From: Clostridiales bacterium
GTDB lineage: Bacteria > Bacillota > Clostridia > Lachnospirales > Lachnospiraceae
DNA: 64,000 bases
Direction: 5' to 3'
NCBI GenBank assembly: GCA_012519695.1
Contig: JAAYPT010000052.1
Coordinates: 1 to 64,000, forward strand
Translations under genes and position numbers: made by a program
Part shown: in pieces, positions 1 through 64,000 of the stretch
How the letters are laid out: each line of letters starts with the position of its first letter
How positions within the stretch are numbered: position 1 is the stretch's first letter
The notes under the pieces: generated by a model
The model's database searches: none
Told to the model about the DNA's origin: nothing
What the model saw: only the letters and a program-made list of their open reading frames with translations

Positions 1-273
1 ATAATCGGTAAAGATGGATTGTAATATATTCATAATAGAATTTTACAATAAAGAAAGACAAAGGAAAACCCCTTCCCCTCATGAATGAGGGGTCAGGGGA
101 GTTGAGAGTGTCGAAGACACTTTCTTGATGTAATGGAAAATTGTGTCCTATTACATTAAAAAAGCTCCGCTAAGGAGGCACAGCTCGCGGAGAAGAAATT
201 AGTCATAGATGACACAAGCGGACTCTTTATTCTATATTATAAATAGAAAGTTAATCAAAATGAAAATTAATGG
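1..273. other. Intergenic region with several hairpins, no gene seen
   Basis: I see no convincing reading frame here. The sequence can form several short hairpins in series: a CCCCTCAT/ATGAGGGG pair near 76-93, a TGTC/GACA pair near 108-120, a TGTAAT/ATTACA pair near 129-157, and CTCCGC/GCGGAG near 164-200. These could belong to a structured RNA or to the end of a transcript from outside the window. No known RNA family was recognised. Confidence 0.3.
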
Positions 274-310
274 AGAAAAGACCAGCGGGGGAGCCACTGG
301 TCTTTTCTAT
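274..310. terminator. Intrinsic terminator, bidirectional
   Basis: A 12-bp perfect stem (274-285 with 297-308) encloses a GC-rich loop. Its arms are A-rich on the left and T-rich on the right, so it can stop transcripts from either side. It closes whatever unit enters from the left. Confidence 0.7.
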
Positions 311-435
311 GAGGGGAGTATAAATAATTAATAAGGGGTATAACTTGTAAGTACTATTCCTACAGAAGGAACTTCCTTACAAAAAGAATTATAATATATA
401 ACTCAGAAAAAAGCAATAGTAAATTTAAAAAAAAT

Positions 436-466
436 TGAATAAATTTTAAAAGTGTTTCAGATACTA
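436..466 (+). promoter_or_regulatory. Sigma-G-like (forespore) promoter
   Basis: TGAATA at 436-441 and GATACTA at 460-466 are separated by 18 bp. This closely matches the sigma-G consensus known from Bacillus (TGAATA, 17-18 bp, CATACTA), with one mismatch. It lies 33 bp before the start codon at 499. No vegetative -35/-10 pair with good spacing was found. The sigma assignment is an inference from consensus. Confidence 0.5.
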
Positions 467-498
467 TATTTGCAGTAAAAAATTAGGAGGAATTCATT

Positions 499-750
499 AT
501 GGCAAAAAACAGTGATATGCAAAACAGAGGTACAAACAGTGAATCTGAAAATATGAGAAATACTTATTCTCAGAATAGGACACAGAACAGTACTTCACAG
601 AACAGTACTTCACAGAACAGTACTTCACAAAATAACACTTCTCAGAACAAGACACAGAATAAAGCTCAGAATAAAGCTCAGAATAAGGCAACAAATACCA
701 CAAGTTCAAATGCAAGTGGTTCAAATTGCAGAGACTCTTACGAACGATAA
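499..750 (+). CDS. Small Asn/Gln/Ser/Thr-rich protein, probably sporulation-linked
   Basis: An 83-residue protein with no predicted membrane segment and very low complexity. The middle holds tandem units: three copies of a five-residue QNSTS unit (15-bp repeats near 588-632), then QNKA-type units from 12-bp repeats. It starts after a good ribosome site, TTAGGAGG, nine bases before ATG. The sigma-G-like promoter upstream and a composition resembling gamma-type small spore proteins suggest expression in the forespore. I see no sequence match that proves this, so the product stays hypothetical. The DNA repeats could change in copy number between strains. Confidence 0.6.
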   Translation: MAKNSDMQNRGTNSESENMRNTYSQNRTQNSTSQNSTSQNSTSQNNTSQNKTQNKAQNKAQNKATNTTSSNASGSNCRDSYER

Positions 751-790
751 GTGGAACAGGAAAGAAAGAGAAGCATATTATAATGTAGAA

Positions 791-833
791 ACAGATTACC
801 GGAAACACAGGAACCCGGTAATCTGTTTTTATT
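791..833 (+). terminator. Intrinsic terminator
   Basis: A 12-bp perfect stem (791-802 with 815-826, ACAGATTACCGG and its complement) is followed by a run of T. It ends the unit of the small repeat protein. Confidence 0.85.
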
Positions 834-939
834 TATGCGAGTAGCGATGAGAATGCAATGCTTGCATGAGCATTCTGGGAGCACCGCGATAACGAGCAAG
901 TATAGTTTACGCAAAAACTTTTTCTTGTGAGGTGGTATT

Positions 940-1236
940 ATGGAGTTTCAAACAATTAGTATTAAGGAATTTGAAAAATACAGGCAAAAACCGGATGTTT
1001 GGGTGATTGATTTAAGAACAATAGAAGAATATGAGGAAATGCATGTTGGAGGAGCAAGAAATATTCCTTATGACAACTTGGAAATGTACAAAAAGTATCT
1101 TCCAAAGGATAAAACTTATATTTTATATTGCGATAGAGGAGGTACCAGCCTAAAGGTTGCCCGAGAACTAAGCCGGGAAGGCTATCAGGCAATGACAGTG
1201 GTAGGAGGTTTTCAGGCAATTTTGCAAAATATATAA
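940..1236 (+). CDS. Rhodanese-like domain protein
   Basis: A 98-residue single-domain rhodanese fold protein, the usual size for stand-alone members that carry sulfur as a cysteine persulfide. The opening strand VWVIDLR, the EEYEEMHVGGARNIP segment and the active loop CDRGGTS (Cys near residue 66) are all present. The loop is one of the short six-residue types typical of sulfurtransferases. It starts at ATG after GAGGTGG. It stands alone, with a separate promoter behind it for the next gene. The sulfur donor and acceptor cannot be read from the sequence. Confidence 0.85.
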   Translation: MEFQTISIKEFEKYRQKPDVWVIDLRTIEEYEEMHVGGARNIPYDNLEMYKKYLPKDKTYILYCDRGGTSLKVARELSREGYQAMTVVGGFQAILQNI

Positions 1237-1241
1237 AATCA

Positions 1242-1270
1242 TTGACAGTGCAGATTAGAGAAGATAATAT
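1242..1270 (+). promoter_or_regulatory. Vegetative (sigma-A type) promoter
   Basis: TTGACA at 1242-1247 and TAATAT at 1265-1270 with a 17-bp spacer, about 40 bp before the methyltransferase start at 1309. Confidence 0.7.
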
Positions 1271-1308
1271 AGAACTATAAGTGAAAAAGTAAGTGATGGA
1301 GAACATGA

Positions 1309-2457
1309 ATGAAAACATACGAATTAATTGCACCCTGCCACTTTGGATTGGAAGCGGTGTTGAAAAGAGAAATATATGATTTAGGATATGATATTACAAA
1401 AGTAGAAGACGGAAGAGTTACTTTTGTAGGTGATGAAGAGGCAATCTGCCGTGCTAATATTTTTCTGCGCACGGCAGAAAGAGTATTGTTAAAAGTTGGA
1501 CAATTTCATGCAGAGACTTTTGATGACCTTTTCGAGGGGATTAAGGCAATTGCATGGGAAAATTATATACCTGTAGATGGTAAGTTTTGGGTAGCAAAAG
1601 CATCTTCTATAAAAAGTAAATTGTTCAGTCCTTCCGATATACAATCCATTGTTAAAAAGGCAATGGTAGAACGACTGAAACAGAAGTATCATATTAACTG
1701 GTTTGAAGAGACAGGAGCTTCTTATCCGTTACGTCTTTTTTTGATGAAGGATGAGGTGACGGTTGCAATTGATACCTCCGGAGAATCTCTTCATAAGCGT
1801 GGCTATCGAACGATGACAAGTAAGGCACCAATTACAGAAACATTAGCGGCAGCACTTATTATGCTTACGCCATGGCGAGGTGACAGAATCTTGATTGATC
1901 CATTTTGTGGAAGTGGAACTTTTCCGATTGAGGCAGCAATGATGGCAGCAGGAATTGCCCCGGGAATGAATCGAAGCTTTACGGCTGAAAATTGGACAAA
2001 TCTGATTGACCGACAGTTGTGGTATGATACTGTAGAGGAAGCAGCAGAGCAGGTGAATACAGATATTGAAGTAGATATTCAAGGATTCGATATAGATGGG
2101 GATGTAGTAAAAGCGGCACGAGAAAATGCAAAGCGAGCAGGAGTAGAAAATCTGATTCATTTTCAGCAGCGACCGGTTAGTGCTTTGAGTCATCCGAAAA
2201 AGTATGGATTTATCATTACCAATCCACCCTATGGGGAACGTTTAGAGGAAAAAGAGGCGTTACCGGAATTGTATACACAGATAGGCGAAGCAATTCGCAG
2301 ATTGGATAGTTGGTCTGCATATATGATTACAAGTTATGCAGATACAGAACGTTATATCGGAAGAAAAGCAGATAAGAATCGTAAGATTTATAACGGAATG
2401 TTAAAGACATATTTTTACCAATTTTTAGGACCAAAACCACCAAAAAGAAATAAATAG
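1309..2457 (+). CDS. THUMP-domain rRNA guanine-N2 methyltransferase (RlmL/YpsC family)
   Basis: A 382-residue protein matching the length of Bacillus YpsC. The N-terminal half is a ferredoxin-like plus THUMP RNA-binding region. The C-terminal half is a Rossmann methyltransferase with the SAM loop DPFCGSGTF (near residue 197) and the catalytic N2-guanine motif NPPYGERL (near residue 305). Members methylate a guanine of 23S rRNA using S-adenosylmethionine. It has its own promoter at 1242. The protease gene starts 21 bp after its stop, so the two may be co-transcribed. Confidence 0.9.
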   Translation: MKTYELIAPCHFGLEAVLKREIYDLGYDITKVEDGRVTFVGDEEAICRANIFLRTAERVLLKVGQFHAETFDDLFEGIKAIAWENYIPVDGKFWVAKASSIKSKLFSPSDIQSIVKKAMVERLKQKYHINWFEETGASYPLRLFLMKDEVTVAIDTSGESLHKRGYRTMTSKAPITETLAAALIMLTPWRGDRILIDPFCGSGTFPIEAAMMAAGIAPGMNRSFTAENWTNLIDRQLWYDTVEEAAEQVNTDIEVDIQGFDIDGDVVKAARENAKRAGVENLIHFQQRPVSALSHPKKYGFIITNPPYGERLEEKEALPELYTQIGEAIRRLDSWSAYMITSYADTERYIGRKADKNRKIYNGMLKTYFYQFLGPKPPKRNK

Positions 2458-2478
2458 TAGGGATAAAAGAGGGAAAAC

Positions 2479-4185
2479 GTGCGGTATTCAAAGAGATATA
2501 TTGTAATGACAATCATACTGTTTTTGGCAGTAATTATTAAGTTTAATGGGATAGGAAATAAAAACGAAGAAGTGGAGGCATTTCGTGGGGCGCAATTAGA
2601 GCGCACCATATGGAATCCATTAATAGCAGAAAGTGTAAATGAACAGCTTCTGTCTGTTTTGGTAGATAATAAGGAAATGACCAATTTAGATAATGGTATT
2701 TATATGGATCAAAATCTAAATATTATGGTTCCGGCTTCTACCCTGAGAGATAGTTTTAATTGTAGTGCCCATGTATATGACGAATCAGAACTTTTGATTG
2801 AGAAACGTTCGGATGAAATTACGTTTCAGTTAAATAATCCGGAGGTTTCTATTAATGATGAAAAAGAAGAAATTTCTTCACCAATGACTTATCGTAATGG
2901 TGAATATTATGTTCCAATGGAAACGGTTGCCGATAAGCTGAATTTTAATTATAATTGGAACATTGAGGAAAATAAGGCAGTAGCAGTGAATAATGCAGAG
3001 GAAGCAAGTATTTTACCGCCACAGTACGATTTGCGGGATAAGGGACGAGCACCACAGATTAAAAATCAGGGAAGATATGGTACTTGCTGGGCATTTGCAG
3101 CATTATCTGCCATGGAATCAGAGCTGATGCCGGAAGAAGAGGAAGTATTTGCGCCGGATCATATGTCTTTGAAAAACAGTTTTGTGCTGAAACAGGCAGA
3201 TGGCGGAGAATATACTATGGGTATGGCATATCTTACAGCATGGCAAGGTCCTGTGTATGAGGCAGATGATCCATATGGGGATGAAAAGTCTCCGGATAAT
3301 CTCACAGCAGTAAAGCATGTGCAGGAAATCCAAATGATTGATGGAAAAGATTTTGAAAAAATCAAAGAAGCGGTGTTTAAATATGGTGGAGTGCAGACTG
3401 CTATTTACAGTGCATTGAAAAGCTCTCAGACGAATTCTCCATATTATAACAGTGATGCTTATGCATACTGCTACATGGGAGCTGAAAAGCCGAATCATGA
3501 GATTTTGATTATCGGATGGGATGATAATTATTCTAAGGAAAACTTTAAGATGGATGTAGAAGGCGATGGTGCATTTATTTGTCAGAATAGCTGGGGAGAA
3601 GGCTTTGGCGATAATGGCGTTTTCTATGTTTCCTATTATGATGTAAATATCGGAAATCATAATGTGGTTTATACCGGAATAGAGGAAACAGATAACTATG
3701 ACCATATTTATCAGTCAGATTTGTGCGGCTGGGTAGGTCAACTTGGATATAGTCAGGATAGTCTTTATGCAGCAAATGTATATACGGCAGAAGGAAGAGA
3801 AAGTATAAAGGCAGCAGGATTCTATGCAACAGGAAAAGAAACATCCTATGAATTATATGTAGTAAAGAATTTTGAAAATGAGGATTCTTTGAAAAACAGA
3901 GTATTGGCAGCAAGCGGAAAGGTTTCCAATGCCGGATACTATACGATTAATTTTGAAAAAGCATTTGATGTAGAACCGGGAGAAAAGTATGCGATTGTGC
4001 TTTATATTACAACTCAGGGTTCAGAGCGACCAATGGCAATCGAGTATAAGGCAGACGAATTTACGGCAGATGTGGATTTGAAGGACGGAGAGGGATATAT
4101 TAGTCTGCGTGGAGAACAATGGGAAAGTACCGAAGAAAATCAGAAGTGTAATTTATGCCTTAAGGCATATACGATAAACCGCTAG
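2479..4185 (+). CDS. Secreted or membrane-anchored papain-like (C1A) cysteine protease with lectin-like C-terminus
   Basis: 568 residues, starting at GTG. A hydrophobic N-terminal segment (residues 8-25) acts as signal or anchor. Residues 55-165 look like a copper-amine-oxidase-N-like stalk domain (for example GEYYVPMETVADKL). The catalytic domain follows: Cys in GTCWAFAA near residue 202, His in NHEIL near 339 and Asn in QNSWGEGFG near 368, the full papain triad. The last 160 residues form a beta-rich, lectin-like domain seen behind C1A domains in gut Firmicutes. The likely role is degradation of extracellular protein. It is followed closely by a cell-wall amidase, so both may act at the cell surface. 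Confidence 0.88.
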   Translation: MRYSKRYIVMTIILFLAVIIKFNGIGNKNEEVEAFRGAQLERTIWNPLIAESVNEQLLSVLVDNKEMTNLDNGIYMDQNLNIMVPASTLRDSFNCSAHVYDESELLIEKRSDEITFQLNNPEVSINDEKEEISSPMTYRNGEYYVPMETVADKLNFNYNWNIEENKAVAVNNAEEASILPPQYDLRDKGRAPQIKNQGRYGTCWAFAALSAMESELMPEEEEVFAPDHMSLKNSFVLKQADGGEYTMGMAYLTAWQGPVYEADDPYGDEKSPDNLTAVKHVQEIQMIDGKDFEKIKEAVFKYGGVQTAIYSALKSSQTNSPYYNSDAYAYCYMGAEKPNHEILIIGWDDNYSKENFKMDVEGDGAFICQNSWGEGFGDNGVFYVSYYDVNIGNHNVVYTGIEETDNYDHIYQSDLCGWVGQLGYSQDSLYAANVYTAEGRESIKAAGFYATGKETSYELYVVKNFENEDSLKNRVLAASGKVSNAGYYTINFEKAFDVEPGEKYAIVLYITTQGSERPMAIEYKADEFTADVDLKDGEGYISLRGEQWESTEENQKCNLCLKAYTINR

Positions 4186-4215
4186 TAGAGAAAGCTTGGA
4201 AGGAGGCAGTGTGAG

Positions 4216-5238
4216 ATGCAGGAAAAAATATTGAAAATTTCAACGATAATACTCACACTGACTACAGTGGTAGCTATCATTGTGCTATATCAATTTCCAC
4301 AGATGAGCGGGAAAAAGCAAAGAGCACAAATGTCCGGTGTGGAGAAGTTAGACTATGATACTGCCAATGCAGCAGAGGAAGAAACTGCATTTCCACAGCA
4401 ACTCCGTTTAGAACTTCCCAAGGGTGCAAATCAGGAAAGTGTTAAAATAGAAAATGATTATGTGAAGCAGCTAATTACCATTACTGTTGATGGTGCAAAG
4501 AAAGATTATTTTGATAAGCATCCCCTGTTGGGAAAAAGTAATCATATAGATGAATTGTATATGGAAAACGGTGTCATTGATATTACTATGGATGCGGTTT
4601 ATGAGGTACAAAGTACGATAAAAGATGGATTTTTATATTTGGATTTTAAGACACCGCAAGAAGTATATGATAAGGTAGTTGTTATTGATGCAGGACATGG
4701 TGGAAAGGCACCGGGAGCCATTAAACAAGGCGTAGAGGAGAAGGATTTAAATCTTGGGATTTTGTTAAAATTAAAGGGATTATTGGATCAAAATAATCAG
4801 AATATCGGAGTATATTATACAAGAACAGAGGATAAAAACCCGACTTTTGAACAGCGCGCTCAGCTTGCAAATAAGACGAATGCAGACCTTTTTATCAGCA
4901 TACATAATAATTCAACTGCGGATGGTGTAATGTCGGAATACAATGGAACCGAGGTTATGTACGATGAACTGAAGGCAGAAGAGGGATTTAGCAGTAAACA
5001 TTTAGCTGAAATTTGTCTGGAAGAGACAACAGCGGCGTTAGGAAGCAAGAATAATGGACTGACAGCGGGAAATAGTATCTATATTATAAGAAGCAGTCAG
5101 GTGCCGGTAGCTTTAGTAGAAGTAGGATTTATGACAAATCAGGAAGAACTTGATAAGTTAAGGTCTGATGAATACCAACAACAGGCAGCTCAGGGGATTT
5201 ATAATGGGATTTTGCGCGCATTACAAGAGGGATATTAG
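4216..5238 (+). CDS. N-acetylmuramoyl-L-alanine amidase (Amidase_3)
   Basis: 340 residues with an N-terminal membrane segment (residues 8-26), then about 120 residues of unassigned beta-rich sequence, then a zinc amidase domain. Catalytic motifs seen: IDAGHGG near residue 157, the zinc Glu in EEKDLN, SIHNN near 228 and VEVGFMTN near 302. It cleaves the bond between N-acetylmuramic acid and the stem peptide, outside the membrane. It starts at ATG after GGAGGCAGTGTGAG. There is no cell-wall repeat domain, so the membrane segment probably holds it in place. The next gene begins 25 bp after its stop. Confidence 0.9.
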   Translation: MQEKILKISTIILTLTTVVAIIVLYQFPQMSGKKQRAQMSGVEKLDYDTANAAEEETAFPQQLRLELPKGANQESVKIENDYVKQLITITVDGAKKDYFDKHPLLGKSNHIDELYMENGVIDITMDAVYEVQSTIKDGFLYLDFKTPQEVYDKVVVIDAGHGGKAPGAIKQGVEEKDLNLGILLKLKGLLDQNNQNIGVYYTRTEDKNPTFEQRAQLANKTNADLFISIHNNSTADGVMSEYNGTEVMYDELKAEEGFSSKHLAEICLEETTAALGSKNNGLTAGNSIYIIRSSQVPVALVEVGFMTNQEELDKLRSDEYQQQAAQGIYNGILRALQEGY

Positions 5239-5263
5239 AATGGCAACAGACGGAGGATTACAG

Positions 5264-5863
5264 ATGAAAAAGATAATATTTGCAACTGGAAATCAAGGGA
5301 AAATGAAGGAAATACATGAGATTCTTGCAGGAGAAGATGTGGAAATTTTATCCATGAAGGAGGCGGGAATAACATTAGATATTGTAGAAGATGGAAAAAC
5401 ATTTGAGGAAAATGCGATTATTAAGGCAAAAGCAGTTGCAGCAGCACCAGAGGCACAGCAGGCAATTGTGTTAGCGGATGATTCCGGTCTGGAAGTGGAT
5501 TACTTGAATAAAGAGCCGGGCATTTATTCTGCACGTTATATGGGAGAAGAAACTTCTTATAAAATAAAAAATCAAAATATTATTGATCGATTAGAAGGCG
5601 TTCCAAAAGAGAAAAGAAGTGCCAGATTTGTCTGTGCAATAGCAGCAGTGCTTCCAGATAATGAAGTGATTACAACCAAAGGAACCATAGAAGGATATAT
5701 TGGTTGGAAAGAGGCAGGAAGTAATGGATTTGGATACGATCCAATATTTTATTTAGATGAATATAACTGTTCTACCGCGGAATTACCAGCGGAGGTAAAA
5801 AACGAACTGAGCCATAGAGGAAAAGCACTTCGAGCTATGAAGAAAAAGCTTGCAGAGAGGTAG
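5264..5863 (+). CDS. rdgB: XTP/dITP pyrophosphatase (RdgB/HAM1)
   Basis: 199 residues, the usual length of the family. It removes non-canonical purine nucleotides (XTP, dITP) from the nucleotide pool. The N-terminal FATGNQGKMKEI motif, the SGLEVDYL segment with the metal-binding Asp, and FGYDPIF and SHRGKA near the C-terminus are all intact. I chose ATG 5264, which follows GGAGGATTACAG. An upstream in-frame start at 5168 lies inside the amidase gene and has no ribosome site. It forms a pair with the phosphoesterase gene 8 bp downstream. Confidence 0.93.
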   Translation: MKKIIFATGNQGKMKEIHEILAGEDVEILSMKEAGITLDIVEDGKTFEENAIIKAKAVAAAPEAQQAIVLADDSGLEVDYLNKEPGIYSARYMGEETSYKIKNQNIIDRLEGVPKEKRSARFVCAIAAVLPDNEVITTKGTIEGYIGWKEAGSNGFGYDPIFYLDEYNCSTAELPAEVKNELSHRGKALRAMKKKLAER

Positions 5864-5871
5864 AATAGTAT

Positions 5872-6354
5872 ATGAAGGTATTGATTGTCAGTGATACCCA
5901 TAAGCATCATGAGAATCTGATTCGGGTATTAGAACGCGAACAGAATCTGGATCTTATGATACATTTGGGAGATGCAGAAGGTTACGAGGATGATATTGCC
6001 GATATGGCAGGATGCCCGTTGGAGATTGTTGCAGGAAATAATGACTTTTTTTCTACATTGCCAAGAGAAAAAGTATTACAAATCGGAAAATATAAAGTAT
6101 TAATTACTCACGGACATTATTATTATGTTTCTTCGGGAGTGGAGGACATTATAAGAGATGCAGCAGGCAGAGGAATGGATGTTGTCATGTTTGGACATAC
6201 ACATAGACCTCTGATAGAGCGCATGAAGGGGGTTATTGCGCTGAATCCAGGGAGCTTGACCTATCCGCGTCAGGAGGGGAAAAAGCCCTCTTATGCACTG
6301 ATGGAGATTGATAAAAAGGGCGAGGCTCACTTTGCAATTGAGTACCTGGAATAA
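5872..6354 (+). CDS. YfcE/MJ0936-family metallophosphoesterase
   Basis: 160 residues, a compact calcineurin-like phosphodiesterase. All metal-binding motifs are visible: SDTHKHH (Asp, His), GDAEG, AGNND, THGHYYYV and FGHTHRP. The natural substrate of this family is uncertain; cyclic or phosphodiester substrates are cleaved in vitro. It sits 8 bp behind rdgB, an arrangement common in Firmicutes, and the two are surely one operon. The tRNA operon promoter follows 36 bp later. Confidence 0.9.
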   Translation: MKVLIVSDTHKHHENLIRVLEREQNLDLMIHLGDAEGYEDDIADMAGCPLEIVAGNNDFFSTLPREKVLQIGKYKVLITHGHYYYVSSGVEDIIRDAAGRGMDVVMFGHTHRPLIERMKGVIALNPGSLTYPRQEGKKPSYALMEIDKKGEAHFAIEYLE

Positions 6355-6390
6355 AAAAATGAAAAAAATTAAAAAACTTGAAAAAAGTTG

Positions 6391-6419
6391 TTGACATTTA
6401 TGTTCCTATCGCATATAAT
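6391..6419 (+). promoter_or_regulatory. Strong promoter of the tRNA operon
   Basis: TTGACA at 6391-6396 and TATAAT at 6414-6419, both perfect consensus, with an ideal 17-bp spacer. It lies about 44 bp before tRNA-Pro, as expected for a stable-RNA promoter. Confidence 0.92.
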
Positions 6420-6462
6420 ATATCTTGCGTCACGGGTAATGCCGGTAAGTAAATAAAACCTT

Positions 6463-6537
6463 CGGGGTGTGGCTCAGCTTGGCTAGAGCGCCTGGTTTGG
6501 GACCAGGAGGTCGCAGGTTCGAATCCTGTCACCCCGA
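6463..6537 (+). tRNA. tRNA-Pro (anticodon TGG)
   Basis: Full cloverleaf: acceptor CGGGGTG/CACCCCG, anticodon stem CTGGT/ACCAG with loop TTTGGGA carrying TGG, T-loop TTCGAAT. No encoded CCA. First gene of the tRNA cluster. Confidence 0.95.
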
Positions 6538-6544
6538 CTGATAT

Positions 6545-6615
6545 GCGGGTGTAGTTCAATGGTAGAACACCAGCCTTCCAAGCTGGATACGTGGGTTCGA
6601 TTCCCATCACCCGCT
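6545..6615 (+). tRNA. tRNA-Gly (anticodon TCC)
   Basis: Acceptor GCGGGTG/CACCCGC, anticodon loop CTTCCAA with TCC, T-loop TTCGATT. It follows tRNA-Pro by 7 bp. Confidence 0.95.
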
Positions 6616-6637
6616 TTGCCTATGAAATTAAGGCTAT

Positions 6638-6711
<74 letters not shown>

Positions 6712-6781
6712 TTTCTCATTTACTGATACCAGGATTGATGATATTAAGGTAAGCGAGAAGCTCATAAGTATATGAGCAAAG

Positions 6782-6806
6782 ATGCTGGAATTGTCCAGCA
6801 ATTTTT
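6782..6806 (+). terminator. Terminator-like hairpin inside the tRNA cluster
   Basis: TGCTGGA and TCCAGCA form a 7-bp stem with a four-base loop, followed by ATTTTTC. It lies between tRNA-Arg and tRNA-His, so the three genes behind it may be under partial read-through control or have their own promoter, which I could not place. Confidence 0.6.
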
Positions 6807-6810
6807 CTAT

Positions 6811-6885
6811 GGTGGGTATAGCGCAGTTGGTTAGCGCGCCAGATTGTGGCTCTGGAGGCCCAGGGTTCGAATCCCTGTATCCACC
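6811..6885 (+). tRNA. tRNA-His (anticodon GTG)
   Basis: Acceptor GTGGGTA/TATCCAC plus the extra G-1 opposite C73, the identity mark of tRNA-His. Anticodon loop TTGTGGC with GTG. Confidence 0.95.
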
Positions 6886-6948
6886 CTTTAGCGATAGGGC
6901 TTATTTTTTAGACAGGAAATAGTTCTATGTATCGCCGTTTATCAACAT

Positions 6949-7020
6949 TGGGCTATCGCCAAGGGGTAAGGCACAGGACTTTGACTCCTGCATTCGCTGG
7001 TTCAAATCCAGCTAGCCCAG
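6949..7020 (+). tRNA. tRNA-Gln (anticodon TTG)
   Basis: Acceptor TGGGCTA/TAGCCCA, anticodon loop CTTTGAC with TTG, T-loop TTCAAAT, discriminator G. Confidence 0.95.
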
Positions 7021-7028
7021 TTAAATAT

Positions 7029-7101
7029 GGGATATTAGCTCAGGTGGTAGAGCACTTGACTTTTAATCAAGTTGTCCGGGGTTCGAATCCCCGATGTCTC
7101 A
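7029..7101 (+). tRNA. tRNA-Lys (anticodon TTT), integration site of the ICE
   Basis: Acceptor GGGATAT/ATGTCTC, anticodon loop CTTTTAA with TTT, T-loop TTCGAAT. Its last bases (7098-7101) are part of the CTCATT hexamer shared with the right end of the ICE, so the gene is intact although the element is inserted at its 3' end. The integrase stop codon lies inside this gene on the other strand. Confidence 0.95.
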
Positions 7102-8566
7102 TTATAAGTAGTTTATCCGAACACCGGAAAACGTTAGGATCAAAATCAACAGAGTGGTTATTGTCAGAGTAGTTGTAGACAATAACCACTTTGTCGTTAT
7201 AAACATAAACGGAGTGAACAAAGACATCTAAGAGATGTTCTTTGAAACTTTCGTCAGACAAATCACCATTTTTAAACAGAGACAGCCAGTAAATTACATG
7301 TTCCTTTGTAAGAGCAGGTTTCTGAATCTCTGCTTGGGCAATATGTATCTTCAAATCTTCAGCCTGAGCTTCCAATTCAATAAGGCGTTCTTTAGTAGAA
7401 GCGGTGATAATTCCAGCTTCTATGGCTTTCATGAGGTTATTTATAGATTTCTGATTTTCTTTTAAAGCAGCATTTAATTCTTTTACTCTTAAATGACTAT
7501 CATCATTGCATTGAATTGTCATTATTCGTTCAGCTAGGTATTCAATCATTTCGTCGGAAAGAACATCGTTGATTGTATGCATTGCAACAAAATCTTCCAG
7601 GTCATTTTTACGATATGTTTTTAGGTTACATTTAGCTGTGCCGGCATTTCTTTTTTTAGTGGCGCACTTGTAGTAAGAGTATCGAGTTCCTTTTTTGCCG
7701 TATCCACATTCTCCAACAAGGAGGGCACCACAGTTTCCACAGAAAGCCTTTAGCGAAAGAAGATATTTTTCTTCAGCTTTATAAGATGCAGAATGCCCAT
7801 TGCGTTTATGAAAGGTTGAACTAACAGAATCCCATAGCTCCTGATTGATAATTGCAGGAATCGGAATAGGAATTCCCTCATAAGAATGTTTTCCAATGTA
7901 TTTCTCATTTCGCAGCATAGTGTAAATACCATTTTTGGTAATCAGTCCCCCTTTTCTGTTTCGTACCCCCATTTCTTTAAGATTTTCCAATATTTTAACA
8001 GCAGTGCAACCAGCATTGTAGTTTTCAAAGACATAGCGAACAACCCAGGCTTCACTCTCATTAATCTGGTATTGTTTGTTTTCTATTTTATAACCGTAAG
8101 GAGCTTTGCCTCCAACCACAAATCCTTTAAGAGCATTTTCACGATGTCCTCGTTTTACTTTTTGGCGAAGGTCTGCAATATAATATTCCGCAAGTCCTTC
8201 CATTAGACTTTCCAAAATAATACCTTCAGGTCCATCAGGAATGGCTTCCTTGGCGTAGAGCAGACGTACTCCATATCGTTTTAGCTTAATTTTATTCAAG
8301 GCAATTTCTTCGCGATCTCTTCCGAATCGGTCAACTTTCCATACAATAATAGCATCAAATTGTTGCTTTTCAGCATCATGGAGCATACGGTTAAAGGCAG
8401 TTCTGTTCTCAAAGTCAGATCCGGATATATGTTTGTCAGCATATATATCAAGTATTGTTATGTTGTGTTCCTTTGCATAGGTTTTACAGTCTCTGACTTG
8501 TCCTTCAATACTTTGATCTGTTTGTCTCGGTCCAGGGGAGTATCTAGCATATATTACAGCGTTCAT
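7067..8566 (-). CDS. int: Large serine recombinase (ICE integrase)
   Basis: 499 residues. The N-terminal resolvase domain has the catalytic Ser at residue 10 (ARYSPG), with SGSDFENR and VDRFGRD motifs. A recombinase domain (about 160-270), a zinc ribbon (CGNCG and a later Cys pair near 297-330) and a coiled coil (about 365-430) follow, the layout of phage and ICE large serine integrases. It cuts and rejoins attP and attB through a Ser-DNA link. Its last 11 codons are read from the opposite strand of tRNA-Lys. In the circular form the sequence past MR would instead continue from the right end of the ICE, giving a different tail. Start ATG 8566 has GAGG upstream. Confidence 0.93.
   Translation of the reverse strand: MNAVIYARYSPGPRQTDQSIEGQVRDCKTYAKEHNITILDIYADKHISGSDFENRTAFNRMLHDAEKQQFDAIIVWKVDRFGRDREEIALNKIKLKRYGVRLLYAKEAIPDGPEGIILESLMEGLAEYYIADLRQKVKRGHRENALKGFVVGGKAPYGYKIENKQYQINESEAWVVRYVFENYNAGCTAVKILENLKEMGVRNRKGGLITKNGIYTMLRNEKYIGKHSYEGIPIPIPAIINQELWDSVSSTFHKRNGHSASYKAEEKYLLSLKAFCGNCGALLVGECGYGKKGTRYSYYKCATKKRNAGTAKCNLKTYRKNDLEDFVAMHTINDVLSDEMIEYLAERIMTIQCNDDSHLRVKELNAALKENQKSINNLMKAIEAGIITASTKERLIELEAQAEDLKIHIAQAEIQKPALTKEHVIYWLSLFKNGDLSDESFKEHLLDVFVHSVYVYNDKVVIVYNYSDNNHSVDFDPNVFRCSDKLLIMRHRGFEPRTT
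7098..7123. other. attL: core hexamer plus inverted arm
   Basis: The core CTCATT (7098-7103) is followed 10 bp later by the arm TATCCGAACA (7114-7123). This arm is the exact reverse complement of TGTTCGGATA at the right end of the ICE. Confidence 0.75.
7153..7190. repeat. 13-bp perfect inverted repeat within int
   Basis: AGTGGTTATTGTC at 7153-7165 pairs perfectly with 7178-7190 across a 12-base spacer. It lies 50 bp inside the left end, in the coding sequence of the integrase tail. It may act as an accessory site or slow read-through from the tRNA operon; no T-run follows. Confidence 0.6.
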
Positions 8567-8603
8567 AAAAATAACCTCACTTTAAAATTTATTTTAATTT
8601 AAA

Positions 8604-8632
8604 ATTATAGCATATACGAATTTAAAAGTTAA
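8604..8632 (-). promoter_or_regulatory. Integrase promoter
   Basis: Reading the minus strand, TTAACT (8627-8632) and TATAAT (8604-8609) are separated by 17 bp, about 38 bp before the int start codon. The surrounding 60 bp are very AT-rich. Confidence 0.7.
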
Positions 8633-8765
8633 TGAGCTTGTATGAAAAAACGTTATTGTGCAAAAAAAGTGGTCAGTACACCGAACGAATTTTGTGGTAA
8701 ATTGACACTGTTAAAAGAAGTGCTTCTGGAAAAAACTAAATAAAAAGAAAGTGAGACCAGGAGAA

Positions 8766-8960
8766 ATGAAAAACAGATTAAGTGAGATAAGATGTAATAA
8801 AGGCTGGACGCAAGCAATGCTTGCACGACGTTCTGGTGTCGCCAGGAGTACAATTACAGAGATTGAAAATGGAAATATTGTGAATCCAAGAATAAATGTT
8901 GCATACAAACTCTGTAGATCATTAAAAGTGGATGTATGGGATATCTTTTTCGAAGACTAA
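8766..8960 (+). CDS. Cro/CI-type HTH regulator (64 aa)
   Basis: A minimal Xre-family DNA-binding protein. The helix-turn-helix spans about residues 12-31, with WTQAMLARRSGVARSTITEI as the typical core and NPRINVAYKLCRSL behind it. ATG 8766 is preceded by AGGAGAA; a GTG 15 bp earlier has no good ribosome site. It is transcribed away from the integrase gene and followed by a 36-codon gene. Such one-domain regulators often control the switch between excision and maintenance. That role is an inference here. Confidence 0.85.
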   Translation: MKNRLSEIRCNKGWTQAMLARRSGVARSTITEIENGNIVNPRINVAYKLCRSLKVDVWDIFFED

Positions 8961-8981
8961 AGAAAAAGGGAGGAAAAGGTT

Positions 8982-9092
8982 ATGGAAGAATACAAAAGAG
9001 CTATTATAAGGATGGTAAAGGAAATACAGAAAGAGGAGTCACTAGAAAGAATCTATAGTTTGGTATTATACTTATATAGTTGTAAGAAATAA
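8982..9092 (+). CDS. Small hypothetical protein (36 aa)
   Basis: A short charged frame that starts at ATG after GGGAGGAAAAGG and ends at TAA 20 bp before the terminator repeat. It begins MEEYKRAIIRMV and continues with a short helix-forming, hydrophobic stretch. Position directly behind a small Xre gene with a good ribosome site suggests a real gene co-transcribed with the regulator. No function is recognised. Confidence 0.6.
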   Translation: MEEYKRAIIRMVKEIQKEESLERIYSLVLYLYSCKK

Positions 9093-9111
9093 TTGAAATA
9101 GAAAAATATAG

Positions 9112-9166
9112 AAAAGGAAAGCTGATAGTAAAAGTCAGCTTTCCTTTTTTGTAACTTCAGAACAAA
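9112..9166. repeat. Direct repeat copy 1, containing a terminator
   Basis: 55 bp that reappear at 10081-10135 with one mismatch. The core GGAAAGCTGA/TCAGCTTTCC is a hairpin followed by six T, so each copy is an intrinsic terminator for rightward transcripts. Confidence 0.85.
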
Positions 9167-9170
9167 CAAA

Positions 9171-9204
9171 AATAAGAGCTCAATTTAATATTGAACTCTT
9201 ATTT
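9171..9204. terminator. Bidirectional terminator
   Basis: AATAAGAG and CTCTTATT arms with TCAAT/ATTGA inside form a long, nearly perfect stem. It closes the leftward NYN gene, whose stop is at 9224. Confidence 0.7.
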
Positions 9205-9223
9205 AGAAATACATATTTTAAAC

Positions 9224-9886
9224 TTATTTAGTTTGAGTATATGTTTTATCGCAAGTTCGTAGTCCATCTATATGTTCAAATAAATCGGGTTTGATAGGTG
9301 CACCAAGTGGGTCCAAAATAAAGTCAATCCCTTCACGTCGTGCAAGTTTAGCAGCAGATACAAAATCGCTATCACCGGAAATTAAAATAATTTGATCTAC
9401 TTGATGTTTATATGCAAGCGAAGCAATATCCAATCCTATTTTCATATCAACGCCCTTTTGATCTATTTGTATACAAAAATCTGATTCTTCTAAATCAGAA
9501 AATTGAATTTTGCCATTACAAAGTTTTTTTACTATTTCAGAACGAATGGTATAGTGAGCTTGTTCTTCTGCCAATTTTCCAAGACGAATAGCAAATTTTC
9601 TTTTCTTTTTTAGTTCACTTAAAAATTCATTCATCCAAGTATACAAATCGGTTTTTGATAAATCAACCTGTTTCTGCAAAAAAGGGTGAAATAGACGTTT
9701 AGCAGCTGGTGGACAATCGTAATAAAAAATGCGATATAAATCATTATTTTTTTCACCATGTGTATTTAAGTGACGCTTACAGTAGTTTGCTAATTCAATG
9801 GCTCTTTCTTGTGCACTAATATCTCCAAACACTTTTTGCGCACGTCTTCGGTAGAAACCTCCATCAACAAGTATTGCTGTTCTCAT
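9224..9886 (-). CDS. NYN/LabA-like (PIN-fold) ribonuclease domain protein
   Basis: 220 residues of the DUF88/LabA type. The acidic residues expected for metal-dependent RNA cleavage are present: LVDGGFYRRR at the start, KGVDMKIGLDIA in the middle (near residue 150) and SGDSDF near 175. The stretch FDLDPLGAP-like FILDPLGAP near 200 is also typical. I chose ATG 9886, which has GGAGG seven bases upstream, rather than ATG 9898. The gene is flanked by a 55-bp direct repeat and has a long leader with a terminator-like hairpin. It may act as a host- or phage-targeting RNase; the target is unknown. Confidence 0.82.
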   Translation of the reverse strand: MRTAILVDGGFYRRRAQKVFGDISAQERAIELANYCKRHLNTHGEKNNDLYRIFYYDCPPAAKRLFHPFLQKQVDLSKTDLYTWMNEFLSELKKKRKFAIRLGKLAEEQAHYTIRSEIVKKLCNGKIQFSDLEESDFCIQIDQKGVDMKIGLDIASLAYKHQVDQIILISGDSDFVSAAKLARREGIDFILDPLGAPIKPDLFEHIDGLRTCDKTYTQTK

Positions 9887-9906
9887 ATGTACCTCCATTG
9901 TAAAGA

Positions 9907-9963
9907 AAAAAAGCTCTAGGGTTCGGTCATTCTCATATATAGAGAGACGTACAACCTAGAGCA
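9907..9963 (-). promoter_or_regulatory. Leader hairpin / possible attenuator of the NYN gene
   Basis: On the minus strand, GCTCTAGG and CCTAGAGC (8 bp) enclose about 33 bases with a smaller internal hairpin, and seven T follow directly. This is an intrinsic terminator placed between the promoter and the NYN start codon. Expression therefore probably depends on read-through. No known riboswitch class was recognised. Confidence 0.6.
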
Positions 9964-9994
9964 CTATTAACATGTAACCTTTGCTACACAATTA

Positions 9995-10026
9995 TATTAT
10001 ATGTTCTAAACTGAAAAGTCAATACA
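9995..10026 (-). promoter_or_regulatory. Promoter of the NYN gene
   Basis: On the minus strand TTGACT is followed by TATAAT/TAATAT at a 15- to 17-bp spacing (both boxes overlap). It gives a leader of about 100 bases ahead of the NYN start codon. Confidence 0.55.
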
Positions 10027-10080
10027 TTTTTAGAAAAATATAAAAAATGAATAAGTTTTTGAAAAAATATATAAATCAAA

Positions 10081-10135
10081 AAAAGGAAAGCTGATAGTAA
10101 AAGTCAGCTTTCCTTTTTTGTAAGTTCAGAACAAA
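10081..10135. repeat. Direct repeat copy 2, containing a terminator
   Basis: Matches 9112-9166 at 54 of 55 positions, 969 bp away. This copy overlaps the 3' end of the Xre repressor gene, providing its last codons (SELTKKES), while copy 1 follows a different gene. Confidence 0.85.
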
Positions 10136-10478
10136 ATTCTATACATCTTTTAAGAGCTGCAATATCTTCCTCTGGAGCATCGACAAGTTTCATTATAAGA
10201 CTCTTAAGAGTATCATTTTCACCTGCCATAATACGGTCTATCTTTTCGTAGAAACTAATATCTGATTTTACAAAAGGCTCCCCCTTACCTGTGGTTAACC
10301 AAATATAATCAACATGGAATTCGCGACAAATTGATTTTCGCATTTGCTCTGTAACATTGCGATTACCATTTTCAATATTAGACATTGATGCTCTAGTAAC
10401 TCCGACCTTTTCGCCGAATTTTTCCAATGTGAAATCAAGTTCCTTGCGAATCTGTTTGATTCGCTCATTTTCTGTCAT
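10104..10478 (-). CDS. Xre-family repressor (124 aa)
   Basis: An N-terminal HTH (residues 5-60, with LEKFGEKVGVTRASMSNIENGNR) is followed by a 60-residue acidic, helical C-terminal part that may dimerise. ATG 10478 has GGAGGTGATTAC upstream; a further upstream start lacks one. It is divergent from the small genes at 10623 onward and lies next to their promoter, which contains repeated TCAARGAA-type half-sites. It is the likely immunity-type repressor of the early ICE operon; this is inferred from layout. Confidence 0.88.
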   Translation of the reverse strand: MTENERIKQIRKELDFTLEKFGEKVGVTRASMSNIENGNRNVTEQMRKSICREFHVDYIWLTTGKGEPFVKSDISFYEKIDRIMAGENDTLKSLIMKLVDAPEEDIAALKRCIEFCSELTKKES

Positions 10479-10534
10479 GTAATCACCTCCGTATAACAAG
10501 GATAACATGTTAATGAAAAATCGTCAACAAAAAA

Positions 10535-10604
10535 AGTATTCAAAGAAAACAAAAAGGGGTTGACAAGAAGTGTCAAAGAATACTATAATGTATTCAAGGA
10601 AACA
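10535..10604. promoter_or_regulatory. Promoter and likely operators between the repressor and the early operon
   Basis: TTGACA (10560-10565) and TATAAT (10584-10589) with an 18-bp spacer drive the rightward genes. A direct repeat GTATTCAARGAAAC occurs upstream of the -35 (near 10535) and right behind the -10 (near 10590), and an inverted partial copy (AAAGAATAC) lies in the spacer. This is the pattern of operators bound by the adjacent Xre protein. Confidence 0.65.
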
Positions 10605-10622
10605 AGAAAAGAGGTGAAAATC

Positions 10623-10802
10623 ATGGAAAGCGAGAAGAATAGAAGACTAATGGAAATTGAAAGTATTGCAAAACAGATTGTAGCACTTCCAGAGGAAAGC
10701 AAACCATTTGTCATGGGGTACATGATTGGAAAAGAAGAGGAACGGCAGAAATGGCAAAAGCAAGGAAGTACTACAAAAAAGAAAGTAGTACAGACAGTAT
10801 AG
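10623..10802 (+). CDS. Small hypothetical protein, first gene of the early operon (59 aa)
   Basis: 59 residues, charged, with the pattern RRLMEIESIAKQIVALPEESKPFVMGYMIGKEE and a basic tail. ATG 10623 follows GAGGTGAAAATC. Short proteins with the phrase FVMGYMxGKEE directly behind an Xre-controlled promoter are frequent in Firmicute mobile elements, where their role is unknown. It is followed by a second small gene 40 bp downstream. Confidence 0.7.
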   Translation: MESEKNRRLMEIESIAKQIVALPEESKPFVMGYMIGKEEERQKWQKQGSTTKKKVVQTV

Positions 10803-10842
10803 AGATTACCGGAAAATAATGGAAAGAAAGGAGGGAGCAGTA

Positions 10843-11004
10843 ATGACGTACATTGATACAAAACAAATACCAAAGTATGTGGGAAGTACTACAGCAGAAT
10901 ACTGGCTCCTTCCTTCCATAACAGATTATTTTGCAGATGAGACACATCAAGCTGAGTTTGAGGAATGGTTGAAGAATAGGAAGAAACAAGAAGAAAATGC
11001 CTGA
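10843..11004 (+). CDS. Small hypothetical protein (53 aa)
   Basis: 53 residues, beginning MTYIDTKQIPKYVG. An aromatic middle part contains ITDYFADETHQAEFEEWL. It starts at ATG after GGAGGGAGCAGTA. No membrane segment. It lies in the early operon between two other small genes, spaced 12 bp from the next. No family recognised. Confidence 0.65.
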   Translation: MTYIDTKQIPKYVGSTTAEYWLLPSITDYFADETHQAEFEEWLKNRKKQEENA

Positions 11005-11016
11005 AGAGGAGAAAGA

Positions 11017-11544
11017 ATGAAAGTGAAAAAAGGAAGAACAGCAAAAGCCCGGACGAGAAGAGAAAAAATAAGTGAATTTATAGATGAACATTATATAGGT
11101 GTAATGAGGTGGAGCGGTTTTTATTTCATTATGACAATGCTGATACATGTACCGTTGTTATTTATAAACACATATACCAAATATCTGGCATTATTTCTGC
11201 TTGTCACAGCATTGGTGCAAATTCCCATTGTTGGTTCTTTGCCGTTTGGAAAAGAAACGTTAAATATATGGACAAGGGCAGTAAATGAAGTCAAGAGTGG
11301 AGGAATGGAACCTTGGGGAATAGAACAGGAGGAAGGAATGTCAGTGTTATCTCCAAAGGTAAGAAATTGGAGAGACAAACATTGTTTTATAATAATGAAG
11401 CTATTTATGGCATTTGTGCTTGTGGCAGGGATAGCAGACTTGATACTTTATTGCCGAAATGACATTACAAGACCTCAGCTTTACGGAATAATGGAAATGA
11501 TAATAGGAGTATTTTTATCCCTTCGAATGTTTTTTATTATGTAG
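11017..11544 (+). CDS. Multi-pass membrane protein of unknown function (175 aa)
   Basis: A basic N-terminus (residues 1-20, rich in Lys and Arg) is followed by hydrophobic segments near 32-52, 58-75, 126-146 and 155-175, so four membrane passes are likely. A hydrophilic loop lies between residues 82 and 122. It starts at ATG after GAGGAGAAAGA. Its last 30 bp overlap the 3' end of the opposing gene. Function is not recognised. Confidence 0.7.
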   Translation: MKVKKGRTAKARTRREKISEFIDEHYIGVMRWSGFYFIMTMLIHVPLLFINTYTKYLALFLLVTALVQIPIVGSLPFGKETLNIWTRAVNEVKSGGMEPWGIEQEEGMSVLSPKVRNWRDKHCFIIMKLFMAFVLVAGIADLILYCRNDITRPQLYGIMEMIIGVFLSLRMFFIM

Positions 11545-12018
11545 ATATGTATAACGAACGGTTTTAAACTTTCTACAAACATAGGAGAAAACATATAGAA
11601 TCAACGATACCACAGTAATTATATCAGGAAGCTGGGCAGAAAAAGCTTCTGAAATGTCAATAGAGTTGCAGATGGAATTATATATAAGGAGTATTGGTAC
11701 AAATAAAAGATTTACAAATAATAGGGGTGGGAAAACATCAAAAAGTTTAATGACTTTATTTTTATAGATTTGTAAATAAGTACACCACTCATTTATTTCA
11801 AATGAAAGCGTAACGGAAAAGGATAAAAGGGCTAACATGATAGAAAATTTTGGAGAAGGAGCAATAAAGGACTTTGAGTAAAATATAAATATATAAAAAA
11901 GAATTAAAAAAGCAGATGAAAACAGAATAAGATAGGTGTAAAAATGATTCTGTTTATCGCATTTTTTCTTATTCGTTTGGTTTAATTTTAAAAGTTTTCG
12001 ATTTCTGTTTCCGCTCAT
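11515..12018 (-). CDS. Putative multi-pass membrane protein (167 aa)
   Basis: A basic first 25 residues, then hydrophobic segments near 26-48, 58-77, 96-120 and 132-150. The gene is convergent with the membrane protein at 11017 and overlaps it by 30 bp. ATG 12018 is used here; a GTG 9 bp upstream is also possible and neither has a strong ribosome site. The long open frame with clean membrane segments and an AT-rich divergent region upstream support a gene, but with moderate confidence. Confidence 0.55.
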   Translation of the reverse strand: MSGNRNRKLLKLNQTNKKKCDKQNHFYTYLILFSSAFLILFYIFIFYSKSFIAPSPKFSIMLALLSFSVTLSFEINEWCTYLQIYKNKVIKLFDVFPPLLFVNLLFVPILLIYNSICNSIDISEAFSAQLPDIITVVSLILYVFSYVCRKFKTVRYTYLHNKKHSKG

Positions 12019-12113
12019 AATTATCACCGTCTTTCAATATTTGATTTTATTATACATATTAAAACAAGAAATGACAATAAACCGCATCTTATTAAAAACG
12101 AGGAGGCATAAGG

Positions 12114-12434
12114 ATGATAAAAGAAAATGTAAGTATCAATAAAACAAAATTATATCGGCTAGTAAGAAATTGTTTTGAAGGAAGTTTCCCGGAGATACGG
12201 GAGACAGAATATCGTCGATGTGATAATCATTCAGGTTGGCTTTACTTTTATTCGGATGATGTGTATTATAAAGCCTTTTTCGATATCCAGGGTAAAAACG
12301 CTACATTGGGAATAGATGAGGTAGATGCATTAAAGGCAGAGGCAGGAGAGAAACTTTTTTCAAGGGCGTATCACCCATCAGATGGACTTATGAAGAATGT
12401 AGGTATCTATAAAGAAATACAACTAAAAGTATAA
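12114..12434 (+). CDS. Hypothetical protein (106 aa)
   Basis: A soluble 106-residue protein with a strong ribosome site, GAGGAGGCATAAGG. It contains an aromatic-rich segment with SGWLYFYSDDVYYKAFFDI, then LGIDEVDALKAEAGEKLF. No membrane helix, no known motif. It is followed by a membrane protein gene 10 bp later, with which it is probably co-transcribed. Confidence 0.7.
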   Translation: MIKENVSINKTKLYRLVRNCFEGSFPEIRETEYRRCDNHSGWLYFYSDDVYYKAFFDIQGKNATLGIDEVDALKAEAGEKLFSRAYHPSDGLMKNVGIYKEIQLKV

Positions 12435-12444
12435 AGGAGGTTTT

Positions 12445-12792
12445 ATGGAAGCATTTGCTAACGAACTTGAATATTTAGCAATGAATGTTTTTGTTCCAAT
12501 GGTAAAGTACGTTGCTTTTGTAGGAATAATAGAGTGTTTGGTGAGTATCACTGTTGCAACATATAGCTTTTTGAAAAGAAAGAAAACATTCAAGGAAATA
12601 CTAACGTATTTAAGGTATACCTTTGTTCCGGGATTAATACTTAATTTGTCTTTGGTTTTAGCAAATTTTGTATTTCGTTTTGAAATTGACTTTTCCAGTT
12701 TCAAGCAGGATATCTTCCCGGCGTACATGGTATCTTTATTTACAATAGTAGTATTTAGGATTATTTCCAATTATAGCGAGGAAAGCGAATAG
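12445..12792 (+). CDS. Membrane protein of unknown function (115 aa)
   Basis: 115 residues with three hydrophobic segments (about 18-40, 52-75 and 90-108) and a basic loop RKKTFKEILTYLR between the first two. It starts at ATG after AAAGGAGGTTTT. Size and layout are holin-like, but no holin family feature is certain. It directly precedes a tRNA-like gene (stop 12 bp before it), so one transcript could contain both. Confidence 0.65.
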   Translation: MEAFANELEYLAMNVFVPMVKYVAFVGIIECLVSITVATYSFLKRKKTFKEILTYLRYTFVPGLILNLSLVLANFVFRFEIDFSSFKQDIFPAYMVSLFTIVVFRIISNYSEESE

Positions 12793-12803
12793 ATAAAGAT
12801 TTA

Positions 12804-12876
12804 GCAGCGGTAGCTCAGTCGGTAGAGCACCTGTGCGATGCACAAGTTGTCGAAGGTTCGAATCCTTTCCGCTGCT
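12804..12876 (+). tRNA. tRNA-like RNA 1, formally anticodon GAT, with abnormal anticodon arm
   Basis: A perfect 7-bp acceptor (GCAGCGG/CCGCTGC), normal D-arm with GG in the loop, variable region and T-loop TTCGAAT give a complete cloverleaf of standard length. The anticodon arm is odd: position 33 is C instead of the universal T, pair 28-42 is a C/A mismatch, and TGTGC can pair with GCACA, leaving only GAT as a three-base loop. It may not decode. It lies inside the ICE, far from the host tRNA cluster. Confidence 0.6.
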
Positions 12877-12966
12877 TTGGAAAATAGAATATTGATAGTT
12901 GAGAAAATGTCACATTTTGTTATCGACAAGATTTGCGTGAAACAGATATTGGCGGTTGATACAATA

Positions 12967-13048
12967 AATATGTGATGGCGGTATGATTAGTAGTTGCACA
13001 TAAGTGTAAGTAAATCCCTGAGCTCAGCCGAGTTGAAAACTCGGTTTT
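12967..13048 (+). ncRNA. Putative antisense RNA (antitoxin), about 82 nt
   Basis: A TACAAT box at 12960-12965 within the inverted repeat precedes a short region without a reading frame. It ends at a hairpin (CCGAGTT/AACTCGG, 13028-13044) and TTTT. The transcript would be complementary to the 3' part of the convergent toxin mRNA, as in txpA/RatA and bsrG/SR4 systems. The -35 box is weak. Existence of the RNA is inferred. Confidence 0.5.
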
Positions 13049-13190
13049 ATCTGGAGTGCTTTACAACTTTCAAAAGAGCGAATGAAAGGTCGATTGTTAT
13101 AGAGGTTACGGTTAAGAGTGTGAAGAAGTCATAACCAGTAACAAGCCATAACAATAATGAGACAATAAGCATACTAGCGATTTCTTTCAT
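13047..13190 (-). CDS. Small hydrophobic protein, probable type I toxin (47 aa)
   Basis: 47 residues: MKEIASMLIVSLLLWLVTG, then a hydrophobic-polar middle (ITIDLSFALL) and a basic tail KVVKHSR. One membrane helix (residues 6-30) with a short charged end is typical of type I toxins such as TxpA, BsrG and Fst. AGGA lies 10 bases before ATG. A promoter on the minus strand, TTGTCT (13257-13262), 17 bp, TAAAAT (13234-13239), gives a leader of about 35 bases. A convergent short RNA would overlap its 3' end. Toxicity is an inference. Confidence 0.65.
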   Translation of the reverse strand: MKEIASMLIVSLLLWLVTGYDFFTLLTVTSITIDLSFALLKVVKHSR

Positions 13191-13328
13191 GATAGTTAAT
13201 TCCTGTCATGATAACCACCGCCATCACATATTTATTTTATCAACAAAGCAAAATAGAGACAAGAAACATTTCCAACTATCAAAAGGTAGTTGGATTTTTT
13301 GTTGTAAAAAATAGAAAGGAGAAAACAG

Positions 13329-14045
13329 ATGGAAATTACAGCAGTTGCAGTTGAAGATCTGGAAAGCAAAGGGATTGGTTTACTTCAAAATGAACTGAAA
13401 TTAACAACGAAGGGGGATGCATTTCCGGACACTTATGGAGTGTGCATTGGAAGATATGATAAGGAGACAGGTGTATATCAGTCATTTTTCAGTAAGGATG
13501 AAGAAGCCGGTAATACATATTATTTTGATGAGTACAGAAAAAAGTGTAACCTCGTGAAGAAACACCGGAATATAGTTAGCAGAAAAGAAGGATATAAGGA
13601 AAGAACTGTGATTGATTATTATGTCATGTATGACATAAAAGAGAGCAGTAAAGGACGACCAACAGAGTTAGAAGAGCATGTGGATAATGATATATGCATG
13701 AATGGACATTTTATATGCGAATATGAACTTCTATTTGTGTGTGAAGGAGCAACAAGAAGATTAGTGGTGGAATATTCTTCTAATAACATTCCAATGTATA
13801 AGTTTATAGCCGAATTGGAAGACGATATAGAAGAGGCTTTAGAATTGGAAGAAGAATGTGAGGAAACAAATCCGTTTAAAAATGTTTTTAGTGTATCAGA
13901 TTATGACAACTACCATGAAATTACAATGTTTGACGAATTTGGAATGAATCATGATATTGAGTTTGCCCGGGCAACTGAATTGATGGCTATGTTGGTATCA
14001 GTCAGATTGCTTAGTTGTACATTCGTAGAAACTAAAGAAAAATAA
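13329..14045 (+). CDS. Hypothetical ICE protein (238 aa)
   Basis: A soluble acidic protein with a strong ribosome site (AGAAAGGAGAAAACAG). Residues 1-95 are of mixed charge. A cysteine-containing segment lies at about 110-145, an acidic run rich in Glu at 165-182, and a helical end at 215-235. No catalytic motif was recognised. It stands between the toxin-like locus and a tRNA-like RNA and is probably transcribed with the genes behind it. Confidence 0.65.
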   Translation: MEITAVAVEDLESKGIGLLQNELKLTTKGDAFPDTYGVCIGRYDKETGVYQSFFSKDEEAGNTYYFDEYRKKCNLVKKHRNIVSRKEGYKERTVIDYYVMYDIKESSKGRPTELEEHVDNDICMNGHFICEYELLFVCEGATRRLVVEYSSNNIPMYKFIAELEDDIEEALELEEECEETNPFKNVFSVSDYDNYHEITMFDEFGMNHDIEFARATELMAMLVSVRLLSCTFVETKEK

Positions 14046-14094
14046 AACCATGTTACCTCCAAAATTACTATATATCACGAAAAAGGAGAAGAAT

Positions 14095-14184
14095 GTGAGG
14101 ATAAGAGACAGACCAGAAGAATGTAATAGTTATAGAGGAATTCCAGAGAAAGGAGAATACAGATGGGAGAAGACATTATTTTAG
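14095..14184 (+). CDS. Possible very small protein (29 aa)
   Basis: A GTG start preceded by AAAAAGGAGAAGAAT opens a frame of 29 codons, beginning MRIRDRPEECNSYRG. It contains many charged and aromatic residues and no membrane segment. It sits in a 300-bp gap ahead of tRNA-like RNA 2. The good ribosome site is the only support. Confidence 0.3.
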   Translation: MRIRDRPEECNSYRGIPEKGEYRWEKTLF

Positions 14185-14210
14185 AGTAAGAAAATTACAA
14201 GGAAAATCCA

Positions 14211-14310
14211 GCGGCAGTAGCTCAGTTGGTAGAGCACTTCTGTATGGCATCGTAAAAGCGTGTAAGGAACCATACAGATGTTGTCGGAGGTTCAAATCCT
14301 CCCTGTCGTA
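14211..14310 (+). tRNA. tRNA-like RNA 2 with a 27-nt enlarged anticodon loop
   Basis: A 7-bp acceptor (GCGGCAG/CTGTCGT, two G-U pairs), intact D-arm (GCTC/GAGC with GG) and T-arm (GGAGG/CCTCC, loop TTCAAAT) frame an anticodon arm that is 27 nt too long. The bases TCTGTATGG and CCATACAGA form a 9-bp stem, capped by a 22-base loop. Like tRNA-like RNA 1 it has a mismatch at position 28-42. It cannot read codons in a normal way. It may be a decoy, a processing signal or a decayed tRNA. Confidence 0.55.
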
Positions 14311-14345
14311 TTTAGCAAAGATGAAAGAAATATGGAGGTGAGAGA

Positions 14346-14600
14346 ATGAGCAAATATTCAAGAATCTATGAAAATGGTGTAGAGAAGCACGAATTGGTAT
14401 TTCGAAATGTAACATTTGATTATAGTATGCTTCCATCGGAACTAGGAACAAAAGCAGATAAGACATGTTTTGAATGCCAGTTAGCACAAACATTTAAAGA
14501 TTTATCAGAAGAGGTATTAGAACCGATTTTTGATGGAATCACATGTGGAACAGATGAAGAAATACTTGAGAGTTTGGAAGAGCTAGATAGTTTTGAATAA
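14346..14600 (+). CDS. Hypothetical protein (84 aa)
   Basis: 84 residues, acidic C-terminus (about ten Glu/Asp in the last 20). Two Cys lie in TCFECQLAQ near residue 40, and one in ITCGTDEE. It starts at ATG after ATGGAGGTGAGAGA. The stop codon is directly adjacent to ATG 14601 of the next frame, so translation is likely coupled. No family recognised. Confidence 0.65.
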   Translation: MSKYSRIYENGVEKHELVFRNVTFDYSMLPSELGTKADKTCFECQLAQTFKDLSEEVLEPIFDGITCGTDEEILESLEELDSFE

Positions 14601-14621
14601 ATGAGTACAAGGAGAGAAAAG

Positions 14622-15284
14622 ATGGAACAAGAAATCAGAAAAAATAATTGGGCAACAGTAGTAGGAAAGGCGAAATCAGGTTTTGTATACAGTCATACAA
14701 TGTACGGAGAAAAATTCTATGAGCTGGAAATAGCTGCAAAGAGATTTAGTGGGTTTGAGGATAAAATAGTAGTCCTTGTATCTGAACGTATGGTAGATGT
14801 ATCGCAACCATTGGATGCAGAACAGTACATATGGGTAGAAGGAGGATATCGTTCCTATAATCGTCGTGAGAGTACGAAGAGTAGATTGGTATTAACCTTA
14901 TTTGCACAAAAGCTTGAGATTGTGTCAGAAATTCCGTCAGAAATTCTGGAAGGAAGTAAAAATAATCAGATTGCTTTGAATGGATATGTTTGCAAGCAGC
15001 CGGTTTATCGAAAAACCCCATTAGGACGAGAAATTGCAGATTTGCTGATTGCTGTCAATAGGGCTTATGGAAAGTCTGATTACATTCCTTGTATTACATG
15101 GGGAAGAAATGCACGTTTTGCTTCTAAATTTGAAATAGGAAGTCCTATCCAGATCGAGGGAAGAATTCAAAGCCGGGAATATGTTAAGAAACTATCTGAA
15201 ACAGAGACAGAACGACGAATTGCATATGAAGTATCTGTAAGTAAAATTATTCCACTTGCAAGTGAAGAGATTCTCACTCAGTAA
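14622..15284 (+). CDS. OB-fold single-stranded DNA-binding-like protein (220 aa)
   Basis: Two copies of a beta-rich OB-like pattern: residues 8-100 (ending in LVLTLFAQKLEIV) and 110-210. The second part reads NGYVCKQPVYRKTPLGREIADLLIAVNR, then YIPCITWGRNARFA and IQIEGRIQSREY, which is the classic SSB layout (primosomal PriB/SSB type). It probably coats single-stranded DNA during transfer or replication. I prefer ATG 14622 with AAGGAGAGAAAAG upstream; ATG 14601 is an alternative. The gene lies ahead of parA. Confidence 0.78.
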   Translation: MEQEIRKNNWATVVGKAKSGFVYSHTMYGEKFYELEIAAKRFSGFEDKIVVLVSERMVDVSQPLDAEQYIWVEGGYRSYNRRESTKSRLVLTLFAQKLEIVSEIPSEILEGSKNNQIALNGYVCKQPVYRKTPLGREIADLLIAVNRAYGKSDYIPCITWGRNARFASKFEIGSPIQIEGRIQSREYVKKLSETETERRIAYEVSVSKIIPLASEEILTQ

Positions 15285-15393
15285 AATTTTTTGTTTATAA
15301 ATTGTCCTACTTATCAGGTCAGGGCAAAAGTATATAGGAAATAGAAACCAGAAGGACATAAGAAAAGTGTGCAGAGCATACGAAGGAGGACAT

Positions 15394-16137
15394 ATGAAAA
15401 CAATTGTTGTAGGAAATTTAAAAGGCGGAACAGGAAAGACAACATCAGTAGCCAATTTGGCATACAGTCTTCAGGTATTAGGAAAAAGAGTACTTGTGAT
15501 TGATGCAGATCCACAGACGAATCTTACCCCATTTTTTACAAAAACGGTAAGAAATGGACATACACTGTCGGAAGTATTAGAAGATTCAAAAAAGGTAAAG
15601 CGATGCATTTGCCACAGCAGATATCCGGAAATAGATATTATCAAAGGAAATTCTGCATTACAGGAAAGTGATGTAACAGATGGAGATTGGTTGGAAAATG
15701 CATTGTGGATTGTGCAGGAAAAGTACGATTACTGCATTATTGATACTCGACCAGCGTTTGAAAGAATTGCAGTATCTGCCATGTTGGCAGCGGATATTTT
15801 GCTTACACCAGTATGTTTGGATAAGTTCTGTAGGGATAATCTAAATTTGGTAGATGAATTTTTAAGTGGTATGCCGGAGCAGTATCGCCCAGAGTGGAAG
15901 ATATTTGCTAATAAAGTAGACAGCCAAAGAAAGTCACAGCGAAATATTTATAAAGACTTAATGGAAAAGCATGATTATCCATTTCTGGAGACTTGTATTA
16001 GTAGGTCGGCGACTATAGATAATGCTTTGGAGTATTACAAGCCAGTAAAAAGACATCGAGCCAAAAGTCCGGTAGCGCAAGACTACATGGACCTGGCAGA
16101 AGAAATACTTGCACTTACAGGGAAAGAAGGTGCTTAG
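15394..16137 (+). CDS. parA: ParA-type partition ATPase
   Basis: 247 residues. The deviant Walker A motif KGGTGKTT sits at residues 11-18. The Walker A' region LVIDADPQTN and the Walker B region CIIDTRPAFE are present. ATG 15394 follows GAAGGAGGACAT. ParA forms ATP-dependent patterns on the nucleoid and, with ParB bound to centromere sites, separates DNA copies. In an ICE it suggests an autonomous, replicating circular phase. The parB start codon follows one base behind the parA stop, so the two are translated together. Confidence 0.93.
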   Translation: MKTIVVGNLKGGTGKTTSVANLAYSLQVLGKRVLVIDADPQTNLTPFFTKTVRNGHTLSEVLEDSKKVKRCICHSRYPEIDIIKGNSALQESDVTDGDWLENALWIVQEKYDYCIIDTRPAFERIAVSAMLAADILLTPVCLDKFCRDNLNLVDEFLSGMPEQYRPEWKIFANKVDSQRKSQRNIYKDLMEKHDYPFLETCISRSATIDNALEYYKPVKRHRAKSPVAQDYMDLAEEILALTGKEGA

Positions 16138-16138
16138 A

Positions 16139-17287
16139 ATGGCAAAATTTGACAAGATGTTTTCGGGTTCAGATGTAAAAAAGGCAGAGTCACATCCAAA
16201 GAGAGAAACAAAGTGGATTCATTATACGAAGCTGATAGACCATCCGGAGCAATATTGTAATGAGAAAAGCAAAATGGAAATAGAAGCCCTTGCAGATCTC
16301 ATTGAGGCGGATAATGGGGTAATGCAGAATCTGCTTGTGCGTAAAGTAGCTCCGGATGAATATGAGATTCTTGCCGGTCATAAACGCCGCAGAGCATGCA
16401 GACTGTTGGTAGAAGAAAGAGGAAAGAAGGAGTATGAATTTTTACCTTGTACAGTACAATGCTTGTCGAATGTAAGAGCAGAATTTTTGTTGTATTCTTC
16501 AAACCGTTTTCATGATAAGGATGATTACGAAAAAATGCGTGAATTGGAGAGACTGAAGTATCTTATAGAAACATATCCGGAAGAATTTCCTGATTTGCAG
16601 ATTGGGAGAATGGTAGAAAGACTTTCAAAGCAAATGAATTTAAAACGTACAACGGTAGGAGAGTATCTTACAATCGCCAAGAATCTTGGAAAGAAAGGAA
16701 AAGAAGAATTTAAGTCAGGTAGTCTGAAAAAGAGTGCTGCAGTGGAATTGGCGGCACTGCCAGAGAAAGAGCAGGAAGAACTTCTTGAGCAGGGAGTAGT
16801 TACACATAGAGAGATTAAGGCATATAAGAAAAAGAAGGAAGATGTACTGAAATTCGGTACGGAGAATTTAAAAGAAGAAAATGTACCGAAATCCGGTACG
16901 CAGGAACATGATAAGAAGGAAACTACCGAAGAGGAGTATCAGGTTGCAGGGCAGTATAAAGTAGTTAATACAGATATGGAAATCCAGGAAGATAAAGATA
17001 TATATGCAGATATATCAGAAACAGAGGAAGTGGAAAATGGGACAAATGCTTTGAAAGAACATCTGGAAGAGCATAAGGAGCAGCCAGCTCCTATTGTGGA
17101 AGAAACAGTAGAATCAGACGAGCAGCAGTACACACCAGACTTCTTCTTGCAGGAGCAAAGGGAAAAATTATCAGAAATGATTAGCAATAAGGCGAAAGGT
17201 TGTGTTGTTCCGGAAAAGCTTCTGGAACGACAGAAACTTATTGTATGTGCTATGGAATTCTATATTTCCCGAATGGTGTTGAAGTGA
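16139..17287 (+). CDS. parB: ParB-type partition / DNA-binding protein
   Basis: 382 residues. The N-terminal ParB/Srx-type domain includes LLVRKVAPDEYEILAGHKRRR (near residues 62-83) and the SNRFHDKDDYEKMRELERL segment, which corresponds to the NIQRxxLNPxEE-like region. A HTH region at about 140-200 (MNLKRTTVGEYLTIAKN) follows. The acidic linker (230-335) is followed by a short helical end. Two of the ICE palindromes lie inside the gene (16844 and 16883), encoding LKFGT and VPKSGT, 39 bp apart. ParB is the best candidate to bind the palindromes, but this is inference. Confidence 0.88.
   Translation: MAKFDKMFSGSDVKKAESHPKRETKWIHYTKLIDHPEQYCNEKSKMEIEALADLIEADNGVMQNLLVRKVAPDEYEILAGHKRRRACRLLVEERGKKEYEFLPCTVQCLSNVRAEFLLYSSNRFHDKDDYEKMRELERLKYLIETYPEEFPDLQIGRMVERLSKQMNLKRTTVGEYLTIAKNLGKKGKEEFKSGSLKKSAAVELAALPEKEQEELLEQGVVTHREIKAYKKKKEDVLKFGTENLKEENVPKSGTQEHDKKETTEEEYQVAGQYKVVNTDMEIQEDKDIYADISETEEVENGTNALKEHLEEHKEQPAPIVEETVESDEQQYTPDFFLQEQREKLSEMISNKAKGCVVPEKLLERQKLIVCAMEFYISRMVLK
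16844..16899. repeat. Palindrome pair inside parB (sites 1-2)
   Basis: GTACTGAAATTCGGTAC (16844-16860) and GTACCGAAATCCGGTAC (16883-16899), each one base from the consensus GTACCGAAATTCGGTAC. Centres are 39 bp apart. They lie in the acidic linker of ParB. Confidence 0.85.
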
Positions 17288-17300
17288 AAGGAAAAAGCAG

Positions 17301-17903
17301 ATGAGAAGTCTTGATGAAGCAGCAGTTAAAGATATTCTACAGAACAGAGAGAAGAAAATAGATAACATACATAGAAAAATGATTAGCCTGTATCAGGAGT
17401 TAGAGCGAAATGATGAGGTATTGGAAACCGTAGCATATCCGAAAACAGAACTTAGTGGAATGTCTGGCGGAAAGGGAAATCATAAAGATTTGGGAGATGT
17501 CTTGCTTCAATATAATCGCCAGATTTGTAATCGAAATGAAGAAATTCGTAAGATTATGTGGGAGTTAGTGGAGGAAGAGGATAGTATTAGTCGTTTGTGG
17601 GCATGCTTTTATGCCCTGAACGACCCGTTTTATTCCATATTAAATGCACTTTATGTAGAAAATCAGCTTTATCAGGCAGTAGAAAATAATTTTGATATGT
17701 CTCACAAGACCTTCGAAAAATACCGACAAAGGGGAATTGAATTGTTGTTACTTTTTTATAATTCTGATGAAAGTATAGCAAAGTTAATGCGGAGTTATAG
17801 TAAAGAAAAAACGGATAAACGGCAGGGAAGAGGAAAAAAGGAGCAGAAACATAATGGATACGAGCAGATTAGTTTATCATCATTGGAAAGGAAGGAGAAA
17901 TAG
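17301..17903 (+). CDS. Hypothetical protein, possibly sigma-region-4/ArpU-like (200 aa)
   Basis: An all-helical protein. Residues 10-60 form a coiled coil (HRKMISLYQELERNDEVLET). About residues 95-155 resemble the region-4 part of sigma-like phage regulators: a run of helices ending ENNFDMSHKTFEKYRQRGIELLL, with a plausible HTH. The C-terminus is very basic. This resembles ArpU/RinA-type transcription activators in overall shape only. It would be a candidate activator for the repeated promoters described in this window. It follows parB by 13 bp. Confidence 0.5.
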   Translation: MRSLDEAAVKDILQNREKKIDNIHRKMISLYQELERNDEVLETVAYPKTELSGMSGGKGNHKDLGDVLLQYNRQICNRNEEIRKIMWELVEEEDSISRLWACFYALNDPFYSILNALYVENQLYQAVENNFDMSHKTFEKYRQRGIELLLLFYNSDESIAKLMRSYSKEKTDKRQGRGKKEQKHNGYEQISLSSLERKEK

Positions 17904-17908
17904 ACAGT

Positions 17909-18709
17909 ATGAAGAAAAGTAAAGTATCAAAAAAGACATCAATTTATAATGTTATAGGAGCAGAATATCCACAGCTTTTAGTTGTATTGGTCTTGGTAGG
18001 CATATCGGTGGTGCTAGGAGGAGCTTCTTGGGTATGTGGGGAAATAGCTACGAGAATGGGGTGTATAGTTCCAAGAAATTTTGTGGACAAGAGTTTAGAT
18101 GGATTTTTGATAATTTCGGGAAGTGGAGCGATTTTTGTATTGATTGCTGGACTGATATGCATAATAAAAGAAATATGCACCTGTATAAAAAGTTGTCAGC
18201 TTCCATTGACAGAGAAGGAGATAGAAAAGTTACAGTTGTTATATGTAACTGACTATTGGGAATATGTTCATACACAGTTATCTTATTCGTTTTTGGGAGA
18301 GAAGCATTGCTTGCATAGTGCGATGGAGCGGATAGAAGAGCCATTTGTAGAGCAGTTGGTGAAAATGTTGGAAAAAGAATTACAAGAGGCAGATACAGAA
18401 TATTTGAAAAGGTTGGAAAATTTGGAATCAGAATATATATTTAAAAATATAGCAACATCTATTGGCTATATAGCACAAAGACTTGAAAATGTAGGAAAAG
18501 ATGTTATTTACCAGGGATTTGGAATATGCAAAAGCCTTGATTTCAGATATGTATATACTATTGCTTCTGAGAAACAACTTTGTGTAATACCAATATCCAG
18601 ATATGATGGTCCTCGTATGTATGTGAAAGACATGTCTATAAAAGAGATAAAGAGAATCCGGGAGCAGGGGTTCGATTTCCAATGGGGAGGAGAATGGGAT
18701 GTTAAATAA
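17909..18709 (+). CDS. Membrane protein of unknown function (266 aa)
   Basis: Two strong hydrophobic segments (about residues 22-46 and 66-92) are followed by a long soluble part. Residues 100-175 are helical with many Glu and Lys. The last 60 residues (FGICKSLDFRYVYTIASEKQLCVIP) look beta-rich. It starts at ATG after AAGGAGAAATAGACAGT. The 3' end overlaps the SSB gene by 11 bp, so the two are coupled. No family recognised. Confidence 0.65.
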   Translation: MKKSKVSKKTSIYNVIGAEYPQLLVVLVLVGISVVLGGASWVCGEIATRMGCIVPRNFVDKSLDGFLIISGSGAIFVLIAGLICIIKEICTCIKSCQLPLTEKEIEKLQLLYVTDYWEYVHTQLSYSFLGEKHCLHSAMERIEEPFVEQLVKMLEKELQEADTEYLKRLENLESEYIFKNIATSIGYIAQRLENVGKDVIYQGFGICKSLDFRYVYTIASEKQLCVIPISRYDGPRMYVKDMSIKEIKRIREQGFDFQWGGEWDVK

Positions 18710-19181
18710 TGTATCGTTAATGGGGAGGTTAGTAGCTGCCCCTGTTATACAAACAATTTCAAAGCAGGAAAGGGAGATAACCATTGCCAGATATCGGCTT
18801 GCTATTGAAAGAGATTACAAAGAGAAGGAGCACCGTCCAGTTGATTTTATTGTATGTAAGGCATTTGGAACAGACGCATTATATGCTCAAAAATATTTTG
18901 ATAAAGGAGATACGGTTATTGTAAATGGAAGAATTTTTTCAGAAAAGTATAAGAAAGAAGGTAGCGAAAAGGAAGAATTTTTTACCGGAGTATTGGTAAG
19001 AAACAGCTACCTTGCAAGAAAGACGGGAGAAGGCTGGAATCGTACTCGGACAATGTCACCGCAGCAGGATGGAGTAAAAAATGAAATGGAAGAAGAATTG
19101 CCACCATTGCCTGAAGAGTATCAAGAGTTGCCAACGCTGCCAGAAGAGGAATACTTTCAGGGTATAGGAATGACGTTATAG
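18699..19181 (+). CDS. ssb: Single-stranded DNA-binding protein (SSB)
   Basis: 160 residues. The OB fold is clear: NNVSLMGRLVAAPVIQ at the start, then ARYRLAIERDYKEKEHRPVDFIVCKAFGTDALYAQKYF, and GDTVIVNGRIFSEKY. The tail is acidic and proline-rich (EELPPLPEEYQELPTLPEEE), though it lacks the usual DDDIPF end. Phage and plasmid SSBs of this type protect transferred single strands. ATG 18699 follows GGGGAGGAGAATGGG. Confidence 0.9.
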   Translation: MLNNVSLMGRLVAAPVIQTISKQEREITIARYRLAIERDYKEKEHRPVDFIVCKAFGTDALYAQKYFDKGDTVIVNGRIFSEKYKKEGSEKEEFFTGVLVRNSYLARKTGEGWNRTRTMSPQQDGVKNEMEEELPPLPEEYQELPTLPEEEYFQGIGMTL

Positions 19182-19210
19182 GATAATGAAAATAAGGAGC
19201 AAAGAACAAA

Positions 19211-19510
19211 ATGGATATTATGATACTTGGCTTAGAAGATGGAAATTCACTTTTCTTTTTGGATTATGTGATAGAAAAAAACGAAGCTTTTTTACATAAT
19301 GATGGAATAACTTATCAAGTTTATTGCGAAGGGCTTGCTGAAAAATTACACAGTGGAGTTGGTGAGAATCATGGATTGCCGGCATTGTATTCTTGCGAAC
19401 ACGGAGCAGTAACAAACGCTTCTTTTAGCAAGTTCAGTGTTCCGGTTGCTATTTTGAATCATGAGAAATATGTGATAATTGATCCTAAATGTGAATTTAG
19501 AAAGGAGTAA
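19211..19510 (+). CDS. Hypothetical protein (99 aa)
   Basis: A soluble 99-residue protein, MDIMILGLEDGNSLFFLDYV at its start, with two Cys (YCEGLAEK and YSCEHGA). The ribosome site AAGGAGCAAAGAACAAA is somewhat far from ATG. It overlaps nothing and the YopX-like gene begins 1 bp after its stop codon. No family recognised. Confidence 0.6.
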   Translation: MDIMILGLEDGNSLFFLDYVIEKNEAFLHNDGITYQVYCEGLAEKLHSGVGENHGLPALYSCEHGAVTNASFSKFSVPVAILNHEKYVIIDPKCEFRKE

Positions 19511-19511
19511 T

Positions 19512-19949
19512 ATGGAAGATAGATATTTATTCCGCGCAAAGCGGATTGATAATTGGAAATGGGTAGTTGGATATTACACATATTATCCAGATGGGATGAA
19601 TAATACAAAAGATACAAAGTCCGTTATACGTGATACAAGTGTAAATCCTAATAAGTTGTATTTCGTAGATCCATCTACCATCTGCAAGTGTACCGGTCTT
19701 AAGGACAAGAACGGCAAGCTAATTTGGGAAAATGATATTTGTGATAGAAAAGAAATATATCCTGAAATTGTAAAGTATCATGAAGGAGACTGGACACTGG
19801 ATTATAGTTATGCAAGTGGTAACGGCAAAGGGTTTAATTTCTGCAATCTTGGATTTTATGTACATGAGAGAAAATGTGTTGAGGTTATTGGCAATGTGTT
19901 TGATAATCCAGAGTTACTGAAATATGATTTCGATTTATTGAAAAGTTAA
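19512..19949 (+). CDS. YopX-family phage-like protein
   Basis: 145 residues. The pattern YLFRAKRIDNWKWVVGYY at the start, then CTGLKDKNGKLIWENDIC in the middle and EVIGNVFDNPELL at the end, is the YopX signature known from phage and mobile elements. The biochemical role of the family is unknown. ATG 19512 follows AAAGGAGTAAT; an upstream in-frame start lies in the preceding gene. Its stop is 17 bp before the methyltransferase start. Confidence 0.85.
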   Translation: MEDRYLFRAKRIDNWKWVVGYYTYYPDGMNNTKDTKSVIRDTSVNPNKLYFVDPSTICKCTGLKDKNGKLIWENDICDRKEIYPEIVKYHEGDWTLDYSYASGNGKGFNFCNLGFYVHERKCVEVIGNVFDNPELLKYDFDLLKS

Positions 19950-19966
19950 GGTGAAGAGGTATTGCG

Positions 19967-21673
19967 ATGATAAACGGTGAATTATTAGTAGACAATTTTG
20001 CCGGTGGTGGCGGTGCTTCAACAGGGATAGAACTGGCAACAGGTTACAGTGTAGACATTGCAATCAATCATGATCCGGAAGCTATTAAGATGCACAAGGC
20101 GAACCATCCGAACACGGAGCACTATTGTGAAAACGTATGGGCGGTTGACCCAGTAAAGGCTTGTAAAGGGCATCCGGTGGCACTTGCCTGGTTTTCACCG
20201 GACTGTAAGCATTTCAGCAAAGCAAAGGGCGGTAAGCCTAAGGATAAGAATATCAGAGGTCTTGCATGGGTAGCTTGCCGGTGGGCGGGTTTGGTAAGAC
20301 CGAGGGTGATTATGTTGGAAAATGTAGAAGAGTTTAAGACCTGGGGACCGCTTAACAGAGGGCATCATCCCATTAAATCAAAGCAGGGAAAAACATTTGA
20401 AAAATTTGTGCAACAACTTACAGATTTAGGATATGAGGTACAGTTTAAGGAACTGGTGGCTGCCGATTATGGAGCACCAACTATGAGAAAGAGATTTTTC
20501 TTAATTGCAAGGTGTGACGGCAAGCCGATTGTCTGGCCAGAGCCGACACACGCACCTGCGGATAGTGAAGCAGTTAAGAATGGTCTGCTCGAGCCATATG
20601 TAGGAGCTTATACACAGTTGGATTTTTCTCTCCCGTGTCCAAGTATTTTTGATACTTCAGAAGAAATAAAAGAGAAATACGGAATCCGGGCAGTAAGACC
20701 GCTGGCACAAAAGACGATGGACAGGATAGCAAGAGGATTGAAAAAATTCGTTTTAGATAATCCCGAGCCTTTTATCATTCAGTGCAATCATGGTGGTGAG
20801 CGGAGACCGAACGACATCAGAGAACCGATGCCAACCATTACTGGAAAGCACGGATATGGAATTGTAGAGCCGTACATGGTACAGATTGGGCAAACTGGAT
20901 TTTCTAAGGACAGGAGTAAGGATGTGAGAGAGCCACTCACAACGATTGTGAGTAAGAACGAGCATTGCCTTATTGAACCTAAACTTGCCCCATATATGGG
21001 AACTAATACTACGAACCATCCTGGTGGGAATTGTAAAGACCCAATACACACCATTACAACAGGAAATCAGCAATGTCTCATAAGTCCTACGCTCATTCAA
21101 TACCATTCAGAAATTGCCAAGGATGAAGTAAGAGGACAGACTATAAAAGACCCAATTATGACGGTAGATAGTTCAAACAGATATGGGTTAGTGACATCAT
21201 TTTTAAGTAAATTCTACAAAAGTGGAACAGGGCAAGATTTGCGAGAACCATTACATACAATCACGACCTCTGCCGGTCACTTTGGCGAAGTCAGAGCGTT
21301 TTTAATTAAATATTATGGAGATGCCACAGGACAGGATATAGAGCAACCACTCGATACAGTTACAACTAAAGATAGATTCGGACTGGTAACAATCGAGGGT
21401 GTGGATTATCAGATTGTAGACATTGGGCTCCGAATGTTGGAACCAAGAGAACTGTACGGATGCCAGGGATTCCCCGAGGATTACATCATCGACCATGATT
21501 ATACCGGAAAGACATATCCGCGAAGCGAACAGGTGCGTAGATGCGGCAATGCAGTTTGCCCACCGATACCAGCAGCATTAGTTAGGGCGAATTTGCCAGA
21601 ACTATGTGTAGCAGAACGCACGCCAAATATGAAGATTGAAGCAGAGCAGACGGGACAGCTCCGGTTTGCCTAA
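19967..21673 (+). CDS. DNA (cytosine-5) methyltransferase
   Basis: 568 residues. Motif I is NFAGGGGASTGIE at residues 9-21. Motif IV is WFSPDCKHFSKAKGG near 77-91, where the usual PCQ is PDC with the catalytic Cys. ENVEEF and RKRFFLIA also match C5 methyltransferases, and the C-terminal motifs CQGFPEDY and RCGNAV are present. The target-recognition part contains six copies of a (R/D)xPxxT(I/V) unit spaced about 28-38 residues. No restriction gene is nearby, so it is probably a solitary enzyme that hides the ICE from host restriction. Its target sequence cannot be read here. Confidence 0.92.
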   Translation: MINGELLVDNFAGGGGASTGIELATGYSVDIAINHDPEAIKMHKANHPNTEHYCENVWAVDPVKACKGHPVALAWFSPDCKHFSKAKGGKPKDKNIRGLAWVACRWAGLVRPRVIMLENVEEFKTWGPLNRGHHPIKSKQGKTFEKFVQQLTDLGYEVQFKELVAADYGAPTMRKRFFLIARCDGKPIVWPEPTHAPADSEAVKNGLLEPYVGAYTQLDFSLPCPSIFDTSEEIKEKYGIRAVRPLAQKTMDRIARGLKKFVLDNPEPFIIQCNHGGERRPNDIREPMPTITGKHGYGIVEPYMVQIGQTGFSKDRSKDVREPLTTIVSKNEHCLIEPKLAPYMGTNTTNHPGGNCKDPIHTITTGNQQCLISPTLIQYHSEIAKDEVRGQTIKDPIMTVDSSNRYGLVTSFLSKFYKSGTGQDLREPLHTITTSAGHFGEVRAFLIKYYGDATGQDIEQPLDTVTTKDRFGLVTIEGVDYQIVDIGLRMLEPRELYGCQGFPEDYIIDHDYTGKTYPRSEQVRRCGNAVCPPIPAALVRANLPELCVAERTPNMKIEAEQTGQLRFA

Positions 21674-21721
21674 GCTAAAACAAATAACATTATAATATAC
21701 AAAAAATAAAGGAATGCTTAA

Positions 21722-22603
21722 ATGAAGACAAAATACACAATTATTCCAAAACTGAATACATTGTCTGCAAAAGAGATGGATTTGTTCTTCTATCTTGTGG
21801 AGCGCATGAACCAGTTTAATGGTTATGTAGAGGGAGTTTATTACAAGGATGTAATGCAGGTTACAGGTATGTGCAAACAGTCCTTCTACAACGCTTTGAA
21901 GGGCTTAGAGAAGAAAGAAATTGTAACGGTAAATAAATCCAGTGATGTAGATTATAACGTTGTTATTTTGGGAAATGCTTTTCCGGATGCAGAAGCTCGT
22001 AATAAGGGATATGTAAAGTTAAATCGAAAAGCATTCAGAACAAAGGAATTTTGGCAGCTAAAAGCTCATGAAAAGTATATGCTCCTGGAATTCCTGAAGG
22101 GGACACATGAGAATGGTAGCAGCATAAGGATTGGAGTGGAAAAGTTCTATGAGAAATACCGGAAACTTCTAGGAGTATCAGATCGTGTAATAAGGGGATA
22201 TCTCCATAACCTGAGGAAGTTCTTCTCAATTGGAATCAAGGATGGAAAATATTTTATAACATATCTTCATTCTGTGTTTCATGACAAGCATTTGAAAGAA
22301 AAAAAGTCTGAAGAAGCATGGTATCGAGAGCATTTGGTAAAAAAGGAATGTTGGAGAAACCATATAGAATATGATCAAGAAACATTAACCAGCACAGCAT
22401 ATCTGTCACGTCAGTATTTTGATTTCTTTAATGGACAGACTGAAATAGAAAAGATTATGGCAGCCGCAAAGGCAGTAATGCTTTGTATCCGGACAAGCGT
22501 GGAGGATATCCAAAGGAAAGAGCGGCAGCTTCAGCCCAAATACATACACAAGTTATTACGAAAGAGCATCGGATTGCCTGAATCCGCTCCAAAAGCTATT
22601 TGA
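21722..22603 (+). CDS. Winged-helix protein, possible replication initiator (293 aa)
   Basis: Residues 10-85 fit a winged helix: LSAKEMDLFFYLVERMN, then VMQVTGMCKQSFYNALKGLEKKEIV as the recognition part. A second HTH-like stretch is at 140-165 (YRKLLGVSDRVIRGYLHNLRKF). Two winged-helix units in tandem is the layout of plasmid Rep initiators, and iteron-like repeats lie 150 bp behind the gene. Similarity to a known Rep family is not evident. It starts at ATG after AAAGGAATGCTTAA. Confidence 0.6.
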   Translation: MKTKYTIIPKLNTLSAKEMDLFFYLVERMNQFNGYVEGVYYKDVMQVTGMCKQSFYNALKGLEKKEIVTVNKSSDVDYNVVILGNAFPDAEARNKGYVKLNRKAFRTKEFWQLKAHEKYMLLEFLKGTHENGSSIRIGVEKFYEKYRKLLGVSDRVIRGYLHNLRKFFSIGIKDGKYFITYLHSVFHDKHLKEKKSEEAWYREHLVKKECWRNHIEYDQETLTSTAYLSRQYFDFFNGQTEIEKIMAAAKAVMLCIRTSVEDIQRKERQLQPKYIHKLLRKSIGLPESAPKAI

Positions 22604-22701
22604 TATGGGGGGACAGGCTTATTTGGCGTACAGTAAAACGGTAAAATTAAGGACAAAGTGTAAAAGAGGAAGAAAATAATTGTATATAACCAGGAAAAAA
22701 G

Positions 22702-22742
22702 AAGAGGCTCATGTCATAAAATGGCATGGGCTTCCTTTTTAC
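22702..22742 (+). terminator. Intrinsic terminator
   Basis: A stem of about 13 bp (AGGCTCATGTCAT paired with ATGGCATGGGCTT, with G-U pairs) followed by CCTTTTT. It ends the parA-to-winged-helix operon. Confidence 0.75.
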
Positions 22743-22751
22743 ATAAAAAGA

Positions 22752-22871
22752 TAGTCTAAAAAGATGGATACAAATAAAAAATAGTCTAAATTTGTGGAAA
22801 TAAATCAGGCACCGGGAAAAAGTAGTCCAAATTCTAGGATATAAAATATGGGGTATTAGTCCAAATTTGTG
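22752..22871 (+). repeat. Iteron-like direct repeats TAGTCYAAATTTGTG
   Basis: Four same-strand copies start at 22752, 22782, 22823 and 22857. The second (TAGTCTAAATTTGTGG) and fourth (TAGTCCAAATTTGTG) differ at one position; the first and third share only the first 9-11 bases. Repeats of this kind next to a winged-helix protein gene suggest a replication origin or an operator. Confidence 0.5.
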
Positions 22872-23316
22872 CAGTGTGGAAAACGCTGAAATGCAGTAAA
22901 TATAAGGGATTAGTGGAATAAAAAGGCAGAGCATATTTATTCTATATGGTAATTCTTTCTAGCGTGTATAAATACAATCTGTTTTACCAGAAGACGGAAT
23001 CGATTCTTGTGAATAAGTAGAAAACTTCTTTTGAAACTCCGTGTGGAAATCGGCACATAGTGCCGGTCTGAATTGTTTGTATAAGACAGAAGTGTATTGG
23101 CAATAAGACAGAAAATGGCGTTTTAAGTGAAACGAACAATTGTTAATGCGGACATAAGGTTATTGTATAATTGGAAAGTATGTGTGAAATATTTTTACCA
23201 AAGCAATAATGAAAAGCAATTATAAGAGCAAAAAACACAAGTGAAATGATTTTATAGTCAGAAAGGATATTAGTAATTAAAGAATCTACCCTGAAATTGG
23301 CTGGAGAGAGAAAAAA
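22872..23316. other. Non-coding region between the replication block and the cargo block
   Basis: No reading frame with a ribosome site was found. A short hairpin CGGCAC/GTGCCG lies near 23054-23072. The stretch is AT-rich and ends at the first of the five repeated promoters. Confidence 0.4.
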
Positions 23317-23368
23317 GGGTAGCGTAAAGTAACGTGGATTTCCAGCTTTAGATATGTTACTATATAAT
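23317..23368 (+). promoter_or_regulatory. Repeated ICE promoter R1
   Basis: GGGTAGCGTAAAGTAACGTG starts at 23317, exactly 46 bp before TATAAT (23363-23368). The block contains GTANCGT twice, 10 bp apart. There is no consensus -35. GTAAC and GTTAC arms lie on both sides of the spacer. Same layout as R2-R5. Confidence 0.8.
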
Positions 23369-23374
23369 CAGGAA

Positions 23375-23417
23375 AGAATCCAGAGAGCAGAAGTGATATG
23401 CCTCCGGGTTCTTTTAT
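23375..23417 (+). terminator. Attenuator-like terminator behind R1
   Basis: AGAATCC (23375-23381) pairs with GGGTTCT (23406-23412), extended by AGAG/CCTC, and four T follow. It starts about 7 bp behind the -10 box, so transcripts from R1 would be about 45-50 bases unless read through. Confidence 0.7.
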
Positions 23418-23428
23418 TATATCCTGTT

Positions 23429-23445
23429 GTACCGAAATTCGGTAC
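23429..23445. promoter_or_regulatory. Palindrome site 3 (perfect)
   Basis: GTACCGAAATTCGGTAC, between the R1 terminator and the ribosome site of the gene at 23482. Confidence 0.85.
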
Positions 23446-23481
23446 GCAATAATTTATAGGGAAAAAGAAAGGAAGTTGTTC

Positions 23482-23751
23482 ATGAAACAGAAACTGGTAA
23501 ACATAGTAGAAAAATTTGTTGAAATAATAATAGTTCTTATGGGGGAACTAATAAAAAATGTTTGCCTTCTTTTTGCATTTGGCTTTTGCATAGAAGGCAA
23601 ACATTTGGAAATGTGGATAGCTGTTATTTGTGGTTACACATATGAGATAATATATTATAAGACGGCATTATTTCCATACATAAGTCCAATAGAAAAAAGT
23701 TTAAGGGGAACAGTAGAAACGTTAGGGAAAGTTATACAAAAATTGAAGTAG
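23482..23751 (+). CDS. Small membrane protein (89 aa)
   Basis: 89 residues, starting MKQKLVNIVEKFVEIIIVLM. Hydrophobic segments lie at about 10-24 and 27-60, so two membrane passes are likely. ATG 23482 follows AAAGGAAG; an in-frame ATG at 23398 lies in the loop of the R1 terminator and is rejected. The gene is controlled by R1, its terminator and a palindrome. No family recognised. Confidence 0.6.
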   Translation: MKQKLVNIVEKFVEIIIVLMGELIKNVCLLFAFGFCIEGKHLEMWIAVICGYTYEIIYYKTALFPYISPIEKSLRGTVETLGKVIQKLK

Positions 23752-23858
23752 GAAAGCCTGATAATGGGTGTCAAGGTAAATGCTATTCTATAGGTAACAA
23801 TGTTGTTATGGTTGAGAAAAATGGTGTGATTCAAATTTTAAATAGATAAGCCACATTT

Positions 23859-23875
23859 GTACCAAAATTCGGTAC
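23859..23875. promoter_or_regulatory. Palindrome site 4 (one mismatch)
   Basis: GTACCAAAATTCGGTAC, about 35 bp before a TATAAT box (23911-23916) that would drive the gene at 23931. A protein bound here would cover the -35 region. Confidence 0.8.
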
Positions 23876-23930
23876 AGCTTAAAAAGATTTTATTAACCCC
23901 AAAAGTATGATATAATCCGAGGAGAAAAAT

Positions 23931-24104
23931 ATGTTTATAGTACAAATTATAATATTTATATTAGTTATAGTAGCTGCAATAGAAGGAATGTTTTTACACA
24001 TATTGATTCAAGAATATAGAAAACAGTTTTTGAAGACGGAGCTACTGACGAAAATAATAGAAGAAAGGTTTTCAAAATATGGAGAAAATTTTGATAAAAG
24101 GTAG
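23931..24104 (+). CDS. Small membrane-anchored protein (57 aa)
   Basis: 57 residues. The first 26 (MFIVQIIIFILVIVAAIEGM) form one membrane helix; the rest is a charged helix (YRKQFLKTELLTKIIEERF). It starts at ATG after GAGGAGAAAAAT, with a TATAAT box 15 bp before. It overlaps the next gene by 26 bp in another frame, so translation is coupled. The layout suggests a small membrane partner of the protein at 24079. Confidence 0.65.
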   Translation: MFIVQIIIFILVIVAAIEGMFLHILIQEYRKQFLKTELLTKIIEERFSKYGENFDKR

Positions 24105-24972
24105 TTCCCATACAGTTGAAGGACAAATAAAAGATTTGAGAGAGGAATGTGGTGAATTAAAGCGTGTAACAGTATTTTTTGATAATTATAATTTTATTAT
24201 TAAAAATTATAAGCTGTTATCGGATAATGTTCATTTGATTTTGCAATTTGAAGAGAAAGAAATACAGGTTGAATCAGCAAATTGCGGATATAACGGAGGT
24301 GGACCAGATGCTACCTTGTCTGTTTTGACAATGTTAGGATTAGACCAAAAGCAGATGAAAGAATTTATTTATTATCATACGGCAGTTGATTTTAAGATAA
24401 GCAGTGGGAAAATTTATGACATAGACACATTTTTTCTCTTTTATTCAACTAAAGGTTTAGGTGATAAGCCATTGCGTAGTAAGATTGAACATAATAGGAA
24501 TGTTTCTGTTGATTTAGAAAAAAGGAAAATTTTAATATATAATCCGCAAAGAACGTGTTGGGGAGGTTTTATAAATCTAATAAACTATATGGATAATATT
24601 AGAATGGAGTATTATATTGGCGAAAATAGTACGTTAGAGGGAGGTTTGTATCTTGGAAAGGAATTTAAAAGGGATATTCAGCGAGGTGTTGATAAGCCGG
24701 ATATTAAGGGGGTAGAACATGTAAATCTTTGTTTGTATAGTGATAATTTTAATGTGTCTTGCTTAATAGACCGAGAGTGTGAGGTGCAGGTAATAGAATC
24801 AACCTATTTGGCATTGACAGGAAGGGAACTTCATATTAAAGATAGATACAAATTATGTACGGATAAAGGAGCTGCTATACGGGAGTTATTCAAAATATTA
24901 TTGAACAAGGAGTCAGAGGTGTATGAGATGATTCCAATAACAAGGGCAGGAAAAGAGAAACGTAACAGATGA
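24079..24972 (+). CDS. Hypothetical protein (297 aa)
   Basis: A soluble mixed alpha-beta protein. A notable stretch near residues 70-80 is CGYNGGGPDATLS, a Gly-rich turn. Cys residues are scattered (RTCWGG, CLYSDN, CLIDREC). No family is recognised. It lies in a three-gene set (57 aa, 297 aa, 199 aa) with overlapping ends: 26 bp at the start and the ATGA overlap at its stop. Such tight coupling points to one complex, with two of the three parts membrane-bound. A defence or exclusion role is possible but unsupported. Confidence 0.6.
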   Translation: MEKILIKGSSHTVEGQIKDLREECGELKRVTVFFDNYNFIIKNYKLLSDNVHLILQFEEKEIQVESANCGYNGGGPDATLSVLTMLGLDQKQMKEFIYYHTAVDFKISSGKIYDIDTFFLFYSTKGLGDKPLRSKIEHNRNVSVDLEKRKILIYNPQRTCWGGFINLINYMDNIRMEYYIGENSTLEGGLYLGKEFKRDIQRGVDKPDIKGVEHVNLCLYSDNFNVSCLIDRECEVQVIESTYLALTGRELHIKDRYKLCTDKGAAIRELFKILLNKESEVYEMIPITRAGKEKRNR

Positions 24973-25568
24973 AAGATATAATAGGTATAATACAGTTCAT
25001 ATTAAAAGAAGGAATTATTCCTATCATAGTTACTAGTATAGGGATTCTGATAGATCATAAGTTTATCAATAAATCAGAAGAAAAAAATATAATACCAAGT
25101 ATGTATATATTAAATTTAACAGGAAGAGAAAAAACCTTGTTAAATAAGAAGAAAATAAAAAAGAGCAAACATCTAATTAAGTTCTATTATGATGAGTTTC
25201 AACCAGACGAAGATGTAGAAGTAGAAAAAACGATTAGATTTGAAAATATTACATTTGAAGAAATTTTAAACGAGGCAGATTATGGAGTGGAAGTGATTGG
25301 ATTTGAAAATATAAAAACGATTGGATTGTCATTGAAATATATGAATATGAGGGGACAGGAACTTCAACAGCTGGATGACGAGGTGATTCCGGTATTGGTT
25401 GATGGGGACGAGCCATATTGTTTGATATGCAATCCGAAAGATGTACCACTTAGTTTTCATGGAATGTTTCAAGAACAACCTGTAGAATATCGAATAAAAG
25501 GAAGTGATTGCGTAATATCTGCAAAAATAGAAAAAAAGAAACGGAGAAAAAGGGGTATCCTAAAGTAA
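24969..25568 (+). CDS. Membrane-anchored hypothetical protein (199 aa)
   Basis: An N-terminal hydrophobic helix (residues 4-28) is followed by a soluble acidic domain and a strongly basic end (KIEKKKRRKRGILK). Its start overlaps the stop of the previous gene by 4 bp. The last codons are part of promoter R2, so the gene's 3' end and a control site share sequence. No family recognised. Confidence 0.6.
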   Translation: MKDIIGIIQFILKEGIIPIIVTSIGILIDHKFINKSEEKNIIPSMYILNLTGREKTLLNKKKIKKSKHLIKFYYDEFQPDEDVEVEKTIRFENITFEEILNEADYGVEVIGFENIKTIGLSLKYMNMRGQELQQLDDEVIPVLVDGDEPYCLICNPKDVPLSFHGMFQEQPVEYRIKGSDCVISAKIEKKKRRKRGILK

Positions 25569-25604
25569 CGTGGATTTCCAACTTTAGGTATGTTACTATA
25601 TAAT
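25553..25604 (+). promoter_or_regulatory. Repeated ICE promoter R2
   Basis: GGGTATCCTAAAGTAACGTG at 25553, 46 bp before TATAAT (25599-25604). It differs from R1 at only a few positions across 65 bp. Confidence 0.8.
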
Positions 25605-25610
25605 TAGGAA

Positions 25611-25648
25611 AGAATCCAGAGGACAGAAGATCCTCCGGGTTCTTTTTG
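25611..25648 (+). terminator. Attenuator-like terminator behind R2
   Basis: AGAATCC/GGGTTCT plus AGAGGA/TCCTC arms, followed by TTTTT. It begins 7 bp behind the -10 box. Confidence 0.75.
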
Positions 25649-25654
25649 TATAAT

Positions 25655-25671
25655 GTACCAAAATTCAGTAT
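25655..25671. promoter_or_regulatory. Palindrome site 5 (degenerate)
   Basis: GTACCAAAATTCAGTAT, three mismatches from the consensus, placed behind the R2 terminator as site 3 is behind R1. Confidence 0.5.
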
Positions 25672-25707
25672 AGAAAGGTTGAGAATGTATGGGAAAAAGA
25701 AAAAATA

Positions 25708-26484
25708 TTATTTGCTTTCATACAAAGAAAGTAAGTTGAGATTTTGTTCTGTTAGGAGGCGTCCTATTTCATAAATGATACCAGCAGATTTATTTAGCGG
25801 AGATTCAAGAATATGATGACATTTAGTATGGCGATATACTATACCGTCAAAGTAGATGTCACAATACAGAGGAGAAATGTCTAATACATGGTGTGCCGGC
25901 AATATAGCTGTTGAGTCATAGATGCCAGAGAATGAAGAATGATAACCATTTCCAATAATCAATAAATTTATGGGAAAAATAAGGGTGTTATTAAAATGGT
26001 TGGATTCTTGATAATTGAAAGGCTGGCTGATATTACTGCCAATGGTACTCAGTGAATTTGCAAGTCTTTCAAAGTTCCAAGGAAATGAAAGAGTGGGATT
26101 TAGTGCAATGTCTATATGTAAAGTATTAGAAAGTGGGATTGAACGAGCTTGGGAAAGCTCGGAGTAGCAGTGTGGACAATAGTGTGGAGACAGTGTGAAA
26201 AATGGTGGTGTTTCTGGAAAGTGCTGCTTGTATTTTAAGGTGCGAGAAAAAATATGATATTCTTCATCTAGTGTAAGTAAACGTATCAGTTTATTAATCC
26301 CATTTAAAGAAAATTGTTGGTTTAAATGAGGATCATTTATAAAGTTATGTTTAATAATATATTCAGCCAAATTTAAATAATCTTGTTGAGTAGAATAATA
26401 TTTATTTTTTAGTAGTATATCCTTTAGCATATTTGGAATATTGTGATATTTATGAAAATTAGGAAAAGTAAAATTTTTATTCAT
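25708..26484 (-). CDS. Hypothetical protein with Cys/His pairs (258 aa)
   Basis: The only leftward gene of the middle ICE. 258 residues with a possible metal site: PHYCPHCYSEL near residue 103, and KCHH near 227. The rest is mixed, with many aromatic residues; no catalytic motif is recognised. The start ATG 26484 has GGAGA upstream, overlapping the ribosome site region of the divergent gene at 26510. Read-through from R2 would produce RNA antisense to the whole gene. As isolated cargo it could be a defence gene; this is speculation. Confidence 0.6.
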   Translation of the reverse strand: MNKNFTFPNFHKYHNIPNMLKDILLKNKYYSTQQDYLNLAEYIIKHNFINDPHLNQQFSLNGINKLIRLLTLDEEYHIFSRTLKYKQHFPETPPFFTLSPHYCPHCYSELSQARSIPLSNTLHIDIALNPTLSFPWNFERLANSLSTIGSNISQPFNYQESNHFNNTLIFPINLLIIGNGYHSSFSGIYDSTAILPAHHVLDISPLYCDIYFDGIVYRHTKCHHILESPLNKSAGIIYEIGRLLTEQNLNLLSLYESK

Positions 26485-26509
26485 TGGTATTCTCCATGGA
26501 GGTGATGAG

Positions 26510-26854
26510 TTGTATCAGTTTGTATTTGTTTTAGTATTAAGTATAGGAATTTTAATAAAACTTGTCAAGAATAAGAGAAAAGCGAAGAAAAAATGTCAAA
26601 AGCAGATACTTTTGTTAGCGAAAGAGTTGTTAAACACACAGATTGAAATTTTAGAAAAAGAAGATTTTAAGTCTGTGACAATGGAGTTGGAAATTGCCAA
26701 ATATTTGAGGGATGCAGTTATTTATAGAATAGCTGATGGGAGTTTTGACGAAAGAGATATTCGTAAGGCACATAAGTGGATTCAAGATGAATTTAAAGAA
26801 AATTTAGATTTGTGTGTATTTATGTACCGAAATTCGGTACATAAAAGGTATTGA
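26510..26854 (+). CDS. Membrane-anchored helical protein (114 aa)
   Basis: TTG start after GGAGGTGATGAG. One hydrophobic helix (residues 3-19), then a basic stretch and two amphipathic helices. The last residues MYRNSVHKRY are encoded by a perfect copy of the ICE palindrome (26824-26840). Divergent from the gene at 25708. No family recognised. Confidence 0.6.
   Translation: MYQFVFVLVLSIGILIKLVKNKRKAKKKCQKQILLLAKELLNTQIEILEKEDFKSVTMELEIAKYLRDAVIYRIADGSFDERDIRKAHKWIQDEFKENLDLCVFMYRNSVHKRY
26824..26840. promoter_or_regulatory. Palindrome site 6 (perfect)
   Basis: GTACCGAAATTCGGTAC, 12 bp before a TTGACT/TATGAT promoter (17-bp spacer, 26852-26880) for the ribbon-helix-helix gene. Confidence 0.85.
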
Positions 26855-26907
26855 CTTTTGTACCAACATATATTATGATTTATGTACAAACAAAAAGGAG
26901 GTGCAAA

Positions 26908-27087
26908 ATGTCTCCGAGAACAGGAAGACAAACGGACAATCCCAGAAAGGAACGTCTTGGAATAAGGGTAACAGAAGAAGAACTTAGAAAATTACAGGTG
27001 TGTTGCCAAAAGACAGGGAAAAGTAAAACTGAAGTAATTAGTGAAGGTATCAAGATGGTTTATGAAAGAGTAAGCAATAAAAAATAG
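26908..27087 (+). CDS. Ribbon-helix-helix (CopG/Arc-like) regulator
   Basis: 59 residues. The beta strand ERLGIRVTEEELRKL and helix-turn-helix CCQKTGKSKTEVISEGIKMVYERV fit the ribbon-helix-helix fold, which binds DNA as a dimer. ATG 26908 follows AAAGGAGGTGCAAA. A palindrome sits just upstream of its promoter, so it may be autoregulated or be under the palindrome-binding factor. It is also a candidate to bind the palindromes itself. Confidence 0.8.
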   Translation: MSPRTGRQTDNPRKERLGIRVTEEELRKLQVCCQKTGKSKTEVISEGIKMVYERVSNKK

Positions 27088-27135
27088 AATTATTGTTTTT
27101 TACATTGACCAAGTACCGAAGTGTTCTTAAAAGAG

Positions 27136-27187
27136 GGGTATCCTAAAGTAACGTAGATTTCCCTCTTTGTATATGCTATGATATAAT
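27136..27187 (+). promoter_or_regulatory. Repeated ICE promoter R3
   Basis: GGGTATCCTAAAGTAACGTA at 27136, 46 bp before TATAAT (27182-27187). No terminator follows; instead TTCCCTCTTT in the spacer pairs with AAAGAGGGAA behind the start site. Confidence 0.78.
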
Positions 27188-27216
27188 TAGGAAAAATTCA
27201 AAGAGGGAAAAGAAAC

Positions 27217-27233
27217 GTACCGAAATTCGGTAC
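27217..27233. promoter_or_regulatory. Palindrome site 7 (perfect)
   Basis: GTACCGAAATTCGGTAC, 30 bp behind the R3 -10 box and 94 bp before the lipoprotein start codon. Confidence 0.85.
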
Positions 27234-27326
27234 ACAGAAAAATAGGAAGAATTTACTAAAAATCCTTTATCTACAAAGGAAAAAGTAATATAATAAAGCC
27301 AGAAACAGAAGAAGGGAGAGGTTTCA

Positions 27327-28121
27327 ATGAAAAAGAATAGAGTTATGTTAGCAGTAGCAGTTGCCTTGACAGTAGCTATGGTTGGAACAGGATGTGGTTC
27401 TAAGAACGATGATACCGTAGCAACACAAAAGGAAACTACCATAAGTACAAAAGATAAAAAAGCAGCAGATACGAAAGATACAAAAGAAATTGCAAAAGAG
27501 AATACAGATAAACAGGAACAGACGCAACAGCAAGAGACAGAAGTAAATGCAGAACAGGAGGTAGTGGCACAGCAGGCTGTAGCAGCAGATAACAGTACAG
27601 TTGATACAAAAGGTTCTTCCAATAATGAAGCGAATAATACCAACACAGCAAACAGACCTTCTGCAAATACTACATCTACTTCCGGAAATGGACATGTAAC
27701 AAATACCAATGCAGGAAGTAATCCAGCACCTAATACAAATAATAGTGGTGGTAATACTTCAGGCAATCCAACTCCGGCACCAACACCTACACCGGCACCA
27801 ACGCAGCATCAGCATACATGGGTACATGTAGATGCCACTGGGCATAATGAAACAGTAGTGGTACAAGCTGCCTGGGACGAACAAGTTCCGGTGTATGGAA
27901 ATGTAGCACATGCTATATGCAATCAATGTGGTGCAGATATTACAAGTGACCCATGGGGACATTTGGAAGCGAATATTGAAACCTGTTGGGCATACCATAC
28001 AGAATATGTGCAGACGCAAACAGGTACACAGACAGTTCACCATGATGCGGTAACGGAACAACGGTGGGTACAAGACACTCCTGCATATGATGTATGTTCT
28101 GGTTGTGGCGCTACAAAGTAG
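27327..28121 (+). CDS. Surface lipoprotein with Thr/Asn/Gln-rich stalk and zinc-ribbon-like end
   Basis: 264 residues. Signal sequence with lipobox VGTGC, lipid-modified Cys at residue 23. Residues 30-160 are a low-complexity spacer rich in Thr, Asn, Gln and Pro (ending in PTPAPTPTPAPT). The folded end has two Cys pairs, CNQCG and CSGCG, with several His and Trp residues, likely a metal site. It starts at ATG after AGAAGGGAGAGGTTTCA. It is expressed from R3 and sits just before the adhesin and T4SS genes, so a role at the mating surface is likely. Confidence 0.75.
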   Translation: MKKNRVMLAVAVALTVAMVGTGCGSKNDDTVATQKETTISTKDKKAADTKDTKEIAKENTDKQEQTQQQETEVNAEQEVVAQQAVAADNSTVDTKGSSNNEANNTNTANRPSANTTSTSGNGHVTNTNAGSNPAPNTNNSGGNTSGNPTPAPTPTPAPTQHQHTWVHVDATGHNETVVVQAAWDEQVPVYGNVAHAICNQCGADITSDPWGHLEANIETCWAYHTEYVQTQTGTQTVHHDAVTEQRWVQDTPAYDVCSGCGATK

Positions 28122-28137
28122 GAGATGTTTTGAAACA

Positions 28138-28189
28138 GGGTAGCGTAAAGTAACGTAGATTTCTGTTAAGAAATATGTTGCGATAGAAT
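28138..28189 (+). promoter_or_regulatory. Repeated ICE promoter R4
   Basis: GGGTAGCGTAAAGTAACGTA at 28138, 46 bp before TAGAAT (28184-28189). It is placed 16 bp behind the lipoprotein stop and ahead of the adhesin-T4SS operon. Confidence 0.78.
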
Positions 28190-28204
28190 CAGCAAAATAG
28201 AATA

Positions 28205-28257
28205 AGAGTACAAAAAAAGCGTATGAAAAATCATGCGCTTTTTTTGTACTCTTTTTT
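28205..28257 (+). terminator. Strong terminator behind R4
   Basis: A 17-bp perfect stem (28205-28221 with 28236-28252) and six T. It begins 15 bp behind the R4 -10 box and stands 105 bp before the adhesin gene. Thus most of the transfer operon must be read through this structure. Confidence 0.85.
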
Positions 28258-28361
28258 GGAGGTATAGAGAGTGAGAAAAGAAAGAAAACGGTCAAGGGAG
28301 CCACCTTAAGAGCCACTTTTTGATTAAGAAGTATAGAAAAATATGAGGAAAGGAAAAGAAG

Positions 28362-31300
28362 ATGCAAAAAGTAAAAAGATTGATTTCGTCATTGTTGGCT
28401 ACAGTGATGTGTGCAGCAATGATATGTCAGCCGATGACTTCTTTTGCAGGAGGACAGGATACCATTTCGGTTGGTCTGAATGTAGGGGCTAATTGTAGCT
28501 ATGGAAGTTACAGCACGCATTATTACAGAGATACTACAAATGGTAATTCCTTTGCGTACTGTGCACAGCCATCCAAGAATTCTCCGGCAGGAGGAACTTA
28601 TACGGCTAGTGTTTCAAATGTAGCCGGATTGAGGGCAATCCTTTATTATGGCTATGGAGGTCCGGGGTTCGAAGACCCTAATTATGGAGCAAAGAAGATA
28701 TTTGATTTTTCTGACACAGAAATTTCCAAGGAACGAATCCCTTATGCTTATACCCATACGCTTGTAGCACTTGCCTACTGTGGCGGTAACTGGGATGCAA
28801 TGGGGAGTTCTATACAGCAGGGAATGGTAGATTTAAAAAGTGCATTTACAGATGTATATAACTTTTATCGGGACAAGGATTCCGTAGTTCCAAGTGGTTT
28901 TACTGCCTACCTGTTTAGTACAGGTGGAGCTACACAGATAATGGCGACTTGGAGGTATATTCCTACCGGAAAACTGAAATTGAAAAAAGTATCAGCCAAT
29001 CCGAGTCTAACAAATGGAAATAGTTGCTATAGTCTGGAAGATGCAGAGTTCGGTATTTATACGGAACTTGCTTGTACAAATCAAGTGGCAACGTTAAAGA
29101 CAGATGTTGCCGGAGATAGCAATGAGGTGGAAGTAAATGAGGGAACATACTATGTACGAGAAAACAAAGCACCGAAGGGGTTTGCTAAAAGTGATGAGGT
29201 AATACCTGTGAACGTAACTTCAGGGCAAACAACTACAGTGACATTTGAAGATTTGCCACAGAATGACCCTGTAAGAGTGGTTTTGGGAAAAATAGATAAA
29301 GAGACAAATCGAAATAAACCACAAGGTAGTTCTAATCTTGCTGGAGCGGAGTTTACTGTAAAATTTTATGAAGACTATTATGATACGGATCCGGCAATAC
29401 AAGGAAAGACACCAATACGTACATGGGTTTTAAAAACAAATGGAAATGGATTTGCCGGTTTGGACAATGCATTTAAAATTTCAGGAGACGAATTTTGGTA
29501 TTTAAATGGTTATACGGTGCTTCCGTTAGGTACAATAACTATTCAAGAGACAAAAGCTCCAGATGGCTATCTCATTAATAATGAAGTGTTTGTGAGACAA
29601 GTCACAAGCAATAGTGATATCGAAGCAGTCAACACCTACAACCAGCCTATTGTTAAAGAACAGACAATCCGTGGTGGTGTAAAGATTGCCAAGATGGATA
29701 GTCAGAAACAAAAGTCAGAGGCGCAGGGTTCTGCAACACTGGGAAATGCAGAGTTCAGTATTGTGACATTAAATAAAAATACCGTTGTAGTAGATGGCAG
29801 GGAATACAGTCAGGGACAAGTTTGTAAAACTATTGTAACGGACCCAAAAACGAAAATAGCGTCAACCACCGCTAATGAACTACCGTATGGAGATTATAAG
29901 ATTTTTGAATCCAAGTCTCCGGACGGTTACCTAATGGAAGGCACACTGGAGCGTACATTCAGTATTAGAGAGAATGGTGTAATCGTAGATTTAACCGGTA
30001 GTGAAAATGCTATTTTGAATGATGTAATCCGTGGTGGTGTGAAGATTTCCAAGCGTGATTATGAATCAAAGGAAACAGTGCCACTCGGTGATGCATCATT
30101 AGGAAATGCAGAGTTTAGCATTATAACATTAAATGAGAATACGGTTCTTGTTGATGGAAAAGAATACAGTTATGGACAGGTTGCAAAGAAGATTGTTACG
30201 GATGATGAGACGAAAATAGCATCAACCGCGGCAGATACACTTCCACGAGGACATTATAGAATCGTGGAGAGCAAAGTACCGGAAGGTTATCTGATGCAGG
30301 GCATATTAGTGCAGGAATTTGACATCGTAGAAGATGGTGTAATCGTAGATTTAACAGATGCAGACCATTCTATTCAGGACCAGGTAAAACGTGGGGATTT
30401 TGATATTACCAAGATTGACAGTTCTTCACAGAATACCATGGCAGGTGTAAAGTTTAAGATAACTTCTGACACAACCGGAGAATCCCATGAGTTTACTACA
30501 GACGAAAATGGTTATTACTCTTCCTCTTCTGATTGGAATAAGCACAGCAGCAACACCAATGGAGGTGGAGCAGAAGACGGTATGTGGTTTGGTATTTCTT
30601 CTAATGGAAATCAGGTTGCAGTAAATGACAATCTAGGAGCTTTACCATATGATACTTATACGGTTGAAGAACTTCCATGTGCAGCGAATGTAGGAAAACG
30701 TTTGTATGTAGGAAAGATTACCATTCGAAGAGATGGTGTCACAATCCATATGAACAATATTGAAAATGTTGGAGTTACCATTGGAACTACAGCTAAGGAT
30801 GCAAAGACTGGAACACAGTATGCGTGTGCAGAACAGGATGCAACAATCATAGATACTGTTACTATGAGCGGCTTGGAGAATGGCGTAGAATATACCATAG
30901 TAGGAACCTTGATGGATAAAGAGACAGGACTTGCAGTAAAAGATACGGAAGGAAAGGAAATTACTTCCAAGGTTTCTTTTAAACCGACCACGGATATGAT
31001 GTATCGGGATATGGAGTTTGATTTTGATGCTTCAGGGCTTGCCGGGCATGATGTGGTAGTATTTGAAGAACTGTATCAGGGCGAAAAACTGGTAGCAAGT
31101 CATAAAGACTTGAGTGATGAAGGTCAGACCATTCATTTCCCTGGCATTGGAACACAGGCATCGGATAAGGATACCGGAATTGATGTATCTATGGCAGATG
31201 AGGAAGTAACTCTTGTAGATAAGGTGTCTTATACCAACCTACGACTGGGAAAGAAATATACAGTCACAGGAACCTTGATGGATAAGGAAACCGGAGAAGC

Positions 31301-33161
31301 AATAAGAAATAAAGAAGGAAACAAGATTACAGCAAAGGCATCCTTTATACCGGAAGAAGCGGATGGAATAACAGAACTGGAATTTACTTTTGATGGTTCT
31401 TCCCTTGCCGGAAAGAGCATTGTTGTATTTGAAGAATTGTCCCGAAACGATAAGGTTTATGCGGTACATGCAGATATCGAGGACGAAGCTCAGACCGTAC
31501 ATTTTCCGAAAATTGCAACTACGGCAAAAGATAACGATACGCAGGTAAATGCCTCCTGCGCCGGTGATAAAATCACCATTACAGATACGGTGTCTTATGA
31601 GAATCTGATGCCGGGTTACAGCTACACGGTAAAAGGTCTTATTTATGACAAAGAGACAGGGGAGCCATTAGAAATAAATGGAGAACAGGTAACAGCAGAA
31701 GCAATGTTTACCCCGGAAGATACTTCCGGAACGGTAGATGTTGCTTTTTCATTTGCAGGAACAGGGCTTGCCGGAAAGAGCATTGTTGTATTTGAAAGTG
31801 TATATTATGGAAGTGCTGGTGGAGAAGAAATGGTTGCGCAGCATGCAGACTTGAAGGATGAAGGTCAGACCATTCATATCCCGAAAATCGGAACAACTGT
31901 AAGTGATTCTGAAACCGGGGTTAATTTATCCCATGCAGAGAAAGAGATTACCGTAACAGATACGGTGTCCTATGAGAATCTTATTCCGGGCAAAGAATAT
32001 AAGCTAAAGGGAGTACTGATGGATAAGGAAACCGGAGAAGCGGTAAAGGATAAGGAAGGAAATGAGATAACCGCAGAGGCATTCTTTACACCGAAAGAAG
32101 CGACCGGAACAGCGGACGTTGTTTTTAAGTTTGATGGAACAGAGCTTGCCGGAAAAACATTGGTTGCATTTGAAGAGTTATCCCAAAATGATGTGATATA
32201 TGCAGTTCATACGGATATCGAGGATAAAGCACAGACCTTGTATATTCCGAAAATCGGTACGCAGGTGAAGGATTCTGAAACACAGGAGAATGTCTCTTGT
32301 GCAGATGAAGCGGTTACTCTTATTGATACGATATCTTATGAGAGCTTGAATCCAACTTGTATTTATACGATAAAGGGTACTGTTTATGACAAAGCTACCA
32401 AGAAGCCGTTGCTGGTAGATGGAAAAGAAGTAACAACACAAATGGAGTTTTCACCGAAAGAGTCAAGCGGAACAGTAGACGTTACATTCCGTTTTGATGG
32501 AACAGACCTTGGAGGAAAGACCCTGGTTATTTTCGAGACTGTTTCTTATAACAACGGAGAAAAAGAGGTAGTGGTTGCAGAGCATGAGGATATTGAGGAT
32601 AAAGCTCAGACACTTTATGTTCCGGAGATTCATACCAATGCAGTAGATACAGCAACCCATGAACACAGCGGTGTTGTAGGTGAAAAGATGCAGCTTATTG
32701 ATACGATTTCCTACAAGAACTTAATACCGGGAAAAGAATATACCGTAAAGGGAGTTTTGATGGACAAGTCTAATGGAAAGGAATTTCTGGATGCATCAGG
32801 AAATGTTGTGACTGTAGAAACTGCATTTGTTCCGCAAGAGGCGGACGGTAGTACAAATGTAATATTTCAGTTTTCGTGTACGACAGCGGCTACGGTTGTG
32901 GTAATGGAAAATGTATATTATAAGGACAAGCTGGTTGCAGTACATGCTGACTTGGAGGACAAAGACCAGACCGTTACATATTCTGTTCCGGAAAAGGAAC
33001 AGGAGCAGCCAAAAGCAAAGACAGGAGATAAATCACCTGTAGAAGCATTGTTGGTAATAGCAGCCGGAGCAGGGGCAATGCTTGGTATAGCTTTATATCT
33101 AAGAAAGAAAGACAGTAAGGAACAAGGTAAAAAGAAAAATCAGAAAAGAGAAGAGGAATAA
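28362..33161 (+). CDS. Large thioester/SpaA/VaFE-repeat surface adhesin (1599 aa)
   Basis: Signal peptide 1-29. A thioester (TQXA-like) domain with SFAYCAQPS lies near residues 60-70. About five SpaA/Cna-B-type domains follow, starting near residues 202, 306, 437, 560 and 678 (for example GGVKIAKMD). Then come six VaFE repeats starting near 803, 928, 1050, 1175, 1296 and 1422 (IGTTAKD and similar). The end has PKAKTGDKSP, a membrane helix and a basic tail. This resembles a (L)PKTGD sorting signal with A in place of the central P. It probably covers recipient or host contacts. It opens the T4SS operon. Confidence 0.9.
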   Translation: MQKVKRLISSLLATVMCAAMICQPMTSFAGGQDTISVGLNVGANCSYGSYSTHYYRDTTNGNSFAYCAQPSKNSPAGGTYTASVSNVAGLRAILYYGYGGPGFEDPNYGAKKIFDFSDTEISKERIPYAYTHTLVALAYCGGNWDAMGSSIQQGMVDLKSAFTDVYNFYRDKDSVVPSGFTAYLFSTGGATQIMATWRYIPTGKLKLKKVSANPSLTNGNSCYSLEDAEFGIYTELACTNQVATLKTDVAGDSNEVEVNEGTYYVRENKAPKGFAKSDEVIPVNVTSGQTTTVTFEDLPQNDPVRVVLGKIDKETNRNKPQGSSNLAGAEFTVKFYEDYYDTDPAIQGKTPIRTWVLKTNGNGFAGLDNAFKISGDEFWYLNGYTVLPLGTITIQETKAPDGYLINNEVFVRQVTSNSDIEAVNTYNQPIVKEQTIRGGVKIAKMDSQKQKSEAQGSATLGNAEFSIVTLNKNTVVVDGREYSQGQVCKTIVTDPKTKIASTTANELPYGDYKIFESKSPDGYLMEGTLERTFSIRENGVIVDLTGSENAILNDVIRGGVKISKRDYESKETVPLGDASLGNAEFSIITLNENTVLVDGKEYSYGQVAKKIVTDDETKIASTAADTLPRGHYRIVESKVPEGYLMQGILVQEFDIVEDGVIVDLTDADHSIQDQVKRGDFDITKIDSSSQNTMAGVKFKITSDTTGESHEFTTDENGYYSSSSDWNKHSSNTNGGGAEDGMWFGISSNGNQVAVNDNLGALPYDTYTVEELPCAANVGKRLYVGKITIRRDGVTIHMNNIENVGVTIGTTAKDAKTGTQYACAEQDATIIDTVTMSGLENGVEYTIVGTLMDKETGLAVKDTEGKEITSKVSFKPTTDMMYRDMEFDFDASGLAGHDVVVFEELYQGEKLVASHKDLSDEGQTIHFPGIGTQASDKDTGIDVSMADEEVTLVDKVSYTNLRLGKKYTVTGTLMDKETGEAIRNKEGNKITAKASFIPEEADGITELEFTFDGSSLAGKSIVVFEELSRNDKVYAVHADIEDEAQTVHFPKIATTAKDNDTQVNASCAGDKITITDTVSYENLMPGYSYTVKGLIYDKETGEPLEINGEQVTAEAMFTPEDTSGTVDVAFSFAGTGLAGKSIVVFESVYYGSAGGEEMVAQHADLKDEGQTIHIPKIGTTVSDSETGVNLSHAEKEITVTDTVSYENLIPGKEYKLKGVLMDKETGEAVKDKEGNEITAEAFFTPKEATGTADVVFKFDGTELAGKTLVAFEELSQNDVIYAVHTDIEDKAQTLYIPKIGTQVKDSETQENVSCADEAVTLIDTISYESLNPTCIYTIKGTVYDKATKKPLLVDGKEVTTQMEFSPKESSGTVDVTFRFDGTDLGGKTLVIFETVSYNNGEKEVVVAEHEDIEDKAQTLYVPEIHTNAVDTATHEHSGVVGEKMQLIDTISYKNLIPGKEYTVKGVLMDKSNGKEFLDASGNVVTVETAFVPQEADGSTNVIFQFSCTTAATVVVMENVYYKDKLVAVHADLEDKDQTVTYSVPEKEQEQPKAKTGDKSPVEALLVIAAGAGAMLGIALYLRKKDSKEQGKKKNQKREEE

Positions 33162-33165
33162 AGAT

Positions 33166-33363
33166 ATGAGAAAAAAGAGATCAGCTAAAACAACTATTGG
33201 TACCATTATTGTTTTTATTTTGGCACTTGTGCTCTCCATTGTGGGAGTACAGGTTTTGCCGATACCGGGAGAATATAGAATGATGACATTCTTTTTATCA
33301 ATTCCGGCAATTTCATTTTTAGGCGTATTTGTTTTAAGTAAATTAGGAAAAAAGAGAAAGTAG
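33166..33363 (+). CDS. Small two-helix membrane protein (65 aa)
   Basis: A basic start (MRKKRSAK), two hydrophobic helices (about 10-29 and 37-58) and a basic end GKKRK. It begins 5 bp after the adhesin stop, with a ribosome site GAAGAGGAATAAAGAT. Placement between adhesin and Maff2-like protein suggests a T4SS accessory. No family recognised. Confidence 0.65.
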   Translation: MRKKRSAKTTIGTIIVFILALVLSIVGVQVLPIPGEYRMMTFFLSIPAISFLGVFVLSKLGKKRK

Positions 33364-33375
33364 GAGGAAAAGAGT

Positions 33376-33762
33376 ATGCAAAATGAAGCAGTAAAGAAGA
33401 AAACAGAAGATATGAAGGAAACAATGAATCAGGAAACAATGAATCAGGAAAAATGGAGAAACAGGGTCGCAAGACTGGCTTTTCTTTTTGTGTTCACATC
33501 GGCACTTATTTTTCAACCGGCATTGTTTACCAATGCAACAACGATTGATACTACACCAATTACATCAAGCTTTGATAATTTAAAGGCGATTGTAACAGCC
33601 ATTATTTCCAGTATTGGTACAATCATTACATTATGGGGAATCTCTGAATGGGGAATTGCATTCCAGGGACAGGATGGTACGATGCAGGCAAGTGCCTTTA
33701 AGCGAATTGGTGGTGGAATGGTAATGGTATTAGCACCGCAGATTGTGGGGCTTTTGGTGTAA
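33376..33762 (+). CDS. Maff2-like membrane protein (VirB2-like candidate)
   Basis: 128 residues. A polar N-terminus with NQETMNQE repeated, a hydrophobic segment (33-52) that may be a cleaved signal, then two helices: ATTIDTTPITSSFDNLKAIV leading to IISSIGTIITLWGISEW, and GGGMVMVLAPQIVGLLV. Small Maff2-type proteins with a Gly-rich second helix precede VirB6 in Tn1549-like elements and may form the pilus-like channel. That role is not proven. Confidence 0.7.
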   Translation: MQNEAVKKKTEDMKETMNQETMNQEKWRNRVARLAFLFVFTSALIFQPALFTNATTIDTTPITSSFDNLKAIVTAIISSIGTIITLWGISEWGIAFQGQDGTMQASAFKRIGGGMVMVLAPQIVGLLV

Positions 33763-33783
33763 GAAGAAAGGATAAGGTGAAAT

Positions 33784-34623
33784 ATGCTGAACGATATTTT
33801 GGATGGTTTCTGGTCAGCGATAGCATCTTTGCTTACACCCTTTTATTCCGCAGGAGTAGCAATCTGGAATGGAATGCTTTCACTTATTGGTGCAGTATCC
33901 GTGAATACGCCGGAAACCTTTTCAGAAGGAACATGGACGTATATCACGGATACATTGTATCCGTGGGCACTTTCCATTGGTGCGTTGATGCTTAACATCT
34001 TTTTTATGATAGGAATTATCCGACAGACAACAAATCTAAAACAAAATTTCACATTGGAAATATTTATAGATTGTTGTATTAAGGCTGTATTTGCAAATTT
34101 GCTAATGCTTTCAGGAATAGAGCTGATGAAAAGTTTCTTTTCTATGGCAAGCGGAATCTGTTCCAGTCTGATGCTTGAAACGCCATCTATAGCAGTACAG
34201 GAAGATCAGGATTTGGGTAGCGTATTGTTCTATATGATATTTGGATTTCTGTTTTTGATTGTATGTATGGTGTGTTCGGTTATGGTTTTTTTAACAGTAT
34301 ACGGACGTTTCCTACAACTGTATTTACTGGTAGTAAGTGGTCCGATTGCATGGGGAACTTTGCCGGGAGGACAGGGAGTATCACAGACTGCTTTTGCATG
34401 GCTTAGAACTTTTTTGTCGAAGACATTTGAGGTAGTAATGATTGTGATTGCAATACTGATTGCCGGAAAGATGTGTAGTTCTATTGATTTTGGTACACTG
34501 TCCGGAATTGGAGGAATTTTTGACGGAGCAATTCAAGCGTTACAGAACATCTGTGTAATGGTATTGCTTACTGCATCTGTGAAAGGAATGGATGTATTTA
34601 TGAAGCGTGTATTTGCGCTGTAA
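33784..34623 (+). CDS. VirB6/TrbL-like multi-pass T4SS membrane protein
   Basis: 279 residues with about seven hydrophobic segments (near 50-75, 95-115, 140-165, 172-195, 210-230 and 250-270 among others). The shape and place between a Maff2-like protein and VirB4 fit the VirB6/TrbL protein of Gram-positive conjugation systems (CD1112-like). It forms part of the inner-membrane channel. ATG 33784 follows AAGGATAAGGTGAAAT. Confidence 0.82.
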   Translation: MLNDILDGFWSAIASLLTPFYSAGVAIWNGMLSLIGAVSVNTPETFSEGTWTYITDTLYPWALSIGALMLNIFFMIGIIRQTTNLKQNFTLEIFIDCCIKAVFANLLMLSGIELMKSFFSMASGICSSLMLETPSIAVQEDQDLGSVLFYMIFGFLFLIVCMVCSVMVFLTVYGRFLQLYLLVVSGPIAWGTLPGGQGVSQTAFAWLRTFLSKTFEVVMIVIAILIAGKMCSSIDFGTLSGIGGIFDGAIQALQNICVMVLLTASVKGMDVFMKRVFAL

Positions 34624-34656
34624 TCAAAGAAAAGGCAGAGAGAAAGGAGAAAAAGG

Positions 34657-37098
34657 ATGCCGAAATTGAATGTAAATTCTCGATTTTCAGAGAAAAAGGC
34701 AATGACAGTGCCGGTAGTACCGATACCGAAAAAAGTAAAGGATGCTTTAAATATTGATGAGGTACGCAAAAACGGAATATTTAAAATAGAACCGATGGAT
34801 GGATTGGCATTGTATGATCAGTGCTATATTTTTGAAGATATTAATTATAAGAATCAGGATGAGGGTAAAAAGACCAGCACACTTTTAGAAGTGATGAAAT
34901 GGTTTAAGAGTATGAGTACACAGTTTAAGATTACCATAGCTAATGAGCAGCAGGATATGGATCAGTTTATGGAAGAACTGTTTAAACCTTTGCATGGAGA
35001 AGAATATCCGGAACTGGAACAGGGACTGGGGGATTGGATTAATCAAAAGCTGGAAGAAGGAAGCAAAGATATTAGAAGAATTTTGTATCTTACGGTTACT
35101 TGTAGAGCAAAGTCTTTTGAAGAAGCAGCAGTATTCTTTAATACACTGGATACAACATTGCAATTTTTGTTTGCTACTTTAAAGAGTCGTTTATATCGTA
35201 TGTCAGGAGTGGAGCGTTTGATATTGTTGCAGCGAATGTTGCGAGCTGGAGAACAACAGGGAATATTGCCGCAGGAAGCAAGTCTTTTGGATGGAACAGA
35301 TAACTGGAAAAATCAGATTCTTCCTACAGCAGTAGAAGCGGAGATGGACTGTCTTAGAATTAATAAAAGATATGTAAGCATCTTGTTCGCCCATGACTAT
35401 GATCAGACCTTAGATGAAGAAAAGGTAGTACATGGACTGACAGATACTTTATTTCCAACTTATATCACACTGGATATAGAACCGGTGCAACGACGACTTT
35501 TGAAAGATAAGCTCCAGAGTGCCCATACCAATAACGAAATGTCCATATCCAAGGAAAGAGATAAATACTACAGTATGCATCAATATGGAGCAGGAACTTC
35601 TTACCAGTTAAGCAAGAAAAAGGAAGAACTGGAAGCTATGATGGATCAGGTAGATGACAATGACGAAGAGGCAGTATTCTTAGGTATGCTTGTAATGGTA
35701 TCCGCAGATACGTTAGAAGAACTGGAGAAACGTGTAGATACTTTGAAACAGATTGCAAAGGGGAACGGTTATTCCTTAGAACCATATTACCGCAGACAGT
35801 TGAAAGCACTGAATACAGTATTGCCAATTGGTGGGCGGCAGGTAAATCATATGCGTTCCTTATTTACTTCTTCTGCAGTAGCATTTCAACCGTTTTATGC
35901 CAGAGATCTTCAGGATAAAAATGGATTTGTGTATGGGCTTAATCGAACAACCAAGCATTTGTTACGAGGAGATAGAAAAAAATTGAAAGCACCACACGGA
36001 ATGATTGCAGGACATTCAGGTGGTGGAAAATCTTTTTTAATCAAGGAAACAGAAATAGGTCAGACATTGCTATTTACAGATGATGACATTATTATTCTTG
36101 ATCCAAACAATGAGCAGGAAGATTATATTAAGTTATGTAATGGGCAATATTTTGATTTTACACCACAATGTAACATACATTTGAATCCGTTTGAAGTACC
36201 GGATGATATATGGAATGGTACAGAGGTAGAGAGAAATAAATTTATTGCGCAGAAAACGGAGTTTGCCAGTGCCTTTTGTGCTGCAACAATGACAAATATC
36301 TTGGTTACACAGGTGCATATCGTACATATAGGACGTGCTGTTAGAAAAATTTATGAAAGTTATTTTAGAAAAAAGAGAAGAGGAAAGCAGCCTACACTTC
36401 GAGATATTCGAGATAATTTAAAGAAACAGTTAGATGAGGCAGATACACAGGAAGAAAGAAGAATGCTTTTGGATATTGTGGATTCGTTGGAAGAGTATAC
36501 AGATGGAGTTTATGATATGTTTGCATATCCCTCTAATCTGGATATGAATTCCCGATTGGTAGGATTTGGACTTAAAAATATTCCTAAAACCGTGTGGGAG
36601 CCGGTAATGGTTACACTAATGCATTTTCTTTCCATGAGAATTGAACATAACCAAAAGAATCTGGTAGCTGCTCGATTAGTTGTTGATGAAGCACAGGTAC
36701 TTTGTGACAAAGGTTCTTCTGCCGAACAGCTTCTTTATGCGGTAGAAACTTATCGAAAGGTAGGAGCGGTAGTAACATTGGCAGTTCAGAACCTTACTCG
36801 TGCTTTGGAAAATCCGGAGTTAAGAGATATGTTTTCTAACTGTCCTTATAAATGTTTTTTGGATCAGGGCGGCGTGGATGCGGCAAGTTTAGCACAGATT
36901 CAGGAATTTTCAGAAGAAGAACTGCGAGCCCTGGAAGAAGAAATACCGGGGAGAGGTGTGATGGTATGGGGCGGACAGGTTTATCTTTTTGATGCCCGGA
37001 TGAATGAAAAGAATGTGCTTTACAATCAGTTCAATACGAATTTCCATGAAAAGGCAGAACAGAAAAAAATGCAGGAAGAAGTAGAAAGGGAGCAGTGA
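34657..37098 (+). CDS. virB4: VirB4-like T4SS ATPase
   Basis: 813 residues. Walker A GHSGGGKSF near residue 451, Walker B LVVDEAQVLCD near 675, followed by the QNLTRALENPELRDM segment typical of VirB4/TraE proteins. The N-terminal 400 residues form the VirB4 N-domain. It powers assembly of the mating channel. It starts at ATG after AAAGGAGAAAAAGG. The CHAP gene begins 4 bp behind its stop. Confidence 0.93.
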   Translation: MPKLNVNSRFSEKKAMTVPVVPIPKKVKDALNIDEVRKNGIFKIEPMDGLALYDQCYIFEDINYKNQDEGKKTSTLLEVMKWFKSMSTQFKITIANEQQDMDQFMEELFKPLHGEEYPELEQGLGDWINQKLEEGSKDIRRILYLTVTCRAKSFEEAAVFFNTLDTTLQFLFATLKSRLYRMSGVERLILLQRMLRAGEQQGILPQEASLLDGTDNWKNQILPTAVEAEMDCLRINKRYVSILFAHDYDQTLDEEKVVHGLTDTLFPTYITLDIEPVQRRLLKDKLQSAHTNNEMSISKERDKYYSMHQYGAGTSYQLSKKKEELEAMMDQVDDNDEEAVFLGMLVMVSADTLEELEKRVDTLKQIAKGNGYSLEPYYRRQLKALNTVLPIGGRQVNHMRSLFTSSAVAFQPFYARDLQDKNGFVYGLNRTTKHLLRGDRKKLKAPHGMIAGHSGGGKSFLIKETEIGQTLLFTDDDIIILDPNNEQEDYIKLCNGQYFDFTPQCNIHLNPFEVPDDIWNGTEVERNKFIAQKTEFASAFCAATMTNILVTQVHIVHIGRAVRKIYESYFRKKRRGKQPTLRDIRDNLKKQLDEADTQEERRMLLDIVDSLEEYTDGVYDMFAYPSNLDMNSRLVGFGLKNIPKTVWEPVMVTLMHFLSMRIEHNQKNLVAARLVVDEAQVLCDKGSSAEQLLYAVETYRKVGAVVTLAVQNLTRALENPELRDMFSNCPYKCFLDQGGVDAASLAQIQEFSEEELRALEEEIPGRGVMVWGGQVYLFDARMNEKNVLYNQFNTNFHEKAEQKKMQEEVEREQ

Positions 37099-37102
37099 TT
37101 CT

Positions 37103-38851
37103 ATGGAAGTAAAGAAAAGAGCACCGGATGTACTTCGGGTAGCAGGTACTTCTTTGCGAACAGTCGATAGAGCCATCCGTACTAAAAAGGGATGTTTGAA
37201 GAAAGGACTTACAGCATCTGTTATTGGGGCAGAGGAAGAAGAGGATAAGACAAAGGATAAATCGGATTCTCCTTTTGAGAGAAATAGACTTGCAAGAAGG
37301 AGAATACGAGGAGGAAATGTTTCGAAACAAACGATACAAGAACGTTATCGTCAGAATCAAAAAGAGCAGGCAGAAATTGGAAAGTACATGGAAAAGCAAA
37401 AGGGGTATGAGGAAGATATTAAAAGAAAGCCTGGCACTAAGAGTTCTTCAGGACTGGATAACAGATGTATTTCCCAAAATTTCCAACGAGAAAACAGAGG
37501 TAATGGTGGTAGTAACAGTGGCATATTTCAACCGTTTAAGATTAAGAGTGTATCAGAAACCTTGACAGCTCAAAAGGTTGAAAAGAAATCTAAGGAGGAG
37601 CGAGAGAGAGTATCATTAGCTGCCCCGAAGGGTGTCGGGAAAAAGGCAGGAAGAGTAGCAGGAAAAGCAGCGACGGCAGCAACGAGAGCAACTGTAACAG
37701 CAACAACTGGAGCAATGACCGGTGGAACTTCTGTAGCAATCGAAGCAGCAGTAAGAACAGTTACAGGAGCAATCAGAAAAACCAAAGAGGCATTACAGGC
37801 ATCTGTAATACAGGAGGAAGAAAAGCAACCAGGGAAACCATCAGGTGGCATGATAGGGATTTTGATTGCAGGAATCATTAGCTGTTTAATTCCACTTGTC
37901 ATGACATTGACTCTTTTATTGCCAATCGTATTTATAGGAAGTGTATTTCAAATACAGGAGTTGAATGGAGCAAATCGTATAGTGTTGATTGCCAGACAGG
38001 AAGCAAACGACGCTGAAGAAAATATCGGTGGACAGAAATATAAAGACTGGTACAGGTTAGATGCAGACTGGTGTGCGATATTTGTTTCATGGTGTGGTGA
38101 TCAATGTGGCTACTTAAATTCAGACATTATGCCAAGAACTGCAAGCGTAGATGTGATGAAAAATTGGTATGAGGATAAAAAATTATATCATACCAAAGAG
38201 AGCGGGTACGAACCGAAGATGGGAGATATCATTTTCTTTGGTAATGGAGCATCCCATGTTGGAATTGTTTCAGAGTATAACGCAGAAGATGGAGTTGTTA
38301 GAACTATAGAAGGAAATACCGGAAGATCCGTTGCAACGCCATACCATGCCGGAAGCAGAGTGAAAGAGAATTGGTATCCTACCACTTATAAACAGATTAT
38401 CGGGTATGCAACTCCAGAGTATCCGTTGGAGGTAATTGAAATTCCGGAACCTTATGGAACAGAATATTCCTACATGGGCTGGCAGATGATTACATCTAAA
38501 AATTCGAAGCAGTACAAACTCCGTGAAGAAGCAGGAATGAATTTTGATGAAGACGGTTTTGGAAAGATTAACGACAGATATGTTATTGCATGTACAACAA
38601 CATTCGGTCAGGTGGGAGATTATATTGACTGGGAGTTGGATAATGGTACGGTAATAAAAACAGTAATAGGAGATATAAAAAATCAAAATGATGAAGGATG
38701 TAATGAATGGGGACATCGTAATGGTTTATGTGTTATCGAGTTTGTAGTTGATAAAGGAAGCTGGTATGGAAAAGGAAAATATCCTACAGATTTTCATTCA
38801 GAATGGGATGGAAGAACCGTACGAGCAACAAAGGTGGGAAGCTTTTGGTAG
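37103..38851 (+). CDS. Membrane-anchored CHAP-domain peptidoglycan hydrolase (VirB1-like)
   Basis: 582 residues. The first 245 are polar and basic. A membrane helix lies at about 250-285 (IISCLIPLVMTLTLLLPIVF). The outer part holds a CHAP domain: Cys in DADWCAIFVSWC near 319 and His in ASHVGIV near 382, plus IEGNTG. A second domain of about 130 residues with IACTTTFGQVGDYIDWELDNG follows and may be a beta-barrel. It opens the cell wall for the mating channel. Operon position behind virB4 is the same as in Tn916 and Tn1549 relatives. Confidence 0.88.
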   Translation: MEVKKRAPDVLRVAGTSLRTVDRAIRTKKGCLKKGLTASVIGAEEEEDKTKDKSDSPFERNRLARRRIRGGNVSKQTIQERYRQNQKEQAEIGKYMEKQKGYEEDIKRKPGTKSSSGLDNRCISQNFQRENRGNGGSNSGIFQPFKIKSVSETLTAQKVEKKSKEERERVSLAAPKGVGKKAGRVAGKAATAATRATVTATTGAMTGGTSVAIEAAVRTVTGAIRKTKEALQASVIQEEEKQPGKPSGGMIGILIAGIISCLIPLVMTLTLLLPIVFIGSVFQIQELNGANRIVLIARQEANDAEENIGGQKYKDWYRLDADWCAIFVSWCGDQCGYLNSDIMPRTASVDVMKNWYEDKKLYHTKESGYEPKMGDIIFFGNGASHVGIVSEYNAEDGVVRTIEGNTGRSVATPYHAGSRVKENWYPTTYKQIIGYATPEYPLEVIEIPEPYGTEYSYMGWQMITSKNSKQYKLREEAGMNFDEDGFGKINDRYVIACTTTFGQVGDYIDWELDNGTVIKTVIGDIKNQNDEGCNEWGHRNGLCVIEFVVDKGSWYGKGKYPTDFHSEWDGRTVRATKVGSFW

Positions 38852-38875
38852 TGGAAATAAGAAAGGAGAAGTTGG

Positions 38876-39256
38876 ATGAATATACCTATTAATAAGGATT
38901 TGGAGGAGGAATATAAGAGTGAATGGATGAAGGGGTTTGATTATCGGGAAATTGGGTTCGTGGTAATCAGTATTATCATTATTGCTGGAGTAGCAGTTTT
39001 AGCATGGTGGAAATTTGGCGTTCCTATTGATATTTGTATTTACATAGGATTGCCATTTGGATTTCCGTTTTTGATTTTGGGATTTAAAAAAATCCAAGGA
39101 CTAACCGTTGATGCTTATTTAAAAGAGATGCTTTATGAGTGGAGAACAAGAGAATTAGTATATGATGCCGATGAGATTCCAGAAGAGAATCGTGTATTCA
39201 CGATGGAGAGAAAAAAGAAAAGAAGAGGAGGAAGAATCGGTGAAAAAGAAAAATAA
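38876..39256 (+). CDS. PrgI-family (VirB3-like) membrane protein
   Basis: 126 residues. Two closely spaced membrane helices (about 26-45 and 50-68), then FGFKKIQG-like ILGFKKIQGLTVDAYLKEML and a charged end. This matches the PrgI layout of small VirB3-like proteins that partner VirB4. The order CHAP then PrgI differs from elements where PrgI precedes VirB4. It starts at ATG after GAAAGGAGAAGTTGG. Confidence 0.8.
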   Translation: MNIPINKDLEEEYKSEWMKGFDYREIGFVVISIIIIAGVAVLAWWKFGVPIDICIYIGLPFGFPFLILGFKKIQGLTVDAYLKEMLYEWRTRELVYDADEIPEENRVFTMERKKKRRGGRIGEKEK

Positions 39257-39923
39257 AAAGAAAGCCAATACATACGGAAACAGTTTGAAATGGAAAGCAT
39301 TGCTGCTGATTGTAGGAATTGTTGCAATAGTAGGATTGACAGTAATGCAGCACACACAGCGTGAAAAGAGAAATGAAAAGAAAGCAGTAGCGCAAGAGGA
39401 ACTACAGGAAAAAATTCAACAGGAAACAGAGAAAACAGAAAGCCATGATGAGAGTGTACCGGAATCCGGTACACAAAAGAAACAACAGGGAGTAAGTATC
39501 ATAAATCTTGATGAGTATGCCACGAGGCTTATGGGGGATAATACAAAACTTTTGAATAAGCGTTTGGAAGAGTGGGTAAAAGATTATCAGTTAAATGCAG
39601 AAGAGGGAACTATTATTCATGTCATGGTGCCCCAAAGTGATCCGCAAAGCATTAACTTTTATATTCGTCTTTCCGATGAAAGAGCTTCATTGGTTTTGCT
39701 TGCTTATCATCCGAGAGAGAATGTTGTAACAGCAAGTCAGTGTAATTATACGGAAGAAGAAATTGCAAATGAAGTTTGGGAAGCTGACAACGGACCGGCA
39801 GTAAGAGACGTATCACCGGAACAGGATACCCCACAACAAAATATGACAGAGCAAGGAGAGGTCATCCCAGATACAAATCAGCAGGAAGGAGCACAGACCA
39901 ATGATGTTACTGGACAAAATTAA
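39240..39923 (+). CDS. Bitopic membrane protein with outer domain (227 aa)
   Basis: GTG start at 39240 after GAGGAGGAAGAATCG, overlapping the PrgI gene by 17 bp. One helix (about 18-35) with a basic start, a coiled stretch, then a folded region (110-180, with IHVMVPQSDPQSINFYIRLSD) and a Gln/Thr-rich tail. A palindrome (39456-39472) encodes VPESGT near residue 74. It may be a T4SS accessory subunit. Confidence 0.65.
   Translation: MKKKNKKKANTYGNSLKWKALLLIVGIVAIVGLTVMQHTQREKRNEKKAVAQEELQEKIQQETEKTESHDESVPESGTQKKQQGVSIINLDEYATRLMGDNTKLLNKRLEEWVKDYQLNAEEGTIIHVMVPQSDPQSINFYIRLSDERASLVLLAYHPRENVVTASQCNYTEEEIANEVWEADNGPAVRDVSPEQDTPQQNMTEQGEVIPDTNQQEGAQTNDVTGQN
39456..39472. repeat. Palindrome site 8 (symmetric variant, in frame)
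   Basis: GTACCGGAATCCGGTAC: two changes from the consensus that compensate each other and keep perfect symmetry. It encodes VPESGT within the bitopic protein. Confidence 0.85.
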
Positions 39924-40227
39924 TTATGAATTCAAATGCTTTTTCCTGGACCTGATGAGAACTAGCAAGGAAAATATTTTTGCTCACAGTGCAGAGATTG
40001 AGACAAAAAAGAAATTGCTTTTGCATTTGCAAAGCATGGTGGAAAACATGGACGAGGATGCAGAAAGGGTTTTGCTTTTGCAGAATAATTTGTTGGAATC
40101 AGCTTACTGTTATATAAAGGATATGAATACAGAAAGTGATGCTGACTTAAAAGAAACAGTAGGTAAGTGGAAAGATTTTCTGATACAGGAAAATATAAAT
40201 ACAAAGGGTCTTAGGGGTGTCCCCTAA
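39901..40227 (+). CDS. Hypothetical protein, last gene of the T4SS operon (108 aa)
   Basis: A soluble helical protein of 108 residues (MMLLDKINYEFKCFFLDLM at the start). It overlaps the upstream gene by 23 bp, in another frame, after GGAAGGAGCACAGACCA. A DUF3848-like identity is possible from the pattern FAHSAEIETKKKLLLHL, but not certain. Its stop lies within the TTAGGGG/CCCCTAA hairpin ahead of oriT. Confidence 0.55.
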   Translation: MMLLDKINYEFKCFFLDLMRTSKENIFAHSAEIETKKKLLLHLQSMVENMDEDAERVLLLQNNLLESAYCYIKDMNTESDADLKETVGKWKDFLIQENINTKGLRGVP

Positions 40228-40285
40228 CAAGAAGCACGCTGCATTTTGAAAAAATGTAGGACAAAGTGCGTATCTTGCAAAAAGG
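40211..40285 (+). other. oriT: Candidate origin of transfer (oriT)
   Basis: A hairpin TTAGGGG/CCCCTAA (40211-40227) is followed by CTGCATTTT-GAA-AAAATGTAG (40239-40259), then GACAAAGTGCGTATC. A short inverted repeat directly before AAGTGCG is the hallmark of IncQ/MOBP-type origins (RSF1010 has TAAGTGCG ahead of its nick). By analogy the nick would lie near 40270. It stands between the T4SS and mob operons, where a MOBP relaxase origin is expected. Confidence 0.65.
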
Positions 40286-40297
40286 AGACGGAAGTCT

Positions 40298-40564
40298 ATG
40301 AGAGAAAAGAGAGAAAAAGAAAAGGTTTTGAGAGAAAAAAGAGAAGAATTTGAGAAAAAATCGCAATAATTAAGAGAGGATATGAAAGGAGAAACATGGA
40401 AATGCGAAGAAAATGGCAAAAGAATGGGAGACAGTGAGAGCTTTTGAAAAAGCGTGAGAGAAGTGTGCAAAGGTTTTGAAAGAAAGAGAAAAGTGTTTTA
40501 AGAGGAAAATACAAGAAGAGTGAAATGAGATTGACAGCATTTTGAAATAAGATAGAATTTTTGC
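40298..40564 (+). other. Purine-rich region, possible very small frames
   Basis: Almost only A and G on this strand. A 23-codon frame (40298-40369) begins MREKREKEK after AAAAGGAGACGGAAGTCT and could be real. A second short frame starts at 40384. Neither shows a recognisable protein. It may be a spacer behind oriT. Confidence 0.3.
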
Positions 40565-40581
40565 GTACCGAAATTCGGTAC
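40565..40581. promoter_or_regulatory. Palindrome site 9 (perfect)
   Basis: GTACCGAAATTCGGTAC, 77 bp before the HTH gene at 40658. Confidence 0.85.
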
Positions 40582-40657
40582 ATACTGTGCAAAAAAATGA
40601 AAGTAAAACTCCCAGCTAAAATGATAAGTAGAATAGTTTGAAAAGGAGGAACATGTA

Positions 40658-40909
40658 ATGGAGCGGAGAAAAACATTGAAGAATGGAAGGGGAAGCCGAA
40701 AGCAAATTGATATGCCAAAAGTATATCAGGAACTGGACTCTGGGCGAAGCGTGAAAAGTGTTGCAGAGGAATGGGGTGTAAGTCCTTCAACTTTGCATCG
40801 CCGTCATCATGAATACCAGGCAGGGCTTGCAATGATACTTGATGAACTTCCACCGTTGCCGGAAGATATGGATTCTTCTTTTAGGAAAAAAGCGGACGAG
40901 AGGGGGTAA
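40658..40909 (+). CDS. Small HTH protein (83 aa)
   Basis: 83 residues. A homeodomain/Hin-like HTH at about 18-50: MPKVYQELDSGRSVKSVAEE, then WGVSPSTLHRRHHEY. The end is acidic and proline-containing (LDELPPLPED), like the SSB tail of this ICE. ATG 40658 follows AAAAGGAGGAACATGTA. Its 3' end overlaps the R5 block by 6 bp. It may control the mob operon. Confidence 0.75.
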   Translation: MERRKTLKNGRGSRKQIDMPKVYQELDSGRSVKSVAEEWGVSPSTLHRRHHEYQAGLAMILDELPPLPEDMDSSFRKKADERG

Positions 40910-40955
40910 CGTAAAGGAACGTAGATGTTAAATTTGCATTGTGGTAAACTATAAT
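40904..40955 (+). promoter_or_regulatory. Repeated ICE promoter R5
   Basis: GGGTAACGTAAAGGAACGTA at 40904, 46 bp before TATAAT (40950-40955). The most diverged of the five copies, yet the 46-bp distance is exact. Confidence 0.75.
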
Positions 40956-40968
40956 TAGGAATATAGGA

Positions 40969-41002
40969 AGACGGGAATTTAGTTATGAACCTGTCTTTTT
41001 TT
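40969..41002 (+). terminator. Attenuator-like terminator behind R5
   Basis: AGACGGG (40969-40975) and CCTGTCT (40990-40996) form a stem followed by seven T. It begins 13 bp behind the -10 box of R5, before the mob genes. Confidence 0.75.
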
Positions 41003-41023
41003 ATGCCCGGAAAGGAGAAAAGA

Positions 41024-41305
41024 TTGGAAGAAAAAATAAAAAAATGGGAGGAAGAGATTGAGCGAGTTGCAGAAAAACAAAAGGAAATGAATGAAAAAAG
41101 CAATGAGCGAATCAGGGAACTCAGAAAGAAAATTCAAGAGGCAGAAGCTATCTTAAAGCGAGAAAACGATCAAATGATTGCGGCTGTAGTCCGGGAGGTG
41201 TATGGAGAAGTAAATAGAAAAAATTTGGAAATGTTTAAAAGAAAGATGCAAGAGCTGAAGGTGGAACAGAGACAGGAGCAGCCGCAGAAGGTGACGGATT
41301 TATGA
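41024..41305 (+). CDS. DUF4315-like coiled-coil protein, mob operon
   Basis: 93 residues from a TTG start that follows GGAAAGGAGAAAAGA. A start at ATG 40985 lies inside the R5 terminator loop and is less likely. The protein is a charged coiled coil (LEEKIKKWEEEIERVAEKQ) with a second helix MIAAVVREVYGEVNRK. This is the shape of DUF4315 proteins ahead of mobC in Tn1549-like elements. Confidence 0.7.
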   Translation: MEEKIKKWEEEIERVAEKQKEMNEKSNERIRELRKKIQEAEAILKRENDQMIAAVVREVYGEVNRKNLEMFKRKMQELKVEQRQEQPQKVTDL

Positions 41306-41321
41306 GTGTAGGTATGTGCTT

Positions 41322-41687
41322 ATGGAACAAAAAACAGAGAAAATTAGAATAAGAGTTACACCGGAAGAGCTGGAGCATTTGAAAAAATGTTCCGGCTCTT
41401 CTTCTATCGTGTTTAAAAATGGACGAGAGAATTTTTCCGGTTATCTTCGTGAAAAACTGTTGTTGGAAACAAATCATAAAAACCAGGTGATGGAAAAAGA
41501 AATAAAAGAGCTACGTTATGAGCTGCGTAAAATTGGAACGAATGTAAACCAGATAGCAAAGAAAATAAATGGTGGATTTGGAACAGCAGGAGATATTGCG
41601 GAGCTTAAAAATTATATGGAACGTATAGAAAAGATTATGGATGATTTTTACAAGGAGGTGGAATCTATTTGGCAATCACCAAGTTAA
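41322..41687 (+). CDS. mobC: MobC-like relaxosome protein
   Basis: 121 residues. A ribbon-helix-helix start (KIRIRVTPEELEHLKKC), a middle with NFSGYLREKLL, then ELRYELRKIGTNVNQIAKKING, the core of the MobC signature, and a helical end. MobC binds oriT and helps the relaxase melt it. ATG 41322 has only a weak ribosome site. The 3' end overlaps the relaxase gene by 19 bp, so the two are coupled. Confidence 0.88.
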   Translation: MEQKTEKIRIRVTPEELEHLKKCSGSSSIVFKNGRENFSGYLREKLLLETNHKNQVMEKEIKELRYELRKIGTNVNQIAKKINGGFGTAGDIAELKNYMERIEKIMDDFYKEVESIWQSPS

Positions 41688-43087
41688 TGTACATGAACCA
41701 GTCAAAAGGTTGTCCACATGATCATTTAAGAAATGCAATCGATTATATTTTAGATGTAAAACATGATGGAGCAAAGACAGCAGGTGGAACTCTTGTGGGA
41801 GGAAATTCCGGTATTGACCATAAAGAAATTTTGGAAAACTTTTTGGAAACAAAACGAGCGTATGGGAAAATGGATGGAAGGCAGGGGTATCATTTTGTAA
41901 TTTCGTTTGCGCCAGGAGAAACAGACACTGCAACTGCTTATGATGTTATAAGGGAATTTTGCGAGCAATATCTGGGAGATAATTATGATTATGTATTTGC
42001 GATACACAACGACAAAGAGCATGTTCATGGGCATATCATTTTCAACTCCGTCTCCAGAATGACCGGATATAAATACCATTATAAAAAAGGAGATTGGGAG
42101 AAGTACATTCAACCTATTACGGATCAGGTGTGTATTGAACATGGATTTGAACCATTGAAGTTTGAAAAGGGTGCACTAAGACAATCTTATGCATCATGGG
42201 CAGTGAAGAAAGGTGGTCGTATTGATTGGACACGCATTATATGTGCAGATGTAGATTATGCAATCCAGGTTTCATCAAATATGAAGGAGTTTTATGAAAA
42301 CATGGAGAAGATGAATTATACAATACGCAAGGGATATTCTCAAAAAGAGAAAAAATCAATGTTTACTTATATTTTTACAACACCAGAAGGAAAGGTGTAT
42401 AAACGAAGAAGTATTCATAGGCTTATACCGATAGGTTATGGACCTGATGAAATAGAAGAAAGGATACGAACAAAAACAGGAAGTAAATCATATGAGCAAG
42501 TTGTAGAACAATTATCTAATCGTGCATCAGAGTATTTGAAACCAACAGTATTAAAAAATACACGAACCTATAAAAGATTGTATCAAGCGGTGAGTTATTA
42601 TAAATTGCCAAATCCATTTGCCGTACCGGCATATCGAGTAAGAAATGATATGGTTAATTTAAACAAACTTCTTGAAGAGTGTAAGTATCTAAAAGAAAAT
42701 CCAGTTAAGCATGAGGGGGAGTTGAAAGAACGTACAGTAAGGTTGGAAGAAAAGATAACGGCAATGCTAGAGCAGCGGAGAAAACTGTATGCTATTTACA
42801 ATAATGCAAGTCAAGAAGAACGTGCAGCAATGGATGAATATGAGTCATTGCAAAGGCAGATGATTGTGGCAGAAGAGAAGCATGATGATATTTTTGAAAA
42901 GATTGAAGAGAAAATGCAAGAGCTGGAAAAAAGGTTTCCAGCAGAGATGTTAGAAGTAGCAGGAAGAATACAAAAGTTAGGCAGTGATATATATGCTGCC
43001 AGAAGAGAAAAGAGAATCCTTATAAGAATCGTACAGGCTGATATGCAGTTGGAACAGAAACTACAGGAACATCAGATAAGAAAATAG
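41669..43087 (+). CDS. MOBP-type relaxase
   Basis: 472 residues from TTG 41669, with AAGGAGGTGGAATCTAT upstream. The N-terminal relaxase domain has MYMNQSKGC, then the HVHGHIIFNS metal-binding motif (near residues 115-124) with FAIHNDKEHVH. A catalytic Tyr is most likely one of the conserved ones before residue 30. A long coiled coil (about 345-440) follows. The enzyme nicks oriT and leads the single strand to the recipient. Confidence 0.92.
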   Translation: MAITKLMYMNQSKGCPHDHLRNAIDYILDVKHDGAKTAGGTLVGGNSGIDHKEILENFLETKRAYGKMDGRQGYHFVISFAPGETDTATAYDVIREFCEQYLGDNYDYVFAIHNDKEHVHGHIIFNSVSRMTGYKYHYKKGDWEKYIQPITDQVCIEHGFEPLKFEKGALRQSYASWAVKKGGRIDWTRIICADVDYAIQVSSNMKEFYENMEKMNYTIRKGYSQKEKKSMFTYIFTTPEGKVYKRRSIHRLIPIGYGPDEIEERIRTKTGSKSYEQVVEQLSNRASEYLKPTVLKNTRTYKRLYQAVSYYKLPNPFAVPAYRVRNDMVNLNKLLEECKYLKENPVKHEGELKERTVRLEEKITAMLEQRRKLYAIYNNASQEERAAMDEYESLQRQMIVAEEKHDDIFEKIEEKMQELEKRFPAEMLEVAGRIQKLGSDIYAARREKRILIRIVQADMQLEQKLQEHQIRK

Positions 43088-43090
43088 TAT

Positions 43091-43107
43091 GTACCGAAAT
43101 TCGGTAC
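43091..43107. promoter_or_regulatory. Palindrome site 10 (perfect), beside a ribosome site
   Basis: GTACCGAAATTCGGTAC directly followed by GGAAAGGAGAAGCATG. The same 35-bp arrangement recurs before 44224. Confidence 0.85.
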
Positions 43108-43120
43108 GGAAAGGAGAAGC

Positions 43121-43213
43121 ATGATTATTTTTATTGATAGAGAAACTTTATCAGAAGAAGAACTCATAAGGGAATTGGAGGAAAAAGATGTTAGAAAAGA
43201 CGAAGGAGTATAG
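43121..43213 (+). CDS. Leader-like small protein (30 aa)
   Basis: 30 residues: MIIFIDRETLSEEELIRELE, then EKDVRKDEGV. It has an excellent ribosome site (AAGGAG, 7 bp) and overlaps the ArdC gene start by 26 bp in another frame. It could be a coupling peptide or a small regulator. Function unknown. Confidence 0.6.
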   Translation: MIIFIDRETLSEEELIRELEEKDVRKDEGV

Positions 43214-44189
43214 AAAAGAACTGGCAGATAATTTTATACATGCATTGGAGGAAAAACAGTTAGACTGGAAGAAAGAGTGGAATGGAAAAAGTGCAGCACC
43301 AGTAAATGTAAAAAGTGGTGCGAAGTATAAAGGAATCAATCGCTTTCGCTTGATGATGGTTGCCATGCAAAGGCATTATGAAGATCCACGTTGGGCAACA
43401 TTTCATCAGATTGCAGAAATGGGATACAAATTAAAAGATGCCAAAGGGCAGGGAGTAAAAGTGGAATATTGGTTCCCCTATGATAGAAATGAGAGACATG
43501 TAATCTCTTGGGATGACTTTTATAAATTTACTAATGGTACGCCGAATGAACGCTATATCTTAAGTGCAAGATATAGCGTTGTTTTTAATGGAAGTTTGGT
43601 GGAAGGATTACCGGAGCTATCAGAAGGAGAAAGAAATGATATAGCAGTAGATGAATTGGTTACAACACTATCTAAGAACATGCAGGTGGAAATTATACAT
43701 AATGAAAATGACAGAGCGTTTTATAAACCATCGGAAGATAAAATATATCTGCCAAGCCCGGAACTGTTTCATTCTGATTACAGCTATAATGCAACTGCAT
43801 TGCATGAACTGGCACATGCAACAGGAGCACCCACAAGATTAAATCGAAATATGTCTGGAAGATTTGGGACACCTGAATATGCATATGAGGAATTAATAGC
43901 AGAAATTTCCTCCTGTTTTATGTCAGAAAATTTGAAGGTAGAACAAGGACAGGAACATATAGACAATCACAAAGCATATGTACAGAGCTGGATTAAGGAA
44001 ATAAAAGAAAAGCCGGAGACTTTGGTGAAAGCTATTTCAGAGGCAGAAAAAGTAACAACGTTTATGGAATATCATGCAGGTTTGATACCTCAGAAAGAGT
44101 ATGAAAAGGTAGTCAACTCTTCTATAGAAGTAGAAAGACCACAACCTATTCCAAAGAAAACATTAGTAGCAAAAGGACCTAAAATGTAA
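43188..44189 (+). CDS. ArdC-like anti-restriction protein with zincin domain
   Basis: 333 residues. The N-terminal ssDNA-binding (DUF1738) part shows KSAAPVNVKSGAKYKGINRF and ATFHQIAEMGYKLKDAKGQG. The C-terminal metallopeptidase part has ALHELAHATG near residue 205 and the downstream Glu in YEELIAEISS. ArdC protects incoming single-stranded DNA from restriction in the recipient. It follows the relaxase, fitting early expression after transfer. Confidence 0.85.
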   Translation: MLEKTKEYRKELADNFIHALEEKQLDWKKEWNGKSAAPVNVKSGAKYKGINRFRLMMVAMQRHYEDPRWATFHQIAEMGYKLKDAKGQGVKVEYWFPYDRNERHVISWDDFYKFTNGTPNERYILSARYSVVFNGSLVEGLPELSEGERNDIAVDELVTTLSKNMQVEIIHNENDRAFYKPSEDKIYLPSPELFHSDYSYNATALHELAHATGAPTRLNRNMSGRFGTPEYAYEELIAEISSCFMSENLKVEQGQEHIDNHKAYVQSWIKEIKEKPETLVKAISEAEKVTTFMEYHAGLIPQKEYEKVVNSSIEVERPQPIPKKTLVAKGPKM

Positions 44190-44193
44190 AAAT

Positions 44194-44210
44194 GTACCGA
44201 AATTCGGTAC
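44194..44210. promoter_or_regulatory. Palindrome site 11 (perfect), beside a ribosome site
   Basis: GTACCGAAATTCGGTAC followed by GGAAAGGAGAAGCATG, identical to the arrangement at 43091. Confidence 0.85.
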
Positions 44211-44223
44211 GGAAAGGAGAAGC

Positions 44224-45174
44224 ATGCAGAATAGAAAAGAAATGGATGCTATACCGACAGTAGGGAGATTATTTGTGGATATGGATGGTACACTGGCAAA
44301 ATATCAACCTGTGGATACGATGGAAGTTTTATTTGAAGAAGGATATTTTCGAAATTTAGAACCGCAACAGAATGTAGTAGCGGCAGTAAAAAAGATTATT
44401 GAGAAGTATCCAGAGGTGCAGGTGTATATTATGTCTTCGGTGTTGGCAGATAGTAAGTATGCGCTGAAAGAAAAAAATGAGTGGCTAGAACAATATCTTC
44501 CTGAGATTGATAAGGAGCATAGAATATTTCCACCTTGTGGTGAGAACAAGTTAGATTATGTACCAGGAGAAATAAGTCATACGGATTATTTATTGGATGA
44601 TTATACCAAAAATTTAAAACAATGGGAGCCTCCGGCAAGGGGGATTAAATTGTTAAATGGAATTAATCATACAAACGAAACATGGAAGGGAAGTATGTTA
44701 CGTTATGATAAGGAACCAGAGCGGTTAGCTGATGATATCGTAAGAGTTATGTATGGAATGGAAATTAAAGAAGAACGACCATTTCATCAGATGATTAGCC
44801 AGAAAAATGAAGAGTATGATAAAACTTTTAAAAGTTGGTATTTGTCAGAAGGTGAAAAGTCACAACTGGAATATCTTACAAAGTCAGAGGCATTATTCGC
44901 ATTAGAAGAAGGAATGCATATTTGCTATGTGAATGATTTTCCTGTATATCATGGAATACATGCGGATGAGTATGCTATTAACGAGTTGAGAGAAGAAAAG
45001 GGTGTGCGAAATTTATATGGTACATGGGGAACAGGTATTGTGCACAAGGCATTTATTAGTCCTTATTATAATAATTCTGCACAGCTAAAGAAAATACTGC
45101 AGAACTTGTTGCAGGAAAAGAAGACGCAAGGAATAAAAACTGAAAAAGTAGCAAGAAAGGAGTTATCCATATAA
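44224..45174 (+). CDS. HAD-family 5'-nucleotidase-like protein
   Basis: 316 residues. HAD motif I is FVDMDGTLAKY (near 17-27), motif II IMSSVL near 80, and the DYLLDDYTKNL motif IV near 125, as in the deoxy-(pyrimidine) 5'-nucleotidase type C family. The last 120 residues are an added domain with YLTKSEALFALEEGMHICYV. It may dephosphorylate nucleotides. This protein is frequent in related ICEs; the reason is unknown. Confidence 0.75.
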   Translation: MQNRKEMDAIPTVGRLFVDMDGTLAKYQPVDTMEVLFEEGYFRNLEPQQNVVAAVKKIIEKYPEVQVYIMSSVLADSKYALKEKNEWLEQYLPEIDKEHRIFPPCGENKLDYVPGEISHTDYLLDDYTKNLKQWEPPARGIKLLNGINHTNETWKGSMLRYDKEPERLADDIVRVMYGMEIKEERPFHQMISQKNEEYDKTFKSWYLSEGEKSQLEYLTKSEALFALEEGMHICYVNDFPVYHGIHADEYAINELREEKGVRNLYGTWGTGIVHKAFISPYYNNSAQLKKILQNLLQEKKTQGIKTEKVARKELSI

Positions 45175-46995
45175 ATGAAAAAGATGGAAAGTAAAATCGA
45201 AAAACAGAATCGAAGAGACCAGAAAGAGGAAAAACATGTTCATGCGGTTTTGTATTTTCTATTAGGAATTTTATTAAGTGCAAGTATTACTGCGGCAAGT
45301 ATAGTTTATGTAGTGCCTAAAATGGTAGTAAAAACAGAACGTGCAGCGGTATCGGCGGTTACTTCGGAGCTTGTAGAAGATACAGTAAAAGCAAGTTTGG
45401 GTTCCTATTTGGCAACAAATAAGATTACAGTGTCTGATGAAAGTATGGCAGATATTGCACAGTATATTACAGACAGTGTAAATAATTCTAATCAGTTTAC
45501 AGAAGATGAGCTATGGGAGGTTAAAAACCTTATAAAGGTTAGTGTGCAGGGGGCGAATGAAAATGTAAATACGAATGCAGGAACAACGAATAATAATATT
45601 AGTAATTCCATGACAACGCTTCAGGAGTTTGTTATAAATGGAGATAGTGAGATTTCTAATGCTTTGAAGGAGTATATAGATAACATTATAGTGCCGGGAA
45701 TTAATCAGTCTTTAATAATGAATACAGAAGATATTGTTAATGTAAACAGAACTATCGTTCAGATGGGAAATTCGTATTCTTCTTATATGGCAGAAAATAA
45801 TACTAATTTGGAAGAAATTATAAAATTAGTAGAAGATACTCAGGATACGGTGGAAGATTATAGGGAGCAACTTACAGAAAAGGTATCTGATTTCCGTACA
45901 GAATATGATAATTATGTAAAGGCTACAGATGAGCAAATAGAGTATGTAAATGAAAAATTAGGCGAATACGTTACAATCGTAGAGTATGAAAGTTTCAAAG
46001 AGAACTACAATGGGTACAAGAAGGATATGGAAGATACAGTAGAAAAATTACAGAATTCCATAGAACGATTGGACGAGCAGAAAGCAGATAAGACAGCATT
46101 GGAAGAACTTGCTGCCAATGTCAGTGAATTAAAAAAATCCTATGATAATTTTACCGGAGAAAACGGAGATTTTGCAGCACTAAAAGACCGTGTTACATCT
46201 ACAGAGACGGACGTGGCTCAAAATGGTAATGATATTGTAGCATTACAAAATCGAATTACAGAGCTGGAAAATTCAATTACTCAAATGGGAAATGCTAATA
46301 GTAACGATATGCAGGAGCTTGAAACGAGAGTAAACTCAACATTAGAAGAAAGATTTTCAAAGTTTTATCAGGTGGGTAGTATTTATATGACTTTTGGGAA
46401 TGAAAATCCAGCGGACTTGTATGGCGGTACATGGGAAAAGGTAGAAGATACCTTTTTAATGGCAGCAGGAAATCAATATCCGGTTGGCAGTACAGGGGGA
46501 AATAACGCAGTAACAATTGGAGCAAGTAACATTCCAAGTTTAAACATTAGCGGAAGTACAACTGCTAAAAACGGTATTTCGACTTCTGGTAATGGTGCTT
46601 ATAATGGAACTATAACCTCTACTGGTACATATCAGGGAGGAACATATGGAACATCTGTTGACGGTGAACATTGGCATGGTTTTCCGGCTCTACTGATGGG
46701 ATATTATGGTGGCACTACATTTAATTTTTTGCCGAATGGCGGGGATGCGAACTTATGGAGAGCTTCTAATTATACTACTGTTAGTGGAACAAGTGCGGCA
46801 GGAAATCATAGTCATACAGTAAATATTCCAAGTCAGACTATTACTTCTTATGGAAATTTAAATATTGGAAATCACAGTCATACAGTAAATATTCCAAGTT
46901 TAAATGTAACTGGAACATATCAGAATGAAAATGTACAGAGTATTGATGTGACAAATAAATATGTGGCAGTTAATGTATGGAAGAGAGTTGCTTAG
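45175..46995 (+). CDS. Membrane-anchored coiled-coil protein with phage-tail-like tip (606 aa)
   Basis: A membrane helix (about 25-48) is followed by 330 residues of helical, coiled-coil sequence. The last 210 residues change to a beta-rich, Gly/Ser/Thr-rich tip. It opens with QVGSIYMTFGNENPADLYGG and TWEKVEDTFLMAAG, contains NHSHTVNIPS twice, and ends VAVNVWKRVA. This tip pattern is that of phage tail-fibre and collar proteins. The whole looks like a fibre rooted in the donor membrane, perhaps for recipient recognition. The chimera is unusual. Confidence 0.75.
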   Translation: MKKMESKIEKQNRRDQKEEKHVHAVLYFLLGILLSASITAASIVYVVPKMVVKTERAAVSAVTSELVEDTVKASLGSYLATNKITVSDESMADIAQYITDSVNNSNQFTEDELWEVKNLIKVSVQGANENVNTNAGTTNNNISNSMTTLQEFVINGDSEISNALKEYIDNIIVPGINQSLIMNTEDIVNVNRTIVQMGNSYSSYMAENNTNLEEIIKLVEDTQDTVEDYREQLTEKVSDFRTEYDNYVKATDEQIEYVNEKLGEYVTIVEYESFKENYNGYKKDMEDTVEKLQNSIERLDEQKADKTALEELAANVSELKKSYDNFTGENGDFAALKDRVTSTETDVAQNGNDIVALQNRITELENSITQMGNANSNDMQELETRVNSTLEERFSKFYQVGSIYMTFGNENPADLYGGTWEKVEDTFLMAAGNQYPVGSTGGNNAVTIGASNIPSLNISGSTTAKNGISTSGNGAYNGTITSTGTYQGGTYGTSVDGEHWHGFPALLMGYYGGTTFNFLPNGGDANLWRASNYTTVSGTSAAGNHSHTVNIPSQTITSYGNLNIGNHSHTVNIPSLNVTGTYQNENVQSIDVTNKYVAVNVWKRVA

Positions 46996-47029
46996 GCGGC
47001 TCTCTTTTTGATAAAGGAGGAATGCTAAT

Positions 47030-47824
47030 ATGAAGGTAAAAGATGCAGATTTAAAGAATAAGGTAGGAGAGATGAAAAATACATTTGGAGTATGGTTAGG
47101 AAATTTACATAAGTACACAGAAGGAGATTTGGAAGGTGAGTGGGTATATTTTCCGCAGAAGGAAGAACATTTACAGGAAGTGATTAATAGAATATCGGGA
47201 CCAAATAAAGATGAACTAATGATTTTTGATACAGATATGGGAGAAAGTTGTGAGTATTTGGGAGAAATGATTGGGGAATGGAGTCGCGTGGATGAACTTA
47301 ATACAATTGCTAAATTACTTGGGAATGAAGAACATCCGGCAGTTGAGGCTTATTTGCAACGTGAAGCCAATTTATCATTAACAGAACTTGCAAATCTTAT
47401 TATGCAGGAAAATGAAATAGCATATTATCCATATAAGTTTGAGGGAAGTGATGATCAAAAGATTATGGAGTCTTTGTCGGCTGAAGAAAAAATGGGATAT
47501 ACAATGATTGAGAGCGACGAGGAGCTGAAATATTTTTTGGAAAATAGAACTATCGGAACCTCAAATGCGATGAGTTATTTTGATGCAGAGGCAATAGGAA
47601 GGGATATGTCATTATCTGATTATGTTACATTGACAGAAGACGGATATTATGACAATAAAGCGGATGGTCTGAATCTATCAGCCTATACCATGGATGAAAT
47701 TAAAGAAGAATTGGCAGAGCGGGAACAGGAAGTTCAACAGGAAAAGGCAGAAAAGATACTACAGGAAAAGAAAGGAAAAACGAAAGAACAGCAGCGTACA
47801 CCACATTTTTCTCCAAGTTTATAG
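47030..47824 (+). CDS. ardA: ArdA-like anti-restriction protein
   Basis: 264 residues. The start VWLGNLHKYTEGDLEGEWVYFP matches ArdA, a DNA mimic that blocks type I restriction enzymes. DELMIFDTDMG and the acidic middle fit too. The last 40 residues are a basic-acidic helix that is not part of the core family. It starts at ATG after AAAGGAGGAATGCTAAT. Together with ArdC and the methyltransferase it forms a third way around restriction. Confidence 0.87.
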   Translation: MKVKDADLKNKVGEMKNTFGVWLGNLHKYTEGDLEGEWVYFPQKEEHLQEVINRISGPNKDELMIFDTDMGESCEYLGEMIGEWSRVDELNTIAKLLGNEEHPAVEAYLQREANLSLTELANLIMQENEIAYYPYKFEGSDDQKIMESLSAEEKMGYTMIESDEELKYFLENRTIGTSNAMSYFDAEAIGRDMSLSDYVTLTEDGYYDNKADGLNLSAYTMDEIKEELAEREQEVQQEKAEKILQEKKGKTKEQQRTPHFSPSL

Positions 47825-47836
47825 GATGGTTTGCTT

Positions 47837-48700
47837 ATGAAGAGAGAAATAATTAGGATACAACAAAGGCTGGAACGGATAGAGAATGAGATTTCCAATT
47901 TAAAAGCTACAATAAATTCGTATTTTACAGAAGAAGAACAGACTATTTTAAGATATGAAGCATCAATAGGAAAAAATGGAAGTAGATTGGAAGAACTTGG
48001 TGGAACGGAACAGTACGCTGCGGAATGCAAAAAATATTTAAGATTTGGACAAGAAGTAGATGCGTGTTTAGCAGAAAAATTAGAACAGACATCTGCAGTA
48101 TGGGTAGGAACGGTGCCAGAGGTGTTACAGCAAAATGGATGTGGAAATATGGATTTATATATTACACAGAAGCATCTGAGAAATATTCTTCAGGCATCGT
48201 TGCAAAACAGAAGTCATTATCACAACATAGAGCTCCAGCAGTTGAAACAACTGCCGGAGCTTTTAAATAATCCATTGGCAATCTTGCAATCAAAGAGTCA
48301 TCCGGGTTCTGTTATTGTGGTTTTGGATGCAAAGGATAGACAAAACAATCTGTTGATAGTGCCCATTAGAACAGATGGGTACGCCTTTTACCAGAGAAAG
48401 CATGTTGAAGCAAATTTTATTCTTAGTGTGTATGGAAAGAGAAATGTTGAGGCTTACATAGAAAGAAGTTTCGTAGAAAATGGAGTGCTATATTTAGATA
48501 AAAATAAAAGCATTGGGTTAGGTAGAAAGTCGCTCCAATTGCGACAGTTCCTAAACACAAATGCTTCTACTAATAATGTACAGCAAACACAAAAAAATGT
48601 CAATGATTTGAATGATATTTCTCCAGAAATGTCAAAGGAAAGAAAGACAGTCTCTCATGAAAAATCACGAGAAAATGAAATTATAAGAAAAGGTATATAG
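47837..48700 (+). CDS. MuF-C-like (barnase/EndoU/RelE-like) domain protein
   Basis: 287 residues. A coiled N-terminus (IQQRLERIENEISNL), then from about 110 to 225 a domain with YITQKHLRNILQ, LPELLNNPLAILQS, SVIVVLDAKDRQNNLLIVPI and VENGVLYLDKNK. This is the pattern of the MuF C-terminal nuclease-like fold found in phage and ICE proteins. Whether it cuts RNA is not known. ATG 47837 has a weak ribosome site. Confidence 0.68.
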   Translation: MKREIIRIQQRLERIENEISNLKATINSYFTEEEQTILRYEASIGKNGSRLEELGGTEQYAAECKKYLRFGQEVDACLAEKLEQTSAVWVGTVPEVLQQNGCGNMDLYITQKHLRNILQASLQNRSHYHNIELQQLKQLPELLNNPLAILQSKSHPGSVIVVLDAKDRQNNLLIVPIRTDGYAFYQRKHVEANFILSVYGKRNVEAYIERSFVENGVLYLDKNKSIGLGRKSLQLRQFLNTNASTNNVQQTQKNVNDLNDISPEMSKERKTVSHEKSRENEIIRKGI

Positions 48701-48717
48701 GAGGTGCAGTATGTAAT

Positions 48718-49863
48718 ATGAAAGTTGATGTTAATTTGAGAACAGATGAAGAAAAGATTATGAATCCAGAAGAGACAGAAGTAGCATCCGGATGGGTGGA
48801 AATTGAAAACTGTATAAAATTTCCGGTAAAAGTGAGGAAATACATAGACCAAGAGGGGCAACAAAAAATGTTTGTCAGCTATCCTCAAAGGAAAAACGGT
48901 GTAAAGTATGAGGGAGTTGTTTATCCACATGATAAGGAAGTACGAAAGGAAATAGAAGAGAAGGTTTTAGATGCAGTACAGTATGAGGTTGTGAAAGATA
49001 TTAATCTTCCGGCAATAGAGGCAGTCAGGGTAAGTCCAATTCGGCAAACTAAGACAGCAGCAGTTGTATTGCGAGGAGTGGCAACTATAAAGATTGCGGG
49101 AATGACAATTAATGGAATTACGATAAAAGAGGGACAAAAGGGACTATTTGTACAGATGCCACAGTATAGGTCTGGTGGAGAATATCGAGACACTGTTTAT
49201 GGAACCAATGCAGGTATTCACGCATTGATAAAAGACGAGGTTTTAAAGGCTTACAATGAGGTAATAAAAGAAGAAAAATATCAAGAAGAAAAGGTGGAAC
49301 AGGAACAGCAGACAGAAAAAGAGCAAGAACAGCATGAGTATCAGGAACAACAGGTAGAAAAGGAAGAACAAGTCCAGGAGACAGAAAAGGAGCAAAAAGA
49401 ACATATAGAAGCAGTAACAGATGTAGAAAAATTCGTACAGGCTTTTCAGAAAGACAATATGCAAGAAATGTTGGAAGTGCTTTCTCATGCCGAGTTGGAA
49501 ATTGCAAATGCTAAGTTTACAGAAAATTGGAATGCAGTAAGACTTCAGGCAGCTACTATGGGAAATGAAAAATACCAGGTAGATGTTGCTTTTTTTAATT
49601 CATGGAATCCAATTCAACAAACTCCACCACAGGATTATTTAAAACAGAGTATTCAAGCACGCATTTTTGAAAACGGAAATTGTATTGGAATGCCAGTGCT
49701 TATGGAAAGAAAGAGCAAGAGTTTGGAAAATGCAGGGAAAAATTACGATGAGCTTTTAGCAGAATGGAAAAAACTTACCAAACAGGAAAAAATTGAAATT
49801 CCGCAAAGATCGCAAAATCAGGAAGCAAGAACAACCCCCAAAAATGCTGCGCCGGGCTTGTAA
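48718..49863 (+). CDS. Tandem SpoVG-domain protein (381 aa)
   Basis: Two SpoVG-like units: about 1-95 (FVSYPQRKNGVKYEGVVYPH) and 96-185 (VRVSPIRQTKTAAVVLRGVA, then FVQMPQYRSGGEYRDTVY). A Glu/Gln-rich coil (190-240) links them to a third region with VAFFNSWNPIQQTPPQDYL. SpoVG proteins bind nucleic acid; chromosomal ones are about 95 residues, so the duplication is specific to mobile elements. It may regulate transfer genes. Confidence 0.82.
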   Translation: MKVDVNLRTDEEKIMNPEETEVASGWVEIENCIKFPVKVRKYIDQEGQQKMFVSYPQRKNGVKYEGVVYPHDKEVRKEIEEKVLDAVQYEVVKDINLPAIEAVRVSPIRQTKTAAVVLRGVATIKIAGMTINGITIKEGQKGLFVQMPQYRSGGEYRDTVYGTNAGIHALIKDEVLKAYNEVIKEEKYQEEKVEQEQQTEKEQEQHEYQEQQVEKEEQVQETEKEQKEHIEAVTDVEKFVQAFQKDNMQEMLEVLSHAELEIANAKFTENWNAVRLQAATMGNEKYQVDVAFFNSWNPIQQTPPQDYLKQSIQARIFENGNCIGMPVLMERKSKSLENAGKNYDELLAEWKKLTKQEKIEIPQRSQNQEARTTPKNAAPGL

Positions 49864-49878
49864 AGTGAGGTGAAATAA

Positions 49879-50709
49879 GTGGAAACAGAGAAAAAGGAAG
49901 AAGCAGGAAAACATATTGAGGCAGAAAAGAGAAAGGGAACCGGAGAGCAGTATCTTTATGCGTTAATAAAGTGCGCGGACTGGGTAAGTAAGCCATACAA
50001 GCAATTAGCAGAAAAGAATAGGGCTCGTCCGGATATAATGAAGGAGCTGTATATGTGTGCCTGTGATGGTGTTCCAATAGAAAAAGCAATGGAGGCACAG
50101 GAGAAAAATCCTCCAGAAGGAGCTCTTAGGCTTGTAAGGAGAAAATTTCTTGAAAGTGAAACAACTAATGAATATCAGGAACAGCTCACCGGAATAAAAG
50201 AAACGACAGTCACATTGGAAAGAGAAGTACAGCAGATGTCTGGAATGTTGAAACACATAGTGGAGAATGTTCCGGATTTTGATGCTTTATTTCCAAAAGA
50301 AGTAGGAGAAGTGGAAAAGAAAATTGCCCAGAAACAGAAACTTGTACAGAAGGGGGTATCGAAATCCGGTACACTGGAACAAATAAAAAGCGTACCGAAA
50401 TCCGGTACGCAAGAAACAGAAAAGGAAGATGTACCGGAATTCAGTACACAGAAACAAGAAAAGGAGAACGTACCGAAATTCGGTACAAAAAAGAGAAGAC
50501 GTTTGCCTTGGGAAAAGACTTTGGAACCGGCAGAGTTTATAGAAAGGTCTTTAGCACAAGGGTATAGTAGTGAACAACTTGAATATTTACTGGATTGCAT
50601 GGAAGAAGGAGTGCCGGTAGAGACGATTGAAAGATTTTCTTCACCCAAATTACCAGTAGACGTTATGAGACGTTTGAGAACCTTAGAAGAAAGGAAGGAA
50701 GTTAAATAG
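49879..50709 (+). CDS. Helical protein carrying four in-frame palindromes (276 aa)
   Basis: GTG start after GTGAGGTGAAATAA. The first 150 residues are helical (YLYALIKCADWVSKPYKQLA and a coiled coil). Residues 158-205 are encoded by four palindromes and their spacers, giving VSKSGT, VPKSGT, VPEFST and VPKFGT. The end is helical. It stands one base before the PcfB-like gene. The array looks like a DNA site kept inside a coding sequence, rather than a protein repeat selected for function. Confidence 0.7.
   Translation: METEKKEEAGKHIEAEKRKGTGEQYLYALIKCADWVSKPYKQLAEKNRARPDIMKELYMCACDGVPIEKAMEAQEKNPPEGALRLVRRKFLESETTNEYQEQLTGIKETTVTLEREVQQMSGMLKHIVENVPDFDALFPKEVGEVEKKIAQKQKLVQKGVSKSGTLEQIKSVPKSGTQETEKEDVPEFSTQKQEKENVPKFGTKKRRRLPWEKTLEPAEFIERSLAQGYSSEQLEYLLDCMEEGVPVETIERFSSPKLPVDVMRRLRTLEERKEVK
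50356..50486. repeat. Cluster of four palindromes (sites 12-15)
   Basis: Sites at 50356, 50392, 50431 and 50470, with 2, 1, 2 and 0 mismatches from GTACCGAAATTCGGTAC. Distances are 36, 39 and 39 bp, all multiples of three. The densest group in the ICE and the best candidate for a partition centromere. Confidence 0.88.
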
Positions 50710-52056
50710 ATGGAGCAGGAAAGAGAAGTAGACCAGGTACTTATGAATATTAGAAATATGTCGGGAAGTATTACCACTGTCTCGCTAATTTCAGCTAGAC
50801 TTAGTTTTCAATTATTAACATTTTTATTACGATTGGCAAAGAAAGGACTTGTAGCAGCGGGATTTTCAGATGAATTTAAAAATTTTATTGAGAAAACAGA
50901 AGGAAATTATACAGTTTATAATATTCCGCTAACCGCAGAACGTGTAGAAAAGCTACAGGAGATAAATTCATTGGAGCTTCAGTTGCAAGATGCAAAAAAT
51001 CCACTTGTAAAAGCAAAGCTAAGAAATGAAATAAAAGAATTATGGAAAGAGATACCGGAAATAGAACAGATTGAAAAACTTGGAATCAACCATTGTGTAT
51101 TACCTAAATTAAATGGTTCAGAACAGACAATTCAGGTGGCAATCGACAAGAAGGGAGATCAGATGTTTAAGAATTGGTTTCTAAATCATCTTACAGAGGG
51201 ACTTTCTGGTGGAGAAAAAGGAATGGAAGAGTTGAAAGTTTTTACAGAAGGAAACTATTCAATTTTCAATTTACCTTTTGAAGGTGACGAATTGAAACAA
51301 GCTCTTTCTGATTTTGAAATATTGAATTTGAATTACACAATCATGCCGGATTTAAAAGTGGGAGATGGAAATAGTCAACTTGCAATACCCAATGCAGATA
51401 GGGGAAAATTAGAGACATGGTTTACCATGTGGAGAGATAAGCAGATTCGAGAGGGAAAAGAACCGGAAGAAATAGGTCAGATGTACGCTATGGATCAGGA
51501 GTCTTATATGGCAACCGGTACAATGGAGGCGGAACAATATGTAGAAGGAGCAGATCAGAAGTACAAAGTGGCTAATGCAGAATTTGAGGCACAGTCACAG
51601 GCAGTACCCTGGAAGGCAACAATGCAGAAAGAAAATTCTGAAGAATATGTGCAGCTTCTTCAGAATCAAAATTTTGAAAAAATTACTATTAATGAGGAAA
51701 CCTTGGTTAAAAACATGGAAAAATCATCCAAAGCGGAAGAAATGAAACGAAATGGGTATTTTATTTCAAGAATACCAGGTACATATGGAGAAAAGCAGCA
51801 GACTCTAATTTTGCCTATAGATAAAGTGTTTACCACAGATGAGGGAAAAACGTATGTTGCATTTCTACCTAAGAATGGAAAAAGCATGGTTGCAGATAAT
51901 GCCGGAAATATCGTTCAAAAAGATTTTAGCACGGTGTATGAAGCCTACCAAAAGGTAGAACGCAATATGAAAAAAGTAGAACAGTTGCAAAAGGCAATAT
52001 CACCTACAAAAGCGACTACTTTATCACAGACACCAAAGGTTCATTTGCCAAAATAA
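50710..52056 (+). CDS. PcfB/DUF3801-like coupling-protein partner
   Basis: 448 residues. The first 180 fit DUF3801/PcfB: ITTVSLISARLSFQLLTFLL, then EGNYTVYNIP and GINHCVLPKL. The unit is partly repeated at 180-240 (EGNYSIFNLP, LNYTIMPDL). The end is a beta-rich region (YFISRIPGTYGEKQQTLILP). PcfB binds the VirD4-like PcfC of pCF10, and here too the coupling protein is the next gene, 15 bp away. Confidence 0.8.
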   Translation: MEQEREVDQVLMNIRNMSGSITTVSLISARLSFQLLTFLLRLAKKGLVAAGFSDEFKNFIEKTEGNYTVYNIPLTAERVEKLQEINSLELQLQDAKNPLVKAKLRNEIKELWKEIPEIEQIEKLGINHCVLPKLNGSEQTIQVAIDKKGDQMFKNWFLNHLTEGLSGGEKGMEELKVFTEGNYSIFNLPFEGDELKQALSDFEILNLNYTIMPDLKVGDGNSQLAIPNADRGKLETWFTMWRDKQIREGKEPEEIGQMYAMDQESYMATGTMEAEQYVEGADQKYKVANAEFEAQSQAVPWKATMQKENSEEYVQLLQNQNFEKITINEETLVKNMEKSSKAEEMKRNGYFISRIPGTYGEKQQTLILPIDKVFTTDEGKTYVAFLPKNGKSMVADNAGNIVQKDFSTVYEAYQKVERNMKKVEQLQKAISPTKATTLSQTPKVHLPK

Positions 52057-52071
52057 AAGGGGGATAAAAGA

Positions 52072-54357
52072 ATGAATCAAAGGATGTATCAAAGAAGAAA
52101 TACACCGTATGGTGTGTTCTTTTTTTTGTTATTAGTGTTTTTGATATTGGCATATTTATTGTCTGGAGTATTTAAAATCAATGGAGCCTCTTTGGAAAAT
52201 TGGGAGGAGTGTTTTATATATGTATGCTGCCATCCGTTTTCAAATTGGAATGATAAAACCGTAGCATGCCTTGGAATCGCATTTATCGCTTGGCTTGTGG
52301 TTATTAATTATATTCTGTATTATTACAGAAATTTTCAGTCAGCAATTGAACACGGTTCAGCGGATTGGTTAGAACCAGAAACAGCATGTCAGGAGCTGGC
52401 AGATAAAGAAGAAAAGTATAATAGAATACTAACACAAAACCTTAAGGTTAGCCTAAGAGGCAGTCTTTCCAATAACAATGCACTTGTAATAGGTAGTTCA
52501 GGAACTTTTAAAACCACATCTCTTATGCATCAGAATATGCTGCAGTTTGGCAGTTGCTATGTGTCACTGGATGTAAAAGGGGATACACAAAAAAAGCTGG
52601 GAAAAGCAATGGAGAAGGGAGGATATCTTGTTAAATCACTTAATCTAAAGGTTCCAGAAAAATCAGACCGTTATAATCCGTTTGTGTATATTGAGAGAGA
52701 GGATGATTTATTGCGTGTTGTTAAAGCGTTGCAAGATGCTTGTAGACCAAATAAGCAGGCTAGTATGGCTGATCCATTCTGGGATGATGGAGTAAGGCTT
52801 TATCTGCAAGCATTGTTTTATTATGCATGGCTTGATGCAAGAGAAAGTGGACATGTGGGAACTATGAATGACGTTGTGTTTTTATGTAATCAGGAAAATA
52901 TTAAAACGATTGATCCAGTTACAGAAGAGGAAGTATCACAGCTACAAAAACTAATGGACGCAAAGGCGCAGCGGTATGGAGTAGATTATCCTCCAGTAAG
53001 AGATTATCGAAAATTAAAAGAGGGGGCACTGGATACGGTACGTTCTATTACTATTATGGTAAATGCGATGCTGGCAATTTGTGAAACCGGAGAGGTTAAG
53101 AGAATCTTTTCAGGAAATGATATAAATATCAGAGAATTAGGTACTGGAGTAGGTGGTGATCCAGAAAAGAAAATCGTACTGTTTTTAGTCATTCCGGATA
53201 ACAATGATGTATACAATTTTATCATTTCCATGTTTTATACTCAAATGTTTGACATTTTAATTCGTCTTTCTGATGATGAGTTAAAAGCACCGCTACCAGT
53301 ACCGGTAGAAGTATGGATGGATGAATTTTATGCAGGTGCCAAGCCGGCAGATCCAGATGTACTTCTTGGAGTTGTTCGAAGTCGTAATATTAGCATGATT
53401 CCAATGCTTCAGTCTGTTTCTCAGATTAAGACATTATTTAAAGATGATAAGTGGGAGACAATCATGGACAATGTAGCAACAGTGATTTATTTAGGTTCAG
53501 GACCATTAGCAGAATCAACGCATAAGTTTATTAGTGAGGCATTAGGAACAGCAACCATAGATTCCAGAAGTGATAACATTCACTTAGGAAGAAATGGAAA
53601 TAGCGGTTTAAATTTTAATAGGGCAAAAAGAGAGCTGATGACACCGGATGAAGTAAAACGAATGCCGAATACAGAAGCTATCATCTTTCTGGAAAGTCAT
53701 AAGCCGATTTATGACACGAAGGCAATTCCATTCGATAAGCCGGAGAGAGGATTTGTTGCATCAAAAGACTTAAAGCAGCGTTATAAGGAGGCACTTTCTC
53801 TGGGAGAGTATGATCATCCAGTTTATACAATATATGATCCGGAGCATTTTACTTATATTACAGTGGAAAGAGAAAAAAAGCTGCAGGTATTAGAAGATGA
53901 AAAGGAAATACAAACATATCAAGAAGCGGCGAAAAGAGATCCAGATATTTACGTCTATAATATAGAAGAAAAAGACCTTCTGTATTTGAGCTGGGGACAT
54001 CCGGAACGAACACAGGAAGAAGTAGAAAGTATGTTTAAAAATGCGATAAATGAAGAAAAGAAGAGAATGGAAGAAATTAAGGGGTTAGTTGTTTTGCAGG
54101 ATGTAGAGGATTCTAATGTACCGAATTTCGGTACGCAGGATTTTGAAACAGATAAGTCCACATGGAACAAGGAAAGCACATTAAAGGAACTTTTGGCAGA
54201 ACATTGGGAAGAACTGTCCCCTCCAGAGCAGGAGGAAATTTGTATTGGAATTGATGAGGGACTTACAGAAGAACAGTTGCAGCAATTACTTTTGGCTTCC
54301 TTAGAAGAAATGAGTATTTTGCGTAGAGCGTATGTGTTGGAAAATAAAAAGGTATAA
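52072..54357 (+). CDS. virD4: VirD4/TraG-type coupling protein
   Basis: 761 residues. Two membrane helices (about 15-33 and 62-85), Walker A VIGSSGTFKTTS near 140, Walker B VEVWMDEFYAG near 414, and QSVSQIKTLF behind it. It links the relaxase-DNA complex to the T4SS. A C-terminal extension of about 170 residues is not part of the core family; it contains a palindrome encoding VPNFGT near residue 684. Confidence 0.93.
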   Translation: MNQRMYQRRNTPYGVFFFLLLVFLILAYLLSGVFKINGASLENWEECFIYVCCHPFSNWNDKTVACLGIAFIAWLVVINYILYYYRNFQSAIEHGSADWLEPETACQELADKEEKYNRILTQNLKVSLRGSLSNNNALVIGSSGTFKTTSLMHQNMLQFGSCYVSLDVKGDTQKKLGKAMEKGGYLVKSLNLKVPEKSDRYNPFVYIEREDDLLRVVKALQDACRPNKQASMADPFWDDGVRLYLQALFYYAWLDARESGHVGTMNDVVFLCNQENIKTIDPVTEEEVSQLQKLMDAKAQRYGVDYPPVRDYRKLKEGALDTVRSITIMVNAMLAICETGEVKRIFSGNDINIRELGTGVGGDPEKKIVLFLVIPDNNDVYNFIISMFYTQMFDILIRLSDDELKAPLPVPVEVWMDEFYAGAKPADPDVLLGVVRSRNISMIPMLQSVSQIKTLFKDDKWETIMDNVATVIYLGSGPLAESTHKFISEALGTATIDSRSDNIHLGRNGNSGLNFNRAKRELMTPDEVKRMPNTEAIIFLESHKPIYDTKAIPFDKPERGFVASKDLKQRYKEALSLGEYDHPVYTIYDPEHFTYITVEREKKLQVLEDEKEIQTYQEAAKRDPDIYVYNIEEKDLLYLSWGHPERTQEEVESMFKNAINEEKKRMEEIKGLVVLQDVEDSNVPNFGTQDFETDKSTWNKESTLKELLAEHWEELSPPEQEEICIGIDEGLTEEQLQQLLLASLEEMSILRRAYVLENKKV
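54118..54134. repeat. Palindrome site 16 (symmetric variant, in frame)
   Basis: GTACCGAATTTCGGTAC: only the central base differs, so symmetry is kept. It encodes VPNFGT in the extension of VirD4. Confidence 0.85.
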
Positions 54358-54381
54358 ATGAAATATTGAGGAGAATAATAT

Positions 54382-55080
54382 ATGTTTGATATGACCATAA
54401 AAACGGAGGAAATGACAAAAGAAATTTTAAATATGAAACTCATAGATTTAATGTGTAAACATGTGCTCAGAAGAAACAATGCAAATGTTGCCGAAAAAGT
54501 ATTGAGATTTGCCACTGAGTATTGTAAGTATCCTTATTGTCTGTGGGGCATACATGACGGGCATGAGAATGATTTAAATTATCACATTAATAGAATTCAT
54601 AAAATGGAATTGGATAATTTCTCAATGCCAATTAGAATTGTAAAATGCAAATGCCAATTTAGTGACAAAGAATACTACTGGGCGGACAACTTGCACTTCA
54701 CAGTTAAAGCAATAAGAAAACATGGTAAAAAAGCAACTTTAGAAAACGTAGATTTCTATATTGTTGATATAACAGATTTGTCAAATGTAAAATTGATAGA
54801 TTACAATAGATCAATAAGAGAAAATTTTCGTGAGATAAGCAATATTGTTCAATGTGCTTATGATAGATATGCCTGGTCCAACAATAGTGAACTTATTGAA
54901 CTAGAGTATACTGTCAAAGATTTCTTAAATGATAACCCTGAACTATATACTTGTTTTAATACAAACATAGGGTTAATCAATGAAGGGGATTCAATACCAA
55001 CGATAATTGAAAAAGCACAAGCATTTAATTCATTATATAATATAAGTAAATGTAAGAACAACTCCGAGACCTATAACTGA
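54382..55080 (+). CDS. Hypothetical protein at the right end of the ICE (232 aa)
   Basis: A soluble protein with many Cys and aromatic residues; for example YCKYPYCLWGIHDGHEND near 50 and VKCKCQFSDKEYYWAD near 85. No family recognised. It starts at ATG after TTGAGGAGAATAATAT, 24 bp behind virD4, so it may belong to that operon. A hairpin without T-run (55181-55217) follows. Confidence 0.6.
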   Translation: MFDMTIKTEEMTKEILNMKLIDLMCKHVLRRNNANVAEKVLRFATEYCKYPYCLWGIHDGHENDLNYHINRIHKMELDNFSMPIRIVKCKCQFSDKEYYWADNLHFTVKAIRKHGKKATLENVDFYIVDITDLSNVKLIDYNRSIRENFREISNIVQCAYDRYAWSNNSELIELEYTVKDFLNDNPELYTCFNTNIGLINEGDSIPTIIEKAQAFNSLYNISKCKNNSETYN

Positions 55081-55180
55081 TGATTTTTTTATCTTATTTG
55101 ATTTTGAAAGAAAATTCAAAAGTATCGAAAATTGAGTGTCAATAGCTTGTGTAATATGATCTGGGTATAAAAAATTTGTG

Positions 55181-55217
55181 ATAACCAGCTGATAATCGTA
55201 AACATTCAGCTGGTTAT
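55181..55217. terminator. Hairpin behind the last ICE gene
   Basis: ATAACCAGCTGA pairs perfectly with 55206-55217 (12 bp). A short TTTGG follows, so it is a weak intrinsic terminator or a boundary structure. Confidence 0.5.
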
Positions 55218-55272
55218 TTGGCTTAAAGATTGACAACTAATGCGAATGTACTTCTTTCCTTAAAGAAAATAA

Positions 55273-55301
55273 TGTTCGGATACAGCACCGAATCCCTCAT
55301 T
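55273..55301. other. attR: inverted arm plus core hexamer
   Basis: The arm TGTTCGGATA (55273-55282) is followed 13 bp later by CTCATT (55296-55301). Joined to the left end it gives arm, 13 bp, CTCATT, 10 bp, complementary arm. The dyad centre falls inside the hexamer. Confidence 0.75.
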
Positions 55302-55306
55302 TAAGA

Positions 55307-55333
55307 AGATAAGCATTTGCTTATCTTTTTTTT
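55307..55333 (+). terminator. Strong terminator, probably that of the tRNA operon before insertion
   Basis: AGATAAGCA (55307-55315) and TGCTTATCT (55318-55326) form a 9-bp stem and eight T follow. It begins 6 bp behind the attR core. Removing the ICE would place it about 6 bp behind tRNA-Lys. Confidence 0.85.
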
Positions 55334-55405
55334 GTGCAATATAAATTATATTTTAAATAAGAAGTAATAGTGAAAAAGATAAAAAAATAAAAAGTTTAAA
55401 AATTT

Positions 55406-55437
55406 AAAACCTAATAGAAAAACGTATCGTCATATAA
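55406..55437 (+). promoter_or_regulatory. Possible ECF-sigma promoter
   Basis: AAAACCT followed after about 15 bp by CGTCATATAA (55428-55437). CGTC-type -10 elements are typical of ECF sigma factors. TTGTCATATAA recurs at 55923-55933, before the sigma factor gene. Confidence 0.4.
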
Positions 55438-55488
55438 GTGAAAACAAAAATACAAACCGATGTTATATCGGAGAAAGAAGGATACGTT

Positions 55489-55917
55489 ATGGAAAAGAAG
55501 AATTTATATGAAGAACCGGTATTTAATGATTATGCATATGCAATGAATGTAAAATCAAGTGCAGAAGAAAGATTGCAGGCAGTGAACAGTGTATGGAACT
55601 TGGCTATTATTGGAAGTATTTGCGGAGTAATAGGACTACCTACAGGAGTTCTTTTATTACCGGCATTTGTGTTGGCATGTATCTGCTATCGTAAGATTGG
55701 TGGTTTCTCCGTAGCAGCAAGATGGTCATGGAACTTCGCTAAATTTGGCTGGTTTGTAGTCCCATATTTCCCAATTAATTTAGGAATTGGCGTGGCATGT
55801 TTCTTTGTGGGACTGTATAGTTTATTTTTCCTTCCGTTTTTTGTAGCAAGACATTTAAAAAAACAGGCAGAAAAAGACTTAGAAGCTGCCGAGGAATATG
55901 TCAGATTTTGTAAATAA
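55489..55917 (+). CDS. Membrane protein of unknown function (142 aa)
   Basis: Three hydrophobic segments (about 38-58, 60-78 and 95-125), a short acidic start and a charged helical end. ATG 55489 follows GAAGGATACGTT; an in-frame ATG at 55438 lies before a CCGAT/ATCGG hairpin and is not used here. It is followed by the sigma factor gene and may be a part of its regulon. Confidence 0.65.
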   Translation: MEKKNLYEEPVFNDYAYAMNVKSSAEERLQAVNSVWNLAIIGSICGVIGLPTGVLLLPAFVLACICYRKIGGFSVAARWSWNFAKFGWFVVPYFPINLGIGVACFFVGLYSLFFLPFFVARHLKKQAEKDLEAAEEYVRFCK

Positions 55918-55972
55918 AAGCATTGTCATATAAAAAACAAGGTTGTTATAATAAGGAAAGAGGGACGTTAAA

Positions 55973-56098
55973 ATGAGAGAAATAAAGTCCTTTCAAGTTG
56001 CGGTAAGAAGTGAAATGAAAAGTACAAAGTTATCACCTGAAAAGGCGAGGCGACTTTGGAAGAAGATTATGATGCGGTTAAGAAAACAGAGGCAATAA
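55973..56098 (+). CDS. Small basic protein (41 aa)
   Basis: 41 residues, very basic: EKARRLWKKIMMRLRKQRQ at the end. It starts at ATG after AAAGAGGGACGTTAAA, and ends 11 bp before the sigma factor start. A short peptide ahead of a regulator could be a leader or a real small protein. Function unknown. Confidence 0.45.
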   Translation: MREIKSFQVAVRSEMKSTKLSPEKARRLWKKIMMRLRKQRQ

Positions 56099-56109
56099 AG
56101 GAGAGCGTT

Positions 56110-57582
56110 ATGGACATAAGAGAAGCAGTAGGATTGGCGAAAGAGGGAAAAGAGGAAGGATTTCAATATTTATATCAGGAAACTTACCAAAAGAGTTACT
56201 ATGTAGCATTAAAATATATGAAGCAGGAAGATGCGGCATTAGATGTATTGCAGGATGCCTATGTGAAAGCATTTAAAAATATGGAACAGTTACAGGATGC
56301 GGAAAAGTTTCCGGCATGGTTTGCAAGAGTGGTTGCAACTACAGCATTAGATGAATTAAAGAAGAAAAAAGTGATTTTGTTTTCACAAATGGAAACAGAA
56401 GAAGACTTCGCCATTGAAGATTCCTTTGAGGATGACAGAATTGATAGTCAGCCGGAATTGTCTTATGACCAGGCAGAAACCTCTCGGTTAGTGAAAGAGA
56501 TGATTGATACACTGTCGGACGAGCAACGTATGTGTATCATGATGTTTTATGTAGAAGAACTGAGTGTGAGGGAAATAGCGCAGACACTGGGGGTATCAGA
56601 AAATACGGTAAAAAGTCGTCTGAATTACGGACGAAAAAATATCAAAGAAAAGGTATTAGAATTAGAGAAGAAGGGTACAAAATTATATGCAATTGCTCCA
56701 ATTCCATTCTTCTTATATTTATTACGTCAGGATTCTCTTGCAGCACCGGCAACACAGATACCATTAAGTACCATATTAGAGTCACAATCGGTTAGCGTAG
56801 GTAAAGGAGTAGCTGTAAAGGCAGGTAAAGCAGTAGGAACATTTACCGTAAAAAAAGCGGTCATAGGAGCAGTTATAGGAGTAGCGGTTTGTGGTGGTGC
56901 AGTTACTATGATTTTTAATACAAAAGCGCAGAATAAAGAGGAACAGAAAACGGTAAGTGAGGCGCAAACGGAAGAGAAGACAGAAGAGAAAAAGAAAGTA
57001 CCGGAGCAAGAAAGAAAAGAAGTTGTAGAAGAACGGGAAGTAGAGACAGCGGAGGAAGAACCGGTAAGTGATAACTGGAAAGCAGCATATAGTGCCTTTG
57101 CGGATAATTCACAGGAACAGGGAAATGGTTATGCTATATTGGAGGTAGAAGGAAGTAAAACACCGATTATGGTTGTAGTACCTAACCAGTATCAGATGCT
57201 AGATATGGATGCACAAAGTAAAGGGGAAACACCGGAAGATATGGTTAACATGCCAATACTAAGCCCCCTTTCCTTGGAACTTTATTGTTATGATGAGCAG
57301 AGTGCAGAGGTAAAGCAGATTACCAATCCAGACGGTACGCAGGTGGAAAAGGAAGCTGAGTTTACATATCTTCCAAAGAAAAAATTAGTGGTAATAGATT
57401 TAAGTAATGTCACAGGAAACAATGCACAACCGCAAGCGTATGCTATTGATGTGGCGAATGGAACATTAAAAGCGGTTAATGCTAATACCGACCTAGTGAC
57501 GGAGGATGGTATGAATAGGATAAATATATTTTATTTTCGTTACATACAAGAGGCGATGGAAAATATTGGAGCGGGACAGTAA
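56110..57582 (+). CDS. ECF-type sigma factor fused to a membrane anchor and an outer domain
   Basis: 490 residues from ATG 56110 (AAAGGAGAGCGTT upstream). Region 2 at about 8-85 (YVALKYMKQEDAALDVLQDAYVK), region 4 at 140-195 (VEELSVREIAQTLGVSENTVKSRL). Then a hydrophobic segment near 248-270, a Glu/Lys-rich linker and an outer domain of about 180 residues. Usually the anchor and sensor domain belong to a separate anti-sigma protein. Here the sigma factor itself seems tethered, so release by proteolysis is a likely control step. Confidence 0.82.
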   Translation: MDIREAVGLAKEGKEEGFQYLYQETYQKSYYVALKYMKQEDAALDVLQDAYVKAFKNMEQLQDAEKFPAWFARVVATTALDELKKKKVILFSQMETEEDFAIEDSFEDDRIDSQPELSYDQAETSRLVKEMIDTLSDEQRMCIMMFYVEELSVREIAQTLGVSENTVKSRLNYGRKNIKEKVLELEKKGTKLYAIAPIPFFLYLLRQDSLAAPATQIPLSTILESQSVSVGKGVAVKAGKAVGTFTVKKAVIGAVIGVAVCGGAVTMIFNTKAQNKEEQKTVSEAQTEEKTEEKKKVPEQERKEVVEEREVETAEEEPVSDNWKAAYSAFADNSQEQGNGYAILEVEGSKTPIMVVVPNQYQMLDMDAQSKGETPEDMVNMPILSPLSLELYCYDEQSAEVKQITNPDGTQVEKEAEFTYLPKKKLVVIDLSNVTGNNAQPQAYAIDVANGTLKAVNANTDLVTEDGMNRINIFYFRYIQEAMENIGAGQ

Positions 57583-57722
57583 GGTTAATATAAGAAAATA
57601 TTAAAATAAATTTAATTGAAAATATAATCGTCAGGCACTATAATTATAATATCTTGTAAGAAAATGGAAATGCTTATTATAAGGAAGAATATAATACAAA
57701 CATAAGAATGGCGGTGGAATAA

Positions 57723-60050
57723 GTGCTTGATATCACAGAAAGAGGATTAACAGCGGCAGAGGTAGAAGAAAGGATTGAAGAAGGACGAGTAAACATCCTT
57801 TCTACTTCTGCAACAAAATCAATAGGAAAAATCGTGTTGGAGAATGTGTTTACGTTTTTCAACATGATTTTTGTGTTTATTGCAGCAGTTCTGATTGCAG
57901 TAGGAGCCTTTAAGGAATTAACATTTATTGTAATTATCGTATTGAATACGGGAATCGGAATTGTGCAGGAATTGATTTCGAAGAAAAAGTTAGATGACTT
58001 AAGTCTTTTGGCAAAGACGAAGGCAAAGGTAATACGAGAGGGTCAGATTTATGAGGTAGATACTGAGGATTTGGTAGAGGATGACATTGTTTATTATGGA
58101 GCGGGAAGCCAGATTCATGCAGACGGAAAAGTGATAGCAGGTGAAATTCAGGTCAATGAGGGGTTACTGACAGGTGAATCCGATGAGATTACCAAGAATC
58201 CGGGAAAAGAATTATTTTCCGGAAGTTATGTGATTTCCGGTGAGTGCTATGCAAGATTGACAAGAGTAGGGGAAGAATCTTACGGTGCAAAGCTTACGGC
58301 AGAGGCACAAAAGAGTACCAGACAGAAGAAACCGGGAATGATGAAGTCCCTGACGTATTTACTGTATATTATCGGTGTGTTTATTGTGCCAATAGGAATC
58401 CTTCTGTTTTTGCGACAGTATGATGTATTGGGACTGGATGTAAAGGAAAGTGTAGAAAATACCGCTGCAGCTATTATCGGAATGATTCCCGAGGGACTGT
58501 ATTTGTTGGTAAGTGTTGCATTAGCTGTAAGTGTAGGAAGACTGGCACAGAAAAAGATTTTGGTGCAGGACTTAAAGAGTACGGAAACATTGGCGCGGGT
58601 AGATATGCTTTGCGTGGATAAGACAGGAACCATTACTGAGTCTAAAATGGAAGTGTCGGAGATTATAAAATTAAAGGAAGATTTATCCGAGGAAGAAGTG
58701 AAAAAACAGCTTGGTGAATTTGTAGACAATATGGCAGACGACAATGAAACCATGAAGGCGATAAAAGAATACTTCAAGGGAAAAACTTCCGGTGGGCGTA
58801 AAGCTGAGAAGATAGAAGCCTTTTCTTCTAAGAACAAATATAGCTCCGTAACTTACGGAGAAGGAGAAGTATATTATCTGGGAGCACCGGATATTTTATG
58901 GAAACAACCGGAGTCAGAGGTAATAAAAAAGGCTGAAACATATGCTGTGACAGGAGCCAGAGTATTACTTTTCTTAAAAAATGAAACACCATTGGCATTG
59001 GTGGCACTTAAGAATCCAATTCGACCTTCTGCCAAGGAGACATTCCAGTATTTCAAGGAAAATCAGGTTACGATTAAGGTTATATCCGGAGATAGTCCTA
59101 AAACAGTATCGGCAGTTGCTTTGGAAGCAGGAATTGAAGGAGCAGAAGCCTTTGTGGATATGACAACCATTAAAAATAAAAAGGACTTAGAAGAAGCAGC
59201 AGAAAAATATACGGTATTTGGAAGAGTAAAGCCGGAGCAGAAACGACAGCTGGTACAGGCGTTGCAAAAGCAAGGACATACAGTAGCTATGACAGGGGAT
59301 GGTGTAAATGATGTACTTGCCCTAAAATCAGCAGACTGTGGAGTTGCCATGGCAGGTGGAAGTGAGGCAGCAGCAGGAGTAGCAGAGGTAGTTCTTCTAA
59401 ACTCAGACTTTTCTGATATGCCTCAGGTAGTTGCAGAAGGAAGACGTGTTATTAACAATATTGAACGTACTGCTTCTCTATATTTGGTAAAAAATATCTT
59501 TTCTGTATTTTTAGCAATTATTTCAATTATTGCAGTATTTGAGTATCCGTTGGTGCCATCACAGCTTACATTGATGAGCTTTTTGACGATTGGTATGCCA
59601 TCCTTTGTGTTGGCTTTGGAGCCAAACGAATCAAAGGTAAGTGGGAAGTTTTTAAGAAAAGTTATTTATCGGGCAATGCCGGCAGCATTAGCAGACTTGT
59701 GTATTATTATCATTATTGTAATGTTCCAGTATGCTTTTCAGATTGACAGTAAACAGACATCCACCATTACTGCACTTTTGGTTACAGCAGTTGGATTTTA
59801 TATGGTATACAAGGCATGCGTACCATTCCGAAAATGGCATTATGCGTTGTTTGGTGTAATGATAGTCCTGTTAATTGGAATTATTGCATATATTCCGGAT
59901 GTATTCTCTATTACAAAGCTGAATCTGGGAAGCCTGTTAATATTGGGATGTATGCTGTTGTTGATACCAACATTTATTATGTTTTTTAATCGAATGAGAG
60001 AAATAACAACTGGAATTTATTTGAAAATAAAGGGAAAAAGACAAAAATAA
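57723..60050 (+). CDS. Cation-transporting P-type ATPase
   Basis: 775 residues, GTG start after GCGGTGGAATAA. TGES (actuator, near 150), PEGL in the fourth helix (near 256), the phosphorylation site DKTGT (near 299), and GDGVNDVLALK (near 525). About eight to ten membrane helices. PEGL resembles type II Ca2+-like or the PII-type pumps of Firmicutes. The ion cannot be given with certainty. Confidence 0.9.
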   Translation: MLDITERGLTAAEVEERIEEGRVNILSTSATKSIGKIVLENVFTFFNMIFVFIAAVLIAVGAFKELTFIVIIVLNTGIGIVQELISKKKLDDLSLLAKTKAKVIREGQIYEVDTEDLVEDDIVYYGAGSQIHADGKVIAGEIQVNEGLLTGESDEITKNPGKELFSGSYVISGECYARLTRVGEESYGAKLTAEAQKSTRQKKPGMMKSLTYLLYIIGVFIVPIGILLFLRQYDVLGLDVKESVENTAAAIIGMIPEGLYLLVSVALAVSVGRLAQKKILVQDLKSTETLARVDMLCVDKTGTITESKMEVSEIIKLKEDLSEEEVKKQLGEFVDNMADDNETMKAIKEYFKGKTSGGRKAEKIEAFSSKNKYSSVTYGEGEVYYLGAPDILWKQPESEVIKKAETYAVTGARVLLFLKNETPLALVALKNPIRPSAKETFQYFKENQVTIKVISGDSPKTVSAVALEAGIEGAEAFVDMTTIKNKKDLEEAAEKYTVFGRVKPEQKRQLVQALQKQGHTVAMTGDGVNDVLALKSADCGVAMAGGSEAAAGVAEVVLLNSDFSDMPQVVAEGRRVINNIERTASLYLVKNIFSVFLAIISIIAVFEYPLVPSQLTLMSFLTIGMPSFVLALEPNESKVSGKFLRKVIYRAMPAALADLCIIIIIVMFQYAFQIDSKQTSTITALLVTAVGFYMVYKACVPFRKWHYALFGVMIVLLIGIIAYIPDVFSITKLNLGSLLILGCMLLLIPTFIMFFNRMREITTGIYLKIKGKRQK

Positions 60051-60114
60051 TAGTATATTTCATAAAGTTTAAGTTAAAAAATAAATTATAATTGTTAGTT
60101 GAACTCTATTTTTA

Positions 60115-60174
60115 GCTTTTTGCAGGATAGCCCTTCAAGAAAGAATGTGTTTGAAGAAAAATCTTGCAAAAAGC
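60115..60174. repeat. Large inverted repeat in an intergenic region
   Basis: GCTTTTTGCAGGAT (60115-60128) pairs with ATCTTGCAAAAAGC (60161-60174), one G-T pair; inside, CTTCAA pairs with TTTGAAG. No T-run follows. It lies between the ATPase gene and tRNA-Leu and may fold as RNA or as a terminator for the left strand. Confidence 0.6.
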
Positions 60175-60280
60175 ATTTAAAACGTTTTATAAAAAAATAA
60201 ACACGGAATCTTGAAATTTTTCTAATGATATGATATAGTAGTAAAGCTGTTGTGCATACGAATGTACATAGCAAATAAAT

Positions 60281-60360
60281 GCGGGCATGGCGGAATTGGC
60301 AGACGCGCTAGATTTAGGTTCTAGTGGGAGACCGTGCAGGTTCAAGTCCTGTTGCCCGTA
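60281..60360 (+). tRNA. tRNA-Leu (anticodon TAG)
   Basis: Acceptor GCGGGCA/TGCCCGT with one terminal G-U pair, anticodon stem CTAGA/TCTAG, loop TTTAGGT with TAG, long variable arm and T-loop TTCAAGT. A terminator follows at 60386. Confidence 0.93.
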
Positions 60361-60385
60361 CGAAAGAGCAGCAAATGCGGAATAG

Positions 60386-60420
60386 AGAGTCTTTTGAAGT
60401 CATTCAAAAGGCTCTTTTTC
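60386..60420 (+). terminator. Terminator of tRNA-Leu
   Basis: AGAGTCTTTTGA and TCAAAAGGCTCT form a 12-bp stem with one G-T pair, six-base loop and TTTTT behind. Confidence 0.85.
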
Positions 60421-60637
60421 TTTGCGTTTAACATCAATAGGAGAAAAATTATGCAGGGTTTAGGTTTACTTCAATTTCAAATTAGTACCTTCCGAATTAA
60501 ATTGTAACAGCCGTAAGAAAAAATGTGATATTATAAAATTAACGAAAATAGACGTAGTAATGTGGGAGTTGCCAAAATGGAAAGACCCTTATATTAAATA
60601 ATCCAATTAAGAATATGAGTGTTCTGGAGAGAGAACT
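60421..60637. other. Non-coding spacer behind tRNA-Leu
   Basis: AT-rich; no convincing gene or repeat. It separates tRNA-Leu from the ATPase gene remnant and may be a scar of an older island. Confidence 0.4.
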
Positions 60638-60766
60638 ATGTTAATAGAAAATATTAAAATGTATATTGAAGATGAGATAGGAGAAGAGTATATGAGATGG
60701 GAGTCAGGTGACACAATTTATATTAGTGCACCGGCAGGAAGCGGCAATAGTCATTTTATATTATAG
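60638..60766 (+). pseudogene. Truncated P-loop ATPase/helicase remnant
   Basis: A 42-residue frame that starts MLIENIKMYIED after GGAGAGAGAACT and runs into ISAPAGSGNSHFIL, then stops. This is the start of a P-loop protein with Walker A GSGKS changed to GSGNS (Lys lost). The rest of the gene is missing. It lies between tRNA-Leu and the retron, so it is probably a leftover of an earlier insertion. Confidence 0.6.
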
Positions 60767-60779
60767 TGTAATGAAAATA

Positions 60780-60808
60780 TTGATAATAAATATCTGTTAT
60801 GTTAAAAT
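60780..60808 (+). promoter_or_regulatory. Promoter of the retron
   Basis: TTGATA (60780-60785) and TAAAAT (60803-60808) with a 17-bp spacer. The transcript would begin near 60815, exactly at the a1 arm. Confidence 0.8.
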
Positions 60809-60814
60809 TAAAAT

Positions 60815-60945
60815 AAGCGTGTGGTTAGATTGTGGACTTGTGTTTCGCAAGTGTTGACTAAAATGGTAGGAAGATATGCTCTCTTATCAATCCATTCTAT
60901 GTGTATGTATATTACGCATTGCATAATGAGTAACCACACGTTTTT
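60815..60945 (+). ncRNA. Retron msr-msd RNA
   Basis: CGTGTGGTTA (a1, 60818-60827) pairs with TAACCACACG (a2, 60931-60940), 10 bp. The base behind a1 is G (60828), a candidate branch point. ACTTG/CAAGT (60836-60852) forms an msr hairpin. The msd part could fold with AATGG/CCATT and a hairpin ATGTGTA/TACGCAT. It lies 19 bp before the reverse transcriptase, the usual retron order. Fold details are my estimate. Confidence 0.8.
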
Positions 60946-60958
60946 AGAGGAAAAATAA

Positions 60959-62656
60959 ATGAATACAATAGATAAAATAAAAACACGAAATGAATTGGCG
61001 GATTTTTTAGAGGTACCACGAAAGAAATTATCCTATATTTTGTATGTTAAGGGTGTTGACAATTTATATACATCATTTGATATACCTAAAAAAAATGGGG
61101 AGAGTAGGCATATTCATGCCCCACAGAAAGATTTAAAAGTTGTTCAAAAAAAACTAGCTGATGCTTTATGTACATATCAAAAAGAAATTTGGAAAAGAAG
61201 GAATATTAATCCTAATATTTCGCATGCGTTCCAAAAAGGAAAAAGTTTTATTACAAATGCTAAAATTCATCGAAACAAACGATTTGTGGTTAATATTGAT
61301 TTAGAAAATTTTTTTGATTCTTTTCATTTTGGGAGAGTTCGGGGATTTTTTTTGAAGAATGATGACTTTCAGTTTTCGGTGGAGGTAGCAACGGTGATAG
61401 CACAATTGTCATGTTATCAAGGGAAATTGCCACAAGGAGCTCCGTGTTCGCCGATAATAACAAACTTGATTTGTAATATATTTGATATAAGATTATTAAA
61501 GCTTGCAAAAAAGTATTGTTTAGATTATACAAGATATGCAGATGATTTAACATTTTCTACAAATGATGTCAAATTTTTAGAGATAGAGGAGCTATTTTTT
61601 GAAAAGTTGGAGAAGGAAATTAACAGTGCAGGATTTAGAATCAATGAAAAGAAAACAAGGATACAATTTCGGGATTCTAGACAGGAAGTAACAGGAGTTG
61701 TTGTTAATAGAAAATTACACGTTAGCAGAGTCTACTATAAAAAGACGAGAGCAATGGCATATAATTTGTATAAAACAGGAGAGTATTTTATCGAGAAAGA
61801 TACACAAGGAACTATTAATCAGCTTGAAGGGCGTTTTTCATTCATTAATCAACTTGAATGGTATAATAACAAACTTTATCCAGGAAATAAAAAGCTTATT
61901 TTTAACAATCTTAATGGTAGAGAAAGAGAATATAGTCAATTTGTTTTCTATAAATATTTCTTTGCTAATCCTAAGCCCCTTATTGTAACGGAGGGGAAAA
62001 CGGATGTAATATATTTAAAAGCAGCATTAAAAAGTTTATGGAAGGAATATCCTGAATTAGTGAGTAGAGACAAAAATGGACATTTTGAGTATAAAATAGC
62101 CTTTTTACGAAGAAGTAAACGTTTGGCTTATTTCTTGAATTTAAAGGAAGATGGTGCAGACACCATGAATAATATTTATAACTTCTTTTCAAAAAATGGT
62201 GGAGAAAAATATCCTAATTATATAGAAGTATTTAGAAAATTAGGGAATAGATTTCCGCTTAATCCCACAATTTTACTTTTTGACAATGAGCTTAGTAATA
62301 AAGAGAAACCAGTATGTAAATTTACGAAGGGTAAAATTTCTGAGGAGCAAAGAGAAGAGTTAAACTCTAAAACATGGATACATATGACAGAAAACTTATA
62401 TCTTTTAATGACACCATTAATCAATGAGCGGAATGAAAGTGATATTGAAATGCTGTTTGACAATTTTACACTTTCAAAAGAAATTGATGGGAAAAAATTT
62501 TGTAAAAAAGACCGTTATGATACAGATAAATTTTATGGAAAAGAAATTTTTTCTAAATATATAATGAAAAACTATAGTAATATAGATTTTAGTGGTTTTA
62601 AACCATTGTTGAGTGATATTAAAATAATTTGTGAAAATTATAAAAAGAAAATGTGA
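60959..62656 (+). CDS. Retron reverse transcriptase fused to a Toprim domain
   Basis: 565 residues. Retron marks are present: NAKIH near 100 (NAxxH), the LPQGAPCSP motif near 160, the catalytic YADD near 194, and VTG near 243. From about 335 a Toprim nuclease domain follows, with TEGKTD near 344 and FDNE near 441. This RT-Toprim layout is that of retron Eco2 (Ec67), an anti-phage system in which the Toprim part is the toxic effector. Start ATG 60959 has AGAGG upstream. The terminator is at 62697. Confidence 0.9.
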   Translation: MNTIDKIKTRNELADFLEVPRKKLSYILYVKGVDNLYTSFDIPKKNGESRHIHAPQKDLKVVQKKLADALCTYQKEIWKRRNINPNISHAFQKGKSFITNAKIHRNKRFVVNIDLENFFDSFHFGRVRGFFLKNDDFQFSVEVATVIAQLSCYQGKLPQGAPCSPIITNLICNIFDIRLLKLAKKYCLDYTRYADDLTFSTNDVKFLEIEELFFEKLEKEINSAGFRINEKKTRIQFRDSRQEVTGVVVNRKLHVSRVYYKKTRAMAYNLYKTGEYFIEKDTQGTINQLEGRFSFINQLEWYNNKLYPGNKKLIFNNLNGREREYSQFVFYKYFFANPKPLIVTEGKTDVIYLKAALKSLWKEYPELVSRDKNGHFEYKIAFLRRSKRLAYFLNLKEDGADTMNNIYNFFSKNGGEKYPNYIEVFRKLGNRFPLNPTILLFDNELSNKEKPVCKFTKGKISEEQREELNSKTWIHMTENLYLLMTPLINERNESDIEMLFDNFTLSKEIDGKKFCKKDRYDTDKFYGKEIFSKYIMKNYSNIDFSGFKPLLSDIKIICENYKKKM

Positions 62657-62696
62657 ATAATATTAAAGAAAAGTATAATGAAGATTAGTGTAAAAA

Positions 62697-62731
62697 GAAA
62701 GGATTACTCAAAAAGAGTAGTCCTTTTTATG
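62697..62731 (+). terminator. Terminator of the retron
   Basis: AAAGGATTACTC and GAGTAGTCCTTT form a 12-bp stem with a five-A loop, then a T-run. It is 40 bp behind the reverse transcriptase stop. Confidence 0.85.
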
Positions 62732-62860
62732 CAAAAAATAATAAGTATAGTATTACACCTGTTAAAAAATAAAATGAAGAAACAAATGAAAGTTTATGAT
62801 AGATTGAAAATGGATAGGTATATCAACAATAGATTATATTTTATGCTAACAGTAACAAAA

Positions 62861-62906
62861 AAAGATTGGGAAGTCTTTGTAAATCCAAGACTTCCCAATC
62901 TTTTTG
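62861..62906. terminator. Bidirectional terminator
   Basis: AAAAGATTGGGAAGTCTT and its complement (stem of about 18 bp) with A-run and T-run on its ends. It closes the leftward Xre gene whose stop is at 62920. Confidence 0.85.
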
Positions 62907-62919
62907 CGTTGAAGCATAT

Positions 62920-63195
62920 TTAAGAAATAATATCTTTTATAATCTGATGTATGTGAGCAATTTGTTCATCAGATAATCCGGTCACTTCGATATACCGCCG
63001 TGAATCCAATTCTAGGAGATAATCGGTACTTACGCCAAAATAATTAGCAATTTTTATTAGCATATCTATAGAGGGTAGTATATTATTATTTTCCCAATTT
63101 GAAATGGTTTGTTTTGATACATCTAAAACACTAGCTAGTTGTACTTGATTTAAATTATGTGCAATACGTAAGTTTTTTATTGTTTCACCAAACAT
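62920..63195 (-). CDS. Xre-family HTH regulator (91 aa)
   Basis: The HTH lies at about 5-60 (LNQVQLASVLDVSKQTISNW), followed by PSIDMLIKIANYFGVSTDYLL, typical of Cro/CI proteins. The end has a short helical tail (IAHIHQIIKDII). ATG 63195 follows AAGGAGAATTCAT. It is divergent from the WYL-type regulator. Confidence 0.88.
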   Translation of the reverse strand: MFGETIKNLRIAHNLNQVQLASVLDVSKQTISNWENNNILPSIDMLIKIANYFGVSTDYLLELDSRRYIEVTGLSDEQIAHIHQIIKDIIS

Positions 63196-63376
63196 ATGAA
63201 TTCTCCTTTTTTATAGATTACTTTACTGTAGATATATTTACAAAATACAAAAGTATTACTAAAATGGACTAAAAGAAAAAATAGTAAAAATGAAAGAAAA
63301 TGGAAATAAATGGAAGGAAGCGTCATAATATGTCGTTGCGCTATGGTAATTTGTAGTTGCGATGGAGGAAAGGAAA

Positions 63377-64000
63377 ATGGCGGAAACAGATATGACATTT
63401 CGTATATTAGAAATGTACGAAACATTCATACAAGGAAAAGAAATAGAAAAAAGTTCATTTTGTATGGAACATGGCATTAGTAACCGTACATTTGATAGAG
63501 ATATTGAGAAAATTCGTATATTTTTAAGCGAGACATATAGTGGACATGAGGTTGAGTACAATCCACGTAGAGAGTGCTACTTTATTCCGGGTATACGGGA
63601 GCGAAAGGAACTTTCCTTTTTAGAAGCAAGTATTTTGATAAAAATATTAAAAGGAGAAAAGATACTTGAAAAAAACGAATTTGCAGGAATGGTACAGAGT
63701 TTACAATCTGTTACAGAGAGAAGAGATGAGAAAAATATACAGCAAATCATAAAAAAAGAGTTTAGAGAATATGAGGAAAAAGTTGGACGAAAAGCATTTC
63801 TTAAGTTGTTCGGTGATTTACAGAAGTGTATAGAAGAGAGAAATATTATTCGGATAAAGATGAAAGAAAGAGGAAGTAACAAGTTAATAGGTAAATATTT
63901 TTGCCCGGTGGCAATTGAACTTTTAAATCCGGATTTTTACTTATTAGGGTATAAAAGTGAAGAAGATGCGCAGCTTATTATATTCAAATTAGAAGAGATT
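63377..64000 (+). CDS. WYL-type transcription regulator, 3' part outside the window
   Basis: 208 residues are visible and the frame runs off the end. The N-terminus has a winged-helix HTH (FCMEHGISNRTFDRDIEKIR near 33-55). From about 150 on, FLKLFGDLQKCIEERNIIRI and YFCPVAIELLNPDFYLLGYK fit a WYL domain, a ligand sensor often linked to phage defence and mobile DNA. ATG 63377 follows GAGGAAAGGAAA. The target is unknown; it may control neighbouring genes beyond the window. Confidence 0.82.
   Translation, partial: MAETDMTFRILEMYETFIQGKEIEKSSFCMEHGISNRTFDRDIEKIRIFLSETYSGHEVEYNPRRECYFIPGIRERKELSFLEASILIKILKGEKILEKNEFAGMVQSLQSVTERRDEKNIQQIIKKEFREYEEKVGRKAFLKLFGDLQKCIEERNIIRIKMKERGSNKLIGKYFCPVAIELLNPDFYLLGYKSEEDAQLIIFKLEEI

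Follow-up and report, generated by a model that had tools for sequence, protein, structure and literature searches.

The attachment site, attP, of an element inserted in the genome of a Clostridiales bacterium lies inside the 3′ end of the element's own integrase gene, int, such that the gene of the circular element would read through attP into a hydrophobic C-terminal module before stopping. Integration would sever int at the core, leaving the inserted element with an integrase of canonical length whose last few residues are coded by the host, and displacing the codons of the module by approximately 48 kb to attR. Comparison of related loci demonstrates this anatomy, its recurrence in relatives, and selection on the module at the level of the protein. 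The explanation that best accounts for the whole, to which we assign about an even chance, is that attP lies in the coding end of int, that the module removed by integration acts in the free element, and that the tail-less canonical enzyme left behind carries out excision. The DNA analysed, hereafter the window, is the 64,000-nucleotide stretch at positions 1-64,000 of the forward strand of contig JAAYPT010000052.1 (assembly GCA_012519695.1); its main features are given in Table 1, and related loci are numbered with the prefix L.

Table 1. Positions of the integrase gene, the attachment sites and selected element genes in the window
Feature	Position	Strand	Basis
int, integrated form	7067..8566	-	ORF and translation; Pfam Resolvase, Recombinase, Zn_ribbon_recom
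tRNA-Lys (ttt), insertion target, left intact	7028..7102	+	ARAGORN
Core CTCATT at attL	7098..7103	.	Sequence
Core CTCATT at attR	55296..55301	.	Sequence; empty site in G026
attP arm retained at attL, TATCCGAACA (left arm as read along int)	7114..7123	.	Dyad only in joined form
attP arm retained at attR, TGTTCGGATA	55273..55282	.	Dyad only in joined form
Circle-form tail codons (DSVLYPNIIFFKERSTFALVVNL and TAA), parted from int by integration	55223..55294	-	Joined frame; conserved in L048, L049
Repressor-like regulator near int	10104..10508	-	PHROG 8 and 4
TraG/VirB4-type ATPase, conjugation	34657..37098	+	Pfam P-loop_TraG
Type IV coupling protein, conjugation	52072..54357	+	Pfam T4SS-DNA_transf

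The integrase gene and its attachment site

The product of int is a large serine recombinase, judging by its Resolvase, Recombinase and zinc-ribbon domains, which occur in that order and all score above the curated Pfam cut-offs. All three are still present in the integrated form, which consists of 499 codons encoding 499 amino acids, stops at a TGA (7069-7067), and takes its final codons from the antisense of tRNA-Lys (7028-7102, plus strand), giving the C terminus ...LLIMRHRGFEPRTT, or ...MRHRGFEPRTT. The original prediction that the residues after LLIMR are HRGFEPRTT, read from the back of this tRNA, is exact according to both the ORF and ARAGORN. When the ends of the element are joined at CTCATT, the frame resumes at 55294 and descends to a TAA at 55225-55223, lengthening Int to 513 amino acids ending ...LLIMRDSVLYPNIIFFKERSTFALVVNL, with the final residues being MRDSVLYPNIIFFKERSTFALVVNL rather than MRHRGFEPRTT. 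The tail anticipated for this form, of about 23 residues beginning DSVLYPNIIFF and closed by TAA, is equally precise, with 23 residues counted from the D.

That the ends of the element join somewhere within the CTCATT core is supported by three comparisons of sequence. Firstly, joining them generates a perfect 10+10 bp dyad (TGTTCGGATA...TATCCGAACA), which spans 49 bp, is centred on the core and lies wholly inside the 3′ end of int. This dyad is absent unless the ends are joined, its halves sitting at opposite ends of the inserted element, and it corresponds to the short attP of about 50 bp, with two arms flanking a small core, that is expected of a serine integrase. Together with the joined frame, it bears out the proposal that int crosses the attachment core. 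Secondly, an empty site is visible in genome G026, of the same genus, where the same six-tRNA array and tRNA-Lys are followed by CTCATT and then AGTAAGAAGAT, which is the sequence to the right of the window's attR save for two extra bases; a homologue of the right flank lies approximately 0.87 kb beyond this empty site. The right flank was matched in two of the 28 other genomes of the genus, with the site visible in one of those two. Thirdly, in the loci L048 and L049, the Ints of which are 64-65% identical to that of the window, the opposite contig ends carry an attR whose right arm is perfect, together with a tail aligning in frame with the window's. L048 overlaps an annotated tRNA-Lys and L049 terminates at the contig edge on GGFEPPTT; their rebuilt circle tails are RDRVLYPNLIVLSEYNIFVLIINSAA and RDGVLYPNLSILNEYNIFVLIVNSPAA respectively, compared with RDSVLYPNIIFFKERSTFALVVNL in the window.

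Several further features accompany the attachment site. A perfect 13-bp inverted repeat (AGTGGTTATTGTC ... GACAATAACCACT, with a 12-base loop) occupies 7153-7190, in the coding region of int just upstream of attP. At 55302-55330, an AT-rich hairpin followed by a T run (AAGATAAGCATTTGCTTATCTTTTTTTT, identified by eye, and missing from a terminator scan that demands three G-C pairs) is the probable terminator of the tRNA array, shifted to attR by integration; consequently, the tRNA array, to which tRNA-Lys (7028-7102) belongs, may read on antisense into int. The T-arm of the tRNA or tmRNA, in its TTCGAA context, resembles an attP arm and occupies the place of the missing arm (7080-7095 in the window, and likewise in L041, L049, L076 and L090). 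This likeness may explain the preference for the ends of tRNA and tmRNA genes, and it causes some integrated copies to resemble an intact attP.

From its coupling protein and VirB4-type ATPase, the element carrying int is ICE-like. No relaxase was found among the 18 element ORFs, a subset excluding int, that were submitted to Pfam. Its further genes encode a CHAP hydrolase, ParA and ParB-like proteins, SSB and ArdA. The element also encodes a surface protein of 1599 aa (28362-33161), which combines a thioester domain with SpaA folds and six TQ ester-bond domains, and, close to the conjugation genes, a protein of 381 aa (48718-49863) that matches the SpoVG family. A tRNA-Ile (gat) gene lies within it at 12803-12877. 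The relatives of the integrase come largely from phages, being named phage records and IMG/VR contigs, with capsid and tail genes present in the feature tables of Fontainebleau and FP_Epona; a search of eight relatives' records for the coupling protein, run without a positive control, returned no match.

Recurrence among relatives and selection on the tail

Related integrases were drawn from viral loci, of which the best 80 out of 475 were taken, and from 12 out of 145 and 25 out of 392 genomes, with that of the window among them; one scan of genome contigs gave 2 loci, and the first viral scan, using a single protein query, gave no match. A dyad was counted if it spanned 45-53 bp at the 3′ end of int, with arms matched at 8/9 or better and a TTCG-like left arm, this last rule being picked after seeing the data and applied identically to the controls. 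Among these relatives, such a dyad occurs in 48 of 107 non-redundant loci (perfect, at 9/9, in 27), a class that retains at least two integrated copies with a tRNA- or tmRNA-derived arm mimic (L049 and L076) and the ambiguous loci L006 and L132, and in which redundancy was removed within classes only, so that one element may count once integrated and once rebuilt. Controls placed 300, 600 and 900 bases upstream contained it in 0, 1 and 3 of the 107, with no 9/9 match at any of these distances (0, 0 and 0). The remaining 59 loci are integrated copies, fragments, diverged sites or examples of a different layout.

What follows the dyad is also consistent between loci. Arm positions were stored for 45 of the dyad loci, and here the frame stays open past the right arm and stops a median of 18.7 codons after it, within 14-24 codons in 40, with L049 a 3-codon outlier. 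In one clade the arms fall in a different reading frame (VRVR...RTRT), yet the tail that comes next is again hydrophobic (FVVDGYIVLPIAI). Hydropathy, taken as the largest 6-residue mean within the last 26 residues, had medians of 2.62 in the 48 dyad loci, 1.23 in the eight overlapping a tRNA or tmRNA, and 1.72 in 47 others (Mann-Whitney p = 0.006 and 1.6e-5 for the dyad loci against the overlapping and other loci respectively), with the tmRNA-coded tails of L003 and L061 being hydrophobic too (2.80). This comparison left out L001, L004 and L005, which are the window again and were restored as one integrated entry, as well as L014-L016, and set apart six loci with an ORF running off the contig.

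The dyad is carried by four of the six named phage records (Fontainebleau after joining its ends, Shimadzu, Dulem virus 37 and Pioen), and was not found at the 8/9 threshold in the other two, Lelie and FP_Epona; the records of Streptococcus phages Javan308 and Javan11 begin at the end of int, and are uninformative on layout. In the deposited record of Fontainebleau (L040, ON453893.1), int is a misc_feature at 1-1446 without a stop, cut at the core, and in that of Shimadzu (L042, LR596903.1) it is flagged as incomplete or pseudo. Public annotation can therefore hide the true C terminus of such integrases.

Integrated copies illustrate the alternative ending. Host-coded tails are present where the end of int overlaps a tmRNA (L003 and L129, L041, L061, L138 and the distant L015) or a tRNA (tRNA-Lys in L048, tRNA-Leu in L090 and tRNA-Glu in L139). 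The int region of L129, from a genome of the window's family, is the same as that of L003 in length, tail and tmRNA position, while L061, in a tmRNA, and L063, which is free, have ...KQKRELPWCSDGSR in common and then diverge into LLDQTGVEPVSKSLFPVLLLS and VLEESVLHPNTPLVLGDFIILLVPRAA respectively. Were integration to strand the tail, it would be expected at attR, and this prediction was examined at the contig ends of 15 pairs, with the right arm sought across the whole 2.5 kb. In five of the 14 prophage-type pairs (L048, L049, L056, L059 and L067), the missing tail lies at attR behind a perfect right arm; the integrated Int of L067 ends ...ESNPRPKAHPLQYLPSQPLI with TRTPKIIVLRDYVVLRIAV at attR, and that of L059 ends ...VDLTGVEPVSENKFPFLLLS with NTLPFHQPIVFGPYIVLRIAA at attR. 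The fifteenth pair, L064, is a contig with a 36-base end repeat that reads through directly. No convincing attR was found in nine of the 15 pairs, the contigs of which need not reach attR. The proposal that Int exists in two versions, one encoded by the circular and one by the integrated element, is supported, and holds for many relatives besides the window. The host-coded tail looks passive, being read off the back of a tRNA or tmRNA; conservation is seen in the tail of the circle form.

The nature of this conservation was assessed from uncorrected Nei-Gojobori counts. In clade B (14 sequences), the tail has a pS of 0.73 and a pN of 0.25, giving a pN/pS of 0.35, compared with 1.01 and 1.48 in the other two frames; the body has a pN/pS of 0.26 and a pS of 0.81, and attP a pS of 0.13 (ratio 1.57). 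The tail pN/pS is 0.40 in a second clade of six sequences (other frames 1.26 and 1.82; body 0.33), 0.63 in a third clade, also of six (other frames 1.14 and 1.14; body 0.47), and 0.44, or 0.43 without gaps, in the trio of the window, L048 and L049 (other frames 0.98 and 1.00; body 0.24). With pS near saturation and the tails short, these ratios are rough, and the contrast between frames outweighs the figures themselves. They support the circle-form tail being under purifying selection as a protein in several lineages, which agrees with the original prediction that the difference between the two versions of Int matters; the effects originally proposed for it, a bias towards integration or a change in stability, are putative. 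Since the tail codons are part of int only in the circle, it is in the circle that this selection acts. About 16 attP codons are fixed as DNA, with pS lowered relative to the body in the second clade (0.32 and 0.53), third clade (0.44 and 0.73) and window trio (0.37 and 0.77), as in clade B. A DNA-level constraint on the tail, such as another protein's site or a terminator, is disfavoured, as the pS of the tail is close to that of the body, unlike that of attP.

These patterns bear on whether the frame merely stays open past attP by chance, with a meaningless tail. The window alone would be compatible with such an accident, and ORFs that enter tRNA genes commonly acquire antisense tails of the GFEP type; yet purifying selection is evident in the coding frame and absent in the other two, tail lengths are narrowly spread, and a hydrophobic tail follows attP even in the clade reading the arms in another frame. 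Chance was rejected on the dyad controls, the frame controls and the tail lengths, and we regard it as very improbable.

The main rival, which we consider possible but doubtful, is that the circle-form tail is a degradation tag, making free Int short-lived until the tag is lost on integration, as happens to the repressor in integration-dependent immunity. The C termini are hydrophobic, and among the 48 dyad loci at least 11 finish with an A followed by A, V, I or L. The last residues of the rebuilt tails are -SAA in L048, -PAA in L049 and -RIAA in L059, the L059 ending adding weight to this rival, and they recall the LALAA, LAIAA and FAFAA endings of the tmRNA tags found in related genomes. 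Mycobacterial free-form repressors and several integrases bear -AA tags (PMC8092301). Across the group, however, the end residues vary: the window has VNL, Shimadzu has TRK, and clade B has EEV and the like. The conserved feature is instead a two-strand hydrophobic pattern that is predicted to fold.

Predicted structure and the direction of recombination

AlphaFold models were examined for two relatives of the window's Int from two lineages, L097 (36 sequences) and L063 (26 sequences). In both, the coiled-coil helices are followed by a hairpin (448-455/461-468 in L097; 442-447/451-457 in L063), and the chain terminates with a second, short hairpin (496-499/502-509 in L097; 489-491/494-500 in L063). 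The stretch between the two hairpins is poorly predicted and corresponds largely to the attP codons, which start at 479 in L097. Confidence in the terminal hairpin is moderate, with a pLDDT across the block of 56-72 and a pTM of 0.41 in both models, and we describe the circle-form tail as a predicted short beta-hairpin on that footing. The L097 model resembles solved serine integrases (Z = 18.4 to 9dxh_A and 15.8 to 9iu2_A), which, among those listed that include the whole C-terminal part, align with it as far as residue 468-473, just short of the attP codons; the part beyond 472 is barely tested by this comparison, and the solved chains carry 10-16 further unaligned end residues.

In a less specific reading, the module helps Int to fold or act in the free state, its loss on insertion is tolerated without regulatory meaning, and attP is where it is for compactness. 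Selection would then be explained without a switch, attP and int would travel as one module, and host-coded tails are indeed tolerated at tRNA and tmRNA sites. We nevertheless judge it unlikely, as solved serine integrases do without a comparable module, within an alignment that barely tests the region beyond 472, and as it leaves unexplained why many lineages keep attP in the coding end of the gene.

A module removed by integration would instead do its work in the free element, at the stage that calls for integration. Integration being the task of the free element, it is there that the module should matter. As the module is missing from inserted copies, and as free phages of this group occur, excision presumably works without it, unless another Int is supplied; we assume that excision is done by the tail-less enzyme, a second Int acting in trans being possible. 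The module would lie on the last beta-strands of the zinc domain and at the base of its coiled coil, the region to which directionality factors bind. In phiC31, the directionality factor gp3 binds to hydrophobic residues of the last beta-sheet and of the coiled-coil base (PMC5814800), and fusing a directionality factor to the C terminus of an integrase alters direction (PMC5737554). A tethered hydrophobic hairpin would consequently be well placed to act on direction. The most likely mechanism, which we nonetheless place somewhat short of an even chance, is that the module on the zinc domain favours attP x attB recombination and resists the directionality factor, its loss permitting the factor to turn the enzyme to excision. 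In its fullest form, this would be a self-editing latch on direction, in which the hairpin, tethered by the attP-encoded residues, covers the factor-binding patch and so allows integration only, until the integration event deletes the hairpin from the gene and the resident element makes only the form capable of factor-driven excision. The latch would operate widely among the phages and conjugative elements found in Clostridia and related bacteria; so complete an account is rather improbable.

How serine integrases keep to one direction is a central question for both temperate phages and genome-engineering tools. These elements supply natural matched pairs, in which one enzyme exists with and without a selected end module, each form tied to one state of the DNA, making the question of direction directly testable. 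If the latch is real, the enzyme would take its direction from the state of the DNA. Integrases of this group that are mined from prophages or other inserted elements come without the C terminus of the integrating form, and the missing part can be read at attR.

Relationship to known switching systems

Switching through an attP inside a gene is already known, and it is the case of a serine integrase that appears to be new: no report of one with attP in its own coding end was found in the portions of the open-licence PMC literature consulted. The solved enzymes of A118/LI (4kis), SPbeta (9dxd-9dxh), Bxb1 (9iu2) and phiC31 (9rah) share the domain order and, from the model of L097, the fold of the body, whereas their alignments end before the attP-encoded stretch and end module of L097.

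The integration-dependent immunity of mycobacteriophages and their relatives (PMC8092301 and PMC9934374) places attP in a repressor gene, uses a tyrosine-family integrase, and removes an ssrA-like tag. In both systems attP lies within a gene, the free and integrated C termini differ, and integration takes off a C-terminal segment. Here, by contrast, the gene concerned encodes the serine integrase, and what integration takes off is a longer, hydrophobic module with a putative role; the attP of the window is in int rather than in a repressor gene, with the repressor-like gene lying separately at 10104-10508. The ssrA-like -AA end is absent from the window's circle form (VNL), but present in L048, L049 and L059.

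In haloarchaeal pleolipoviruses, attP lies inside a small CDS beside the integrase (PMC7911831). There, as here, a protein can be obtained only from the circular genome, attP being in its gene, although the attP-bearing gene of these viruses is a separate one next to the integrase, rather than the integrase itself. The suicidal, SSV-type integrases of archaea belong to the tyrosine family, and integration splits their gene into inactive parts; a 2021 review regards self-disrupting recombinases as exclusive to archaea (PMC8371274). They are similar to the present system in that attP is inside the integrase gene, and integration alters that gene. The difference is that the enzyme here is a serine recombinase, which integration retains whole in its canonical form, with only the end module being swapped.
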